Positions 1 through 64,000 of a stretch of DNA of 64,000 nt are shown in pieces. The stretch lies in assembly GCA_958496175.1 (NCBI GenBank), contig OY292276.1:50357080-50421079 (forward strand). The letters run 5' to 3'. The notes below the pieces were generated by a model that made no database searches, was not told the origin of the DNA, and saw only the letters and a program-made list of their open reading frames with translations. How positions within the stretch are numbered: position 1 is the stretch's first letter; each line of letters starts with the position of its first letter. Made by a program: the position numbers and the translations under genes. The stretch comes from Sisyra terminalis (taxonomy: Eukaryota; Arthropoda; Insecta; Neuroptera; Sisyridae).

Positions 1-587
1 AGGTTTTTCCAACGCTTTTCAAAGATTCAGGCCAGTTTAAAAGTCAAACTTTTATTCGGCAATAGAAGCCAAACTATAATCTAAAGTACAAATAACATGT
101 TATGATATTCTTGACATAATCATTTTCTTGATTTTTAACTCAAATGATGAGGAATAGTGACCTCTGTCAAGTTAGCACCCAACTTTTACAAATTAAAATT
201 TTAAATATATTTTTAAATTGCCTTTTGTTTGTACTTGATTGTACTGAAAAAATTTTCGTTTGTACCTCAACCGAAAAAAAGTTATTAAATTTTTAAAATC
301 GATAGCCCCCCATTGTTAGATTTTTCAAAAAATTTAACGGCCATAGATAGGCCTTGACACGTAGAGGATTATACCGAAAAAAATTTGTTTCTAACTTTAA
401 CCCAAAAAAAGTTATGAGTGATTTGGTGAATGTACTTATTCCACTGTTCAATTTTATAACGATTGTTATGTTTTTTTAACTGAAGTATAAACAATATTTA
501 TTGTAGTGCAATTTGGGTGTTAGTACATAGACACATATCCTAAAAAAATTTCCTTCTAATTTGATCCAAACAATAGTAACAACGGTT
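1..587. repeat. Degenerate repeat array related to the foldback and to the 18-20 kb tandem repeat
   Basis: Motifs of the type ACC(G)AAAAAAA followed by CTAACTTTAACCCAA recur near 262, 369 and 538 and again inside the adjacent foldback. The stretch from about 303 (GCCCCCCATTGTT, a GACGG/AACGG motif, GATTATACCGAAAA, AAAGTTATG) lines up in the same order with 18480-18610 and 19548-19650 of the tandem repeat further right. No coding potential was seen. Confidence 0.5.
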
Positions 588-1309
588 TTTGTAAATGTAA
601 ATAGACTCTAATTACTTCATTGTTGAAATCATTGCAAAAACGGCCATAATTTTGAATCTATTCAGGTACAAACGATTTTTTTTTGCGGATTCTCCCGGAT
701 GCTGGTCTCTAGTTGATGGTATCAGTTGATTTTTCATTTGTACCTCAACCGGAAAGAAAATAGAGTTTTCCGGGTACTACGGATTTTCCTTGGAAGATTT
801 TCCAAATCCAAAAGCAGTACAATCTAGCTACGGAGGCGCTGAGGATTGTACCGAAAACATTATCCTTCTAACTTTATTCCAACGGTAGTTTTAAAGGATA
901 TAGTACGGATATAGTAAAGGATATAGTAATTAGACTCTAATTACTTTATTGAAGTTTAAACAAAGAAGTAATGAGAGTCAAACTACTCATACAAAAGTCT
1001 TTATAACTGCCGTCGCAATAGAGTTAGAAGGATAATTTTTTCGCTACAATCCTCAACGCCACAGTAGCTAGATTGTACCTAGATTGTAACTCTTGGATTT
1101 GGAAAATCTCTCAAGGAAAATCCGTAGTAGCCGGAAAACTATATTCTTTCCGGTTGAGGTACAAACGAAAATTCAACCGGTACCTTCAACTAGAGACCAG
1201 CACCCGGGAGAATCCGCAAAAAAAATCGTTTATACCTGAATAGATTCAAAATTATGGCCGTTTTTGCAATTTCAACAATGAAGTAATTAGAGTCTATTGC
1301 ATTTACAAA
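588..1309. repeat. Foldback element, ~300-bp inverted arms
   Basis: Left arm 588-~895 and right arm ~1003-1309 are reverse complements with scattered mismatches and small indels. Shared landmarks include the outer AGACTCTAATTACTTCATTG, CTGGTCTCTAGTTGA, TACCTCAACCGG and the inner TTATCCTTCTAACT. The ~107-bp spacer repeats a GGATATAGTA motif and again carries AGACTCTAATTACTT. No target duplication was identified. The 1-587 flank contains diverged pieces of the same sequence family (ACCGAAAAAAA..., CTTCTAAT...), so the foldback sits in a degenerate array rather than in unique DNA. Confidence 0.8.
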
Positions 1310-1439
1310 GTGCATTTGGATTGGACAGTAGATCATTACAAGTGGTCACCAAATGCAAAAAAGTTTTTAAGAATAGTTAAATACGCTAAGATTTATCTAT
1401 GATTATGTAATATAAACGATAATTAAATAAATATAAACA

Positions 1440-1560
1440 ATAAAAGTAATGCAAACAATAAATAAAATAAAACATTGCTAAATTGTTTAGTCTACTACAT
1501 CCTGAATTATCCTTTATATTACATATTGATTGAAATCGGCAATAATGGAAATCTAAGATT
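1440..1560. repeat. Repeat fragment shared with 34240-34320
   Basis: The string TTTAGTCTACTACATCCTGA near 1486 and the following TATCCTTTATATTACA... GAAAT..AATGGAAATC match 34259-34325 with few changes. The second copy abuts an inverted element carrying hammerhead-like cores, so this may be flanking sequence of the same retroelement family. The open frame here is not recognised as a gene. Confidence 0.45.
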
Positions 1561-1832
1561 ATATTACATATCTTCGCTAAAATATATGCACAATGGCTAT
1601 TATCAAAGGCAAGTATTGTATATAGGGATAAATAGAAATCTTTTTATCAACAAATTCCAAAAAAATGTTTTTCTTCATCACAATCTAATACTGACAGGTA
1701 GTAAGAATCAAAGCGACCATTTGTGATTAAAATAAATTCCAATATCAGAAAAAGTCTCCAACCAACCCAAATTTCCTATAAAACTTCTTAAAACTTTAAT
1801 TAATCGAAAGTAGAAATATGCTTCAAATATTA

Positions 1833-2777
1833 TCTATTATTATAAACAGGAAAGATTTGATTGTTTGTTTGCTTTGAATAGTCTCCGAAACTACTTGACC
1901 GATTTGAAAAATTTTTTCACTGTTGGGAAGCTACACTATTTCCGGTGAACATAGGTTATATTAAATTTTCAAAAAAAATAAGGATCCATACTAAAACTCC
2001 AATAATGTAACCCAAGGTCTGAAAAAATTACCAAAAAACATTCTTTTATCGCGTGCGCTGCGAAAACTATTGGTTATAGAACAAAATAATGTAATACGAT
2101 TTTGCAGAACATATAATTATCTACAAAAAATAGAGCGACAGCATATGTCTAACTATTATAGTTATGTCACAATAAGTGTTTTTTCATTTTAAAAAATATA
2201 TATAAATGCCACCGTTATAAAAGCTCTTTTATTTATACTTTGGGATTAATCCTTATCAAAATTAATGACTTCATATTTAAGTTTCAATACTATAATATAA
2301 CTTTTTGAGTTATTCAATTTGAACATTCCATTCGAAAGATATCACAAGTTTAAAAATGTAAGTTATTTGAAAAATGTCGCATGGTCACCGCAGTTTACTT
2401 ATAATTAAGACCAACTTTATTGAACTTGGCGATATTTTTTATTTATGTATAGATGCTGATTGGTTTACAGATTATTTGGTCTACGGTAGGTATACCTACC
2501 GTAGCTATACGCAATAGACATACTCTTTATTTATAGATATTTATAAATATTTTTTGAAAATTAATTGATTATTACATAGAACAATTTTATTCTTTGCAAC
2601 AGTTTATTAAATGTGTCTTTTTAAAGTTGACAAAATAGTGTTTTTAAGTATGATTATGTTTTTCGTAAAAGAAATAAGAAAAATAAAAATTTTCATATAC
2701 CACTACAAATGGCAAATTTGAAAAGAAAACATAATCTACACTTACGTTACGCAGACGAAGTTGCGGGGATCAGCTAG
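1833..2777 (+). mobile_element. Helitron-like non-autonomous element, copy 1
   Basis: It begins TCTATTATTATAAA and ends GGGGATCAGCTAG, inserted precisely between A (1832) and T (2778), with no target duplication. This is the Helitron signature (5' TC, 3' CTAG, AT target). A short CGCA...TGCG hairpin lies just before the terminus. The element is about 95% like 41595-42537 by eye and shares both ends with the inverted copy at 11443-12999. It has no Rep/helicase coding. Inside, at 2481-2504, is a perfect 24-bp palindrome with half-site CTACGGTAGGTA. Confidence 0.82.
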
Positions 2778-5480
2778 TTATGGTATAAAATGTGATATTC
2801 AGAGATTTTGATTAGTAATCAATTGATTTTTACTACCGAAATTTACATGCTAGATGTCAAAAGGTTGATGATATTGGAGATGATTATATCATTGATTGAT
2901 AATTAAAACTTGTGTCAAACTTATGTGATTTAATAATATGTTTAAAAACAACATTATTTTCGGGTTTCCTATTTAATTTTTTTTTATAAATTATCGAAAG
3001 ATTAAAAGATATAACACTTAACTTTTGTTGATGAATGATACTAGTAGAAACATATCTTTTTTTCTGATCAAGAAATCCTAAAAATCCATAAATCCATGAT
3101 CGAAACTTAAGATCTATAAATTTATTTGAACAGTTGATACTTATTGTATTACTTTAATAATACAACAGTAGCGAAATTTAACAAAGGTAAAGTAATAATA
3201 CCTACTTAGTTACTTAAGTACTTAAGTACTTCCCCACTTTTAAGTACCTACTTACTTATGATTACAAAAATGATATTCAATTAACTTTAATATCAAAGTG
3301 CAGAACTGTTTTCCCATATTTTTTTTCATTTTGTGTTGGTTATTAGATACTGCTTACATACCTACGTAATAAATACGGCCATGGCAAAATTTTAATAAAA
3401 AAACATTTATTTGAAAATCCTTAACAGTAGAAACAAAATTTATTACTACATTTATGATTGTATAGTTGGAATTTTCAATAGTCAACATATCGACATATTA
3501 AAGCAATGAACATTTTGAACATATTGAGATTAAAAGTACATAAAGCAAACATAGCTTATATATGTTCAAGCACTAATTCCTGTATTTTATATACACCAAT
3601 TCATATCAAAGTACTATGTAAGATAAATTCCAAAAATAGAATTGGCATATTCAGGAAATATATGGTTCAAGAGTCAAAATATATTTCAATTGAAACAAAT
3701 TATAACTTTAACATTTTAGCAATTAAAACTCTACTGTTAATTTCTCAAACATTTATGAAAATAATTAATTATAAAATAATATGTAGATCTCCTATTTTAC
3801 TGTAAGTACCTTAAATTAATTCCATATCAACAAATATTAGAAGCCGGTTGACTTAGAACATTTATAGTTAATTAATCCACCGAATTTATGGAACTTAAAG
3901 TTTAGAAGCATTTAATTTGTTAGCGAAGTATTATAATATCCAATCTAAATTCCTATCTTAATTTGAAACTTCCGACTAATTTCTAATTCTATTATTTAGT
4001 TCTCTGGTTTAAGAACGAAATGTGGAGGATAAGCGCTTATACACATCTAGATTTATTGTGTGAATACAATGAGGAATTATTCAAATATGAAAAAAAATAA
4101 GATATATTATTACAAAAGCAGTCTTTGTTGCACGACTTCATTATATAACAAGAAAAATGTCACGAATTCACACATTTTAAATGTCAGAGCTGATTTATAT
4201 AGTGGCGGTAAGTCGATTATAATCCTTTCAAAGAAGATGTATGACTGCTTAGGTGAAAAACTTGTGAAAATTGTGAATAAATTTTGCTTTCCGTGTATGT
4301 AGGATGGTCAGATTTTTGGGGCTTCTGTTTTGTTTGTTGAAAAATAATTATTTTTAGTAAATAAATTTAAATAAAACGCAAAATTTTAGAGAAATATAAT
4401 ATCCCTATTCACGTTAAACTGATACCAATTACACGTGAAATAAGATTACGTTTCAAATCTGCTTATTGTTTTCCGTATTAGAATATTGATATACCATTTA
4501 ATTATTGTTCTTTTGCTAATTTTTCTGTTTTAAAAGTAAAAATTGTTTAGTTTAGAATTCAAATGAAAAATTATAAGAAAAAAGAATCAAATCTTTGGCA
4601 CGTTTTCTATATTTAAGAGAAAAAACCGGGGACACTTGCAAATTTCAAATTTGCGAATTTGAAAAATTCGTATGCTTCTTAAGAATTTTAAATGTTATGC
4701 ACAACATATGCTACAAATAATAAGATCTTATGATGAAAATATTAAAAAATAAAAGCAAAAATTTCACTATTATTATGTAGAAACAATTATTTGATATATG
4801 ACTCGTTTATTTTAGTTTATTTATAAGGACGGTCTATATAGTGATTCTTCTTGTAACTAGAACAAAGTATGTTAATTATTTAACTGCTAAGTTTTCAGAA
4901 ATTACTGATTTCATTTTAGTTGTTAACAAAAACGCCAATTATTCCCTCTTCCTTAGTATCTTATGTTCCTATGGTTAAAAATGATAATACCATAGGGATT
5001 GTTCTTGAAATGGACTTAACTCTTTTTCAAAATAAACGGTTCAAATAATTCCTTGTATTTTCCCAAAAAATGTGAAAAATTCGAATCAGTCAGTAACTAT
5101 GAAAACGATAATGATGCGTAATTTAAAGGTTAAATTTTCAAATTTTACTTGTTTTTAATTATGAAATATTTATGAGTAAAAAACTGCCCTAAGTTCTTGG
5201 GGCACCATTTTTTTTTATTTATAGCCTACGGTGATCAGCGGCCTAGACTATATGCACCTTTGATATAGTTACATGAGAAAGTGTTTTCTATTAAATATAA
5301 ACAATATAAGATTATGTTAGTACAGTCGTGGAAGTGAAACTTATTAGTAAACTTCCCAAAAAGTACGTAAATTTTTTAATTTATTGATAGAGTAGGTCCC
5401 AAACATGATTTCAATCAAAAAATCCATCACCAGGAAGCACTCTCCAAATAGAATTTTAAAAAAAAAATAATTGTTATTAT
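2778..5480. other. AT-rich non-coding stretch
   Basis: There is no recognisable gene. Short open frames near 3506-3805 and 4060-4302 give low-complexity Ile/Asn/Lys-rich peptides without domains or plausible start context. The only local structure is a TACTTAAGTACTTAAGTACTT cluster near 3205-3260. From about 5390 onward the sequence is a diverged copy of 14930-15230. Confidence 0.5.
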
Positions 5481-5885
5481 ATTTTAGTTCTCCTGAAGAA
5501 GTTGGAAATAAATACCAACGAAACGTTGAGATGATTTGAAAATTTAACGTCTTATTATTTGAGTCCAAGTTCCCAAGAACATTATTAATTATTAATTATT
5601 TACCACACCATGGATGAGAGCAACCAGGATTTTAAAAAAAAAATATTTCCTCATTATAACTTTAAACCATGCTACAAATAAGATATTTTATAATCAAAAT
5701 GAAAGTTGAGGATGTTTTTTACAAAAGAGCTTCTTTAATAATTTCGTATATGTGTCATAGTTATCCTGAAAATGATGGTTGAAAACATACAAAAATTTAC
5801 ATTTTCAAAAATCGTGTTACGTCATTGTTGATATTTCTGAAAATTATTGGCATTGTAGGGAAAATCAGGAGCCTAATGATGTATT
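5390..5885. repeat. Diverged dispersed repeat (partners at ~14,930-15,130 and ~16,040-16,110)
   Basis: Landmarks ACATGATTTCAA, ATC.(A/G)TTACCA.GAAGC..., TCATTATAACTTTAAACC..GCTACAAATAA and ATCAAAATGAAAG recur in the same order at 14955-15095. A further part (5815-5885) matches 16039-16110 in inverted orientation, around CAATAATTTTCAGAAATATC. The copies are too decayed to classify; the right half of 5390-5560 holds a hammerhead-like core. Confidence 0.55.
5489..5532 (+). ncRNA. Hammerhead-ribozyme-like core (solo)
   Basis: The order is TCTC-CTGAAGA-A-GTTGG-loop-CCAAC-GAAA-CGTT-GAGA. The conserved CUGANGA and GAAA boxes are present. Stem II is a perfect 5-bp pair (GTTGG/CCAAC) around a 9-nt loop, and stem I pairs TCTC with GAGA. 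Stem III would be only the self-complementary ACGT, which in short retroelement hammerheads suggests activity as a dimer. There is one extra A between the first box and stem II compared with the textbook core. Activity is inferred, not shown. Confidence 0.45.
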
Positions 5886-6700
5886 TGATATTTTGATATT
5901 AGATATTGCCGTGTTAATAGTATTGAGGGCTTCGACCCCCGTTGAAGAAGGAATGTATTTTCTCAAATTGGGAAAGGATAAATAAAACAGGAACATTTTT
6001 GGACCCAAAAGTATGGATTATATACCGTTTTGTAAAGAAAATGTTATAATTTTACATTCTATGTCCAGCTATGATACGATTTTCTGTTTTTTGAACAACA
6101 TTGTTGCAAAACTTAACTGTCGAATAATTTACCACCTGAAAACATGGTTCATAAGTTATAATGGATATTTTTTTTTTCTGCAAAGTAAATTGGGGTGAAG
6201 AGAATTGAGTTAAGATTTTTGAGTTGAAATCAATTGGGGACCTAATCTATCAATAAATAAAAATAAGATATCTTCAATATCTTTTTCATTAATACATATG
6301 CTTGAACAACTGTAACGTCTAATAACATTAAAATATAGATATGCACCATTGATACATTTGCAATTGTTTTACATATAAATTATAATTGGTATGAGATGTA
6401 AACAATGAAATAAGATACTTATGCTGACCTATGCTTTTAACAAAAAATACTAACACAACATCCATTGAAATTTCAAATTAAATCAATGCCTCAAAATATA
6501 AAGGAGGGAAATATATCGTCTGTCTTTTTTTTTTGATTTTCTATTTGCAGCTCCAAATAAGCTTCTTATTTTAAGACCCTTTCTACTAAATTTGAGCTAG
6601 GAAATACTCATACAAATTCAATCGAATATCCTTTATGATAGCTAGAAAAACCCAGTCAACCAAGTAGCTAAAAGAGTACATACTGAACTGTGATAGTCCT

Positions 6701-6903
6701 TTTAAAATACAACATAGAAAAATCAAAAATATAAGAGTCTGAAATTTATAAGTAAATTTAGTATTTCAATCGTTAAATTATCCAAAATTTAAAAAAAAAA
6801 ACTATATTATTTTGGAATACAACGCAGAAAAATCAAAAATATAAGACTTTGAAATTTATAAGTAAATTTAATATTTCAATTATTAAACAATTCAAAATTT
6901 TAA
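6701..6903. repeat. 110-bp tandem duplication (2 copies)
   Basis: A unit starting ..AATACAACATAGAAAAATC at 6706 repeats at 6816 as AATACAACGCAGAAAAATC, followed in both by AAAAATATAAGA and GAAATTTATAAGTAAATTTA. The offset is 110 bp and the copies differ at a modest number of positions. There is no coding content. Confidence 0.75.
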
Positions 6904-7029
6904 AAATCCTTATTATGTGATGATAATAGGCAGCAAAACTTAATCTAAAACTATTAGATGGTTAATAAAATTTTGACTAAGATTTTGTTCTCAGTTTGTA
7001 TGCAGTAGGAGAAATAATTTGGACCTATA

Positions 7030-8283
7030 TATTATTTATTATAGTCGCTGGATATTCTCAATTACATATTAGTTATTTCATAAACAAATTAGGTTTCCTA
7101 ACTCTGCAGTCCTACCACTGGTACGTTTACAGAAAAACATGGAAGCTTGAAGTAGTGAAGAGAAGATGTAGAACAATATTAATAGAGATAAAGGATGCAA
7201 TTTAAATGAATGTCGAAAAAGGTGAAAATCACGTCAAAGAAGTATACTTTAATGCCAGATAATAATAGGGAACAGTTCTTTTATAATATGTACAGAAAAA
7301 TATTATTTTGGACATCTATGTATGAAAAAAATGCAACATTAGTTATTTAACAGCATTAAAATTTGATTTACAGCTATATAATGTAAAATTATTTTAAATA
7401 TGAACAACATCATCTAAATATTACCTCTAATAAGTTGGTAAAAAATATTAGATTTGCAATTTACCCACCAATTTAAAAGTCAAACTAAAAAGGATAAATT
7501 GATATTGATATACTTAACAAATTTATTATTGTATAATTAACAAACAAATTGATTTTACAAACGTGCAATAATAAATAAACTTTAGTAAAGGGAGCAGCAC
7601 TTTTCGTAGAAAAGTGGAAAAAAACAGTTCCGGAATTTATTAATTATTTCAAAACACTACGTGGCTAAAATCATATCAAAATTAGTTCGATGGTACAGCA
7701 TCAGGATATCTAAGTACAAACAATGGGATTGAATCTATCAATTTCATAATTAAAAAAGAATACACTTTAAAAGATCGTTTATGGGTTTCTCAATTTTTAT
7801 ATAAATTAAATGATTTACTAAATAAATGATCTATGGACAGAAATCCAGAACTGCAATGCTATAAATTTGTTTCTGTGAAACCAACAGTTACTTTAAAAGA
7901 ATGGAGCGAATCATATCATTGGGCATTGCAAAACAAGAAAATAATAAAAGTGGATAATATATAATATGTATGTCTTCAAATTCGAGTTATAAAAGTATAA
8001 CTTCAGAATTGATAACCAAATATATTATTGAGGACTGGGAAACTTTTGAAGATTTAAAACAGATTTTTATGGCACTTGTGCGTTTAATATAGACGCTGAT
8101 ATTAGTAAATGGAATTGCATGTATCCAATATTTCAAATAAAATATAAGTGCAACGATACATTGGGTCTTATAATCCTTATTAAAAAAAAATAAGTCCCTG
8201 AGGAAGCTAAATGTATTCCTTTAGAGATAAAACGTTAAAATGGGCACTCATTAAAAGCAAAGAAAGCATTAATTATTCAATAA
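7030..8283 (+). pseudogene. Decayed MULE-type transposase (FLYWCH-like, core, SWIM-like remnants)
   Basis: Conceptual translation in shifting frames reads as an insect MULE transposase. Around 7588-7675 is LFVEKWKKTVPEFINYFKTL; around 7690-7960 are STNNGIESINFIIKKEYTLK and then DRLWVSQFLYKLNDLL, typical of the C-terminal half. Around 8110-8283 a ruined SWIM region (C..P.. then KYKCNDTLGL) is followed by VPEEAKCIPLEIKR and LKAKKALIIQ. An upstream piece (7085-7240) with W..Y.K.W, RRCRTILIEIKDAI and GENHV may be a remnant of the N-terminal FLYWCH zinc finger. Frameshifts and stops (for example TAA near 7668, TGA near 7828) exclude function. Terminal repeats were not found. Confidence 0.65.
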
Positions 8284-8565
8284 ATTTACTTATTTGACCC
8301 TAAAATATACGCTACTTAAAGATTTTAATTCTATTATGTACATGTTTGCATTGTCATTTTATACTTAGGTAATTTATGCGTCTATTTGATCTATCTTGGA
8401 GTTAAATGTTTAAATCTCGCGAAATCACTTATTTAAAAAATTAAATACCTGGCGTTAATTATCATATTTTAATGTGCACTTATATATACCCCTAAAGATA
8501 AATGGATGCATATTTTCCTTGCATTCGTAAATACTTTAAGGAGGATTATGAAAAAGGATTTAATT

Positions 8566-9485
8566 TAGGGGTGTTCGAATATTCGAATTTTCGAATTATT
8601 CGAGTCGAATCGAATTCGAATTATTTGATTCGAATTTCGAATCGAATATTCGAATAATTCGAAAAAAAAATTCTTTAATAATTTCTTTGCTAGTAAATTA
8701 TTTTATTTTATAAAAGTAAGAATATAACATTAATACATTATGTTTCGACTAGACTTCACAAAATTTCAAAAAAAAAAATAATAATTTTAAAAGTTATGGC
8801 TGTTTGTTCAAAACTATCTTTTTTGACTTGGTGATCACTGTAATTCAAAAACCGTTCGGTAGATTTCAATGAAATTTATACAGTTTTTGAAAAACATGAA
8901 AAACTAGTGCCTGATCGAAGGATTATTTTTTTTTTAATTTCGATTTTCTTATAAACAATTAACAGTTGGTTTTTTCCCGAAAATTCGGAAAAAAAATTCC
9001 TGAGGCCGCCATTTTATTAATTTTTTTAAAAAAAAAACTTCGATCAGGCACTAGATTATCTATTAATAAAACTATTTTTTTCTATCCGATTAATTTTTGA
9101 TGAATCTCCAAGGATTTGTGATGATCACCACAAGGGACTTCTGGAGAATCTGGGTCCACACAAACAGCCATAACTTTTAAAATTATTGATTTTTTTTTTT
9201 TTGAAATTTGTGAAGTCAAGTCAAAACATAACGTATTAATGCTGTATTCTTACTTTTGTAAAATAAAATAATTTACTAGCAAAAAAAAATTATTAAAAAA
9301 TATCATTTTTTCATGCTTCTGACTACCCCTAACCCCTTAAGTCGAATATAACTGAAAAAAGAAACTTTTCTATCGATATTGATTAATTTGGTGATAGAAA
9401 ATTATTATTTGAATAATTCGAATTATTCGAATATTCAAACTATTCGAATATTCGATTCGATTCGAATGATATTCGCACACCTCTA
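8566..9485. mobile_element. Foldback hAT-like element rich in TTCGAA, 8-bp TSD
   Basis: The element starts TAGGGGTGTTCGAATATTCG and ends ..ATATTCGCACACCTCTA. It is flanked by the perfect 8-bp duplication ATTTAATT (8558-8565 and 9486-9493). Almost the entire length folds on itself. The outer arms are runs of TTCGAA/ATTCG. The next arms share TTTACTAGCAAA, TTTTGTAAAATAAAAT-like segments and a CAGCCATAACTTTTAAAA/TTTTAAAAGTTATGGCTG pair. The inner arms share GTGCCTGATCGAAG (8910) and CTTCGATCAGGCAC (9041). There is no transposase. The duplication length points to hAT mobilisation. Confidence 0.85.
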
Positions 9486-10957
9486 ATTTAATTGCAAACT
9501 CAGACCTTTTGAAAATGCATGCTTTACAGAATTTGGTAGGTATGTGGTTTCAATAATTGGGGGCCAAAAAAAGCCACAAGTTCAAATTTTTGGTGATTGT
9601 TGGCGAAAAAGTATTCAGAGACTCTTGTTTGTAGAAAATTTGAACTTGAAAACTACCACGAATAAAGTAGAAAAGTTTGAATGATTTTTGATAGAAAACA
9701 GTGGAAATTTATTTTCACCCCTAATATAATTATGAGATAGTCTCTAGGGAAGCTTATCTTCGTGGGAGGACAATATTTGGTGATAGGTAATCTTTAACAA
9801 GCAGGAAATTTATCTCTTTCTCTTGACAAACAGATGGTACTGCGCAAATTTGAGAAAAAGCTTTTTGTTTTTCCCAAAAAATTGCAACAAGCACTAACTT
9901 CATTGTATTATTAGAATACAATTGAATTGGAAATAGTAAAACCAAGTTATATTTCATCAAACAAAATTATTTTCTTAACAATTTGTACATTTTCATTGGA
10001 TCGCAATTTTTATTGGCTTTATTTCACCAAAATTGAAATGAGCAATTCTTAATTCGTACATATGGTATTCCTCACTTAAGCGGAATTGAGCATATTTTTA
10101 AATTTATACTTTCATTAAAGCATTGGCCTTGACTTTATTGAAACGTTAAGTGTCGTTAAAAAGTATCGTTATATTGAAAACTAAATGGAACGGTTATTTC
10201 TAAATTATCCTTTTAATCAAGACATTAAAGAGCACAAAAGGCCATTACAGAATTCAATATCAATCCGAGAGCAATTCTTTTCTCCATTCAAATGAAACTT
10301 TGCTTTAATTTGCTTATTATCTCCAATCGGCCGTAATTGATTGACGATGATCCAAACTCGTCCAATACTTTGGCTATTGGCCAAGTGATTTTTCAACCGA
10401 AGAATTCAACTTCTTGAATTAAATATTTCCTCTGTAAAATATTATACTTGTATGTGTGTTTTCAAATTCCTTGAAAGTTGAATTGTATTAATGAGATTTG
10501 AAATTTTTATAGGATTTACTTTGGGTGTTTGCTGTATGCTTGAGCCACCACCTGAACTTCTCACTAATTTATTTTTTAGGGGTTGTATAACCTTTGAGTT
10601 TCATATGGTGAATTATTTTCCGTTTTCTTTTAAGTTTAAGGCCAACGAAAAGGTTATATTTCATTGACAAGGATTAATGAGATTATTTTCTAATTGAATC
10701 GTTACGTGCTTTCTTTCCAACTTCTCCACTGGAAACAACATTGTCATATTTACATTTTTTTTTTCGTTAATATATTGATTTCTACTTTTATTCTTTTACT
10801 CAAAAGCAAGCTTTACACGCCAATTTGGTTGTAGGTACAATAAATAGATGATAAGATTCAGATCTCAGCTTTTATATTTTTTAAATAAGAAGAAAATTCA
10901 GGTTATTTAAGGTCGTTTTGTTTTTTATTTTTTATTTAATATTTTTATTATTCAATT

Positions 10958-10997
10958 AGGCTACGTTTCGTTACTAATCGTAACTTCCTCAGGCTTC
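10958..10997 (-). ncRNA. Hammerhead-like core in left arm
   Basis: Read on the minus strand: GAAGC-CTGAGGA-A-GTTAC(GATTA)GTAAC-GAAA-CGTA-GCC. Both conserved boxes are intact and stem II is a perfect 5-bp pair; stem I keeps two pairs. The partner in the right arm (plus strand near 13101) has lost a base in the first box (CTGAGA), so only this arm keeps a complete core. Confidence 0.4.
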
Positions 10998-11442
10998 TAT
11001 AACAAATTAATAATTTTAATAATGTTAAAAAATTTTAAATAAAGAGAAAGTTAATTACAAACGTAATATTAGTGAAATGATTCACATATTTTTAAATAAT
11101 ACCGTAAATTTTAGAACAGACACAGAAAATTTAAGTGGGATATATTCTAATTTGCTTTATAAATTTAAAAAAAATAGTGTAAAAAAAGTTTAAATTGGTG
11201 GACCTATGTTTGAATAACGCGCGGTTGGATGTTAGTTGGGCTCATTAGGCGGCACTGAATTTACATGTAATGTGTAATTATTTAATTTTTATTTATTTAT
11301 TGAATTTAAATTAAAAATATTATTTTTGTGAATCAAGGTATTTTATAATTTAATTTTATTATTATATATTTAATTATTTATAACAATATCTCTTAAAATA
11401 TTTGTCATATTTTGAAATTTTGAGTTAGTTATTATTATTTAA

Positions 11443-12999
11443 CTAGCTGATCCCCGCAACTTCGTCTGCGTAACGTATTTTATTTTTCTTATTTCTTTTA
11501 CGAAAAATATAATCATACTTAAAAACACTACACCCTCTTGAAAAAGACACATTTATTAAACTGTTGCATAGAATAAAATAGTTCTATGTAATAATCAATT
11601 AATTTTCAAAAAATATTTATAAATATCTAAAAAGAGTATGCTCAATTGCGTATACCAACCGTGAACCAAATAATCCGTAAATCAATCAGCATCTATACAT
11701 AAATAAAAAATATCGCCAAGTTCAATAAATTCGATCTTAATTATGACTAAAAAAAATCAAAAGTTATCAAAATGCTCGCATCAAAATAACCCCATCTCAC
11801 TCTTTCGATTCCCGAATGAATCTTTTTTCAAAAACTATTACACTATTGCAATGTACAAGACAACCGCGAAATTGAAATTTGTACAATTGCACGAAACCAA
11901 GTTCTTCCATAATCATGTATAACCATTATGTATCTATAAACTTATTATTAAAATATCTGAATTTCAACTATATAATTAACCCATATTGGATAGTCAAGAG
12001 TTCACCATACACGATTTGGCGTATGCCTTTTGCTCTGGAAGAGGATTTTAATTTTTTTTTTTTTCATTATGTTGATATGATTATTTATTATTTATTATTA
12101 TGATGATTTCTGGCTGGAATTGAGAATTTTTTTCGTGATCCCTTTCACGCACTTGCAAATAGAAGATATTGTACCCCCCCCCAATAAAAAACACCTGAAT
12201 CCGCCCTTGTCTGTTAGGGTAGGAATTTTTAAAAAAAAATCTTATCACATGCCTACTTACTATAAGGAATATACACCAAATATTACAATTTCATCAGTCA
12301 GAGGGGGTAAATAAATACACGATTTTATATATGCACGATTTTAAAAACGTATTTATTTTGAGCTTTATTACTATTATTATTATTATTGTTACATTTTTTT
12401 CGTTAATATTTCTTTACTGAGCAACCCTAAGGATCTATTTACAACAATTTTGTAAAAAAAAGAAGTTTACTGTCAGATTATTATCTATAAAAACATTTAT
12501 ATTTCAAAAAGGCAATTTTTTGTACTTAAATTACTGTGCTTTTTATTAGTTCAACTAAAAATATTAATACAGATCAACTTTTAACTTTTAAATACCTTTC
12601 CAATGATATATAACTCGCCTATCTAAAGTAAATTTTTTTTCATCCCTCAGTTTTTACGTAGGGGGTACATTCCCTTATTATTTTTAAGGAATGATAAGTA
12701 GCCTAACGTGAGTGAGTAATTGTGTTGTATCTTAATATTAAATTTCATTAAATTCGGTGTTCCGCTTTTTAGTTAAATCACCAGCGCACGCGATGTAAGA
12801 AAGTTTTTTAGTATTTTTTTCACACATTATTGGAGTTTTAGTATGGATTCCTATTTTTTTTGAAATTTTCATATAGCCTATGTTCACCGGAAATAGTGTA
12901 GCTTCCCAACAATGAAAGAATTTTTCAAATCGGTCTTGTAGTTTCGGAGTCTATTCAAAGCAAACAAACAATCAAATCTTTCCTCTTTATAATAATAGA
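11443..12999 (-). mobile_element. Helitron-like element, copy 3 (inverted, longer interior)
   Basis: On the minus strand it starts TCTATTATTATAAAGAGG and ends GCGGGGATCAGCTAG, again inserted between A and T. The first ~240 bases and the last ~320 match copies 1 and 2. Then it diverges after GCGTGCGCTG, giving a 1,557-bp element instead of 945. The unmatched interior includes a CCTGAATCCGCCCTTGTCTG segment (about 12195-12214) resembling a hAT terminus. Two short open frames here (11879-12103, 12120-12314) look accidental. The 24-bp palindrome of the other copies is degraded here. Confidence 0.8.
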
Positions 13000-13229
13000 T
13001 TACAAATATTTTATATGATCTATATTATATGTATATTATTATAGTTTTGAAATTTATGTATGATTGACATATTTTGTAATTATTTTAATTTGTTATAGAA
13101 GCCTGAGAAGTTACGATTAGTAACGAAACGTAGCTAATTGAATAATAAAAATATTAAATAAAAAATAAAAAACAAAAAACAAAAAGATCTTAAATAACCT
13201 GAATTTTCTTCTTATTTAAAAAAGGTATA

Positions 13230-16200
13230 ATAAATTTTAATAAGTTCTTTACATTTTACTAAGTATTGTTATTTTCTTGGGATTTCATTGCAATTACGTT
13301 GTGAAGGTTTTACAGTGCACTTCACGTTTTATGATTTTCCATTTAAATGCAGATTTTTAAAATGAATACTTTTAATGCAAAGACGCAAACTATGGAGGAG
13401 CTTTTTACTTTTATTGCAGAAACGTAATAGGGAATGAAATTGCAAGGTGGAAATTGTAATTAGATACCTACGTCCTTACTATTTTTTACAACTGAACAAG
13501 TGTTGAGCTTTTTTAAAGCTTGATAACGTCAGTGTCGTTTTTATTTCGACATTTTAATTACATAATTAAACAGGTGATTCCAAACTTTATGTACAATATT
13601 TCCATACCTCTATTTTGAGTAGTTCTACATAAATACCATAAAATTTTCAGTGAAAACTTTTATCAATAAAAACACCAAATTCTTAGCTGTTTGGATAATT
13701 CAGTCATATGATATTTCAATTATTAAAGCTTAGTTAAAAATAAGTAATGATTACTCGAAACTTTCTTTTTATTGTAACAATTTCCTTTTATTGTGAATTA
13801 AATTAGTAATCTCTTTGATCTCTTTTCCAATAAATAGAATTAAGAGTTTAATATTTAAAAAGTTAGTCAGAAATAATACGTAATTATGTAAGTCCCCGAA
13901 AAAAACGTTTTTTTTAGTTCATTGAAAACAAATATTCACTAAAGCAGCCTACACCAAAATCAATACCAACTAGCGAGTTATTACCTCAAATCGTCATTCC
14001 TAAATTGTTTCAAACAACTTCATTTTCCAAGGCTTTCAGTAGGTAGATAATTGGTTTTCAATAGATTGAGTCCAAGTGGTCAAGTTTAAATTTAAAACAA
14101 CTATTTAATGGCAACAATCCAACTAACTTCATCAATTTTTGCAAATGTGCGGCCTTTGATATGTGTTTAATTTATGGTCAATTTTAAAAAATGATAAAAT
14201 TTATAAATAACTTTGAATAATTATTTCTGTTTTTTTTTTCAAATAATCTTCTTTTTTTTAAATGATGTACTGACATAATTGAGGGAAAACTTGTGAATTT
14301 TCAATGTTGAATTGAAAACAATTTTCTTATCATTTCTTCAGCAATTTAAATAATTTAAACACTTACATCAAATAACTTGATGATTAACTTTATTTTTTAA
14401 AAATTATTTCTGATAAAATGCAATATTTATTTAATTTTTTTAATTCAAAATTTTAATTGTTGTGTAAATGTTCAGCTACAATTATTTTTTCCATTACAGT
14501 TCTCCAAAAACAATTGGACGATTTATTCAAAAAAATACATGACTCCTTTTTTATAGAACCATTTGGTAAAACATTCGTTCTCGAAAAAAAAATACCAAGA
14601 ATTCAAAACTCAAAAGAAGTAAAATCGAAAAAAATAATTAATATTCTTGCGTTTTTGGCTTTCGGACTGGTAACCCTGTTGACCCGAATGGGGATCTATA
14701 GATTGCATTTTCTGGATTGAAGATGTAATCTGGGGAAACTGCTAAACGTTAACTGCCAAAGTGCAAGGATGTACCTATATACAAAACGGTTTCTAATCCG
14801 AAAGCCATAACTCAATAAAAACCGATCAATCATTATTATTTCAGATTTTAAAATATGTGTTTTTAAAGTAAAAATAGTGCATTTGTTCAAGCTTATGTAC
14901 TCACCAAATAGTACAAGAAGACATTTTTTTTATTTATTGTTTGATAAAATTCCGAACATGATTTCAACCAAAATATCCGTTACCATGAAGCCCCATCTCC
15001 AATTGACTTTTCCGAAAAAAAAAATAAATCATTTTTCATTATAACTTTTAAACCGAGCTTGATACAAATAAAATAGTTATTATCAAAATGAAAGCTAAGG
15101 ATATTTCCTACAAAAAATATATTTACCAATTTTCCATAAATACCATAGTTTGGCTGAAAATTGATGTCGAAAGTGCTAATGTTTTTTTTGCATAAGATCA
15201 GATTGCGTATGAACTTTCCGCGCACTAAATAATGCGAAAATTTTGATTTCTTGGCTATTGTGTAAATTTTTGCTAAAAATGAAAATGAACTTTGAAAAGT
15301 GATAACTCATACTACAATTTCATCCACTTTATAACTCCTTATTATTTTTGGGACTAAAATAATAGAAGATAAATGTATTTTTTTTTTAAATATCCCGTTT
15401 TCCAATAGTTATGACCGCAGAAAAAAACGCGTATTTTAATTTCATTAACCAATTTGAGAAACTCAACTAAAGGCTTTGTACTACGATGTACTCTGCGTAA
15501 AAAAATGAAATTCCAATAATAAACAGAAATACAGGATCCTAAAAACCCTCGAGTTTGAAATTTTTCGCAGATACGATGGATATATTTCATCAAACTATTA
15601 TCGAAAATCTGAACTCGACGGAAAATTTTTTTACAAAAAAATATAGTAAAATGTTTTATACCTATATTAAATGCTACGATATTTAGAATATTTCCATTAA
15701 AAAGTAAAAAAAATATCTATTATATTTATTATTGATGATTTTTTGCCGAGAAAATTCAATTTTAATGGCACCAACTAAAAATTATCAGTTATCTATTAAA
15801 TCTCAAAATGCTTTATGATTAAAAATTCAATGTCATAGAAAGTACATTTCATCCATTAATTAGTTTTTGATAGTAAGTTAACATTTGACGAAGTGTTTGA
15901 TATCTTCATAATTAAAGTTATGTTTATTAAAGTTATTAGTTCTTCAATATTTGAAACGAAAAATTACTAAAAATTCAAAATCTAGTAACTTTTGGAATTT
16001 TCCTCGATAAGAAAATATAGATCACAAATAAATCATTTGGCCTCTGATTTTGTCTAAAATGCCAATAATTTTCAGAAATATCAACAATAACAAATTATGA
16101 TTTTGGAAATAATTGTTGTAATAAGTCTTTAAATTCTTTGATGCAATAAAAAAATCCTTTCCGCTAAAATCTAAACATCTTTTATACCAAATTAATGGAA

Positions 16201-17816
16201 AGAATATATGAATTTAAAAGAATAAATTACTTTCATTTCTAAGGATAATACCGAAAAAATGATCATTTCGAAATAAATGAGATTTTTGTGCTCTGAAATA
16301 ACAAATGTCTAACGTTTGTTAAATGAAAATTACAATTAAAAAAGCGTAAACAGATTTTCCCCAAACCCTAAAGGTATATTTTATGTAATAAGCATGTCTG
16401 ATTTATTTGATATGAACCAAATTAAAATTACCGAAAACAAATAACATCTCTTTCATTGAAAACAGAAAATTGTACCTTTTCCAATTTTTCCGGTTTTATG
16501 AATGTTGAACCAATAATTAAATTATCAAACGTAATTTAACAGCATGAAATGTATTTTCCCTCTGTTAAATTAATGACGTTCCCTAACAAAAAATATTTTA
16601 TTAACGAAGGGAAATATACTGTTATTGAATTTCATTTCCATTTTGTTAGTTGTTCAGATTACAATCAAATAATTTAATTTATTGTTTGCTTGAAATTTAA
16701 GGCATTTATCAAATAATTTCAGTGGTTGTAGACAGGTTTTATAAACGATGGAAACAACCCTTTTTTGCGTATGTACATTGTATATAGACTTAATAAATTT
16801 ATATCTTTAATATGCTTTTACTACAAAGAAAAATGATTATTTGATACAGATATAAGTGAGTATATCATTTATAAAATGTTAAATTCATAAAGTCTGCATA
16901 CCTATTCAAAAGTACTTTCTTAGCTTTGAGCTCTTAAAGATTTTTCCACGTTTTATTTAAATTGAAAATATACAACTCAGTTACTTTATGGTCGGAAATA
17001 TTTAGCATAATTTAAATAAGCTTTTAATGTTGATAAAGAGGAGTGCAATAAATATTTAAAAGATTCCAAACATCCATTTTTACGATAAGCATAAAATAAG
17101 TAAAGCGTGATTTTTCCGTCTATGTTTTCTTCATATTTCCGTAAACTCCTTGAAACTTTCTTCCCATTTAATAATTCAAAGCGAAACTTTCAAAAGTTCT
17201 CAGGGGTAAAATACAATTTTCAACGTAGATAGTTTTAAAATATGTGCCATTTTGCATCAGAAATTTTTCTAAAGAAAAAAAAATATTACTCTCCAGAAAT
17301 ATTTTCAATATTCCCAACGAATATTTAAGATTTGTTTTCATGTCGATGGAAAAAATCAGTCATAAAAGTTTATATTCAAAATTTTCATTAAATATTCCAC
17401 ATCAACCCCGTTCATGCGAAATCTCCAATCAACGATCAACGGGCTTGTCGCATTAAAAAGCAAATATTTTCATCATTCTTTATTCGTTTCCAATATTTCA
17501 CATTAAAATAAAATGAAACACAAATGAGTTCAGATATTAGCATGAAAAATACATTAAGATTTTTATCATTTCAGTGTAATGTGCTTAAAATGAAACTTTT
17601 TTTTTTTAATATTATACTATGGTGGTTTATTGAAATAATTTATTGAAATACATTGCGAATGAAATCTAAACGTAAAAAGGCCATTCGTTTTTGTCAGAAT
17701 ATAGAAATGAAAATAAAATATACAAATGTAGATATAACGACCGCTAAACTTATGTTGATTAATTGCATCAATGATACAAATTATTAATCTAGCGGCATTT
17801 ATCTAAATTATATGTT
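13230..17816. other. Long AT-rich non-coding stretch
   Basis: No gene is recognised. Open frames of 60-87 codons near 14457, 14696, 14980, 15354 and 17244 have no domains, signal features or splice-consistent partners. Except for the diverged repeat around 14930-15130 and 16039-16110 (shared with 5390-5885), nothing structured was seen. Confidence 0.5.
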
Positions 17817-19955
17817 TTGCATTATAAATGATGAAGTCATATTTTATAGAAATAGAGCTTTGGTCTACTAATGACCACAATAAGGGTTGATTTGATACTA
17901 TTTAGACGTGCTTTATTGAATAATTATTTATAGGTAAATCAATTTGACTATTGTAATGCAAATTTTATCAATATTGTAATTTATGTCTATTGTGCATACT
18001 AATTGTGGATTCGGATCCTTGTAGTCCACAAAAAATAAAGGCTGGCCACAACCCATTTATCAGGAAAATTTTTCTCCAAATTTTCAAAGTAAAACCTTTA
18101 GTGTCAAAAAATCCTGAACTTTAAATAGTTATTTGATTAAACCGACAAAAAAAGAAAGTGAAAAGTGAAAAATCGAGTATTGGAATTCAAATTTTAGTAT
18201 TCAAAACACTTCCGAGACAATAACACGTGTTCTATAGTTATAAATATTAACTTTTATGAAATGTTTCTATCCTCCCATGTAACAAAGTGTTCTTAAATTA
18301 AATATACAATTTCTAAATCTAGGAAGAAGAATTAATATTGTTTAACTACAGTTTTTAATGTTAATTGTGTCATTGGACACAACTAACCCACGAGTGTTGT
18401 AAGTGTGACATATTGCAATTATTGCCAAGAAGCAGATGGTGCAAAAATAAAATTTGCAAATAAAAAAAAAAAAAAAAACGTTAGACCTCCAAAGTTGTAT
18501 TTTTGAAATACTTTGTCGGCTTAAGACGGACTTTACAACATAAAATAGAAGATTGTACCGAAAACTTTTACTAAAAAAAATATATCATGGTTTTTTGGAA
18601 ATGCACTTTGAATCGAGTTGAATTTAGAATTTTTACAGCCAATTACAGCTGGGTGATCAAAAATCAGTGGAAAAATCAAGCGGAAAACATAAAGAAGGCG
18701 TTCCAACTAACAGCCAATCACAGCTAGATGATCAAAAATCAATGGAAGAACCATATAGAGAGTGTTCCTACTACTATCCAATCACAGGTGAATAATCGAA
18801 AATCAGTGTTAGAACATTGATGAAAATTTAAAGAAGGCATTTCTACCATTAGCCAAAAAAGTTTAACCGAAAAAAAAAATCTTGCATTATAAATGATGAA
18901 GTCATATTTTATAGAAATAGAGCTTTGGTCTTCTAATGACCACAATAAGGGTTGATTTGCTACTATTTAGACGTGCTTTGTTGAATAATTATTTATAGGT
19001 AAATCAATTTGACTATTGTAATGCAAATTTTATCAATATTGTAATTTATGTCTATTCTGCATACTAATTGTGGATTTGGGTCCTTGTAGTCCACATAAAA
19101 TAAGGGGTGGCCACTAGCCACAGCCCAAGAAAATTTTTCTCCAAATTTTCAAAGTAAAACCTGTAGTGTCAAAAAATCCTCAACTTTAAATAGTTATTTG
19201 GTTAAACCGACGAAAAAAGAAAGTGAAAAGTGAAAAATCGAGTTTTGGAATTCAAATTTTAGTATTCAAAACATTTCCGAGACAAGAACAAATGTTTTAT
19301 AGTAATAAATTTTGACCGTTATGAAATGTTTCAATAACCCAATGTAACAAAGTGTTCTTTAATTAAATGTAAAATTTCTGAATCCAAGAAGAATTTTATT
19401 AATGTTTTTTAACTATAATTTTTATTGTTAATTGTGTCATTGGACACAACTAACCCACGAATGTTGTAAGTGTGACATATTACCATTATTGCCAAGAAGC
19501 AGATGGTGCAAAAACAAAATTTGCAAATAAAAAAATAAATAAAAACGTTAGCCCCCCATTGTTGCATTTTTGAAATACTTTGACGGCTCAAGACAGATGT
19601 TAAAACATAAGATAGAAGATATTACTGAAAACTTTAATTGATAAAAAGTTATGGTGGTTTTTGGAAATGTACTTAGAATCGAGTTCAATTTAGAATTTTT
19701 ACAGCCAATTACAGCTGGGTGATCAAAAATTAGTGGAAGAATCAAGCAGAGAAAATAATGAAGGCGTTTCAACAACAGCCAATCACAGCTGGATGATCGA
19801 AAATCAATAGAAGAACCATGCAGTATATCGTACATATAGAGAGAGTACCTACTATTATCCAATCACAGGTGAATAATCGAAAATCAGTGTTAGAACCTTG
19901 ATGAAAATTTAAAGAAGGCGGTCCCACCATTAGCCAAAAAAATTTAACCGAAGAA
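17817..19955. repeat. 1,065-bp tandem repeat, two copies
   Basis: Copy A 17817-18881 and copy B 18882-~19955 align from GCATTATAAATGATGAAGTC through GCCAAAAAA(G/A)TTTAACCGAA. They show a few percent mismatch by eye and a constant offset of 1,065. Inside each unit a shorter motif recurs three times (CCAATCACAGCTGGATGATC-like, then AAAATCAGTGGAAGAA). Minus-strand open frames at 18739-18945, 19548-19862 and 19769-19999 fall on these sub-repeats and repeat each other's residues (e.g. FWLMV, SLNFHQ, DFRLFTCDWI), so they are by-products of the repeat, not genes. Confidence 0.88.
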
Positions 19956-21503
19956 TTAATCTGCTTAATCCGCCAATTACGCTTAAAGAATGTAATCATA
20001 ATCGTGTGTGTGTTAAAATAAATGGTGTGTGTGTGTTAGTTGCCCTGTAAAAAATCCTAATGTACCCGTAAAAACGTAACATTATGGTTCTATTAATCAT
20101 AATTTTTTTTACTTTTGCCACGTACCAACTTTGATAGAACTATAGAGCTAGGACAACGAAAACCAAAGTTAAAAGTCAGAAATATTTTAACTAGTATGAA
20201 TCATCTAATAATATTCAGTAAAAATAGGGAAGGTAATTAAATTTTATCAACTAATTTTTCTAAAATTTTCTTTTTTTATCATTTTAAATCTAAATTTTAT
20301 TATTCTAATCTACTTTATATTTTATTAGATACTAAATTTACTTAATGTCAACCTTGTTGGCGAATAACTAACCACGTGTAACTTGACAAAATTCATTAAA
20401 TTTTTAAGTAAACAATTTGGTTCTAAAAAAAAGATAAGATAACTTTTATAACTCCAATTATTCATCCTATTTTCACAATAAGTGACAGTAATAAGTTATA
20501 GAATGAACCAACATCATATTTCATGCAAAAGTATACGGGAATACGATGAAAGTATAAAAAGCTTTCTGATCTCAAGATAAAAAAAATCAGACGGATAATA
20601 TTTCTCATTATTTTGCTCATATTTGTTTGTGTAGCGTACATTTTGACGTGATATCATTTATTTTTTAAAAGCTCTAAAGCTCTATCTGCTACTGTATCAC
20701 TATATAGATGTTTAACTTTTGATGATGCAGTAAAATAAAACGTCTACGTTTCTACATATATAGTACATAAAGAAGCTAGAATTCTACGTGCAGTACAGTC
20801 TTGGAAAATAGCTCATTTATTATTTAGCTCACGATACATTATCCTTTAATTTGCATCACTAATTTTCAATATAATCAATATATGTTGAATACATTAGTTT
20901 TTTTGATGTTTTATTTAATACATAATACTCTGACTATAAATCAACTGCGGAATAATCCATGAAGTATTCAAAAAAAAAATGGAATTATTTTGTAAAATAT
21001 CTATAATTTCTCATGAAAAAGTGACTCATGACACTAATTTTTATATATTTAACTATTAAATGATCTATGATGACATTTATGATAAGTTGGTCGCAAATTA
21101 AGTATCCATAAAATTAGTATTTAAAAGAGAAAAAGAAGTACAATTTTAAAAATATGCAATAAATCGGTTAAAAATTCAATATAGTATTAGAATTTTTTAA
21201 TTTTATAGAGAAGAACTTAAATTTTTTACATAATTTACGTAAATTATTATCTCTTTCAATATTGCAACATTGAGAGATTTGTATGAAAGATATGGTGTAG
21301 TGTAATAAATTCAAGTCCTCTTGGGTTTTATTGATTTTGAATGGTATAAATTAACTCAATTAAAAAGGGCCGTAAAACAAGTTAGACAAGGGTTCCCATC
21401 GAAAATAATTTATACAAAGCTTCACCATCATATAATCTAACCAAAATTCCAACGAATTTATATTCTGAATAATAAATCAACAACCTAAATTGAATTTATA
21501 AAC
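19956..21503. other. AT-rich non-coding stretch with a short (GT)n run
   Basis: A degenerate GTGTGT microsatellite lies at 20005-20037. The remainder is AT-rich without an ORF of note or a recognised repeat. Confidence 0.5.
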
Positions 21504-21577
21504 ATAAAATTTCCTTAAATAAGAAGACAATTCAAATTGTTTAAGATCGGTTTTTTTATTTAATATTTGTATTATTC

Positions 21578-21620
21578 AATTAGCTACGTTTCGTTACGTA
21601 TTGTGACTTCATCAGGCTTC
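21578..21620 (-). ncRNA. Hammerhead-like core, left arm
   Basis: Minus strand: GAAGC-CTGATGA-A-GTCAC..GTAAC-GAAA-CGTA-GCTAATTG. The boxes are intact; stem II has one mismatch; stem I pairs AGC with GCT. Confidence 0.42.
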
Positions 21621-21705
21621 TTGATTCACAAAAATAAAATATTTTCAAAAAATTTTTTTTTCGTTTATTGAATTTAAATTGAAAATATTTTATTTTTGTG
21701 GATCA

Positions 21706-21746
21706 AGAAGCCTGATGAAGTTACGATACGTAACGAAACGTAGCTA
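21706..21746 (+). ncRNA. Hammerhead-like core, right arm
   Basis: Plus strand: GAAGC-CTGATGA-A-GTTACG(ATA)CGTAAC-GAAA-CGTA-GCTA. Stem II is a perfect 6-bp pair closing a 3-nt loop, stem I pairs AGC with GCT, and the residue at the expected cleavage position is A. An extra A precedes stem II, as in the other copies. Confidence 0.48.
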
Positions 21747-21859
21747 TTTGAATAATAAAAATATTAAATAAAAAAAATCGATCTTAAACAACCTGAATTA
21801 TCTTCTTATTGAAAAAAATAAAAGCTGAGATCTGAATTTTATCATATAAAATTTCCTTA

Positions 21860-23196
21860 TTGAATCCATGGTAAAAGTAAATGGCAAATATTTTAAGTCC
21901 AAAATAAAACCCTTATGATTAGAAACAGAATTAATGTTTTCAAAGATTTTCTTCTGCTTGAATTCTTTACTTTATTTTTGAAGTGAAAAATTCTTTAATA
22001 TCGTTATGATGCGTTATGATTTGATATTTGATGAAAGAAAATCGACAAAAAAAAAAGTTTAATACATTAATCTATAGAATTAAATGTACGATAGAATGAG
22101 ATATAAATCATTTTGCAGTATTTCCACGGTTTCCACTGATCTGTTTGTAATGGATAGTGCACTGTACATAGAAAACCACACAGAAAATCACAGAAGTAAC
22201 TGCCAGCGCCGTTTACTGTAGTAAATTATCTGGTTTTCATATACCTCGAAGACTTTAAAAATCGTGAAAATTCATCAAATTTTATTCAATCCAAACGATT
22301 TGGTGTATTAAATAGTCGAGGTAGTTACTACAAGTCAAAGCCAGGGGAATTACATATGTTCCAAAATTGGATCCAATTGACTTTTTACTTTAATAAATTT
22401 TCTAATATCCATATCTCTTCAAGATTGATTCACCAATTTCTTTTTTAATGTTTGACTTCCATTCTCAAAGTTAAACGTTCCCATAGACTTAAAATGGTGA
22501 TAAAATGAATTTCACTCGAGATTTCCGATTTTTTTTCTATTCAATGTTGCAAAACTTATAATCCTCAAAGAATTTCTCATAAAACTTTTAAAATGCATAA
22601 ATATTAGTTCACTACTTTAACAATATGAAACCTTGATATCAATCGAAATTCAGGGGAGTTACATTGATCGGTTTGAAAATGAATTAAGTTGGGAATTAAA
22701 TAAATAAAATGCAACAAAATCTGTGTTGGAAGAGAGACTTATATACCTTATATATAGAAGTCTCTCTTCTCTGGTTTGGAAAACTGAAAAAATCGAAGCA
22801 AGTAAAATGCAAGCGCTTTATTGTGTAATCTGGCGCTCATCGGCGCTCAATTGCCAGCAGTTGTTTTTAGTTACCATAAAACTTTGCCTACGTAGATGGC
22901 GCTTCATTCACCATACTAGTTTTTTCTTATTTCTATATCACGGCATATTGCACGATCTATCAATGCTTAAATATAAATGATTTTTACCGAGTTCGATGAA
23001 ATGAAATTATAGTTAAAGAGAGATAAGATTTTCGAATCAATTTCGAGGAAAAAAATTAAACATGAGTTCTCTATGCTACACCTCTGTATTTTAAACTTGG
23101 CATTAATATTATCATAACTAAACCCTACAATTATCCTAGTTCTATTTTTTCAAGCATCATATAGGATGGATAATAGATATGTTACCTAACGAATCA
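21860..23196. other. Non-coding stretch with a 12-bp hairpin
   Basis: A perfect 12-bp stem, GAAGAGAGACTT (22729-22740) with AAGTCTCTCTTC (22758-22769), encloses a TA-rich 17-nt loop. The open frame over it (22723-22980) has no recognised domain; its GC is higher than its surroundings (TCTGGCGCTCATCGGCGCTC), so it may be an unidentified repeat fragment. Confidence 0.5.
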
Positions 23197-23204
23197 CTCT
23201 AAAG

Positions 23205-23376
23205 CAGGGGTGTCCAACATGATTTTGTAAAGGGCCAGTAAGATTTTATTTCCGCAATCACCAAAGGCAATTTCTAGCAGTAAAGTAATAGCAATAATTC
23301 TACATAGATGGTTTCTAATTTAACTAGTTCGCGAGCTGGATGAAGGTTTTCGTAAATCGTATGTTGAACAGGCTTG
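23205..23376. mobile_element. hAT-type MITE, 8-bp TSD
   Basis: The 172-bp element has ends CAGGGGTGTCCAACAT and (reverse) CAAGCCTGTTCAACAT. It is flanked by the perfect duplication CTCTAAAG (23197-23204 and 23377-23384). It holds the common insect phrase AAGGGCCAGTAAG and has no ORF. Confidence 0.85.
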
Positions 23377-23675
23377 CTCTAAAGGTAACATAGTAATTTG
23401 ATTAATCACAATTCTGTTTTTATGAAATTGTAAAATAAATATGAAATTAATGATTATTGAAAAATAAGATTTGTGGAACATAAAAGTATAGACCTAGAAG
23501 TTAAAACAAATAAAATAGTTAACTTTATTAACATATTTGAAGGACAAAGAAAATCTGATAAGCGCAGATTTAGTATAAGTACTAGTTGACATTCTATACT
23601 AAATTCATGTTCAAACGAATATTCAAAATATGAAATCAATATAAATAGAAACGAATCAAAGAGTAAAACTTAGAT

Positions 23676-23884
23676 CAGCCTTTCTTAATCTTTTTTCGTC
23701 CACGGACTCCTAAGGAAGTCAAGTACACTTTAAAAGACTTCCTTAATAAAAAAAAAGAAACAAAAAAAAAATTATTTTAGTACTTCAAGTACAAAAAAGT
23801 AATTTTTTCATAAGAAATGAGATGAAAAATGATGAGACTGTGGACACCTGAGGTATCCCCGGACCACAGGTTTAAAAAACACTG
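23676..23884. mobile_element. hAT-type MITE (weak TIR, imperfect TSD)
   Basis: Ends CAGCCTTTCTTAATC and (reverse) CAGTGTTTTTTAAACC are similar. The interior has GTCCACGGACTCC and GGTATCCCCGGACCACAGG, typical of old hAT MITEs. The flanking octamers ACTTAGAT and ATTTAGAA agree at six of eight positions. Confidence 0.6.
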
Positions 23885-24178
23885 ATTTAGAAATCAGATT
23901 CCCATCAATTTCAACATAAACTTTATAAATTTTATACATTATTGTTTTGAAATATCTCTGAAAAAGGGTTAGTTTGAAAAACACCTTAGCAATTCCATTG
24001 TATCATTATTAAAATTTTTGAAAATGGAAAAGAACTTTGATTTTAAATTAAAAATTATTTAACTTGTGAAAAGGATGCACTTAAGGGCTCTTGTTTATTA
24101 GGGGTTGAATATTTGCTTTGAATTTCGAATCCATTTGTATACTTCTATTGGAAAGCATTCAAGAATTCCTACGTTTTG

Positions 24179-24590
24179 GAGACTTGGACTATTCGTGCAG
24201 CTGATCGGTGACGAATTAATACCTACGAAATGTGGGTTTGGAGGAAAATGCGGAGGATATCATGGATAGCCAAAAAAATAAATGTTTCCATCTCAAACGA
24301 ACTCATGGCAGTCCAAAGATTTTTCACTAACGTAAGGACAAATTTTTGGGGTTTTCGGTTATATTGGCATCACGATAGCATGGAAAAACTAATAGTAGAA
24401 AGACGATCTGAAGGGAAAAGAAAACGAGGGCAATCATCGATTCGTTAAAATGACGTAATGGAAAAGCTGGTGGATTCGAGTTTCCGGTGTACTATACGAT
24501 AACCAAAATCATATCCCTGGAGAAGGACCATTCGGCAGGACTTGAAAAATTCAGAACATTCCAAGGGACAACCATATTAATGACCATATA
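24179..24590 (+). pseudogene. C-terminal fragment of a non-LTR retrotransposon (LINE) ORF
   Basis: Translation gives ETWTIRAADR, stop, RINTYEMWVWRKMRRISW, then FWGFRLYWHHDSMEKLIVE and EGKRKRGQSSIR, stop. This order is typical of the C-terminus of insect endonuclease/reverse-transcriptase ORFs (E-x-W-x-x-R..., EMWVWRRMLRI.W, H..R..S..K.I.EG...GKR.RGR). In-frame stops (TGA near 24212, TAA at 24446) and the absence of the RT region mark it as a 5'-truncated, dead copy. Confidence 0.72.
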
Positions 24591-24599
24591 TGCATCGGA

Positions 24600-27500
24600 A
24601 ATGATATATGGATTAAGAGAAATTGAATAGAATTATAGTAGTTTACAATAGTGTGAAAGGTTTTTAATAATTTTTGACACCATCTTCCCTTTTATAATCA
24701 ATGAGGGGTAGTTCGACCAACAGAGAAAGAGAAACTAAAATTAGACTTTTGCTATTGCTTTCAAAGTAAAAAGAAAAACGATGGATTATTATTTTAGACT
24801 TGTTAAGGAAAAATAATGAACTACCCCAAACTACAGAATCATCCGTCCATTATGGCACAGCAGGGAAAAATTGCACACCGCGGGGAACTGAACCTGGCCT
24901 AGGAAAATATGCTTTTTTTAAGAAACTAACATTATAGTTTCAAAAAAAATTACAAAAACCGTTCTTAAGTAAAAAAGTTACTAGAATTCTTTTGATTATA
25001 CTTTTCCGAGACTTTTATTTATGTTTTCATTGATTAAAACCTATTGAAATTTGGAGTAGTATAATAATACTACGGTACATTACAGTAAAGAACTTTTCCG
25101 AAATTTATTATTTATAGCCAATGACTCAATCATGCGATCTGACCATAAAAGTCTTTTAAAGTGCATATTAGTGGAAGTAAAATTGGTCCTATTCGTATCC
25201 TGTCCCATTAAAGAGTCAAACTAAATTAAAATATATTATAAATAATATTATTTTCTTATATTTAAATTGGCTATCTTGCCGTTCGTCCGTGCAGAATGGG
25301 CTATGCGCATGCGCTCTGTTATCCCCACTTACGCATTCTAAAAGTCGGTAAGGGCACTCACTCACTAATGTATTTATTTGTGAATACGTATTTCGGATTT
25401 TCAGGTTTACAATATGTGAAAGCCAAAAACCATAATGCTCCCTTATAAACTTAACTTAACCTTTTCAGATATATCTACTTATCAGAGTTTAAATTTTTAA
25501 GCAGACTCTAAGTTTTTGTTTCTAATAATAAATCAACTTTGTTTTATATTAAGCAGTAATAACGTTTCGCTTTTAACGGACTTTGATTGATTATTAAATT
25601 TGAAATTTCGATTGTTTATTAAACGTTATCCCTTACAAACTTTGCTACCGTTTTTCACTCTTTTAGGGGCGAAATTTTCAAAAACCCTTTCTTATTATAT
25701 ATCTGCATCGTATAAGGAAAACACTTTCCAAACTTCATCGACACAAATGTGCACTTATATTTCAAAATACAATGTAAAACGAAAAAAAATAATGACCTTC
25801 TTTATGTTAGTTAACATGACTAAAAAGGTATTCGATTTCGGACATTTGGACGTTGTACATACAAAATTGTTGGAAATAGGTGGAAAGCGTGGAAGTTAAT
25901 TCGAATATTTTATTTATTTTCAATAACAATAATTGGTTTTCAAATTGTTCAAAATACCGAAAAAAATTTAGTATCGAAGATTTTATATTTGAATTGACAG
26001 TGAAATATATGGCAAAAAATTGCTACCTTAATGCTTTTCAGTCGAATATATAATTACTCCAGATCACAACCATTGGTTCATAAAATAAATAGATTTTAAA
26101 AAGTTTGATTGTTGAAAAACGAACCAAAATTTAAAATCGCCTATTTGGTTTAAGTACTACAAAAGTATTAAACTTTTATACTTATTTAGTGAAATGACGT
26201 TATTTAAAATGTTATTAAAATGATATAAAAAAACATATTTTATTTCTTAATATAATTTTAGAAACACTATTTTTTATATTAACAACACTTTGATTATTAA
26301 ATTTAAAATTTCGATTGTTAATTAAATCTACATTATGTCATATTAAACATTTTATTGAGATAAAACCTTTAGTTGCGAATGCAACGGGCAACTACTAGTT
26401 GCTTAATAATACAGAATTGGGATACTTTTACAGCTCATTATTATACAAAATTATTATAGCGGCAAGTAAATTGGATTGTAGTATGGATTTATTAGTTGAA
26501 GTCAACAATTAGCTACCGAAACGTCACAAATTGAAAATTGTTTAAGCTACAAAACCTGTTCCTATGTCTGTGATAATTCCTATGTAAAATCTGGGACATG
26601 TACATTACCACGGCTGGATTACTTTTATTGTTATTATAAGTAATTTTAGAAAGATTTTAACTTCAACTAATAGCAGGTACATTGTATACTGATACAACAA
26701 AGGGAAACAATACCATAAATAGAAATGTTCACAAAAAAGTACAACAATTTCTCTTTTGTTGAAATGCCTGTCCAACTAAAGTAGCAAAAAACACAAGTTT
26801 TATCAATCGTGAAGTGTTATATTAACGTGCATTGTACAATCCAATCGGAGACAAAATAAAATCCCAACGGAAATAAACTTTTCAGCAATCCAAACATGAT
26901 GTGAATAATATGTTGCACTTCCTCCACAAACTACATAAATAGCATAGATCGTATATAGGGAAAACGTATCTATCATATTATTTTAAACGAACACATCAGG
27001 AAATAAATGTTTTGTTGGAACGTTGAATCTATGGTACTATAGTCTACATATATATTTATAAACAACAATGGCTTTGGTGAAACAAAACGAAAATAATCAC
27101 TGAACTAAAGGTGGGGACACATTTTTAAATAAATTGTTTTGAATGGATGACTTTTTTAAAAAAATTGTTCAATTTAATCCGTTTCGCATTTTAAGTAATT
27201 TTGATTAGTTATAACTTACACCTATAATTAATTTATATATTTAATATTTAAGTTTAATGGTAAAAATATTCAGAGGACTAGGATCAAATAATAATCAGTC
27301 AAAACTATTTATTACATGCGAATATTTTTACCAATTTATCATCATCGAGGATCTGAAACTTTACAATGATTAAAGTTTATATTTATTTTTTTACGAATTT
27401 ATTCGAGAAATTATATATTTACAACAAAAATCCATACTTTTTTTAAATATATATCTACACTTTTCATCTTTGCCTTTTTTCTACCAGCTTTGATAGGTGT

Positions 27501-27694
27501 AAATCTAAATAAGTAAAATACAATGTATATTAATTTAATTGTAAGTAAGTATTGTTGTTGTAAATAATTCAAAATGCAGCAATATTACCGATATCAATTG
27601 GTTTTCGCAATTCAATTTTAGGTGGTACAAAGTTCACCGGGTCCTCTGCTATTTTATAAACAAAAAAAAATATTTGCATATTAACATAATCAAG
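24600..27694. other. Non-coding stretch with repeat scraps
   Basis: A short inverted pair, GGGGTAGTT (24704-24712) and AACTACCCC (24818-24826), may mark a small MITE. The phrase TTTGATTATTAAATTTRAAATTTCGATTG occurs near 25584 and again near 26290. At ~26374-26397 the sequence GCGAATGCAACGGGCAACTA then CTAG|T looks like a Helitron 3' end, but I could not find a matching 5' end. The open frame 25600-25899 is not recognised. Confidence 0.45.
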
Positions 27695-27696
27695 TA

Positions 27697-28616
27697 TTGG
27701 GTTGTTCGGAAAGTGATTTCGTTTTTTTCCCGACAAAAGATTTAATTGTATTTTTTTGCACTCATTTTTTAATTAAGCCGTGTAATCATTGTATGCTTTG
27801 AGAGCTCATATAGCAAGGCTTGTATGTGAAAAAGCTCAAATGATTCTACGCAATAGTTTTTGGTTCGTGTCTTTTTAAATATGGAGAACAAAAACCAGAA
27901 TTTTCCTCATATATTATTTGTTCACTATAGAAAAGGTAAAATGCTGTTCAATTAAGAAAAAAATTAACTAAAGTGTAAGCAGAAGAAGTATTAACGGCCA
28001 GTGCCAAAACTAGTTTGTAAAATTTCGATTCGGCAATTTTGATGTCGAAGATGCATCACGGTCTGGAAGACCGGTTGAGGGTGATAAAGCCACAATGAAA
28101 TCATTAGTTGATGCAAATCGATGAATAACAGTACGTAAGATCGGTAAAAGGTAAAATTTACCAAATTCAATTGTCAATGACCCACTTGAAAGGCCTAGGA
28201 TTAACCTCGAATCCCGATATATGGGTTCCCTATGTTTTTATGGGGATAAATTTGACTTCATACAAGTTTTGTGCCCTCCCAAAAGCTTTTACAACTTGAA
28301 TGATATAAACTGCCATACCCATCATATTCTACAGATCTGGCACCTTCGGTTTATTATTGGTTTTGACCACTGCAAAATCTTTTAGACGGTAAAACCTTTA
28401 CTTCAAATGAGGAAGTCAAAAATCCCCCAAGATCAGTTTTCGGCGAAAAATGAGCAAAAGATTTTTTAGTGAAAAATCATACTACAGCCAGAAAAATTGC
28501 AAAAGTATTGAACCAGAATGGCCAAAATATAATTTAAAAAAATATTTATTCACTATACAAAAATTGTCTTGCATTATCACAAAAAAAGAAACGAAATTAC
28601 TTTCCGAACAACCTAA
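27697..28616 (+). mobile_element. Mariner element (920 bp), inactivated transposase
   Basis: The terminal inverted repeats are GGTTGTTCGGAAAGTRATTTCG on both ends; they sit inside TA dinucleotides (27695-27696 and 28617-28618). From 27881 the translation reads MENKNQNF..ILF..YRKGK, then FRFGNFDVEDASRSGRPVEG, then the region of VKNHLDQFF-like residues near 28400: a mariner transposase with stops and frameshifts (first stop TAA near 27953). The length is short of the usual ~1.3 kb, so an internal deletion removed part of the catalytic region. Confidence 0.88.
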
Positions 28617-28989
28617 TACATATCAATAGTATTGATATCAATAATATTGTTTGTAAAAACATTAAAAATATTATTAAATTGTATATATACGCAAAATACA
28701 AGTAGGAATATGTTTATAGTTCACTGATATTATAATCGAATTGAAATGAACTGATTTCATCTTAACAGCTTATAAAAATTTAAATTTAAAAGTTTAGGCC
28801 AATTAAAGATTTGAATTTATTTAATTCCTAAATTATAAAATCATATTTATACAATTTTAAATATAAAATCTCAGTTATAGGTTTGAATTTATTAAAATGA
28901 AAATTGGAGTGGTTTCATTTTTGTTATGACTTTTGTTAGTAGGGATTCCATACGTTAAGTGCGAAATCATTTTAACTGTAAGCTAGAGT

Positions 28990-29246
28990 GGAATTCAAAC
29001 CATCCTACTTTCAACTGTTTATATGAAATAACATAGTAAAAGCTTGAAGGCCAAAAACGAGAGAATGGCAGACTGAAATATGTCGTACAGATATTTGGAA
29101 CCAGTTTAAGGTATTTATTATTTGTTGTCAATTATAATCACATTAACACCTCTTTCCAATTCCATAAATGAGACCTTTGAGCCAACCTTTATCTCACATT
29201 TTGGCCTTCAAGCTTTTACTATGCTATTTCATATCAACAGTTGAGA
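28990..29246. repeat. 45-bp inverted repeat around a 142-bp spacer
   Basis: CAACTGTTTATATGAAATAA..GGCCAAAA (29012-29056) is the reverse complement of 29199-29243, with two mismatches by eye. The arms contain AAAGCTTGAAGGCC and GGCCTTCAAGCTTT. Probably a MITE remnant; target duplication not identified. Confidence 0.7.
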
Positions 29247-29725
29247 GCAGGTAGCAAATAATTTGCAATTTCACACCTATTTGGAATTCAGCCGGTTTTG
29301 TTCAAAATATTGATCATTATGGATCGAAGGTTGAAAAAATTGAACTTTAATATTTGTCTACCTGAATTCTATCGTACATTTCAAGAACAGGTTTTTCGAT
29401 TTCGATAATATTTTGTTTTCAGATACTCCGTAGTGTTTCGCCAAAAAAAGTATGAAGGTCACCAACAAGTCTTCTCTAAATAGTTGTACCAATGTTTATT
29501 CTGATTTCATTTATGGTTCCAATTTAAAGACAACATTACTGATTTGATAGAAACTTTGTAATCAAGTGCAACTAATTTTTCTTCAAAAGGAAAGGTTGTC
29601 TATTTACGTTTAATTATTATTAATAAAAGTAGCATTCTGAAGAAGACCGATTAAAATAAATAAACGGACACCCATTAATTGGTTATAAATTGGACCCTTT
29701 AATTAAATATCTATGTTCTTGAAAT

Positions 29726-29975
29726 CAGGGGTGGCCAACCCAAATGATATTGCAGGCCACTTCGGAAATTCAGTATAACTCCGTGGGCCATTTTTGAAGT
29801 TATATCTCAAATTTTCCATACTAAATTTAGATACACTGTAAACATCTTTAACATATTATTTTTCACTTCTTTGGTCATTATAAAAAATATACATTTTATT
29901 AAAGTCTGATATATTTCGCGGGTCAAAAAAATTTTCAAGGTGTGCCTTTTGCGGTCTGCGGGTTGGCCACCTCTG
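29726..29975. mobile_element. hAT-type MITE (250 bp)
   Basis: The ends are CAGGGGTGGCCAACCC and, inverted, CAGAGGTGGCCAACCC (15 of 16 identical). The interior begins and ends with the usual GGCCACTTCGG and GCCTTTTGCGGTCTGCGGG. Flanking octamers do not match, so the target duplication is lost or one flank is rearranged. Confidence 0.75.
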
Positions 29976-30017
29976 ACTATCTCTGATTTAAATAAACAAT
30001 AAATAATCTATCTTTTA

Positions 30018-30180
30018 TCTACATATATAAAATTGTTATATTGGTTTGGGTAGATTTCAAAAACTCAAAAAGTTCTGCATCGATTTAACTCAAATTTTGT
30101 CACGATATACAATCCGCTTCTATGATTGCTTTTATCTTTTTCTCACGTCACCTGCGATCGCAAGAAAACGGCTTTTTCAA
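30018..30180 (+). repeat. Possible Helitron-like 5' end fragment
   Basis: TCTACATATATAAAATTGTT followed by TGGTTTGGGTAGATT and AAAAGTTCTGCATCGATTT resembles the 5' end of insect Helitron-like elements. A 3' CTRR terminus that pairs with it was not located, so this is a low-confidence call. Confidence 0.3.
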
Positions 30181-30511
30181 CAGTCAATACAATAGCCGCT
30201 AATTGTCATGTTACAACTCATAGCATACAATAAAAGAAAAATATAGCGAAAAATTATATGCATAAGTGTAAAATTACAAGAAATAATTCCAATCAATTCG
30301 CATAATTTCGTCTCATTCGTGGAGTACAATAAATCCAATTGGAAAATTGGAGGTATTGCTAGCGACTTATAAGTGTAATCTTAAGCTATATCGATCATTT
30401 TAAATTATACTTTTGTTACTTAGAACTTATTATTCGCACCTATTTAGGTATTATAGATTGTTACCCGCATTATGGATAAACTATCCTCTATTGCCTGTAT
30501 ACGATGATGCC

Positions 30512-31212
30512 CAGTGGCGTAGCTACCTAGGGACTAGGAGGGGCAGTGCCCCGGGGACCCTCAAACTCGAATCCTTACCAGAAATCTCGATCGAACTGAA
30601 CTTTTGGAAATTCAGTTGGAAGTTCACCAATTATGTAAGGAAATAATGAGCAAATATGGAGTGCTAGAATGCGACCTAACGGAAGTATTTACAGCGATGT
30701 TATTATTCTTTCCAATTCCTGTCACTTCTGCAGCAGCTGAAAGGTCATTTAGCAAATTAAAAATAATTAAAAAATATTTAAGAAATAATATAGGCCAAAC
30801 TCGACTCCGACATTTATCGCTAATAGCGATTGAAAACAAAACCGCACCAAGCCTGGATTTAAACGAAGTCATTGATACTTTTGCGAAAACTAAAGCTGGG
30901 AAAAAATTGTAAATGTAATTGTTATTTAGTCAGTTGGTAGGCCAGACCTTTATATAATACACCCTTGAATTTTCTCTATTTCGTTTTATTAGCGAAACTT
31001 ACACCAAATATTAATTGTAATTTATGTTGTTACTGTTTAATATTTTTATTACCTGCCCTGCAGTGCACAAAAAAGAGCTTAAGTAGCTTAGTATTTTTAA
31101 AGTATTTGTATATTTCATATTTTCATTTGATAAAACCTAATCAGTTTACATAGCAGTGGGGCCCCGTTTTTTAATTTGTCCCAGGGTCTTTGGTTACTTA
31201 GCTACGCCACTG
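30512..31212 (+). mobile_element. hAT element with perfect 8-bp TSD
   Basis: The terminal inverted repeats are CAGTGGCGTAGCTAC at the left and GTAGCTACGCCACTG at the right. The flanks carry the identical octamer ATGATGCC (30504-30511 and 31213-31220). At 701 bp this is an internal-deletion derivative that keeps only the 3' end of the transposase gene. The perfect terminal repeats and target duplication suggest a fairly recent insertion. Confidence 0.92.
30604..30912 (+). pseudogene. hAT transposase C-terminal dimerisation domain, open but partial
   Basis: The 102-codon frame starts at a TTG and is open upstream to at least 30541. It contains LLFFPIPVTSAAAERSFSKL, then KIIKKYLRNNIGQTRLRHLS and LIAIENKTA. 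This is the conserved hAT C-terminal (hATC) block (P.T.A.AER.FS.L...K..LR....RL..L..I). The RNase-H catalytic region is missing, so it cannot encode an active transposase. No stop interrupts the domain, unlike most relics in this window. It lies wholly inside the 701-bp hAT. Confidence 0.85.
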
Positions 31213-31220
31213 ATGATGCC

Positions 31221-33840
31221 TCTGGTCATAAGACAATATAAATCAATGAAAAAAAAATCACACCATTGTATAGATTGGTATTTTTTCAAATTTTAAACGA
31301 TAAGAAAAATTTAAACTATAGAAAATTATAGCAAGTTCGAGAAAAGTTATGATTCTAATTTTTTTCTGTTATAATTTGTATATACATTATTACAAAGTTG
31401 GTCAAATTAAAGTTGAAAGAAGTAGAAGGAAAATCAATATAACTATAAAATGGTCTAAAGAATAAATTAACTATGTATGCACTAAATTTTGAATCAATCT
31501 GCATATCCTTGAAAAATCGAAACAGAAAATAATGTATTAAATTTATTCTTATTTAAGATTAATAGAATATTTTAAGATTGTGAGCAAAAAGAAAATTTGT
31601 AACTTACTTAATAATATATGTAGACATGCGATTAATTCATTTGTAAAGAAATGTATAATATTTATCAAACAAGAATTACAGGTTTTTGCGGTTTTGCATC
31701 ACTTGACAATTATACGTTTAAATGTAATTTTCCTCGATAAAATTACACAATTGAACATCCATTTTGCAGCATAGGTAATGTATTTATCTCTTACGAGTGC
31801 ATTCTATATAAAATTCGTTCATTTCATTAGAAATTTTAAGGTGAAATCATAAATATTTAATTGTTGCAACGAATATTTAAATGACTGAAATTAATAATTA
31901 ATATTCCGTCATAAATGAAAAATGACGTTTAAATAGTTCTAGCGGATAATTGAGTTATTCGAAACATAATTCAATTTTGATGTTATCGCAGTTTTAATGC
32001 AATAAGGGAGCACTAAACTGAAAATGGAAATTAGAGTAAATTGCTGTAAAACGTACAGCCTTCGGTTTAACCTTTTAGGGAAATAAAAGGCGAACATCTT
32101 ACCGGAAAAATACGGTGCCCAGTGTGGAAATTTATTTGAAGAAAAATAAAATTTATGGACATTGGTAAATTTATGAAAGAAAAAATATTGTCACAATCAT
32201 TCGCCACATTTCACGTATTTTCAAATGGCATAAAAACGTTTAGATACGATAAAAACAATTTCCTTTTTACAATGAGACGTAACTTGGAAAATTGAAAACG
32301 GAAAAATAAATTAACCGAATGGATGAGGAAAAATAGATTTTCATTTGAAAGCCCAATGATGAATTGCCTCGCTAGTAATTCATGTATTCAAACATCAACC
32401 ACAAATATCCACTTGCATAAAAGTAGTGAAAAAAAAAAATCAAATCGATAAAATAAAACTAATAGATCTACCTTTTGCTGTGATAAATTTCTCTGCATAT
32501 ATTACATGGTTCGTTGTATAATGTGCTTTTTGTATCCGCATAATAATATGTCATTCAAATGGATGCATTGCGGATTATGTTTTCCTTACATTTTTCTATA
32601 TAGTTTACTTGCCTTGAAAACTTGAACATGTGTTACACGAAGCCCTCAAATACTCGTACATATGTAAATACATTCAAGTAATTGGAAAAGCTTTTGCAAG
32701 CTCTAAAGTTTATAACTTAGCTTAATGAATTAGAATGACCGGATTTCTTTCATAAATTGGCGAGAAAAATAAACGATTTAAGCTCATTTATTTAAAAGAC
32801 ATGTAATAAAAAATATATTAGTCACATGAACATTTAAAAACAACGACATAAAATCTTTAAAAGTTTTTTTTATCACTCGAAAATGAGAGCTTAAAGTGTA
32901 AAGTTTTTAGTACATTTTCCTACGCAATTTAATAACAATGTATAAAACGAAATTACAAAATCGATATTTTTGTTGGGAATGATACAATAAAACTAATTTA
33001 AAGTGCTGTTTATTCATATTGCGTACACTATAATTCCAACACTTTTGAGTATAAAATATGTATGTGCCAAATTCTCTGGGGAATAAATAAACGAAATGCT
33101 AAAAGCCCAACCTAAATTAATTTCGGTAGAAAATTGTAAGAAATTTTATTGTGAAAATGTTACCAAAGGGATTATTGTTTCAAAGTTAAAATTCGATTAA
33201 AGTTCAACAAAGGAAGTGTATTGTTTGGGTGGCACATATAATTAAGAATGATAATTCAAAAATATTGTTATATCTATATTATTAACAATTGGGAAGGAAA
33301 ATTAATATCAAAAATCAAGGTTTTTGTGTATAAAATTTTTTAGAGAAATAGCAGTAGGGCTACTGTCAAAAGTAAGGGGGGGGATTCATCAAAGCTTGAG
33401 AAACACCGGATAATGTACTGTAAAAACTTTATCTACTTATTGTTTAAATGAAAATGATACTACAATAATATTTTTTTCTTCCCCACAATCAAGGAGTTAA
33501 CAATGCCAACAATAGTGTATAAGTGTTATTGAAACATTTTGGACATTACCTGATTTTTGAAGTTATACTTCTTATATTAAAGCGACATGATGAAAAAATG
33601 ATCAAATTGATTTTTTTAATAAAAGGTAACACCATTGCTACAGTAGAAAGTTTTAAATGTGGTGTAAGACTTATTAGAAGGAATTCCCAGTTATGTTTCC
33701 TAATCCATATTCCCTGAAACTATTATATTCCCTGAAACTATTATTCGTAATTCAAAATCCTAAGACCGAAAATTCTTAGGAACAATCGTTCTGTATTTTG
33801 TAAAATGTATTTCTGAAACACTTTTCCTAATTGGTACTCT
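31221..33840. other. AT-rich non-coding stretch
   Basis: No gene, RNA or repeat is recognised. The open frames at 31580-31774 and 33523-33717 give unremarkable peptides. Confidence 0.5.
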
Positions 33841-33880
33841 TTTTTTTATTTTTAAATTGTGAAATTGTGAATTTATTTCA

Positions 33881-33923
33881 ATTGCAACGTTTCGTTAGTG
33901 TTATTCCAACTTCATCAGGCAAC
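33881..33923 (-). ncRNA. Hammerhead-like core with 5-bp stem I
   Basis: Minus strand: GTTGC-CTGATGA-A-GTTGG(AATAACA)CTAAC-GAAA-CGTT-GCAAT. Stem I pairs GTTGC with GCAAT (four Watson-Crick pairs and a G-T). Stem II pairs GTTGG with CTAAC including one G-T. This is the best-paired copy in the window; the stem sequences differ from those of the 21.7-kb copies while pairing is kept. Confidence 0.5.
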
Positions 33924-34183
33924 CTGTAAATATTAGATAAACATACATAGTCCCATGATTTAAAACAAATTCATACGCCAGATTTGTTGGTGAAACACGC
34001 CGGACTTGAAGTTAAGTATTGGTATCATACAAATAAAGTATAATACCAATACTTAATTTTAGTATCATACTTTATTTATATGATACCAATACTTAATCTT
34101 AACTCCGGTGTGTTTAATCAACAAGTCTGGCGTATGAATTTGTTTTAAATCATGGGACTATGTGTTTTTATCTAATATTTACA

Positions 34184-34225
34184 AGTTGCCTGATGAAGTT
34201 GGAATAACAACAACGAAACGTTACA
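34184..34225 (+). ncRNA. Hammerhead-like core, decayed stem I
   Basis: Plus strand: GTTGC-CTGATGA-A-GTTG..CAAC-GAAA-CGTT-ACATT. The boxes and stem II persist, but the 3' strand of stem I has changed so that only two pairs remain. Confidence 0.35.
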
Positions 34226-35229
34226 TTGAAATAACAGAAGTAAAACACTGCTAATTTATTTAGTCTACCACATCCTGATATATCCTTCATATTATACATC
34301 GATTTAGACCTGAAAGAATGGAAATCAATATTTTTAAATTGGTAAAAATAAATTTAAAAATAGACAATTGAAAAATGTATTCCATAGCAAAAAATCTGCG
34401 ATTTAAACAAAAATATGTGGAGATTAATTAAAAGACCTCAATAATCAGATGATGGCTAAGCCGAAGTATACGTAACTCGGAGTAAACTATTACAATATTA
34501 CGTCTCATTTAAAAGCTAAAAATACATATTAGTATACTTAATCGTGTACTATGTTTTTATAAAGATACTACTGTTGATACCTTTAAATTGCCAAAAGAAT
34601 AAAAGCAAAGTTTACTTTTTTTTAAATTTATTACCACTTTTGTCGGTAAGAACCAGTAAGAACTATTATTTCTAGTCTCCTAAGCTCCACTTTTGAATAA
34701 AGACCTCTCCCATTTCTCTCCATTCTTTTCGGTCTTGTACTCCTTGGACCCATGACCCCCCCCATTTCTGGAGTTCTACTGTGCAAGTACTCTCCATTAC
34801 AATATAATCGGCAAAACGTAGGTAATTTAAGTATTGGCCATCTATTAACGAATCTCTTCCTTCCCAGTTGATTTGTGTACTTTGTTGGTAAATGGTAAAA
34901 TGTAATAATAGCAAAAATTTGAAAAAAATATTTTTATAAAACAAGGACCTGCTGGAGAAGTAACCAAGAGTTATTATCATTTTTCAGATTAAAGATTTTT
35001 ATAATTTCTAGATTCAGTGAAAAATTTAGTAGTTATAAAACAACAGTAAATACCTATTATATTACGGAAACTCTCCGTAATTTACATATGACGAAAGGGG
35101 AATGAATAATTAAAAACTATGAATTTTTATTATAGGTATATTTTAGCTTTAATTTCGTCAACTTTGTAATAATTTCTTCAAGTATAAAATTAGTATTCCA
35201 AGTATTCCTTATAAAAATATATCTTTGTG

Positions 35230-36205
35230 TAGGGTAGGGTGTTAAAGGGGTTTAAAGGTCCAATTTTACTATTCCGTATTATATTGTGAAAACCAACCGT
35301 ATTAATTTGAAATGTATAATGCTAATCAAACAAACAAATATCTGGCCATGTTTAATTTAATTTTTAATGGAATCATCCATATAGAAGTTTGTCTTTTTAC
35401 ATTTTTTCTAGACCTTGTCGTCTGTATTTTTTTGCCCCCTAGTAGGGGCAAAAAGGAACGGCTAAGGGAGCAAAAAGGTCCTGTATTAATTTTAAGTATT
35501 TAACATGTCTTATGAATTAAAAACAGTATTTGAATCAATGAAATATTTCTGGATTCTCATTTGGAAAATTTTATTTCAGTCATTTTAAACATACCATAAA
35601 ACTCTTCTTTCTTTATAATAATATTGACATTAATTGAAAGAGAAGTAATATTTTTTTAAACTTTTATCATAACTTAATCAAACTCATCATTGCCTGAACC
35701 ACAATTATAACAAACGAAGTAAAAGAACCCTCGGTTAGAAATATAGTTTTCAGGGGCCCATTTTTTGCAAAGATTGTGTTAAATCCAACCTTCACGTGGC
35801 TGGGTTAAGGAAAAGGTCCACGTGGACCTTTTTACTCCAGCTACGTTCAAGTGTTTTTAGTACGTTATAACTAGTTTACTGTTTAAATTAGTTAAAAATA
35901 ATAATAAATCATGAAATACCACTAAATCTCATGTACTATTAAATTATGTTTTAGTCTAGTCAAAGCAATATTACTGCCGGAAACCGAAAAGAATAATAAT
36001 TAAAATTTTTACTTTCGAAAAATATCGAGGTACCGTCGTAAATCTCCTATCTGTGATATAGCTTAACTACCAGGGTACCCTCGAAATGTTTCTTACACTT
36101 TCTCATCTCTACCATTATAGTTAAATAGAGCAATATGCCACTAGTATTTTAGATACTCATGGTGGATCTTTATACCCGCGGATCTTTAAGTCCCATTCTA
36201 CCCTA
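35230..36205. mobile_element. Probable MITE with TAGGGTAG ends and repeated AAAGGTCC
   Basis: The left end TAGGGTAGGGTG..TTTAAAGGTCC and the reversed right end TAGGGTAGAATGGGACTTAAAGATCC are similar. AAAGGTCC or its complement recurs near 35244, 35474 and 35813. At 35811-35832 is a perfect 22-bp palindrome (half-site AAAAGGTCCAC). No target duplication was found and no transposase is encoded. The open frame 35312-35503 lies within it and is not recognised. Confidence 0.5.
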
Positions 36206-36209
36206 GTAG

Positions 36210-37745
36210 TGCTTTTAACTCAATAATATAAAAGATTTTGAACTAAAATTCTAAGTCACTAAGCTAACTCAATTTATAATTACGTTTTTTCGTCAATTTG
36301 ACATATTTTCTTTCCTTTAACATATAAAAATTGCATGAGCTTTACTATTCTATAAAGCTCAATGTTGGCGCATTTAATAAAAAATAAATACTTTTAAATA
36401 TTTATTTACACAAGGAGAAGTATCAAACTAGAAAAAAGCTTTTCGACGATAAAAATATAATTGAATTAAAATTTATATAATATGATGTTATGATTCAATA
36501 ATAAATGATAGATATAATTCAATTATATTACATAAACTGTAAGTCTTAAAATATATATTAGTTAACAAGAAAACGGATGGAAAACAAATACTCGTATCTT
36601 ATTCATATTACTACATCTGTTTTCAAAGCTTTCAGTAAATAATTTATGAACTCATTCCAATCTCTGTGAAAAATATTCTTCCAACCTATTTATTTTTGAT
36701 TCCAACAAAAAAAAATAATTAAATCAAAAAAATACGGAAGGGAAAAAGGGAAAACAATTATGACTGATTTCAGAGAAAATTTAATAATGTAAAATTAGTT
36801 TCTCGTACAAAATTGATTTTAATTTTATGCAGAAAATATATACATATATATAGCAGCGAAGCTTTTCCATTATAAATTTGTTCAGTGAAAACTTTTCGTT
36901 TCGTCGGTGCTCATTTTACGATACTTTGAACGTATAGTAAAATTAATTTTCTCTTATTTCAACGGTTTTATAATTTTAATATATATTCGAGGCATAAATT
37001 TAAAAATAGAACATGAATGTGTTCCGTATTTGAAACGTTGAATTTCACAAAATTAACGAGAACAAAATAATATTGGAGTTCATTAAACATAACCGAATGA
37101 AACAGAAATTCATAGAAAAAGAATATAAGTAAGTAACAGAAACAATGAGGAAAAAGTCTGCTAATGAAAAACGTGCGTGGAAAGAAGATGTATTGTTAAT
37201 TTTAGCTTTCAAAACTCGTAAAAAGAAGAAATCGAAATATATAGTTAATCAAGTAAGTTGAAAGGGTAATTATTCTTTTCTGTGTCAGAAATAAAAGTTA
37301 TTTGTCGTTATTTCTTTTTACCTAATGATTATTAGTAACAAACGAGTAACAATAGAGAATATAGTGGTATAACTACCTTTCTTTTTTAAAGAAAAATAAA
37401 ATAAAGAAATGCAACCCATTTCTAAAAGATTGAATCCAAAATTATTAATTACTAAGAGCTATATACAGTGTTTTATAAGGTCTGCAAAAATAATAATTAT
37501 GGTATTACTTAAAATGGCTTAAAATTTTGACGGCAAAAAAATTTTTTATTGGCAGAAAATTAATAATTTGATAGCTTTAACTGTTATTTAACAAATCAAT
37601 AGTAGATAATTATGAAAATTCAGTGCTAAACAGTCAAAAAAAAAATCAAATTATCCAAGTTGCACTCCTCGCCATACTATAAGGAGATCATTTATACAAA
37701 TTAAGATGCTCCTCGATTCAAATTAAAACTTATTGAATTTAATAA
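36210..37745. other. AT-rich non-coding stretch
   Basis: Nothing recognised on either strand beyond short TA-rich runs (for example around 36840-36860). Confidence 0.5.
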
Positions 37746-37747
37746 TA

Positions 37748-37971
37748 CAGTGTAATCTCACTAATCCGGCACTATTTAAAATCGGAGGGTGCCGGATTAT
37801 TGGAATGTTCGGATTACTGGATTATAGTGAAAAAGTCATAGGTAATGAATAAAATAAAACATTTCAAAGAGGGAATAAATGTATCTACAGGTATAGAGAC
37901 GCGTGTGCGAAGGGTGCCGGATTATTGGACGTGCCGATCTATCGAAGTGCCGGATTAGTGAGAATATTCTG
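37748..37971. mobile_element. Pogo/Tigger-like MITE (224 bp)
   Basis: The ends are CAGTGTAATCTCACTAATCC and, inverted, CAGAATATTCTCACTAATCC. They are flanked by TA on both sides (37746-37747, 37972-37973). Internal GTGCCGGATTATTGGA-type blocks are repeated near both ends, as in pogo-group non-autonomous elements. Confidence 0.75.
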
Positions 37972-38110
37972 TATTTATAAAGTAACTTTCGCAAAATTTC
38001 TATATTCAAAATCGCGATACTTTATTATAGAAGGTTAAGCATTATACAAAATAATACGACATATTCACAATTCATTGAAAAAGTTTATCTATAATCTAGT
38101 CGAGGATATA

Positions 38111-38240
38111 TTAGGTGAACCGGAAAGTTATTTCATTTTCAAACCTATAATCATTCAAATGCCATTTATCTGCATAAAAGTTATTTCAAAGTGGTACTAA
38201 AGACATTTTATGATTAGAGTAACTCATTACTCTTGTTTTT
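38111..38240. repeat. Solo end of the mariner family found at 38940
   Basis: TTAGGTGAACCGGAAAGTTA..ATTTCATTTTCAAACC and the following ATTCAAATGCCATTTATC..GGTACTAAAGACATTTTATGATTAGAGTAACT match 38940-39060 with ~10% differences. No matching right end was found nearby. Confidence 0.65.
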
Positions 38241-38371
38241 GGAATATAGTTGAAACCTGAATAATTTTTGAAAAAAACGCTTGGAATATAAATAATTAAA
38301 TAAGGAAAATACATAGAAAAAAATTATAGTAAAAATTATCGGTATGAATGCATCTTAACTATTTTTGAAAA

Positions 38372-38900
38372 TTACAATACTTTCGATCGGGTTGCAGCGC
38401 TGCAATAATGAATAACAAAAATTACGACTATTATTGTAATTTTTCTTACAATTTTTTTCTCCATATATATTATTCTAAGAGCCAGTGGTTGGCAACCTGT
38501 ATGTAATTGACCAGACTTAGATTGTTGTACAGGGAGTCTCCATAACCGAACATACATGAATTCGTGAGTCACTAAGTCCGGCGTGGCGGGCGTAGGTGTT
38601 GCGCAGGTACCTCAGGTATTAAAAATTGACTAATTTTAAAAGTATTTGATCACGGCTACCGTTTGGAAATTTAAAAATATATTATTGCTATTATTGAAAA
38701 ATAATCATGGCAGACCATTATCGCGCGGTTAATGTGGCAGACAATTTTAAAGATACCGAAAAATATGACGTTTTGAAATTTAAATGTTCAGATTGGTTCA
38801 GATGCACGACTCTATTAGTTAGATAAGAATGCTGAATACCAGCAGCATGCGTTTTTTGAGCCATTGCGCAAACTCCGATAAATGGGGCTCTTAGACTGTC
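38372..38900. other. Unresolved repeat patch
   Basis: CAGTGGTTGGCAACCTGTAT (38482-38501) resembles a hAT terminus, and GGCAGAC(C/A)A repeats at ~38709 and ~38735. A paired end and target duplication were not found. The minus-strand open frame here shows no domain. Confidence 0.35.
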
Positions 38901-38939
38901 TTAGACTATATACTTATGTCATACTTGCAAAAGATTGTA

Positions 38940-39840
38940 TTAGACGTACTGGAAAGTAATTTCGTTGTTAAACCTATAGTCATTCAATTGCCATTTATCC
39001 GCTTATAAATTATTTAATAGTGGTACTAAAAACATTTTATAATTAGAGTAACTTATTAACTTATAAAAAATTACAAAATATTTCTTATTGCAAAATCTAT
39101 ATTGAAATGGTTAGAACAAAAACCCAAAGGAATACAAATCGGTATTATATGCTCTTCGAGCTCCACTGTATATCAATACAAAGTTGTTCCTTAAAACATT
39201 ATTATGTTAATGTTTATCTAAGTTTATTAGATGATCATTAATGTAAATGATTTTTTTTAAGTTTAAATTCGATAACTTGCATTTCTCCAACTGGTACCAA
39301 CGAAGAATAGCAAAAAATTTAACCACTAAGAAGTTAAGGAAGGAAATGGTGCCAAATGTATGCCAAAATGTCAAAGAGTTGTTAAATAATCCTAATCAAT
39401 TTTGGTCAAATACTCAAAAATGCCAAAGAACTGTTATCAGAGAAAATTCTATGCTGCATCATGGTAATGCAAAACTTCTCTGCAAAAGAAAAGCCCTGGA
39501 AAACACTAATAAATTGGGGGGGGGAATATTGCTCTACTATAATCTGCACTATAATCTTCTAAAGTTATTCCATCAGATTTCTATTTCAATCGTTACAACC
39601 ATTTACTAAGCGGTTTAAAAGCTGAAAAGCTTAAGTGATGTTCAAAATGTAATTTTTTGATATTTTCCTAAGTAATCAATTGATTTTTACTAATTTGGTG
39701 TTAAAAATTTGCTCAATAGATGTTAAAACGTTGATACCATTGAAGCTGATTATATCATTGATTTAAAATCAAGAGTAGTAAGAAAATTTGGTATTTTAAT
39801 TGAATGTTAAAAAAACGAAATTTCTTTCTTGTACACCTAA
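38940..39840 (+). mobile_element. Second mariner element (901 bp) with decayed transposase
   Basis: The left end TTAGACGTACTGGAAAGTAA..TTTCGTT and the reversed right end TTAGGTGTACAAGAAAGAAA..TTTCGTT pair, with TA on both flanks (38938-38939, 39841-39842). The open frame 39247-39609 includes MLHHGNAK, which corresponds to the mariner HDNA motif. The catalytic Asp reads Gly (GGT at 39463). A frameshifted PSDFYF segment (near 39570) follows. A run of eight or nine G near 39517 marks one frameshift. Confidence 0.82.
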
Positions 39841-41594
39841 TATATTCGTATGAGAGAAATGCTATAACAAATATATTAATATTTTATAGTAAATTAAGCG
39901 AGTAAGCTTAAAGTAGTAGTTAAAGTAAAAAAAAAGATTAAAAAATTTTTACTTTTATTACAATTTTGTGTAAAATTGTCAATTTGATTTACTCTTTAAA
40001 CCATCAAATCAATTATAAAATGCAATTTTCTGGTGGAATAACATGTTATAATTCGTCATACAGTAGCGTCAAAGAACCAATCTTCATGCTTCTGAATTCA
40101 AAGCCATAACTTTTGTAAAATAACGAGGAAAATCAATAATTTAGAGAAGGAATACCATAACATTATTAACATATAAAAAATATGATTGATAAAAACATGG
40201 TCAACCTTAAAATGTAGGTCAATTTATATAGATTCGGATATGGTTTCCATCACATTTCAAATAACTGTAATTTTTTAACCAGAAAGACTATTGAGCTTTA
40301 AATTATTTAAATTTCAGATCTATAAAATTTTCCCAGTGGGAGATACTTAAGAGCAAAGATACGAATTTTTGAGGAAAAATTCATCGTTGAATGACCATAA
40401 AAACTAAAGGGATGAAAAAAAAGTTAAAAATTTTATAGCAAACTATTGAATTTTCTATCCCAATTAAGTTGAAATTTGAACCCTGTTTTTCAATACAAAT
40501 AATAAAGATAGGAAAATGTTTTATGGCTTGATTTTAAGATACTTTTATTATGATTAAAATAACTATAAATTATTATTTCAAGCAATCCGGAATGGAAATA
40601 TTATTTACTTTAACAAGGATTGTATAATTTAAATGCAACTAAGAAATATAGTTCGATATACCTAGCTTATCGTTTCGAGAATATTATTTGATTGAAAAGC
40701 TTTCTAATCATTTTATGACATTGTTTTACTCAAAAAACCAACATTTACCAATTGTCAATGTAAAAGTTATTCATAGTGTCCGACCGAAACTAGTTTTTAC
40801 GACCGAAACCGAAACTTCCATATATGATCATATTTTCGTAGGGAAAAAAAGTTAATCCTAATTAATCAGTCTTTACGTTTAAATCCTTAAGATACATAGT
40901 ATTCATTTAGATTCATCAAGATTTGCAATGTTTGGGTTCTTACAAGAACAAATTCATAAACCTCCCTCCCACCCCCAAAGTAAAATTCCGAATCCACACC
41001 TGTTAAAAGTAAATTACAAACGAAACAATAAATTAACTTCGCTTATTTTAGAAGCAAATATTTTTTGCAGTAAGCCCGGAAAATATATTTCATTTATCAG
41101 AAAAAAAATTTATATTGCACTAATTGTTACAGAACATAATTTTTCCATTAAAAAATATACTTGATAAAAGTCTATAAATTCAAATTTCATGGCTATGGAA
41201 TAGAGATCCCTTATTCATAGAAGTGGTGGATCCATAAAGGTTATTAAATTTCATGGTCATGTAATCAAAATCCCTTATAACAGAGAATCCTCTAGACGTA
41301 GTTTGATTCATCTATTAGTGGCAAAAATTTTAAATGTAATTAAATATAATATTTCCAGCAATTATCCCCATAGCACCAACAAATTTTATCTCTTGACAGA
41401 GAATACATATGAATACATATAGAATACATTATGATAAAATGGATAAAATTAATGGAAACATCTTAAATCTTAAATAACTATTCTAGGTATCTAAATATGT
41501 TCAGTAATTATAGTGTACAAATGTTGTATACTTTTGACACTTCTTTCCATAGATGATATTTTAAACGAATTTAGACGAATTTCTAATCTATCTA
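39841..41594. other. AT-rich non-coding stretch
   Basis: No gene or repeat is recognised; the open frame 40928-41164 is low complexity at its start (Pro/His-rich from a C-rich run) and has no domain. Confidence 0.45.
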
Positions 41595-42537
41595 TCTATT
41601 ATTATAAAGAGGAAAGATTTGATTGTTTGTTTGCTTTGAATAGGGTCCAAAACTACTTGACCGATTTGAAAAATTCTTTCACTGTTGGGAAGCTACACTA
41701 TTTCCGGCGAACATAGGCTATATTAAATTTTCAAAAAAGTTAGGGATCCATACTAAAACTCCAATAATGTAACCCAAGGTCTGAAAAAATTACCAAAAAA
41801 CATTCTTTTATCGCGTGCGCTGCGAAAACTATTGGTTATAGAACAAAATAATGTAGTACAATTTTGCAGAACATATCATTATCTACAAAAAATAGAGCGA
41901 CAGCATATGTCTAACTATTATAGTTATGTCACAATAAATGGTTTTTCATTTTAAAAAATATATACAAATGCCACCGCTATAAAAGCTCTTTTATTTATAC
42001 TTAGGGATTAATCCTTATCAAAATAAATGACTTCATATTTAAGTTTGCTTCAATACCATTATATAACTTTTTGAGTTATTCAATTTGAACATTCCATTCG
42101 AAAGATATTACAAGTTTAAAAATGTAGGATATTTGAAAAATATCGCATGGTCACCCCATTTTACTTATAATTAAGACCAACTTTATTGATCTTGGCGATA
42201 TTTTTTATTTATGTATAGATGCTGATTGATTTACAGATTATCTGGTCTACGGTAGGTATACCTACCGTAGCTATACGCAATAGACATACTCTTTTTAGAT
42301 ATTTATAAATATTTTTTGAAAATTAATTAATTATTACATAGAACAATTTTATTCTTTGCAACAGTTTATTAAATGTGTCTTTAAAGTTGACGAAATAGTG
42401 TTTTTAAGTATGATTATGTTTTTCATAAAAGAAATAAGAAAAATAAAAATTTTCATAAACCACTACAAATGGAAAATTTGAAAAGAAAACATAATCTTCA
42501 CCTACGTTACGCAGACGAAGTTGCGGGGATCAGCTAG
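41595..42537 (+). mobile_element. Helitron-like non-autonomous element, copy 2
   Basis: It is in the same orientation as copy 1 and nearly the same length (943 vs 945 bp). It begins TCTATTATTATAAAGAGG, ends GGGGATCAGCTAG and is inserted between A (41594) and T (42538). It keeps the 24-bp palindrome at 42247-42270. The open frame 41513-41716 runs from flanking DNA into the element and is not a gene. Confidence 0.84.
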
Positions 42538-44138
42538 TTAGGTACATAAAATGGTATAAATTAAAATATAAAACGAAACCCTTAAAGTGTAACTCCAAGA
42601 TGACTCATAACTATAACTATACCTAAATTTTCTCGTGGATATTTATAGACTTTTACTTCTTATCACTTTATAAATAGGTTTTTCTAATACTTAAGAGCTC
42701 AAGATAGTATTTCTTCTGCTTAATGAGAGTCAAATTACACTTTTTCATATCAATTTCATTAAGATTTTTTTTTAAAACTTACCTAAAAATACTAACTACA
42801 TTATAATCGAATTTCGTTTGAAAACATAAACCTGTTATTTATTAAGAATCATTTCAAATTTTACTCTGAAAAAAAAAACTTTATATTTGTATTTTGTTTG
42901 GCTTCTACAGGGATGCTATTTGAAAATTCATTGAGAAACTTTCATGAAGTTCAAAACAAAATACAAGTGGATGCGCTTTTTTTTAATGAAATGTAACGTT
43001 TTAGGTAGAAATTTATTTTTATTTGGTTCGTTTTTTTATCAAAACTAGAGTGGTAAAAAGTTCATGAATATTAATTAAGCAATTTAAAAATAACTGCAAT
43101 AACTGCTTTATACGGAAAACTCGAATTGTTTCCAATATATTTTTTTTAAAAGGATCTTTTGAATATATAAACTTCTTTTTACGAAGAAAAAACTTCGATT
43201 TAGAGGTGAAATATATTCTTTTAAACACCACTTAGCATGAATTTATGGAATCCAATTAGACGTAGGTAATCTTTTTTGTAATCCTTTTCATACTTTCGAT
43301 TTCTTTGGTCACACTTGTGTGGGGTCGAGATCAATACTTCAAATGTCGTTAAGAATAACGAGCAAGTTTCTGTGATTTTTTTTTATTTGGGAAAAGAAAA
43401 TCTAAGTTTATCACTGTACCTAACGGCACTATTACCTACTGCACCAGTGTTTTGCAAACTGTCGTATAAACTGTAAACCTTTTTTTAATAGTCACAATTT
43501 TTGTGGGACACTGGGTCGTTAAAGAAATGTTTATGACCAAGAAAAACCGATATTTGATTTAATTCTTTTTTTTTTGTCATTTTGTTGCGTTTTTATTGCC
43601 AGTTAGCGACGAGGGGTTATGGGATGGAAGCAAAACTCCCTTGACAAAGATAACAAACTGGTATTTTAATTTTTTTTTTAAATTTTTTGTACACAAATTT
43701 CATACTATGTAGTTATGTATTTCTTTTTTAGTTTTATTTATGAAACACTTTAAAACAAATTTGAACATTAATGACTCTATTGTTCTTAATGGTATAGTAA
43801 ACCAAGATATGTTTTTATCTCCCAAAGTCTACTAATTAATTACAGAACCATAATCTTAACGACTTAGCCTCCAGTAGGACTTGTATTTGCTAGGATATTT
43901 CCAATAATTTCGGTTACAAAAATAAAATTATGTAATATTAACCAATTTAAGCTTCAACGTTAATCTCATGTAGCTATTCGAATATATAAATATTCCTTAA
44001 CCTCTATAATGTAGTAAGAATACAAATTTTGCCAGGGGGAGTACAATTTTGTGTAATTTTTCCTATTTTTCAGAAAAATTATATTGATTTGGTTTTAATG
44101 TATTATAAATGCAATATTTGCATTTGAACAATCATTCC
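42538..44138. other. AT-rich non-coding stretch
   Basis: Nothing recognised; the minus-strand frame 43019-43231 is a Lys/Phe/Ile-rich low-complexity peptide. Confidence 0.5.
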
Positions 44139-44146
44139 TGTATAAA

Positions 44147-44772
44147 CAGAGATGTGTAAAAAAGTTTAAGAAATCTATTTCAGTACAAAATGCAAATATT
44201 TTTTACATTTTCTATTTCAAACATAAAATACGAAATATTTTTTCATTTTATATTTAAAATATTAAATGCAAAATACTTCTTTAAATTATTCTTTTCTTTC
44301 CTTTATTTTATTAGATTTTTATCCAAACAAAGGATAAATTATAATTATTGCTAATTTAATCTCCAGCATCTTTTTGCTTTTGTTAGCCATAGTGATTAAA
44401 AAAATAAAAAAAAACAACTATTTTTGCCACATTAATTTACAGTTGACAAATTTTGTCAAGCCTACTAGTGGCCGAGTGGTCCAAAACTGGTAAGTGTTGG
44501 GTTCAATCCTCGTAGCAAGCAAATTTTCTATATTACTCGACTACAGATTTTTATAAACCCTAGAGACCCCAAAGACCTTAGTAGTTATAAAGCAACGAAA
44601 TAACAATTAAAAAAAAAATTATCAAAAAATATTTTGCAAATACGCCCTAAAAAGTATTTCAAATAAAATAGAAAATGCTTTCCTATAGAAAGCGCTTGTA
44701 TTTAAATACAAAATGGAAATAGGGATTTTGCATGTCAAATAGGTACTACTATTTGGAAATGTCTCATCTCTG
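44147..44772. mobile_element. hAT-type element, 8-bp TSD, with a SINE nested inside
   Basis: The ends are CAGAGATGTG and, inverted, CAGAGATGAG. They are flanked by the perfect octamer TGTATAAA (44139-44146 and 44773-44780). The interior is rich in AAATGCAAAATA/TATTTTGCATTT-like segments that pair across the centre. A SINE (44461-44618) sits in the middle, so the hAT inserted first. Confidence 0.83.
44461..44618 (+). repeat. tRNA-derived SINE, copy A
   Basis: The head GTGGCCGAGTGG (box A like) and GGGTTCAATCC (box B like) are followed by a non-tRNA body with CTAGAGAC..AAGACCTTAGTAGTTATAAAG, ending in an A-rich tail. The head is that of a Ser/Leu-type tRNA, but the acceptor stem does not close. 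It matches copy B on the opposite strand, with a deletion between the boxes. Confidence 0.78.
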
Positions 44773-44934
44773 TGTATAAATAACCATTTCCAATTTTTTA
44801 TTTATTTTCAAATAAATTGCACAATCTGCATAGGGTCGCAATAAGTGCATTCAATCCATAGACAATCACATGTAAGCACTAGTCCCAGTAGATTTGTGCT
44901 GTATAAGTACAAAGATTTTTAATAATCAATAGCG

Positions 44935-45025
44935 ACAATAACAATAATAGTAATTTTTATAGCAATAACAACAATCATAAAAACAATCAACAGTAGCAAT
45001 AAGAATAATAATAATTTCCAAAATT
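44935..45025. repeat. (AAT/CAA)n low-complexity tract
   Basis: Alternating AATAATAG, AATAACAACAATC and AATAAGAATAATAAT triplets. Confidence 0.6.
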
Positions 45026-45160
45026 TGGAATTGTTTTTTTTAAAAATAGTTCAGATTTTGCATTTCGGAGATTTAAATTCGAGATTAATTTTGAAGCTTT
45101 AGCTTCATGATGCTTACATTCTGTAGTAAGAAATGCATCTATAGGTGGATGAAAAAAGGA

Positions 45161-46699
45161 TATATCCTGGCCATTGAAATAGGACCACTAATATTTTTGT
45201 CAATTCCTTGAAACATCGACCTGTTTCATAAAAAACCAAAGGTATTAACAATTATAAAAATCCTCTTATTATCTTTGAATAAGCATTATTGAAACAATTT
45301 AAGTTAATCTTAATTAACTTTCAACCCTACTAATTTTCTGGGAATCGTTTATAGTTAAATCCTTTTAAATATATCATTCAGCAATATTCTTAAAAGTATA
45401 TATAAGGTTACAAGAAAAGTTTAAAATTGTAATTTTTTCACAAACTCTTATAATATATAAGTACTTTCGAGAGCTTATTTCAACACAATTGTTCAAGAGT
45501 AAAGTACGATTGCTTCCTTATTTGTAATTGCATATCAAAAAGTGGGTACAGGTAAAGATATTAGTGAAAATAAACGATCAACCGTACTGGCTTTAATATG
45601 ACCAACAAATTTTCCTTTCGGAAAATTTTTAAGAAAAATGAATTTCCCATCAAGCCGTATTGAGAATCCATGAAAAGTCATCATCACCACCAATCGAATG
45701 AATCTCAACAATCATTGAAATTGTGGAGAAGTCAGGTAAACAAAGCTTCGAATAGATCGTAAGATATTCAAGAAAATCGTTTTTCAACATTAAAAAATTT
45801 GCATCTTGATCTACTTAATTTTGGAATACCAATTTCCATGAGGACGTTACGAAAACGATTGTATGAAGCTGGCCTAAAAATGAACAAAATCAGGCTTCAG
45901 TTTCCCAGGGAGTACCATCATTTTACCGTAGAAGATTTTACAAAGGTAAAAATAATTTAAAACACACTTCTTATACTATTTATTATTTCTATCAAGTAAT
46001 GTACTTTTAAAAATGTTATAAAATTGTTATTTTTTAGGTAGTTTTTAGCGATGAGTGTCGGTTAGAAGCTATAAATTTCTTCGGGAAAATCTGAAGAAAG
46101 ATATTAGAAAGATAGTACTTCAACATTTAAAAGACACCCATCATTCACAATGATATGGTCCTGTATATAAGTAGAAGGTCCTGGACCGCTGTATTTTGTT
46201 GATTGTACAATGAATAGCAATCGATATTTAAAACTAATGGACGATATTTTGATGATTTATGACGCAGAGGAACTTGGAACAAATTAATGCATGAAGGTGC
46301 ACTCTCACATAGTGCCGAATGCATAAAAAATAAATCAAAAACCTCCGGAATCCCAGTTCATACTTGACCGGGTTATTCCCCTGATCTTAATCCTATTGTA
46401 AAACCCAAGTTTACTCTTCCAATAATCCGTATCTTGATATTTAAAATCTAAAGTTACCGAAACATAGCAAAACAGCGCTAATTATAGAAATGATTAGCCA
46501 TGGTTTTAAAAATAGAGGTGCTTTAACCAAATATTAGTATAAATTAACAAATTGTGTACATATTTTAAAAATAATTATCAAATCAACATTAGAATAAGTT
46601 TTTGAGTTATTGAATTACTTTCAAAAACAAAGTTTTTAACCCGTTTTCACAAAACCTACAATAATTTTTAGGGGGTCCTAATTCAATGGCCAAGGACTG
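45161..46699 (+). mobile_element. Tc1-type transposon relic
   Basis: The left end TCCTGGCCATTGAAATAGGACCACTAA and the inverted right end CAGTCCTTGGCCATTGAATTAGGACCCCC pair in the classical Tc1 way; a TA follows the right end (46700-46701). Between them are decayed transposase segments: SRIENP and a helix-turn-helix area near 45640-45800, VVFSDECRLEA near 46038-46070, and PDLNPI near 46383. Many stops make it non-functional. A canonical GT-AG interval (45946-46037, 92 bp) separates EDFTK from VVFSDE and reads like an intron. Confidence 0.8.
45946..46037 (+). other. Apparent intron inside the Tc1 transposase
   Basis: AAG|GTAAAAATAA at the left and a T-rich tract ending TTTTTTAG|GTAGTT at the right. 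Removing it joins residues ..DFTK and VVFSDE in frame, directly before the second catalytic motif. An AT-rich insertion that happens to carry GT and AG is the alternative. Confidence 0.5.
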
Positions 46700-46701
46700 T
46701 A

Positions 46702-47990
46702 AGTTTCTATATTTTGTTAACTTTTTTGGTATTAGCAATAGGCAGATACTACTGTATTATATGAATACTATTGTATTATATGAATTAAGCAAAATTAAGC
46801 ATACTCGTGCAGCATACCCGTAAAGAACTGAATTTTCTGCACCAATGAAAAAAACATAAGAGAAAAAAGTATTTAATCTTTTACACAAAAATCGAACTCC
46901 AAAACCGTAAAGGACCTCTACCAAAACAAACAAGCTCGCATCATTATTATTTACTGTTGACCGAAATTTATTAGTTGTACAATATTAACAAGGGCGCGTG
47001 GTCGCCATAAATTTGCACCACAGCCCAGAAATTCCTAGCTGTAACCAAATTGTTTTTCCCCACGAACGCAATCGTAATAAATCCAACTAACTGAAAAATA
47101 ACAAAATTATGTCACATAAACAAGCTCAATGTTAAAGATAAACGGTCACATTTAAGGTAAAATGCCGATCGATATTAAGTGAGGGAAAAACAACCATTAT
47201 ACTATTTATCCTACTTTCCAAAAACCAATTTTCTCAACACAAGAAATACAACGAATGTAACAAGATGCCGTAATTTTCTTTTTAGGTCTATTAAACTTTT
47301 ACAAAGAAAATCAACCAGCAAATGGCTCTGTAACTGCTATTACGACAAATTTATGTCCCATGAAAAATTACTTAAGGATAGTTCTTCCGTTTCCCTTTTT
47401 TCCTTTCAATCAAGAAATTTAGTATTTACTTTCATTTATCAAATAATTGTATTCCCATTAAATGAATATTTTAGCTAAATTTGCTTGAATTCCCCATAGC
47501 TGATTATTTCAAATTAAAAAAAAATGTTACATTTTTTGAACTTATGCATAGTGTCGGTGAAGGCCATAACAATTGTTTACGCCGTAATCACTAGAAAAAA
47601 AAACACATTTTTAAATAGCAAATGTTATAAAAGGAGACAAACGAATGTTTTACAGTTATTTAATGAAAATTGAAGTTGATAAAAAATTTGTTATATATGT
47701 ACTTAGCCATTTCGTACTTAGCCTTAGTACGCCTGGCTCTTCCAAACTAAATGATTAACTTTAATATAGTTTTCTTTATAATTTAGAGAACTTATTCCGA
47801 AAAGTCTATTAAATGATTACAACCTAAAGTAAATATAATTAACAAAGAATTTTTACATATGTATCAATGAAAACGAAAAATTAAATATTCTTGCTATCAA
47901 AAACAGCTGGATAATTTCTCACACCTACGCTGATTATATCCTATATATATATATCAAAATAATTTACATAGGTATTAAAGAGTTGGAAGT
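46702..47990. other. AT-rich non-coding stretch
   Basis: A short direct repeat ACTGTATTATATGAATTA occurs near 46751 and 46771. The open frame 47179-47478 has no recognised domain. No other structure. Confidence 0.45.
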
Positions 47991-47996
47991 ATAAAC

Positions 47997-48400
47997 GTCT
48001 AAAAACTACGCATCAATGTCTGTTCATTTTCTTATGTTGATTTACAGTAAAATTTTTAAAAAATTTAACTTTATTCTTTTCTTTGGTCCAAAATAATCAC
48101 TTTTACAGGGAGCGGGGGAGGGATGAAAATTCTCACACAATTGCAGTGGAGGATTTACCAGCAAATTTTCCACTTAGGGCGGAAAATATAAAAAAAATAT
48201 AAAGGTCTAAAAACTACGGATCAATGTGTGTTCATTTTCTTATGTTGATTTACAGTAAAATTTTTAAAAAATTTAACTCTATTCTTTTCTTTGGTCCAAA
48301 ATAATCACTTTTACAGGAAATGGGGGGATGAAAATTCTCACAAATTTACAGAGGTGGATTTACCAGCAAATTTTCCGCCTTAGACGGAAAATTTTCAGGT
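47997..48400. repeat. 208-bp tandem duplication (2 copies)
   Basis: GTCTAAAAACTACG at 47997 recurs at 48205; both copies continue through TGTTCATTTTCTTATGTTGA, GGTCCAAAATAATCACTTTT and TTACCAGCAAATTTTCC. The offset is 208 bp with small differences. Non-coding. Confidence 0.82.
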
Positions 48401-49103
48401 GTGGTACATTTGGCCTAAACATTTGCTAATCATAGGGAAAATCGATGTAATAGCGGCGATAGAACACAATTTAGAATTCCATTGATAGAATTAATATATA
48501 ATTTATATGATTGCGAAATAGGGTACCGAATTTCAAAGATTAGTAGATGCGGCGAAAATTGAATAGACTACTGGCGGCAAATTTGTAAATCCACCGATTT
48601 ACATATTACTTATCTACCGATTACATGAGTTAAAAATCCAGTAGAAAAGAGAAATAGGTCCCAAAGGATTGGATAGTCGCTACCGTTTTCTGTACAACAC
48701 GAGTTGCATTCGAAAGCCAATGCTTTTGCTTTCTAAGAATCAAAACACAATAGGTAATCTCTGAATGCATAATCTTACGGTTTCCAGAAATATTCTATAA
48801 GAATCCATATTATCCCAAAATCCCATATTATTCCCATAAAATGTTTCAAAGATGAAACCTTAACGTTCACTAGTCCAGCTTATGATAGTTATTGAAAGAA
48901 GTAAAGATTAATCTAACTTTTAAGACGTTCTTCCAATCTCTAGTTCCACAATAACCCTTATAGTAACCCGACCGTTGGGGGAACATTGCTTTAGAAGTGT
49001 GTAATAAGCATGAAAAAAATATATGTATATATTTTTTGTACTTAAGTCATTTTAAGTATTTGCTAAGAAAGTTTTAAATTTCAACTGACATAAAATTCGC
49101 ATT

Positions 49104-49973
49104 CAGTGGTAGATTTAGGTCTGATGCCGTCCTAGGCTCCATTCGATATACCGCCCTTGTTCCATAACAAAGTGCTTATGAAGATAAAACATCTAATTTT
49201 CAAATATTTAAATAATAAATAATTTTTTAATTATTTTAATATCATCATAATCGATTTTTTACACTAATTGAGGTTTAATAGATAATAATGACAAAGCATA
49301 AAGTAAATCTTGGGCTACACCTAAACGTTAATAGCTTTTCGCCCTTTCCAGGGTGGAAAAAGATCTTTCTCCAGAACAATTTGGCGCTGGTATTCAACAA
49401 ATACACAGAGCAATACCAACATTAAGATACACATCTCGAAGATTCCGTAAAACAATATATTCCATATTATATTTTCGGATATCTTCAGTATTGAACCTCT
49501 AAGAAGATAATGTAAGAGAATATATTCATTTACGAAGCATCTCTGAAACTCTTCTGAATCGTAAGCATATTTGATTATTTTAGATAAGTATGACGTATTT
49601 CGACAACCAGGGTCGACATAGGACTTTAAATTTTCTGGCAAAAAAGAATCGAATTTAGCAAAAAGTTCTGTGATTCTTAAAAAATTACCATTATGGACAT
49701 CTCCAATTTCTTCTGCATGTCCCCGGAATGGCAGCTCTCTAATTGCCAGTAATTTAACAATTGGAAAATGTGATATGATAAATTGGAAAGTAAATTCTAT
49801 AAAAAGATATTTATAATACTTTACTGAAGAAACTAACTCAAATCAATTTTTGGATTTGAATTGCTCCTACATTCTTCGTTTTTATAATTTTGTAGTTTCG
49901 AAAATTATGCCACCCCTAAAATTATGTCGTTCTAAGGCCTGGGCCTCACGGGCCTAGATGTAATCCATCACTG
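49104..49973 (-). mobile_element. hAT element (ZMYM1-like family), near-perfect 8-bp TSD
   Basis: The ends CAGTGGTAGATTTAGGTCTG and, inverted, CAGTGATGGATTACATCTAG are related. The flanks TTCGCATT (49096-49103) and TTCGTATT (49974-49981) agree at seven of eight positions. On the minus strand a transposase fragment runs inward from the right end. The element is 870 bp, so most of the transposase is deleted. Confidence 0.78.
49321..49760 (-). pseudogene. hAT transposase fragment (DUF4371/ZMYM1-like region)
   Basis: In one minus-strand frame the translation reads VKLLAIRELPFRGHAEEIGD, then NGNFLRITELFAKFDSFLPE and NTSYLSK. This matches the region before the catalytic core in hAT proteins annotated as zinc finger MYM-type 1-like (LA.RG..FRGH...., NGNFL.L.ELLA.FD..L). 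After TSYLSK the likeness fades into a hydrophobic tail, and the frame ends at 49321. The catalytic domain and C-terminal dimerisation block are missing, so this is a truncated, probably dead copy inside the 870-bp hAT. Confidence 0.72.
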
Positions 49974-50885
49974 TTCGTATTCAATAATACAATAAAGACA
50001 GAAAATATAAGACTATGACAATAGAAATGAATATAAATTTTAAAGATATATTCGTGATTTTCTGGGACAAATCTTATTGCCAATATATTCAACGAAGTTA
50101 CATATAGTTAACGAACCTTATGGAATAAACCACAAAGTTTCTCTTAAGTATTACCAAATCGTTACTGATGTGTGATGTCATTTAACATAATTTGACTTCT
50201 TTAGTGGAAATTTATACAATCATATTTTAATTTCGATTTTTTTGAAAACAATAATAGTTCACGATACAAGCACATATAGCTTATGCAAAGAATCTTACAA
50301 AGAACACTATAAAACCACACTTGAATTTCATTTTCAAAAAACTTGTACCTAATTTGTTTCAAAAGTTTCGGAATTTTTTTTTAGCAAAATGAAAATTTTA
50401 TAAGCAAATTGTAATATTTTAAAATTCAAATAAAATCTTAAGATGTTTAGATACCCTTAAAGTTCATATAAATAAACAATTCAATTCAAATTGGTGCTAG
50501 TTTTTACTAAAGCAATTGGAGTTCAACTCCTAGGAAATTACTTTGCTAATTGATTTTTTAATGTAATTGTTTTACTATTCATAAGTAAACTATATTTGGA
50601 TTTAAAACTAATGATTTAATTCAGTAGCAGATCTACGATTTTAGTTTGGAAAAATCTTGACCCCACTGAGGGTAGATTTCAATAAGGTATCTAAATGACT
50701 AAAAAATTTGAAACTTAATACTTATTAAGTTAAGAATAATTGGTGAAGATTGTTTTATAGGTAGTGTACTACTTCCTAAATTCAAATTAATTTAGTTTAA
50801 AATTTGCGGTAAGATTCAATATCAGATACATTAAAGCAAAGGGACTCGACCCCCATAGCTACCCCTGAATTTGCTATTGATAAAA

Positions 50886-51050
50886 TATTGTAACTACTTT
50901 TGTAACTTTATTACTGCTAAGGTATTTAGCGACTCTAGAGTCCATAAATATTCATGATCGAGAAACATTGAAAATTTCCTCGATACAAGGATCGAATCCA
51001 TCACCTACCAGTTTTGAAGCGGTCGCTTCGACCACTCGGCCACCAGTAGG
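50886..51050 (-). repeat. tRNA-derived SINE, copy B
   Basis: Minus strand: CCTACTGGTGGCCGAGTGGT, GAAGCGACCGCTTCAAAACT, GGTAGGTGATGGATTCGATCC, then a body with CTCTAGAGTCGC..ACCTTAGCAGTAATAAAGTTAC. Box A (TGGCCGAGTGG) and box B (GATTCGATCC) are well kept. It is the most complete of three copies. It is not a working tRNA gene because no acceptor stem forms. Confidence 0.8.
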
Positions 51051-51297
51051 CAAAAATTTTATTGATAGCATTTAAATAAACACAACTTTTATTCAGTTTA
51101 CAAGATAATGTCTAAGGGAAAGACGTAACAACAATGAATATTCGCAGGATTCAAGTAGAAAGAGCATAAAATTATTTCAACTAAATGATTGATACTCTAT
51201 TGAAATACAGGTAATATCTAAAATATTAATTTACTTTTTGATCTCATTATTTATTGGAAATGATTAGTACCAATTAATGCTTATTGAAATCTCGTAA

Positions 51298-51679
51298 GGG
51301 GCCGTTCATAAAATACGTTCACATACAAGGGGATAGGGGTCTTGCTGAGTGTGACAAGATGTGACAGGGGTGGCGGGGGGTCTTCGGTAACGTGACGTTC
51401 GCCGTTCGTCAAAAAAATTTAAATTAATATTTCTTTCGACTATTTTTCTTTTTCAATTTTTATCATGATAAAAAGTCATTCATTTCGTATTTAGTAAATA
51501 TTAAATATATAGAAATTTGTGCACTTTTAATTGAAATTTATCATATTCAGGGGAGGGGGGTCTTAGTTTTGTGACGAAATATTTCTAGGGGGGTCACAGA
51601 AAGTGTGACACAGCGTGACAATGGGGGGAGGGGGTCAGAAAAAGCTTGTTTTAGCGTGACGTATTTTATGAACGGCCCC
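51298..51679. mobile_element. MITE with 20-bp perfect TIRs
   Basis: GGGGCCGTTCATAAAATACG at the left and its exact reverse complement at the right, bounded by TAA on both sides (51295-51297, 51680-51682). Subterminal G-rich blocks with GTGACA repeats (GTGACAAGATGTGACAGGGG at the left, GTGACACAGCGTGACAATGG at the right) resemble transposase-binding arrays. The superfamily is not decided. Confidence 0.85.
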
Positions 51680-51682
51680 TAA

Positions 51683-53484
51683 TAAATCAACTATTCCTAC
51701 CAACAGATGCTTAATTTTGCGTTTTCACTTAAAATTTTCTCAAAATAGCATACACAGAATATGTATTAAATGAATTATGCTTGATATATTCCTTATTAAA
51801 TTCTTAAATTAAAGTGTACTACTTTAATAAAGTTAGTCTTCATCTCAACGTTTACGAAACATCGCTCGTAAAGCAAAGTTTTGCTCATATAATATATTTC
51901 AGTCTCTAAAGGGCAAATAGATATCCAACTTGGTTTATTAACTTTGTCGTTAACTTGTCATGTTGAATTGAATATTGAACGTTTGAAAAGGAGGAGGATA
52001 TAGACATCAACCACCAATCCCCCCGTTAGATATTCAACATCATTTTCGTCGTGGAAATTTAACACAGACTTGTCTAATCAACAAGAGCATCTGCGAGTTG
52101 TTAATTGACTTGTAAATTTATTTTTCTTTCGAAAAATCATCTCCACATCTAAGTATTACTTTTTTCGCGGTTGAAAATCGTTGAATAAAAACGATGAATA
52201 ATCTACAATGTTAAAGCTTTAGTGTTTTGTGAAATTATGCAAGGATAACTGAGGAATGTATATTTTATCTTCTAACTTTATGCACCGATAAAATGGTTAA
52301 CTTAAAGATATACATATGGAACGTTAATACCCTACGATGTAACTAAACGAGAATATGCGGCACTTTAAAGTTTCGTGGGTAATTATATAATTGAAACAAA
52401 GAATTAGATCCAATTTCTTCTCGGATAACTATAAATAAATCACTCGTTTTAAATTTGTTTAGAAATTACAACCATTTACGAGGATGCATACATTTGAGAT
52501 AATCGAATCACTACCTAATGTTCTACAATAAATTATGGAAGATTGTTCCCTCAGTGCAGTTTAATCAATCTGTTGGTCTAAGTGATCAGTAATCGACCAG
52601 AAAACGTAAATAGGTACAAACAGAGATCAAGATCCCATGGTACAGCATCCGTCAGGTTTCACATGTGAACGAACTGGGATGTTATTGATCGCAACAAGTG
52701 AATGCATTGTCCTATTTACCACCAGTTCATGACGTCAATTCTTCTCTGAGCTTTATTGCTTTTCACACCTGATTAGAATTTCCGTCTAGTTACATTAAAT
52801 ATATTAAACGGATTTTTCTTTTAAATTCACTTTTGTTGAGCATAACAAATTATACGATAGTACCACTTTCCCTTTTAATTGTTTCATATTTAGTATGTGG
52901 AACTTTTGTTCAAACAGAATTTAAATGGAATGTATGTATATTATGTAAGATTAAGTTGTTGTTTATGCGCTTGGGGTATCAAATAATTTAAAGTTAATTA
53001 TGAAAAACAAAGGAACGTGAAAAGGGCTTTGCTAAGTTTGTATAAGTTTTGAAATGTTTATGTATAATACAACAACTTCTTACCTGAGGGACATGTCCCC
53101 GTTAGAAAGTGTGATAAATAAGGAAGAAAATAATAGACGCGAATGTATCAATAAGATAATATCATTTAAAATAGACGGTAGGCTTTGTTCGGCGATTAAA
53201 ATATTATAGTTTGGAATTTAGCGTAAAGTTTCATTCAGAAGGTATAAGGGCGATCTCATCAAATTCTGAAATTTGGTAGAAAAAAATTTGATTTGTCAAT
53301 TTTGTAGTATTTATGTAACTAGATTTTACCAATATACCCAATATCCCCGGAAAAAACTTAGTTTAGATGAATTATAAGGGATGATTTATAATTTCGAAAG
53401 TGAGGTAATGGTTTTTATAGGCTATAACGTCATTGAATTATGTCTGTTATTGTTCGATAGTTAGCAAAAATTTTGGACCCTAAC
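51683..53484. other. Non-coding stretch
   Basis: No gene. The segment 53245-53400 (AAATT.GGTAGAAAAAAA, TAGTATTTATGTAACTAGATTTTACCAATATA, GAATTATAAGGGATGATTTA) is a diverged copy of 55530-55685. Confidence 0.45.
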
Positions 53485-53830
53485 AGTATTATTATTGAAT
53501 AAAACGACAATTTAGATTGTTTAAGATCGGTTTTTTTATTTAATTTTATTTTATTAATCAAATTAGCTACGTTTCGTTACGTATCGTAACTTCATCAGGC
53601 TTCTTGAATCACAAAAAATATAATAGTTTCTATAAAATAAAAATAAATAGAAACTATTATATTTTTTGTGATTCAAGAAGCCTGATGCAGTTACGATACG
53701 TAACAAAACTTAGCTAATTTGAATATTAAAAAATATTTAATAAAAAAACCGATTTTAAACATCCTGAATTGTCTTCTTATTTAATAAAAACTGAGATCTG
53801 AATTTTATTATCTATTGTAGTATTATTATT
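53485..53830. mobile_element. Inverted Penelope-like element with 12-bp TSD
   Basis: The element 53497-53818 lies between two copies of AGTATTATTATT (53485-53496 and 53819-53830). Its arms mirror each other about AGAAACTATTATATTTTTTG / its complement. They carry GATCGGTTTTTTTATTTAAT, ATTAGCTACGTTTCG and CATCAGGCTTCTTGAATCAC. The right arm ends in CTGAGATCTGAATTTTATTA, as at 21.8 kb, and the left arm is shorter. It is the same family and the same geometry as 21518-21845. Confidence 0.82.
53565..53604 (-). ncRNA. Hammerhead-like core, left arm
   Basis: Minus strand: GAAGC-CTGATGA-A-GTTACG(ATA)CGTAAC-GAAA-CGTA-GCTAATTT, identical in core to the plus-strand copy at 21706. The right-arm partner (53690-53715, plus) is broken: CTGATGC in the first box and ACAAAAC in place of the GAAA box. 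Confidence 0.45.
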
Positions 53831-54324
53831 TCTTAAATATAATACAATAATTAAATTGTGGGCAATAAGGACGAAACTTCTTGTGGAATTTTATTTATTT
53901 TATCGCCAACGTTCCATCAGTTATTCCTGACTTCTTAAGAGCTCAAAATTTAAAAATTACTCCACAAATGTCATAAAAACAAGCTGTAAAATGACCCAAC
54001 TGGTAGAACAACAGACCAAGAATACAATTTGGTATTGATAAATAAAAAAATGTTTAAAAAACATTATTGAAAAAACACAAACACACATGTTATAATATAA
54101 TACTCCTTAAATATAATACTCCTCTGTAAAATGTTATTTGTGGTTTTACCCCGTTAAAATGAACTACTTGTATCTGTATTGTACTTACAGCAATTATTTT
54201 CACTAGAGCCAATATGAATCATGTTTACATTTTTAAACAGGAAAAACCGGTGAATTAAAGGATTAAATAAGCAAAGAAGTAATTGAAAATATAATTCGAC
54301 TAGTTTAAAAGCCATTACCTCAAA

Positions 54325-54910
54325 GTTCGTCATTCCCTCGTATCAATTTGAAATGAGGGAATGACGAAATGAAGTATAACTTAAAAATTCTTCATACATA
54401 AACTTTTGTTATCTTTGAATTTTTGTGTAAGTTTACTGTTCCTGACAAACTTCTTTACTGTGCAATTATTATTAAGATATAGTAAATACCTCTATTTTTC
54501 TTCAATGTGAGGGAATGACGACTGAAAATGTAATATTAAAATAATTTTTACAATTTTATTTTTTGGACAAATGCTCTAATACATGTACGATGACTTAAAT
54601 ATGTGAAATAATTGATAGTTTTGCAAACAATTTAAACTCGATGATAGCCTTCATGAATGATTACAGACACGTGCATATATCGACTAAAGGGTAAAGATGT
54701 GAGGGAATGATTTTCTTTTATGGGACACATATAAAAATATATTTGAAAACGTGTTCTTTTCTATTCATTCCAAATTCAAAACAATTTTAAAAATCTATTG
54801 TGTTTTTAATCGATTAGTCAAATTCCCTAACATTTTTTGAAATTTTTGATTTAAAAGTCCAAAACTGTACTAATCTCAGGTGTGGGACCATAGTGAGGGA
54901 ATGATTTTCA
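54325..54910. repeat. Spaced GAGGGAATGA motifs
   Basis: GAGGGAATGA(C/T) occurs at about 54355, 54509, 54701 and 54895 on the plus strand and inverted (TCATTCCCTC) at 54330. Spacings are unequal (150-190 bp). Three of the plus copies are preceded by (A/G)TGT or TAGT. The DNA between them is AT-rich and unlike itself, so this is not a simple tandem repeat. Confidence 0.6.
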
Positions 54911-55029
54911 GGGTACTATTTGTTTATTATTCTTTAGATATATTCATATGGTTCAAAAGTTATAACCAACACCATTAGCCAAACTGATGTTATTTCAAAG
55001 AAAAAAAATACCATTATAGGTAACTTAGA

Positions 55030-55905
55030 TTTTGATAAAAAGGACAAGAATTTCGATATTTCATGAGAATTACCCATAAGTTAAGTAAAATTCTTCATAT
55101 TATCTAGTTAGCAAATTTCACATTATTTTCCTCAAGCATTATCATAGTCGTTAATGATCATTTATCTAAAGCCTTAATCTTTATTTATTTAACAAGATTT
55201 TTATTTTGTTACTATCGTTTACGTTATTTTCGTTAATAATGGATATTTGATTCATTTGTATTCAAATAGTAGAATAGAAAAAAAATCTCCTGTACTAGGG
55301 ATGACATATTCGATTCAAGTTTTACTCGAGAACCTATTCTTCCATTAAAAATCGATTTTTAATTTTCAAAGATGATCAGGAATCAATTAATTAGCATTAT
55401 GATTTAATTTTTAAATAATAAACCAGTGGTTCTTAACGAGGGTTCAATCGAAGCCCAAGAGTTCGGTGAGTTAAGTTCACAAGTTCACTTTGTGCATCTA
55501 TATAAAAATATGTATGGGTGATTTTCAATAAATTTCGAAATTAGGTAGAAAAAAAATATGAAAACTATTTTTAATAATTTGATTTTTTTAGTCTATTTTG
55601 TAGTATTTGTTTAACTAGATTTTACCAATATAGTGGTCCCCAGAATAAACTTATTTTAGGCGAATTATAAGGATTGATTTAAAACAGTAAATTTCGATAT
55701 TTCATGAAAATTACCCGTAATTCTTTTTTCTATTTTTTAAAATTGTTTTACCTTAAGTAAAATCCTACATATTATCTAGTTAGAAAATTTCACATTCTTT
55801 TCCTCAAGCATTATCGTAGTCGTTAATGATCACTTATCTACAGCCTTAATCTTCATCTTTTTAACAAGATTTTTATTTTATTACTATCGTTAACGATTTA
55901 TAAAA
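55030..55905. repeat. Local direct repeat, two ~190-bp copies 641 bp apart
   Basis: TTTCGATATTTCATGAGAAT at 55051 recurs at 55692. Both are followed by CATATTATCTAGTTAG, CCTCAAGCATTATC.TAGTCG, TTAATGATCA and AACAAGATTTTTATTTT. The interval between them also contains the partner of 53245-53400, so the region has been duplicated at least twice. Confidence 0.75.
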
Positions 55906-55909
55906 TATA

Positions 55910-58900
55910 ATTATTAGTATAGATGTCAAACTTCTACAAAGGAGGAAAAAAAGTTGAAAAATGCTCAGTCGTCAAATTTTGTAGTTCCCAAACGCTTTTC
56001 ACTTTTCATTCAAATATTGAATGCGAAACCTGGCCACATAATCATGATGAAACTTTCAACCCCTTTGGTACTGTTGTGATAGTAATCAACTAATGTTCAA
56101 GTTTTACCTGATGAAAGGAGCAACTAATCAATAAAACGTCACGAATTCGAAAATTATTTGATTAAAATGTACACTGTTTCAATTCCAAAGAAATTCCTTT
56201 TAATTATAAGCTGGGGTATGAGCATTGTGACTATTATTAAGTTTGTAAAGGTTTGTAATTAAGATCGCAATGTGAGCATCAAAATGCCTACGATACCTAC
56301 ATTGGGTTTGAATGAAGGAATGCAATGAAAATTAAGGTTTGGACCATTTGTAATTGGGTCGCAAATACTGAAAGGTTGAGTAATACTGACTTAATTATAA
56401 CAAATAAAGGAAGTTAACGAAGTAAAAATCATGAAACGTAGATTGGTTAATTACTCACCAACTTTCCTTCTTAATTAAATTGATGAATTTTATTTTGGAG
56501 TTGATAATCCAACAAACGGCGGACCATACAACACAAGCCGAACTTTAATTTCAAATATAATTCATACACACTTTTCCCTACAATTTATTTATTCATTAAT
56601 TACTCATTATAATAAAGACACATTGTAAGAGTTTATAAAACACATTTTAATATCGTAAAATTCTTTTTTGTTACAAATTTAAAGAATATCACTTTCTTTC
56701 AACTATTACAAAAAGACGCTATAAAAAACAATTGCTTTTTGATTATGCGCAGAAAGTGCATACACTGAGATAGTTTTTATTATTGCACGAATTTGAATTT
56801 ATAATTAAAAGTGCACATATTTTAACTACTGAAATGAAGTTTAAATGAAATGTTGAAGTACCTATAAGTTTTAATTTTCACATAAAAATAAATAAAGTAT
56901 ATAGCCAAGAAAAAATATTACAATAAAAAAATCAATTATGATTTTTATCTTTTTATCTCAAAAATTAAATTGCAAAGAAGTATTTCGGGATATGTTCTTT
57001 TTATTTGGAAAGTAATAAGATACCTTAGACTTTTAATTAACTTTTCTTTTTTTCGACAAAAATTTTTTAGTTAATTTATTACCGATTTTAGGTTTAATAA
57101 AAATTCGTAAGTCGGGAAATATTGAAAATGTATTTGTTATGAATTTCAAACCCAACACCTTCCAACTTTAAAGAAACCACATTCTTTGACCACACGGTTA
57201 CAAGTAGGCTTTTTGTGGAAATTGTAAGAATATTCTTTCCTTAGTCCCGCAATAGGAAAATTGGTATTCAGGTTGTTTAGTTTTATCTGCAATTAAAATT
57301 TCAAATTCGCTTTTTTCCGTTACCTTATTTATTTAAAACGGCTCGACTAGAGGCTTTCATCAATTTTGTGAAATCAAATCAAAGATTGTAATTTTTATGA
57401 TACCTATTCAACTAAACTTAATATTCAACGTTAATTCTTTACATCATCTATGTGGATTACGATGAGGTCTTCTTCTTTTCTAATATAAATACTAATCAAA
57501 TTATGGAAAATACTTTCTATAACTGTTGAATATTCTAGTATATTACTTTGGTGCTTCGTATATGAGTCGATTGTAATTGTTATTTGACTTAGAAAAAGTT
57601 TTAAAAATTTTTAAGTAGATGCAAAGTCGTATTTTTTAAAACACTCAAGTAATAGCAAAATGAAAGGTTCGAAATTTAATCATCACATAATCATATTTTT
57701 GTAGATAAGTACTTTTAATTTTTTTTAACAAATTCGTGAGGTTTAAGTTTACCTATAGCTCTGGGTTATGGGTATTTTCTTTAGTGGAAAAAATTGTAAC
57801 TGGTTATATTTCATGGCTGATGGTAAGTTTTAACAAAAAATATTGTAGACATATTAGTATATCACGCAAACGATGTTTTGGGTATTAACTAGTGAAAAAT
57901 AAAGATAAAAATTGGGATAAGTTTAGAGTAAAACAAATATTTAATACAAAATATTTTTAATACCAATAGTTAATTACGATTATAAAAATAAAACACGACA
58001 AACTAAATACGTCGAATTTTATTAAAATGTATTAAGAATTAGGTGTTCATTCACATTCAATTTGCCATCAACAATTGAATGTATATGAACACGCGATAAA
58101 ACTAAAACAACAATTATATAATAATAGTGTAAACTAAAGTAATAAATGTAAGAAAAGCCGATTAAGCGCTAGAAAAAACTTAAAGATAAATTTAAATTTA
58201 GCAATCATTCCTTAACATCGTATATGTTATACGGATTTCGTTGAATGCTTAAAAACAATATGAATTATATACATTGTAATAAAATGATAGTTTACTTGTA
58301 TGGCACGTTGAAGAGAAAGCTCAATTTACAGTTAGGAGAGAATAATGTGATGATAAAAATGTACATTTCCTAAAAACAATTTTTACAATAAGTAAAAAAA
58401 TAGCTTCAAAAAAAATTCAAAAACATCCATAATCATTTCTTTGGCGTTTATTGTAATTTAGAGAAAGTTGAAATAATACTAGGAAATTTAACGGCTTTTT
58501 CTTCTAAAACTTCATTCTTTTTCTACATTTTCACTTCAACATTGCCCGATAGTATGTGTGCAAAATACAAAAGAAATTAGTTTTAGTCAGATCCAGAAAT
58601 TCTAAATTCGAATATTTAAATTTTATTTAAAATTTATAAATCAGATATCCATTCCATACGAAACAAGGAAAATTCGGAATTACATATAAAAAAATATTTT
58701 TTTTAATAATAAAATAAATGTAGAAATATTATGAACTATAAGATATGATACTGAAAATACTTATCAATCAAGAACAAAAATATTTACCAATTCTGTAGGA
58801 TTTAAATTTTTGTCAATTAACCAAAATAATAAGTAATTAAAACAATTCCTTATTGTACAAAAAATACATGACTTAAAGCAGAGTCTTAGATTCTAAATGG

Positions 58901-59052
58901 CATTTTTTTTTAAATTTTTTAGGTACAACCGTTTAGAAATAAATTTCACACCTGTAATCGCCATTGACATAAATTTTCGAATAAAATAAAGTTTTTAGAC
59001 TGCTACCAAATTCAATAATCACTCTAAATAAGTGATTAACTTTGTTGAAAAC
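55910..59052. other. Non-coding stretch, including the 3' flank of the BTB-HMG gene
   Basis: AT-rich without open frames of note, apart from SINE copy C. On the minus strand the 3' UTR of the BTB-HMG gene should run left from 59052; an AATAAA (minus) lies at 58627-58622, a candidate polyadenylation signal about 430 nt after the stop. Confidence 0.4.
57130..57209 (-). repeat. tRNA-derived SINE, decayed head (copy C)
   Basis: Minus strand: GCCTACTTGTAACCGTGTGG, TCAAAGAATGTGGTTTCTTT and GGTGTTGGGTTTGAAATTC keep the order CCTACT - box A - box B of the SINE head, with many substitutions. Confidence 0.5.
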
Positions 59053-59220
59053 TCAATCATCTTCCATATCATCGTCATTATCTTGCTGGTCTCCCATTTT
59101 ATCGGATTTTTCCACATCAATATCTTGTTTATCACTGTCGTCATCACCGTCCATATAGTCAGCGTTATCCATATCAACCATTACATTTTCGTCGTCACCG
59201 TCATTATCCATTTGCTCATC
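59053..59220 (-). other. Exon 7: acidic C-terminal tail (probable last coding exon)
   Basis: On the minus strand an excellent acceptor (pyrimidine-rich, ending ATTTTAG) at 59221 is followed by 55 open codons and TGA. Twenty-seven of the 55 are Asp or Glu, with runs such as DGDDDSD and DNDDDMEDD. The exon is phase 0, which fits a donor at GAG|GTTTGA (59799/59798) just before the stop of exon 6. An acidic tail behind an HMG box is a familiar arrangement in HMGB-type proteins, where it tempers DNA binding; the same role here is inferred. The donor is weak, so both forms (with tail, or ending Ser-Glu-Val) may exist. On the plus strand this stretch gives only a hydrophobic shadow ORF. Confidence 0.7.
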
Positions 59221-62011
59221 CTAAAATTAAATAAAAATTAAAGACAACAGTTTTTTTTTAAGTATAAATACTTCATTTTAATTAATTGTCTAATCTAAGT
59301 TATTTGTAGAAAATAGTAAAAGAAATTAAGAATATATATGTTATGTAATTTATACAAAAGATAAAATGCAAGAATGCAACCAAAATTAAACAAAAATTCG
59401 CCATGCATGATTTCTACTGAAGAATAAAAAGATTTAAAGTAATTTTGTTTGCAACATAATAGGTTACAAACATTTACAAATGAAGTAAAGAAAGTAATGA
59501 CGGATTTTTTCTGAGCTTCAATTTAAAAGGTAGGTAAATTTGCCGAGTTTCAGTCCCTTTCCAAAATAATGATAAATGTTTTTGCTATGTTTAAATTCCC
59601 TAAAAGCTAATAAAGAAATCAAATTAATTATTTTTTACAAAAATGTGATATGTAATAGAGTACCACATATGACATGTTTATAAAAAACAATTAATTTTTT
59701 GAATAAACGAAAATGATTCATTCTTTTTTGTTTGTTACAAACACTGAGCCGAAAAAAACATAGGACAAAACTCGGGAAAGGTAGGAATTCCGTCAAACCT
59801 CAGAGGTGGTCATAAGGACCATAGGTTGCAAATCTAGATGTGATTCTGGCATGTATACTTTGACGAGTCGCATTGCGTCGACACCCTTGGGCTGCGGGCG
59901 GGTCTTGGTCATCATCATCATAAAATCTCTTTGGTTTTTGCGTAATCTGGCTTCTTTTGGACTATAGTAATATCCGGGATACTTTAACTTGTGTTCCTTG
60001 TCAGCATCACGAGCTTGTTGATAATATGTCTCTTTCATATCTGCACCGAGATTTTTCCAAAGGACTCCCAATCTTACCGATATATCTTTATTACTTTCAC
60101 CTGGAAATAATTATCCAACAAACATTTAATTGAAAGTCATTTTATATATTTTGTAAATATTTACGAGGATTTTCTGTAGCTAAGCGTCGGCGCCATTCAT
60201 TTGCGAATATCATAAATGCATTAGGGGGTCGAGGAATTTTTCCGCCTTTAAGATCATTCACGTTTACTGATTTTGTTGATTTTGTAGTACTTAAGGAATA
60301 TTTAACTCCATCACTGCTAGTACTTGGTTTTGACGAAGATCCTTTATTTCCAGATGATTTTTTTCTTTTTAGTATTCTTGGTCGCGAAACTTCCGGCTAT
60401 AATAATAAAATAACTATAAGTTAGTAACTCTTTAGCGATTGAACAATCTACCGTATATACTAATTAGTAACTGTTAAAACAAGAAAATTCCTTCAAAAAT
60501 AATAATAAATGACTGATAAACTAATCACTTAAATAAACGACACTGTAGGATTATGCATATATTTAATTTAAGTCTTTTATTGTATTTCTTTACTGATAAT
60601 TTTCTTTAAAGGAAATTCCTCTTAAAGCAAATTATTTCAAATGAAATTATAAATATATGAGAAATCATAAAAATATAGTTTACTTTAAAAAATTCTTACC
60701 TCCTCAATCATTAATCTTGGTGAATCCCAATCATTAGGGCTTTCATCGTCAATATCCTTAATATCTGGTGGTTCAATTTTAATCTAAACAAAAATTTTGT
60801 TAATCCAACATTACTTACGTAATTGCTTCTACAAACCTCTGTTGGTAGGTCATCCTCTAATTTAACAGATTTAACATTTCCATTTGTTCTAGGTTCAGAT
60901 AAGACAGATTCGTTAGCCAATTCATTCTACAAAGTATAATTACTAATTAGAATACATTTCTACGACTATTGAATATGAATAACTACCACAGTGTGGGACA
61001 TTTTTCGTTTTTTTCTATGTTTGGACTCAGCATCCGAGGACAAAGATGTGTTTTCTTTATTTTGTTGGCCTTCATCATTTTCGTTTGTTTGGATATCACC
61101 CTTTTCGTATTTGTTACGTACGTTGCATAAACCTTTTACTTGGAGGGTTTCAGCCACTTCTAATATGCCATCGATATCTTCTTCCAAGACTTTGATTTCG
61201 CCACGGTACATGAATTCAATAATTAGTTTCACATCTTTAAACTGCATTTGATTCATTATTATAACAGGATTGGGAACGTTATGAACTTGAAACAGTTCCT
61301 AAACAAAATGGATGTTAGTTATATTGCCATTTTCAATAGTCTCACGATCGACGACATTAAATTGCTCGAATTTACTGGGAAAAGCATAACTCTTAGGGCA
61401 CAAAGCAGGTGATTAGAAATTTTCTTCAGCAGTGCCTTTTACATTTTATGTAGCCTTTCTAACAAGTATGTGTTACTGCAACTACCAAAACATGTTTTCA
61501 CCTATCACAAGCGTTACCAAAAGTATGTCGGCAATAATTTATGCTGAATCCTCTTGGTTCTAAGAAACCACTTATCGCATCAAGATGATTCAGTAAAAAC
61601 ATGTTGATAATGCTTGGAGCATGTCTAAATAAATCTTGAGTATTATATTGCATTAATGGCTACAAAAATTTCAAAAGGCTCTGCTGAGAAACAATATCCA
61701 CCACTTGGCTTGCTAGCATTGCTTAGTGATTCCCCTTTTTCTTTTTCATCGTTTTATGGTGGTTATAAAAATCGAGCGATTTCATGTGGTCGATCATGAG
61801 GTTACAACGAATGTTTGCATACTTGAAAATAAGGACTGCACGCGGACAAAACCATTTTGTGCGCTTTTAGGAATTGTCCTTGGCATGTCAAAGTCACATC
61901 AACAAGATTCTGTGTCGAATACTGTTCCAGGAAAACGTTGACGAAGTTGGTGGTGTGATTATTCCACCGTAAATTAAACTGTTGACACGGTGGTGTCGCA
62001 GCCGATGCCAT
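59053..62011 (-). CDS. BTB (tramtrack-type) + HMG-box nuclear protein with acidic tail, 7 coding exons
   Basis: Proposed coding exons on the minus strand are 62011-61823, 61298-60987, 60926-60837, 60783-60700, 60396-60165, 60100-59799 and 59220-59053. They join to about 458 residues, with phase-0 junctions except one phase-1 junction inside the HMG box. The start ATG at 62011 has an in-frame TAA just upstream and A at -3, G at +4. Residues 12-123 are a BTB domain with the tramtrack/lola signature (QFNLRWNNHTTNF, LKAHKMVLSACSPYFQ, IIEFMYRGEI). A basic RKKRK lies near the end of exon 2, and residues 280-350 are an HMG box opening with PRPPNAF. The last 55 residues include 27 Asp/Glu. By family, BTB of this type oligomerises and HMG boxes bend DNA in the minor groove, so a nuclear transcription or chromatin regulator is inferred. 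Introns are 524, 60, 53, 303, 64 and 578 nt. If the last intron is retained, the protein ends at Ser-Glu-Val after about 404 residues. No symbol is assigned; insect BTB-HMG proteins are often labelled SRY-like by automatic annotation. Confidence 0.88.
59799..60396 (-). other. Exons 5-6: HMG box (MATA/SOX-like), split by a 64-nt intron
   Basis: Exon 5 (60396-60165) starts with a basic/serine-rich stretch (RILKRKKSSG) and then KIPRPPNAFMIFANEWRRRL. Exon 6 (60100-59799) supplies SVRLGVLWKNL, then KETYYQQARDADKEHKLKYP and YYYSPKEARLRKN. The Pro-Asn-Ala-Phe-Met-Ile opening, the LG..W..L core, the Tyr-Tyr-x-x-Ala segment and the closing basic Tyr-Pro-x-Tyr are the usual landmarks of a DNA-binding HMG box. 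PRPPNAF resembles fungal mating-type HMG boxes, where SOX has KRPMNAF. The phase-1 junction (C|GT, giving Arg 303) falls between helix 1 and helix 2. Downstream of the box are MMMMTKTRPQP and a hydrophobic, methionine-rich segment. Confidence 0.9.
60700..60926 (-). other. Exons 3-4: short acidic linkers carrying SUMO-type motifs
   Basis: Exon 3 (60926-60837) codes 30 residues and exon 4 (60783-60700) codes 28. Both are phase 0 at each end, so each can be skipped or included without shifting the frame. Exon 3 holds SVKLEDD and exon 4 opens with IKIEPPD; both match the SUMO consensus (large hydrophobic-Lys-x-Glu), at Lys 189 and Lys 199. Exon 4 continues with many Asp/Ser/Pro residues (DESPNDWDSPRL). 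The intron between them is only 53 nt if the donor is GTTTGT at 60836. A stronger-looking GTAAGT at 60818-60813 would leave a 35-nt intron, which is below the usual splicing minimum. Confidence 0.72.
60987..62011 (-). other. Exons 1-2: BTB domain, split at the conserved SPYFQ site
   Basis: Exon 1 (62011-61823, 63 residues) ends exactly after SPYFQ with donor GTATGC. Exon 2 (61298-60987, 104 residues) follows acceptor TTTTGTTTAG and begins ELFQVHNVPNPVIIM, so the BTB fold continues without a gap. The hydrophobic pattern through EVAETLQVKGLCNV completes the domain. The N-terminal FNLRWNN segment is the hallmark of the arthropod TTK-type BTB subfamily. After the domain the exon turns polar (Gln, Asn, Glu, Ser) and closes with a basic KHRKKRK, a likely nuclear localisation signal. 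A second possible donor three bases downstream (GTT instead of GTA) would add one Val. The 524-nt intron 1 shows no recognisable coding or repeat content. Confidence 0.9.
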
Positions 62012-64000
62012 CTTCAAGACTTATCCTATCAATGTAACGAGGAAATTTAAAAACATTTACTTTGACTAAAGTCTAGCACAACACGAACGCCATAAACACT
62101 TAAAAAAAGTTTTGTAACTTGAGATATTAATAAAAGTGACAACAATGTCGCTGTAAGTCATATAGAGACGCTTTGCTTATATGCAGTGTCCTATTACAAA
62201 CGCCACTATTCTAATACTTATATACATCCAGTTATTACTTAAGAATATAAATTTGCGTTTTTAAAACATTTAAACACATTTTTAACAACGTTATTCCAAA
62301 AAAGTTTATCAAAATTATTGACAGTGAAAACAACACTAGTTTGTTTTAAATGATGCTGGTTGGCCAGCCTGTCGGCTTCTTGAGAATAATGTGGTAATTT
62401 TTTTTTAGGTTAGCTTTTAAAAATATTTAAGAAAACTAATGAAACTTTTCTAATTCACAGAATGATTAGATAAATAATTGCCTAGATAATATCAAATGCA
62501 AATGCGATTTTCTTACAATTGGTTTTACAAACAAATTGACAAACAAGGCGCCATTTTATCAAACAATAGTATTTACACTGCATAAACATAACAATAGGAA
62601 CGCCACAAGTTTAAAGTAATCGTTCGGTAAAGAAAGTGTTAATTTACATGAAATTGATACAATTTATGGAAATATGAATGAATTATAAATAGTTCTTACT
62701 TGAAAATCACCAAATGTCCTTGAATAGTTTATTTGTTACCGATTCAGACAGAGAATGTAACAATCACAGGATGTGGAGCCAACTAGTGTTACTAGCTATA
62801 GGTATAAATAATTGCGGGGAGGGTTGGTCGGTGGTGTTATGGTGTGTTTTCCAAAATGCCCATTATACAGGTCCCATCCCCTCCAATTATGTTTGTTTAT
62901 GCTCCTAATGACGATATTTTCTCTATTTGTTATAATTATCCAATTATTGCGTAACTAATAAAGAAAAATTCGACCATTTTAAAAGACTTTATAGTTTTAT
63001 TTAAAATCATGCGATGATTGTTGTCTTGGTATCGATTTAAATTCCAACATACCAAACACAGCGACGACAGCAACCTTTGATAATTTAATAACTTCAAATC
63101 AACAATACATTAAAGAAAGTTAAACAAATAATTATTTTTAAATTTAAATATTTTGTTTCTATTATATCATTTACAAAAATTTACAATAAATATATGAATA
63201 AACTTGAAACTACTTTTAGTTCATAGACAGAGGTGTATCAAAAATTTTGAGGCCCTTGAACTTATCCAAAAAGGACTTATCCAAATAATCCAATATTTTT
63301 TTTATTTAAGTAGTTCAAATGTAACAATAAAAAATTCAAACCTTTAAAAACAATTCCTAGTTAAAGACCTCTGAAAAAATTTGCGTCGGCAACCTACGGC
63401 TTAAAAGCCCCATGCGGCTCAATGGAATCAGCCTTGCTAGAAATGGTTATTTAAAACCATATATGATTTACTTGTTAAAAAAGATCACCTTTTGAAACGG
63501 TTTTTTTGAATAATTTCAACAATAGGTTGATGGTGCATGATAGAAAAGCCATTAAGCATGTAACAGAAAAGGACAAATATGACCAATTTGTTCTTTAAAA
63601 AATCAACCGATCGGATTACCAATATTGATTGACTTCAAATGATTTAAATTTCAACAAACGCCTCGAGTTCACTCATTATTAGGTCCTTTGTCCCACTATT
63701 TGTCTTTTTATGGTACATGCTTAGTGGTGTGTCTATCATTTGCATCTATATCAAACTATTGTTAAAATTATTCAAAAAATAGAATCAAAAGTCTTAGTTT
63801 TAAAGTCGTATTTTTAAGAAAGTTTGTAAAAATGCTATTGTCCAAGAGTCTAGATTATAGGTGAAATTTCCCTTGTTATGATGTTTTGTAGAAGACATAA
63901 ACTTAAGCATTATCGTCTAACGTTTCAAAATACTGTTACTTGGTGGCAAAGGGCACCGATAATTGGGTCGGAATTAATACTGTAGGGGCCTATAGACTAT
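62012..64000. other. 5' flank of the BTB-HMG gene; repeat scrap near 63386
   Basis: The 5' UTR and promoter of the minus-strand gene should lie just right of 62011, but I see no clear TATA box or initiator. An upstream non-coding exon cannot be excluded. At 63386-63421, GGCAACCTACGGCTTAAAAG followed by CCCCATGCGGCTC is a typical hAT MITE terminus. The open frame 62714-62908 is not recognised. Confidence 0.4.

Follow-up and report, generated by a model that had tools for sequence, protein, structure and literature searches.

We consider it likely that the window, by which we mean the whole 64,000-nucleotide stretch of Sisyra terminalis DNA that was analyzed, carries a complete gene of an old hexapod regulator family, whose product would combine an HMG box that bends DNA with a multimerizing, tramtrack-type BTB domain and so favor clustered or distant binding sites. 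No paper describing a BTB-HMG protein was found in the literature searched. Entries that combine the two domains are present in databases; the architecture is therefore recorded there but, as far as searched, undescribed. A conserved BTB-HMG family would add a new pairing of multimerization with DNA architecture in insects.

Gene structure and protein features

The predicted gene lies on the minus strand (62011..59053) and consists of seven coding exons that join into a 1,377-nt frame of 458 amino acids, uninterrupted from ATG to TGA, with a stop codon in frame immediately upstream of the ATG. All six introns (524, 60, 53, 303, 64, and 578 nt, from first to last) have GT-AG borders; intron 5 is of phase 1 and splits the HMG box, and the remaining five are of phase 0. 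Exon 1 (61823..62011, all exons on the minus strand) holds the start codon, the tramtrack-type FNLRWN strand, and the first half of the BTB domain (residues 1 to 63), the second half of which follows in exon 2 (60987..61298; residues 64 to 167) together with a basic cluster. Exon 3 (60837..60926; residues 168 to 197) encodes a linker with VKLE, and exon 4 (60700..60783; residues 198 to 225) encodes the conserved motif IKIEPPDIKDIDD. Further linker and the first part of the HMG box come from exon 5 (60165..60396; residues 226 to 303), and the remainder of the box, a basic helix, and an LVKV motif come from exon 6 (59799..60100; residues 303 to 403). Exon 7 (59053..59220) encodes an acidic tail, with 27 Asp or Glu and 3 Lys or Arg among 55 residues, and the stop.

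The initial annotation held that exons of compatible phase join the BTB domain to the HMG box in one chain, and it proposed a domain search of the joined protein. Pfam found both domains, BTB at residues 29 to 123 (E value, 4.4e-25; 61119..61927, minus strand, interrupted by intron 1 at 61299-61822) and HMG_box at residues 279 to 346 (E value, 2.2e-18; 59970..60237, minus strand, interrupted by intron 5 at 60101-60164), the genomic coordinates of both being hand-derived from the exon table. A comparison within the order is offered by Chrysoperla carnea P0001 (Neuroptera, 451 amino acids), which shares 70% identity across 98% of the length and aligns unbroken across all six exon junctions, reaching into the acidic last exon; the exon chain is therefore not a chance join. 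The open frame, P0001, and the two-domain relatives described below thus bear out the single chain.

FxLRWN in the N-terminal extension is a criterion for the tramtrack group of BTB domains in a survey of that type (PMC11426971). FNLRWN is present at residues 12 to 17, in agreement with the earlier assignment of this BTB domain to the tramtrack type, and its predicted fold carries the extra first strand. Among relatives, regular expressions detected the relaxed form of the motif in 52 of 62 and the strict form in 31 of 62, with the relaxed form missing in 10 of 62. At the dimer-dimer interface of tramtrack-group BTB domains, strand B3 carries large residues that are hydrophobic or aromatic, and we compared this feature. 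Residue 75 is hydrophobic or aromatic in 59 of 60 rows and residue 77 in all 60; these positions were matched to Y84 and V86 by hand alignment.

The protein resembles tramtrack-group factors (bab, lola, ttk, GAF, and CG6765) in its N-terminal FNLRWN strand, in its BTB fold, and in having that domain first in the chain, and a multimer would be expected, although the BTB domain of Batman stops at the dimer and this one could do likewise. Whereas those factors bind DNA through C2H2, psq/HTH, or FLYWCH domains, the protein described here has an HMG box instead, and the contrast drawn earlier with insect BTB proteins, which usually have zinc-finger or psq partners, is upheld. The survey names C2H2, HTH, and FLYWCH partners; its main text makes no mention of HMG, and its supplements may list HMG partners (PMC11426971). 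We class the BTB-HMG protein with the tramtrack-type BTB factors, as one whose DNA-binding part is an HMG box.

Between the domains, a basic cluster around residues 158 to 162 is common to the family by column counts over 60 rows, and RKKRK at this position (61002..61016, minus strand) is likely a nuclear localization signal. A conserved block follows, DDLPxxIKxEPPDIxDIDE, in which Lys199 is kept in 38, Glu201 in 46, and Pro202 in 42 of 60 rows (P0059, P0061, and P0062 were excluded from column counts, and P0044 was excluded from the family alignment). Its lysine motif, IKIE at residues 198 to 201 (60772..60783, minus strand), has the shape of a SUMO consensus and may serve as a SUMO site; the corresponding psi-KxEP[PL] motif was matched in 31 of 62 relatives. 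C-terminal to the HMG box comes SPKEARLRK, at the start of a helix in the AlphaFold2 model (residues 350 to 368; 59904..59960, minus strand) of which the first part is conserved, and then the weaker LVKV motif. The model of the 458-residue protein is poor outside the BTB domain and the HMG box. The last exon is strongly acidic in the window (27 of 55 residues Asp or Glu) and in Chrysoperla and less so in several other sampled species, the acidic tail being unevenly kept across orders.

Family distribution and probable single fusion

Both domains, as called by Pfam in the database, were present in 59 of the best 120 of 536 matches below threshold in a protein search and in 63 of the best 120 of 827 in a profile search. 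The two-domain proteins listed come from springtails (Allacma, Folsomia, and Orchesella), mayflies, dragonflies, and damselflies; from crickets, locusts, cockroaches, a termite, stick insects, leafhoppers, a spittlebug, and thrips; and from sawflies, parasitic wasps, beetles, and a lacewing, with the lineage looked up for four species and the other group assignments resting on general knowledge. No fly, moth, bee, or ant was among the organism-named two-domain matches listed (best 120 of each search), and Drosophila bric-a-brac 2, far down the profile list, carries BTB and psq only. Losses of the BTB-HMG family are likely. Its members bear conflicting names in their sources (bric-a-brac, tramtrack, kelch-like 4, SOX-30-like, HMG B7-like, fruitless-like, and jim lovell-like), and recognition of the family would account for these many misleading labels. 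It would also provide a gene open to experiment in Tribolium, crickets, and lacewings.

Two entries are anomalous. Popillia japonica P0154 is named glycosyl transferase family 2, yet it has a BTB domain and an HMG box and is probably a merged gene model. Amblyomma americanum P0044 is a predicted chain made of two nearly identical tandem copies of a BTB protein sequence; despite its high score, this tick protein was rejected as a family member, as its BTB domain is repeated and it has no HMG call.

In a BTB tree, a single branch (SH-aLRT, 99) separated all 35 sampled BTB-HMG rows from 19 other arthropod BTB domains. This tree was unrooted and made by a quick method from the window protein and 34 relatives hand-picked from 62, plus 19 of 20 hand-picked other proteins, P0091 having been left out for want of a BTB domain. 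The BTB-HMG rows likely form a clade, and this one-sided branch, together with the springtail members, fits a single old fusion that would have preceded the parting of springtails and insects. The BTB-HMG rows were not one-sided in the best tree of HMG boxes: 12 BTB-less rows were nested inside, adjoining thrips P0031 (support, 87/77 for the 12 alone and 83/83 with P0031). A tree constrained to keep the 21 BTB-HMG rows together was not rejected (P = 0.51). Some BTB-less proteins may have lost the BTB domain, or the fusion may have been onto an existing HMG gene.

These BTB-less insect HMG proteins (P0091, P0121 to P0131, and P0134, named "sex-determining region Y protein" or uncharacterized) are the closest box relatives outside the family, with a mean of 68% identity to the window box over the 12 sampled. 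Their boxes begin with IPRPxNAFM and end with PKEAR, as in the family, but the flanks are different and database calls show no BTB domain. The two kinds co-occur in Macrosteles, Cephus, Ischnura, and Diachasmimorpha, and their boxes make up one group on the HMG tree (support, 92/87); organism-named bees and ants among the matches listed have the BTB-less kind only. Two mite-type proteins, one of them from Sarcoptes scabiei, have boxes 50% and 51% identical to that of the window, with a PPNAFMIFA start and a YYSP.EAR end, and the joining of mites and insects has no real support (31/0). Boxes of the same style (PPNAFMIFAK, and YYSP.EAR where the box is complete) were seen in P0141 (Sarcoptes), P0142, P0144, and P0146. 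There is thus a hint that this type of HMG box predates the hexapods.

Affinities of the HMG box and alternative explanations

The window box is 41% identical to that of SRY, 39% to SOX5, 38% to SOX30, 37% to SOX2, SOX17, and SOX18, and 36% to SOX9. Among other boxes, HMGB1 reaches 33%, capicua 32%, LEF1 and BBX 29% each, and two hand-entered fungal MATA boxes 32% and 30%; the seven SOX/SRY boxes are therefore closer (36 to 41%) than the six others tried (29 to 33%). SOX and SRY boxes were among its best structure matches, and of the 73 solved chains, the 60 listed included none that is named as a fungal mating-type box. The sole MATA-like feature is RPPNAF, which stands in RPPNAFMIF where SOX boxes have RPMNAFMVW, a signature used as a test for SOX membership (PMC2386450). 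The HMG tree comprised the window and 20 of 21 BTB-HMG relatives hand-picked from 59 (P0055, missed by the motif search, was dropped); it rested on 76 columns, its bootstrap had not converged, and LEF1, HMGB1, and one MATA row sat on long branches. AU tests on it rejected neither a grouping of insects, mites, and SOX (P = 0.61) nor one of insects, mites, and MATA (P = 0.72), both MATA rows being the hand-entered ones.

The view in the initial annotation that the box lies nearer to MATA-type than to canonical SOX boxes is not supported: identity favors SOX, the tree rejects neither joining, and a fungal MATA affinity was set aside, as it draws no support from identity and the tree does not decide. 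The tree that it proposed sets the insect boxes apart as a group of their own and resolves neither a SOX nor a MATA joining. Its warning that an SRY-like label would mislead stands, since the SOX signature is absent and the tree does not choose between SOX and MATA, and a MATA label would mislead too. With SOX and SRY factors the protein has in common a single box, the Asn in RPxN, and the fold; unlike them, it lacks RPMNAFMVW and adds a BTB domain and a basic helix. With fungal MATA factors it has RPPNAF in common but only 30 to 32% identity to the two boxes compared.

The gene could also be read as that of a SOX-family factor that acquired a BTB domain, in which case the biology of SOX groups B to F would be transferable. 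Box identity and the structure matches point that way; the RPPNAFMIF start in place of the signature (PMC2386450) and the separate insect group (92/87) argue against it, the SOX-joined tree being neither shown nor rejected, and we regard this reading as rather improbable. Less probable still is a locus of the tramtrack type that offers alternative 3' modules, with the HMG box as one DNA-binding end among several. Loci with such modules include lola and mod(mdg4), and several relatives are labeled isoform X2, X3, or X5. Isoforms are described for many factors of this type, the difference usually lying in the DNA-binding domain (PMC11426971). Against this, regular expressions for C2H2, FLYWCH, and psq domains, which intron-split patterns escape, had no match in any frame of the window, including the 59 kb 3' of the gene, so that alternative zinc-finger or psq exons within the window were rejected. 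These domains are also absent beside the HMG box in the two-domain relatives listed.

That an adjacent BTB gene and HMG gene were wrongly joined is exceedingly improbable. In its favor, the halves are annotated in Lycorma delicatula as two proteins (P0153, BTB; P0062, HMG) on equally long contigs, and these are probably one gene split by annotation. Against it, single-chain relatives occur across many orders, the exon phases are compatible, and eight two-domain relatives begin with Met on contigs of at most 1.3 to 3.6 kb that look like transcripts. The single-chain relatives and the continuity of Chrysoperla over all junctions led us to reject such an artifact.

Proposed mode of action and rest of the window

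We return to the preferred reading, that of a multimeric tramtrack-type factor with a DNA-bending box. HMG boxes with Asn in RPxN and an FM pair contact the minor groove at short AT-rich sites and bend the DNA there. The window box retains both features as in SOX2, by alignment, and its single box, with Asn rather than Ser in RPPN, would be of the sequence-specific sort, bending DNA at short AT-rich sites. The N-terminal BTB domain would form dimers and probably hexamers, joined to the box by a flexible linker with the putative nuclear signal and SUMO-type site; a basic helix and then the acidic tail would follow the box. The tramtrack motif makes a multimer that presents several DNA-bending boxes likely, and a multimer holding several boxes could favor sites in clusters or bring distant sites together, in line with the clustered binding or looping predicted in the initial annotation, with repression or activation as the possible outcome.

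According to work cited in PMC11426971, GAF, which is also of the tramtrack type, shows cooperative binding to multiple sites and promotes looping. By the same logic, the BTB-HMG protein may be a multimeric DNA-bending regulator. More tentatively, the family could be hexapod-wide, born of one fusion before springtails and insects diverged and lost toward Drosophila and moths, with a hub of three BTB dimers whose six HMG boxes fold or join AT-rich clusters. If so, most insect orders would have in it an architectural protein out of the reach of fly genetics.

A regular-expression scan of the window found one HMG site and one BTB core in proper context, both belonging to the BTB-HMG gene; four further matches to the 7-residue BTB pattern elsewhere were taken as chance. 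No tRNA genes were found by a scan of the window. Of the 15 frames of at least 95 residues, Pfam was run on 6 that lie outside the gene; five had no match, and the sixth is a remnant of the C terminus of a hAT transposase (30538-30912, plus strand; Dimer_Tnp_hAT; E value, 7e-07).
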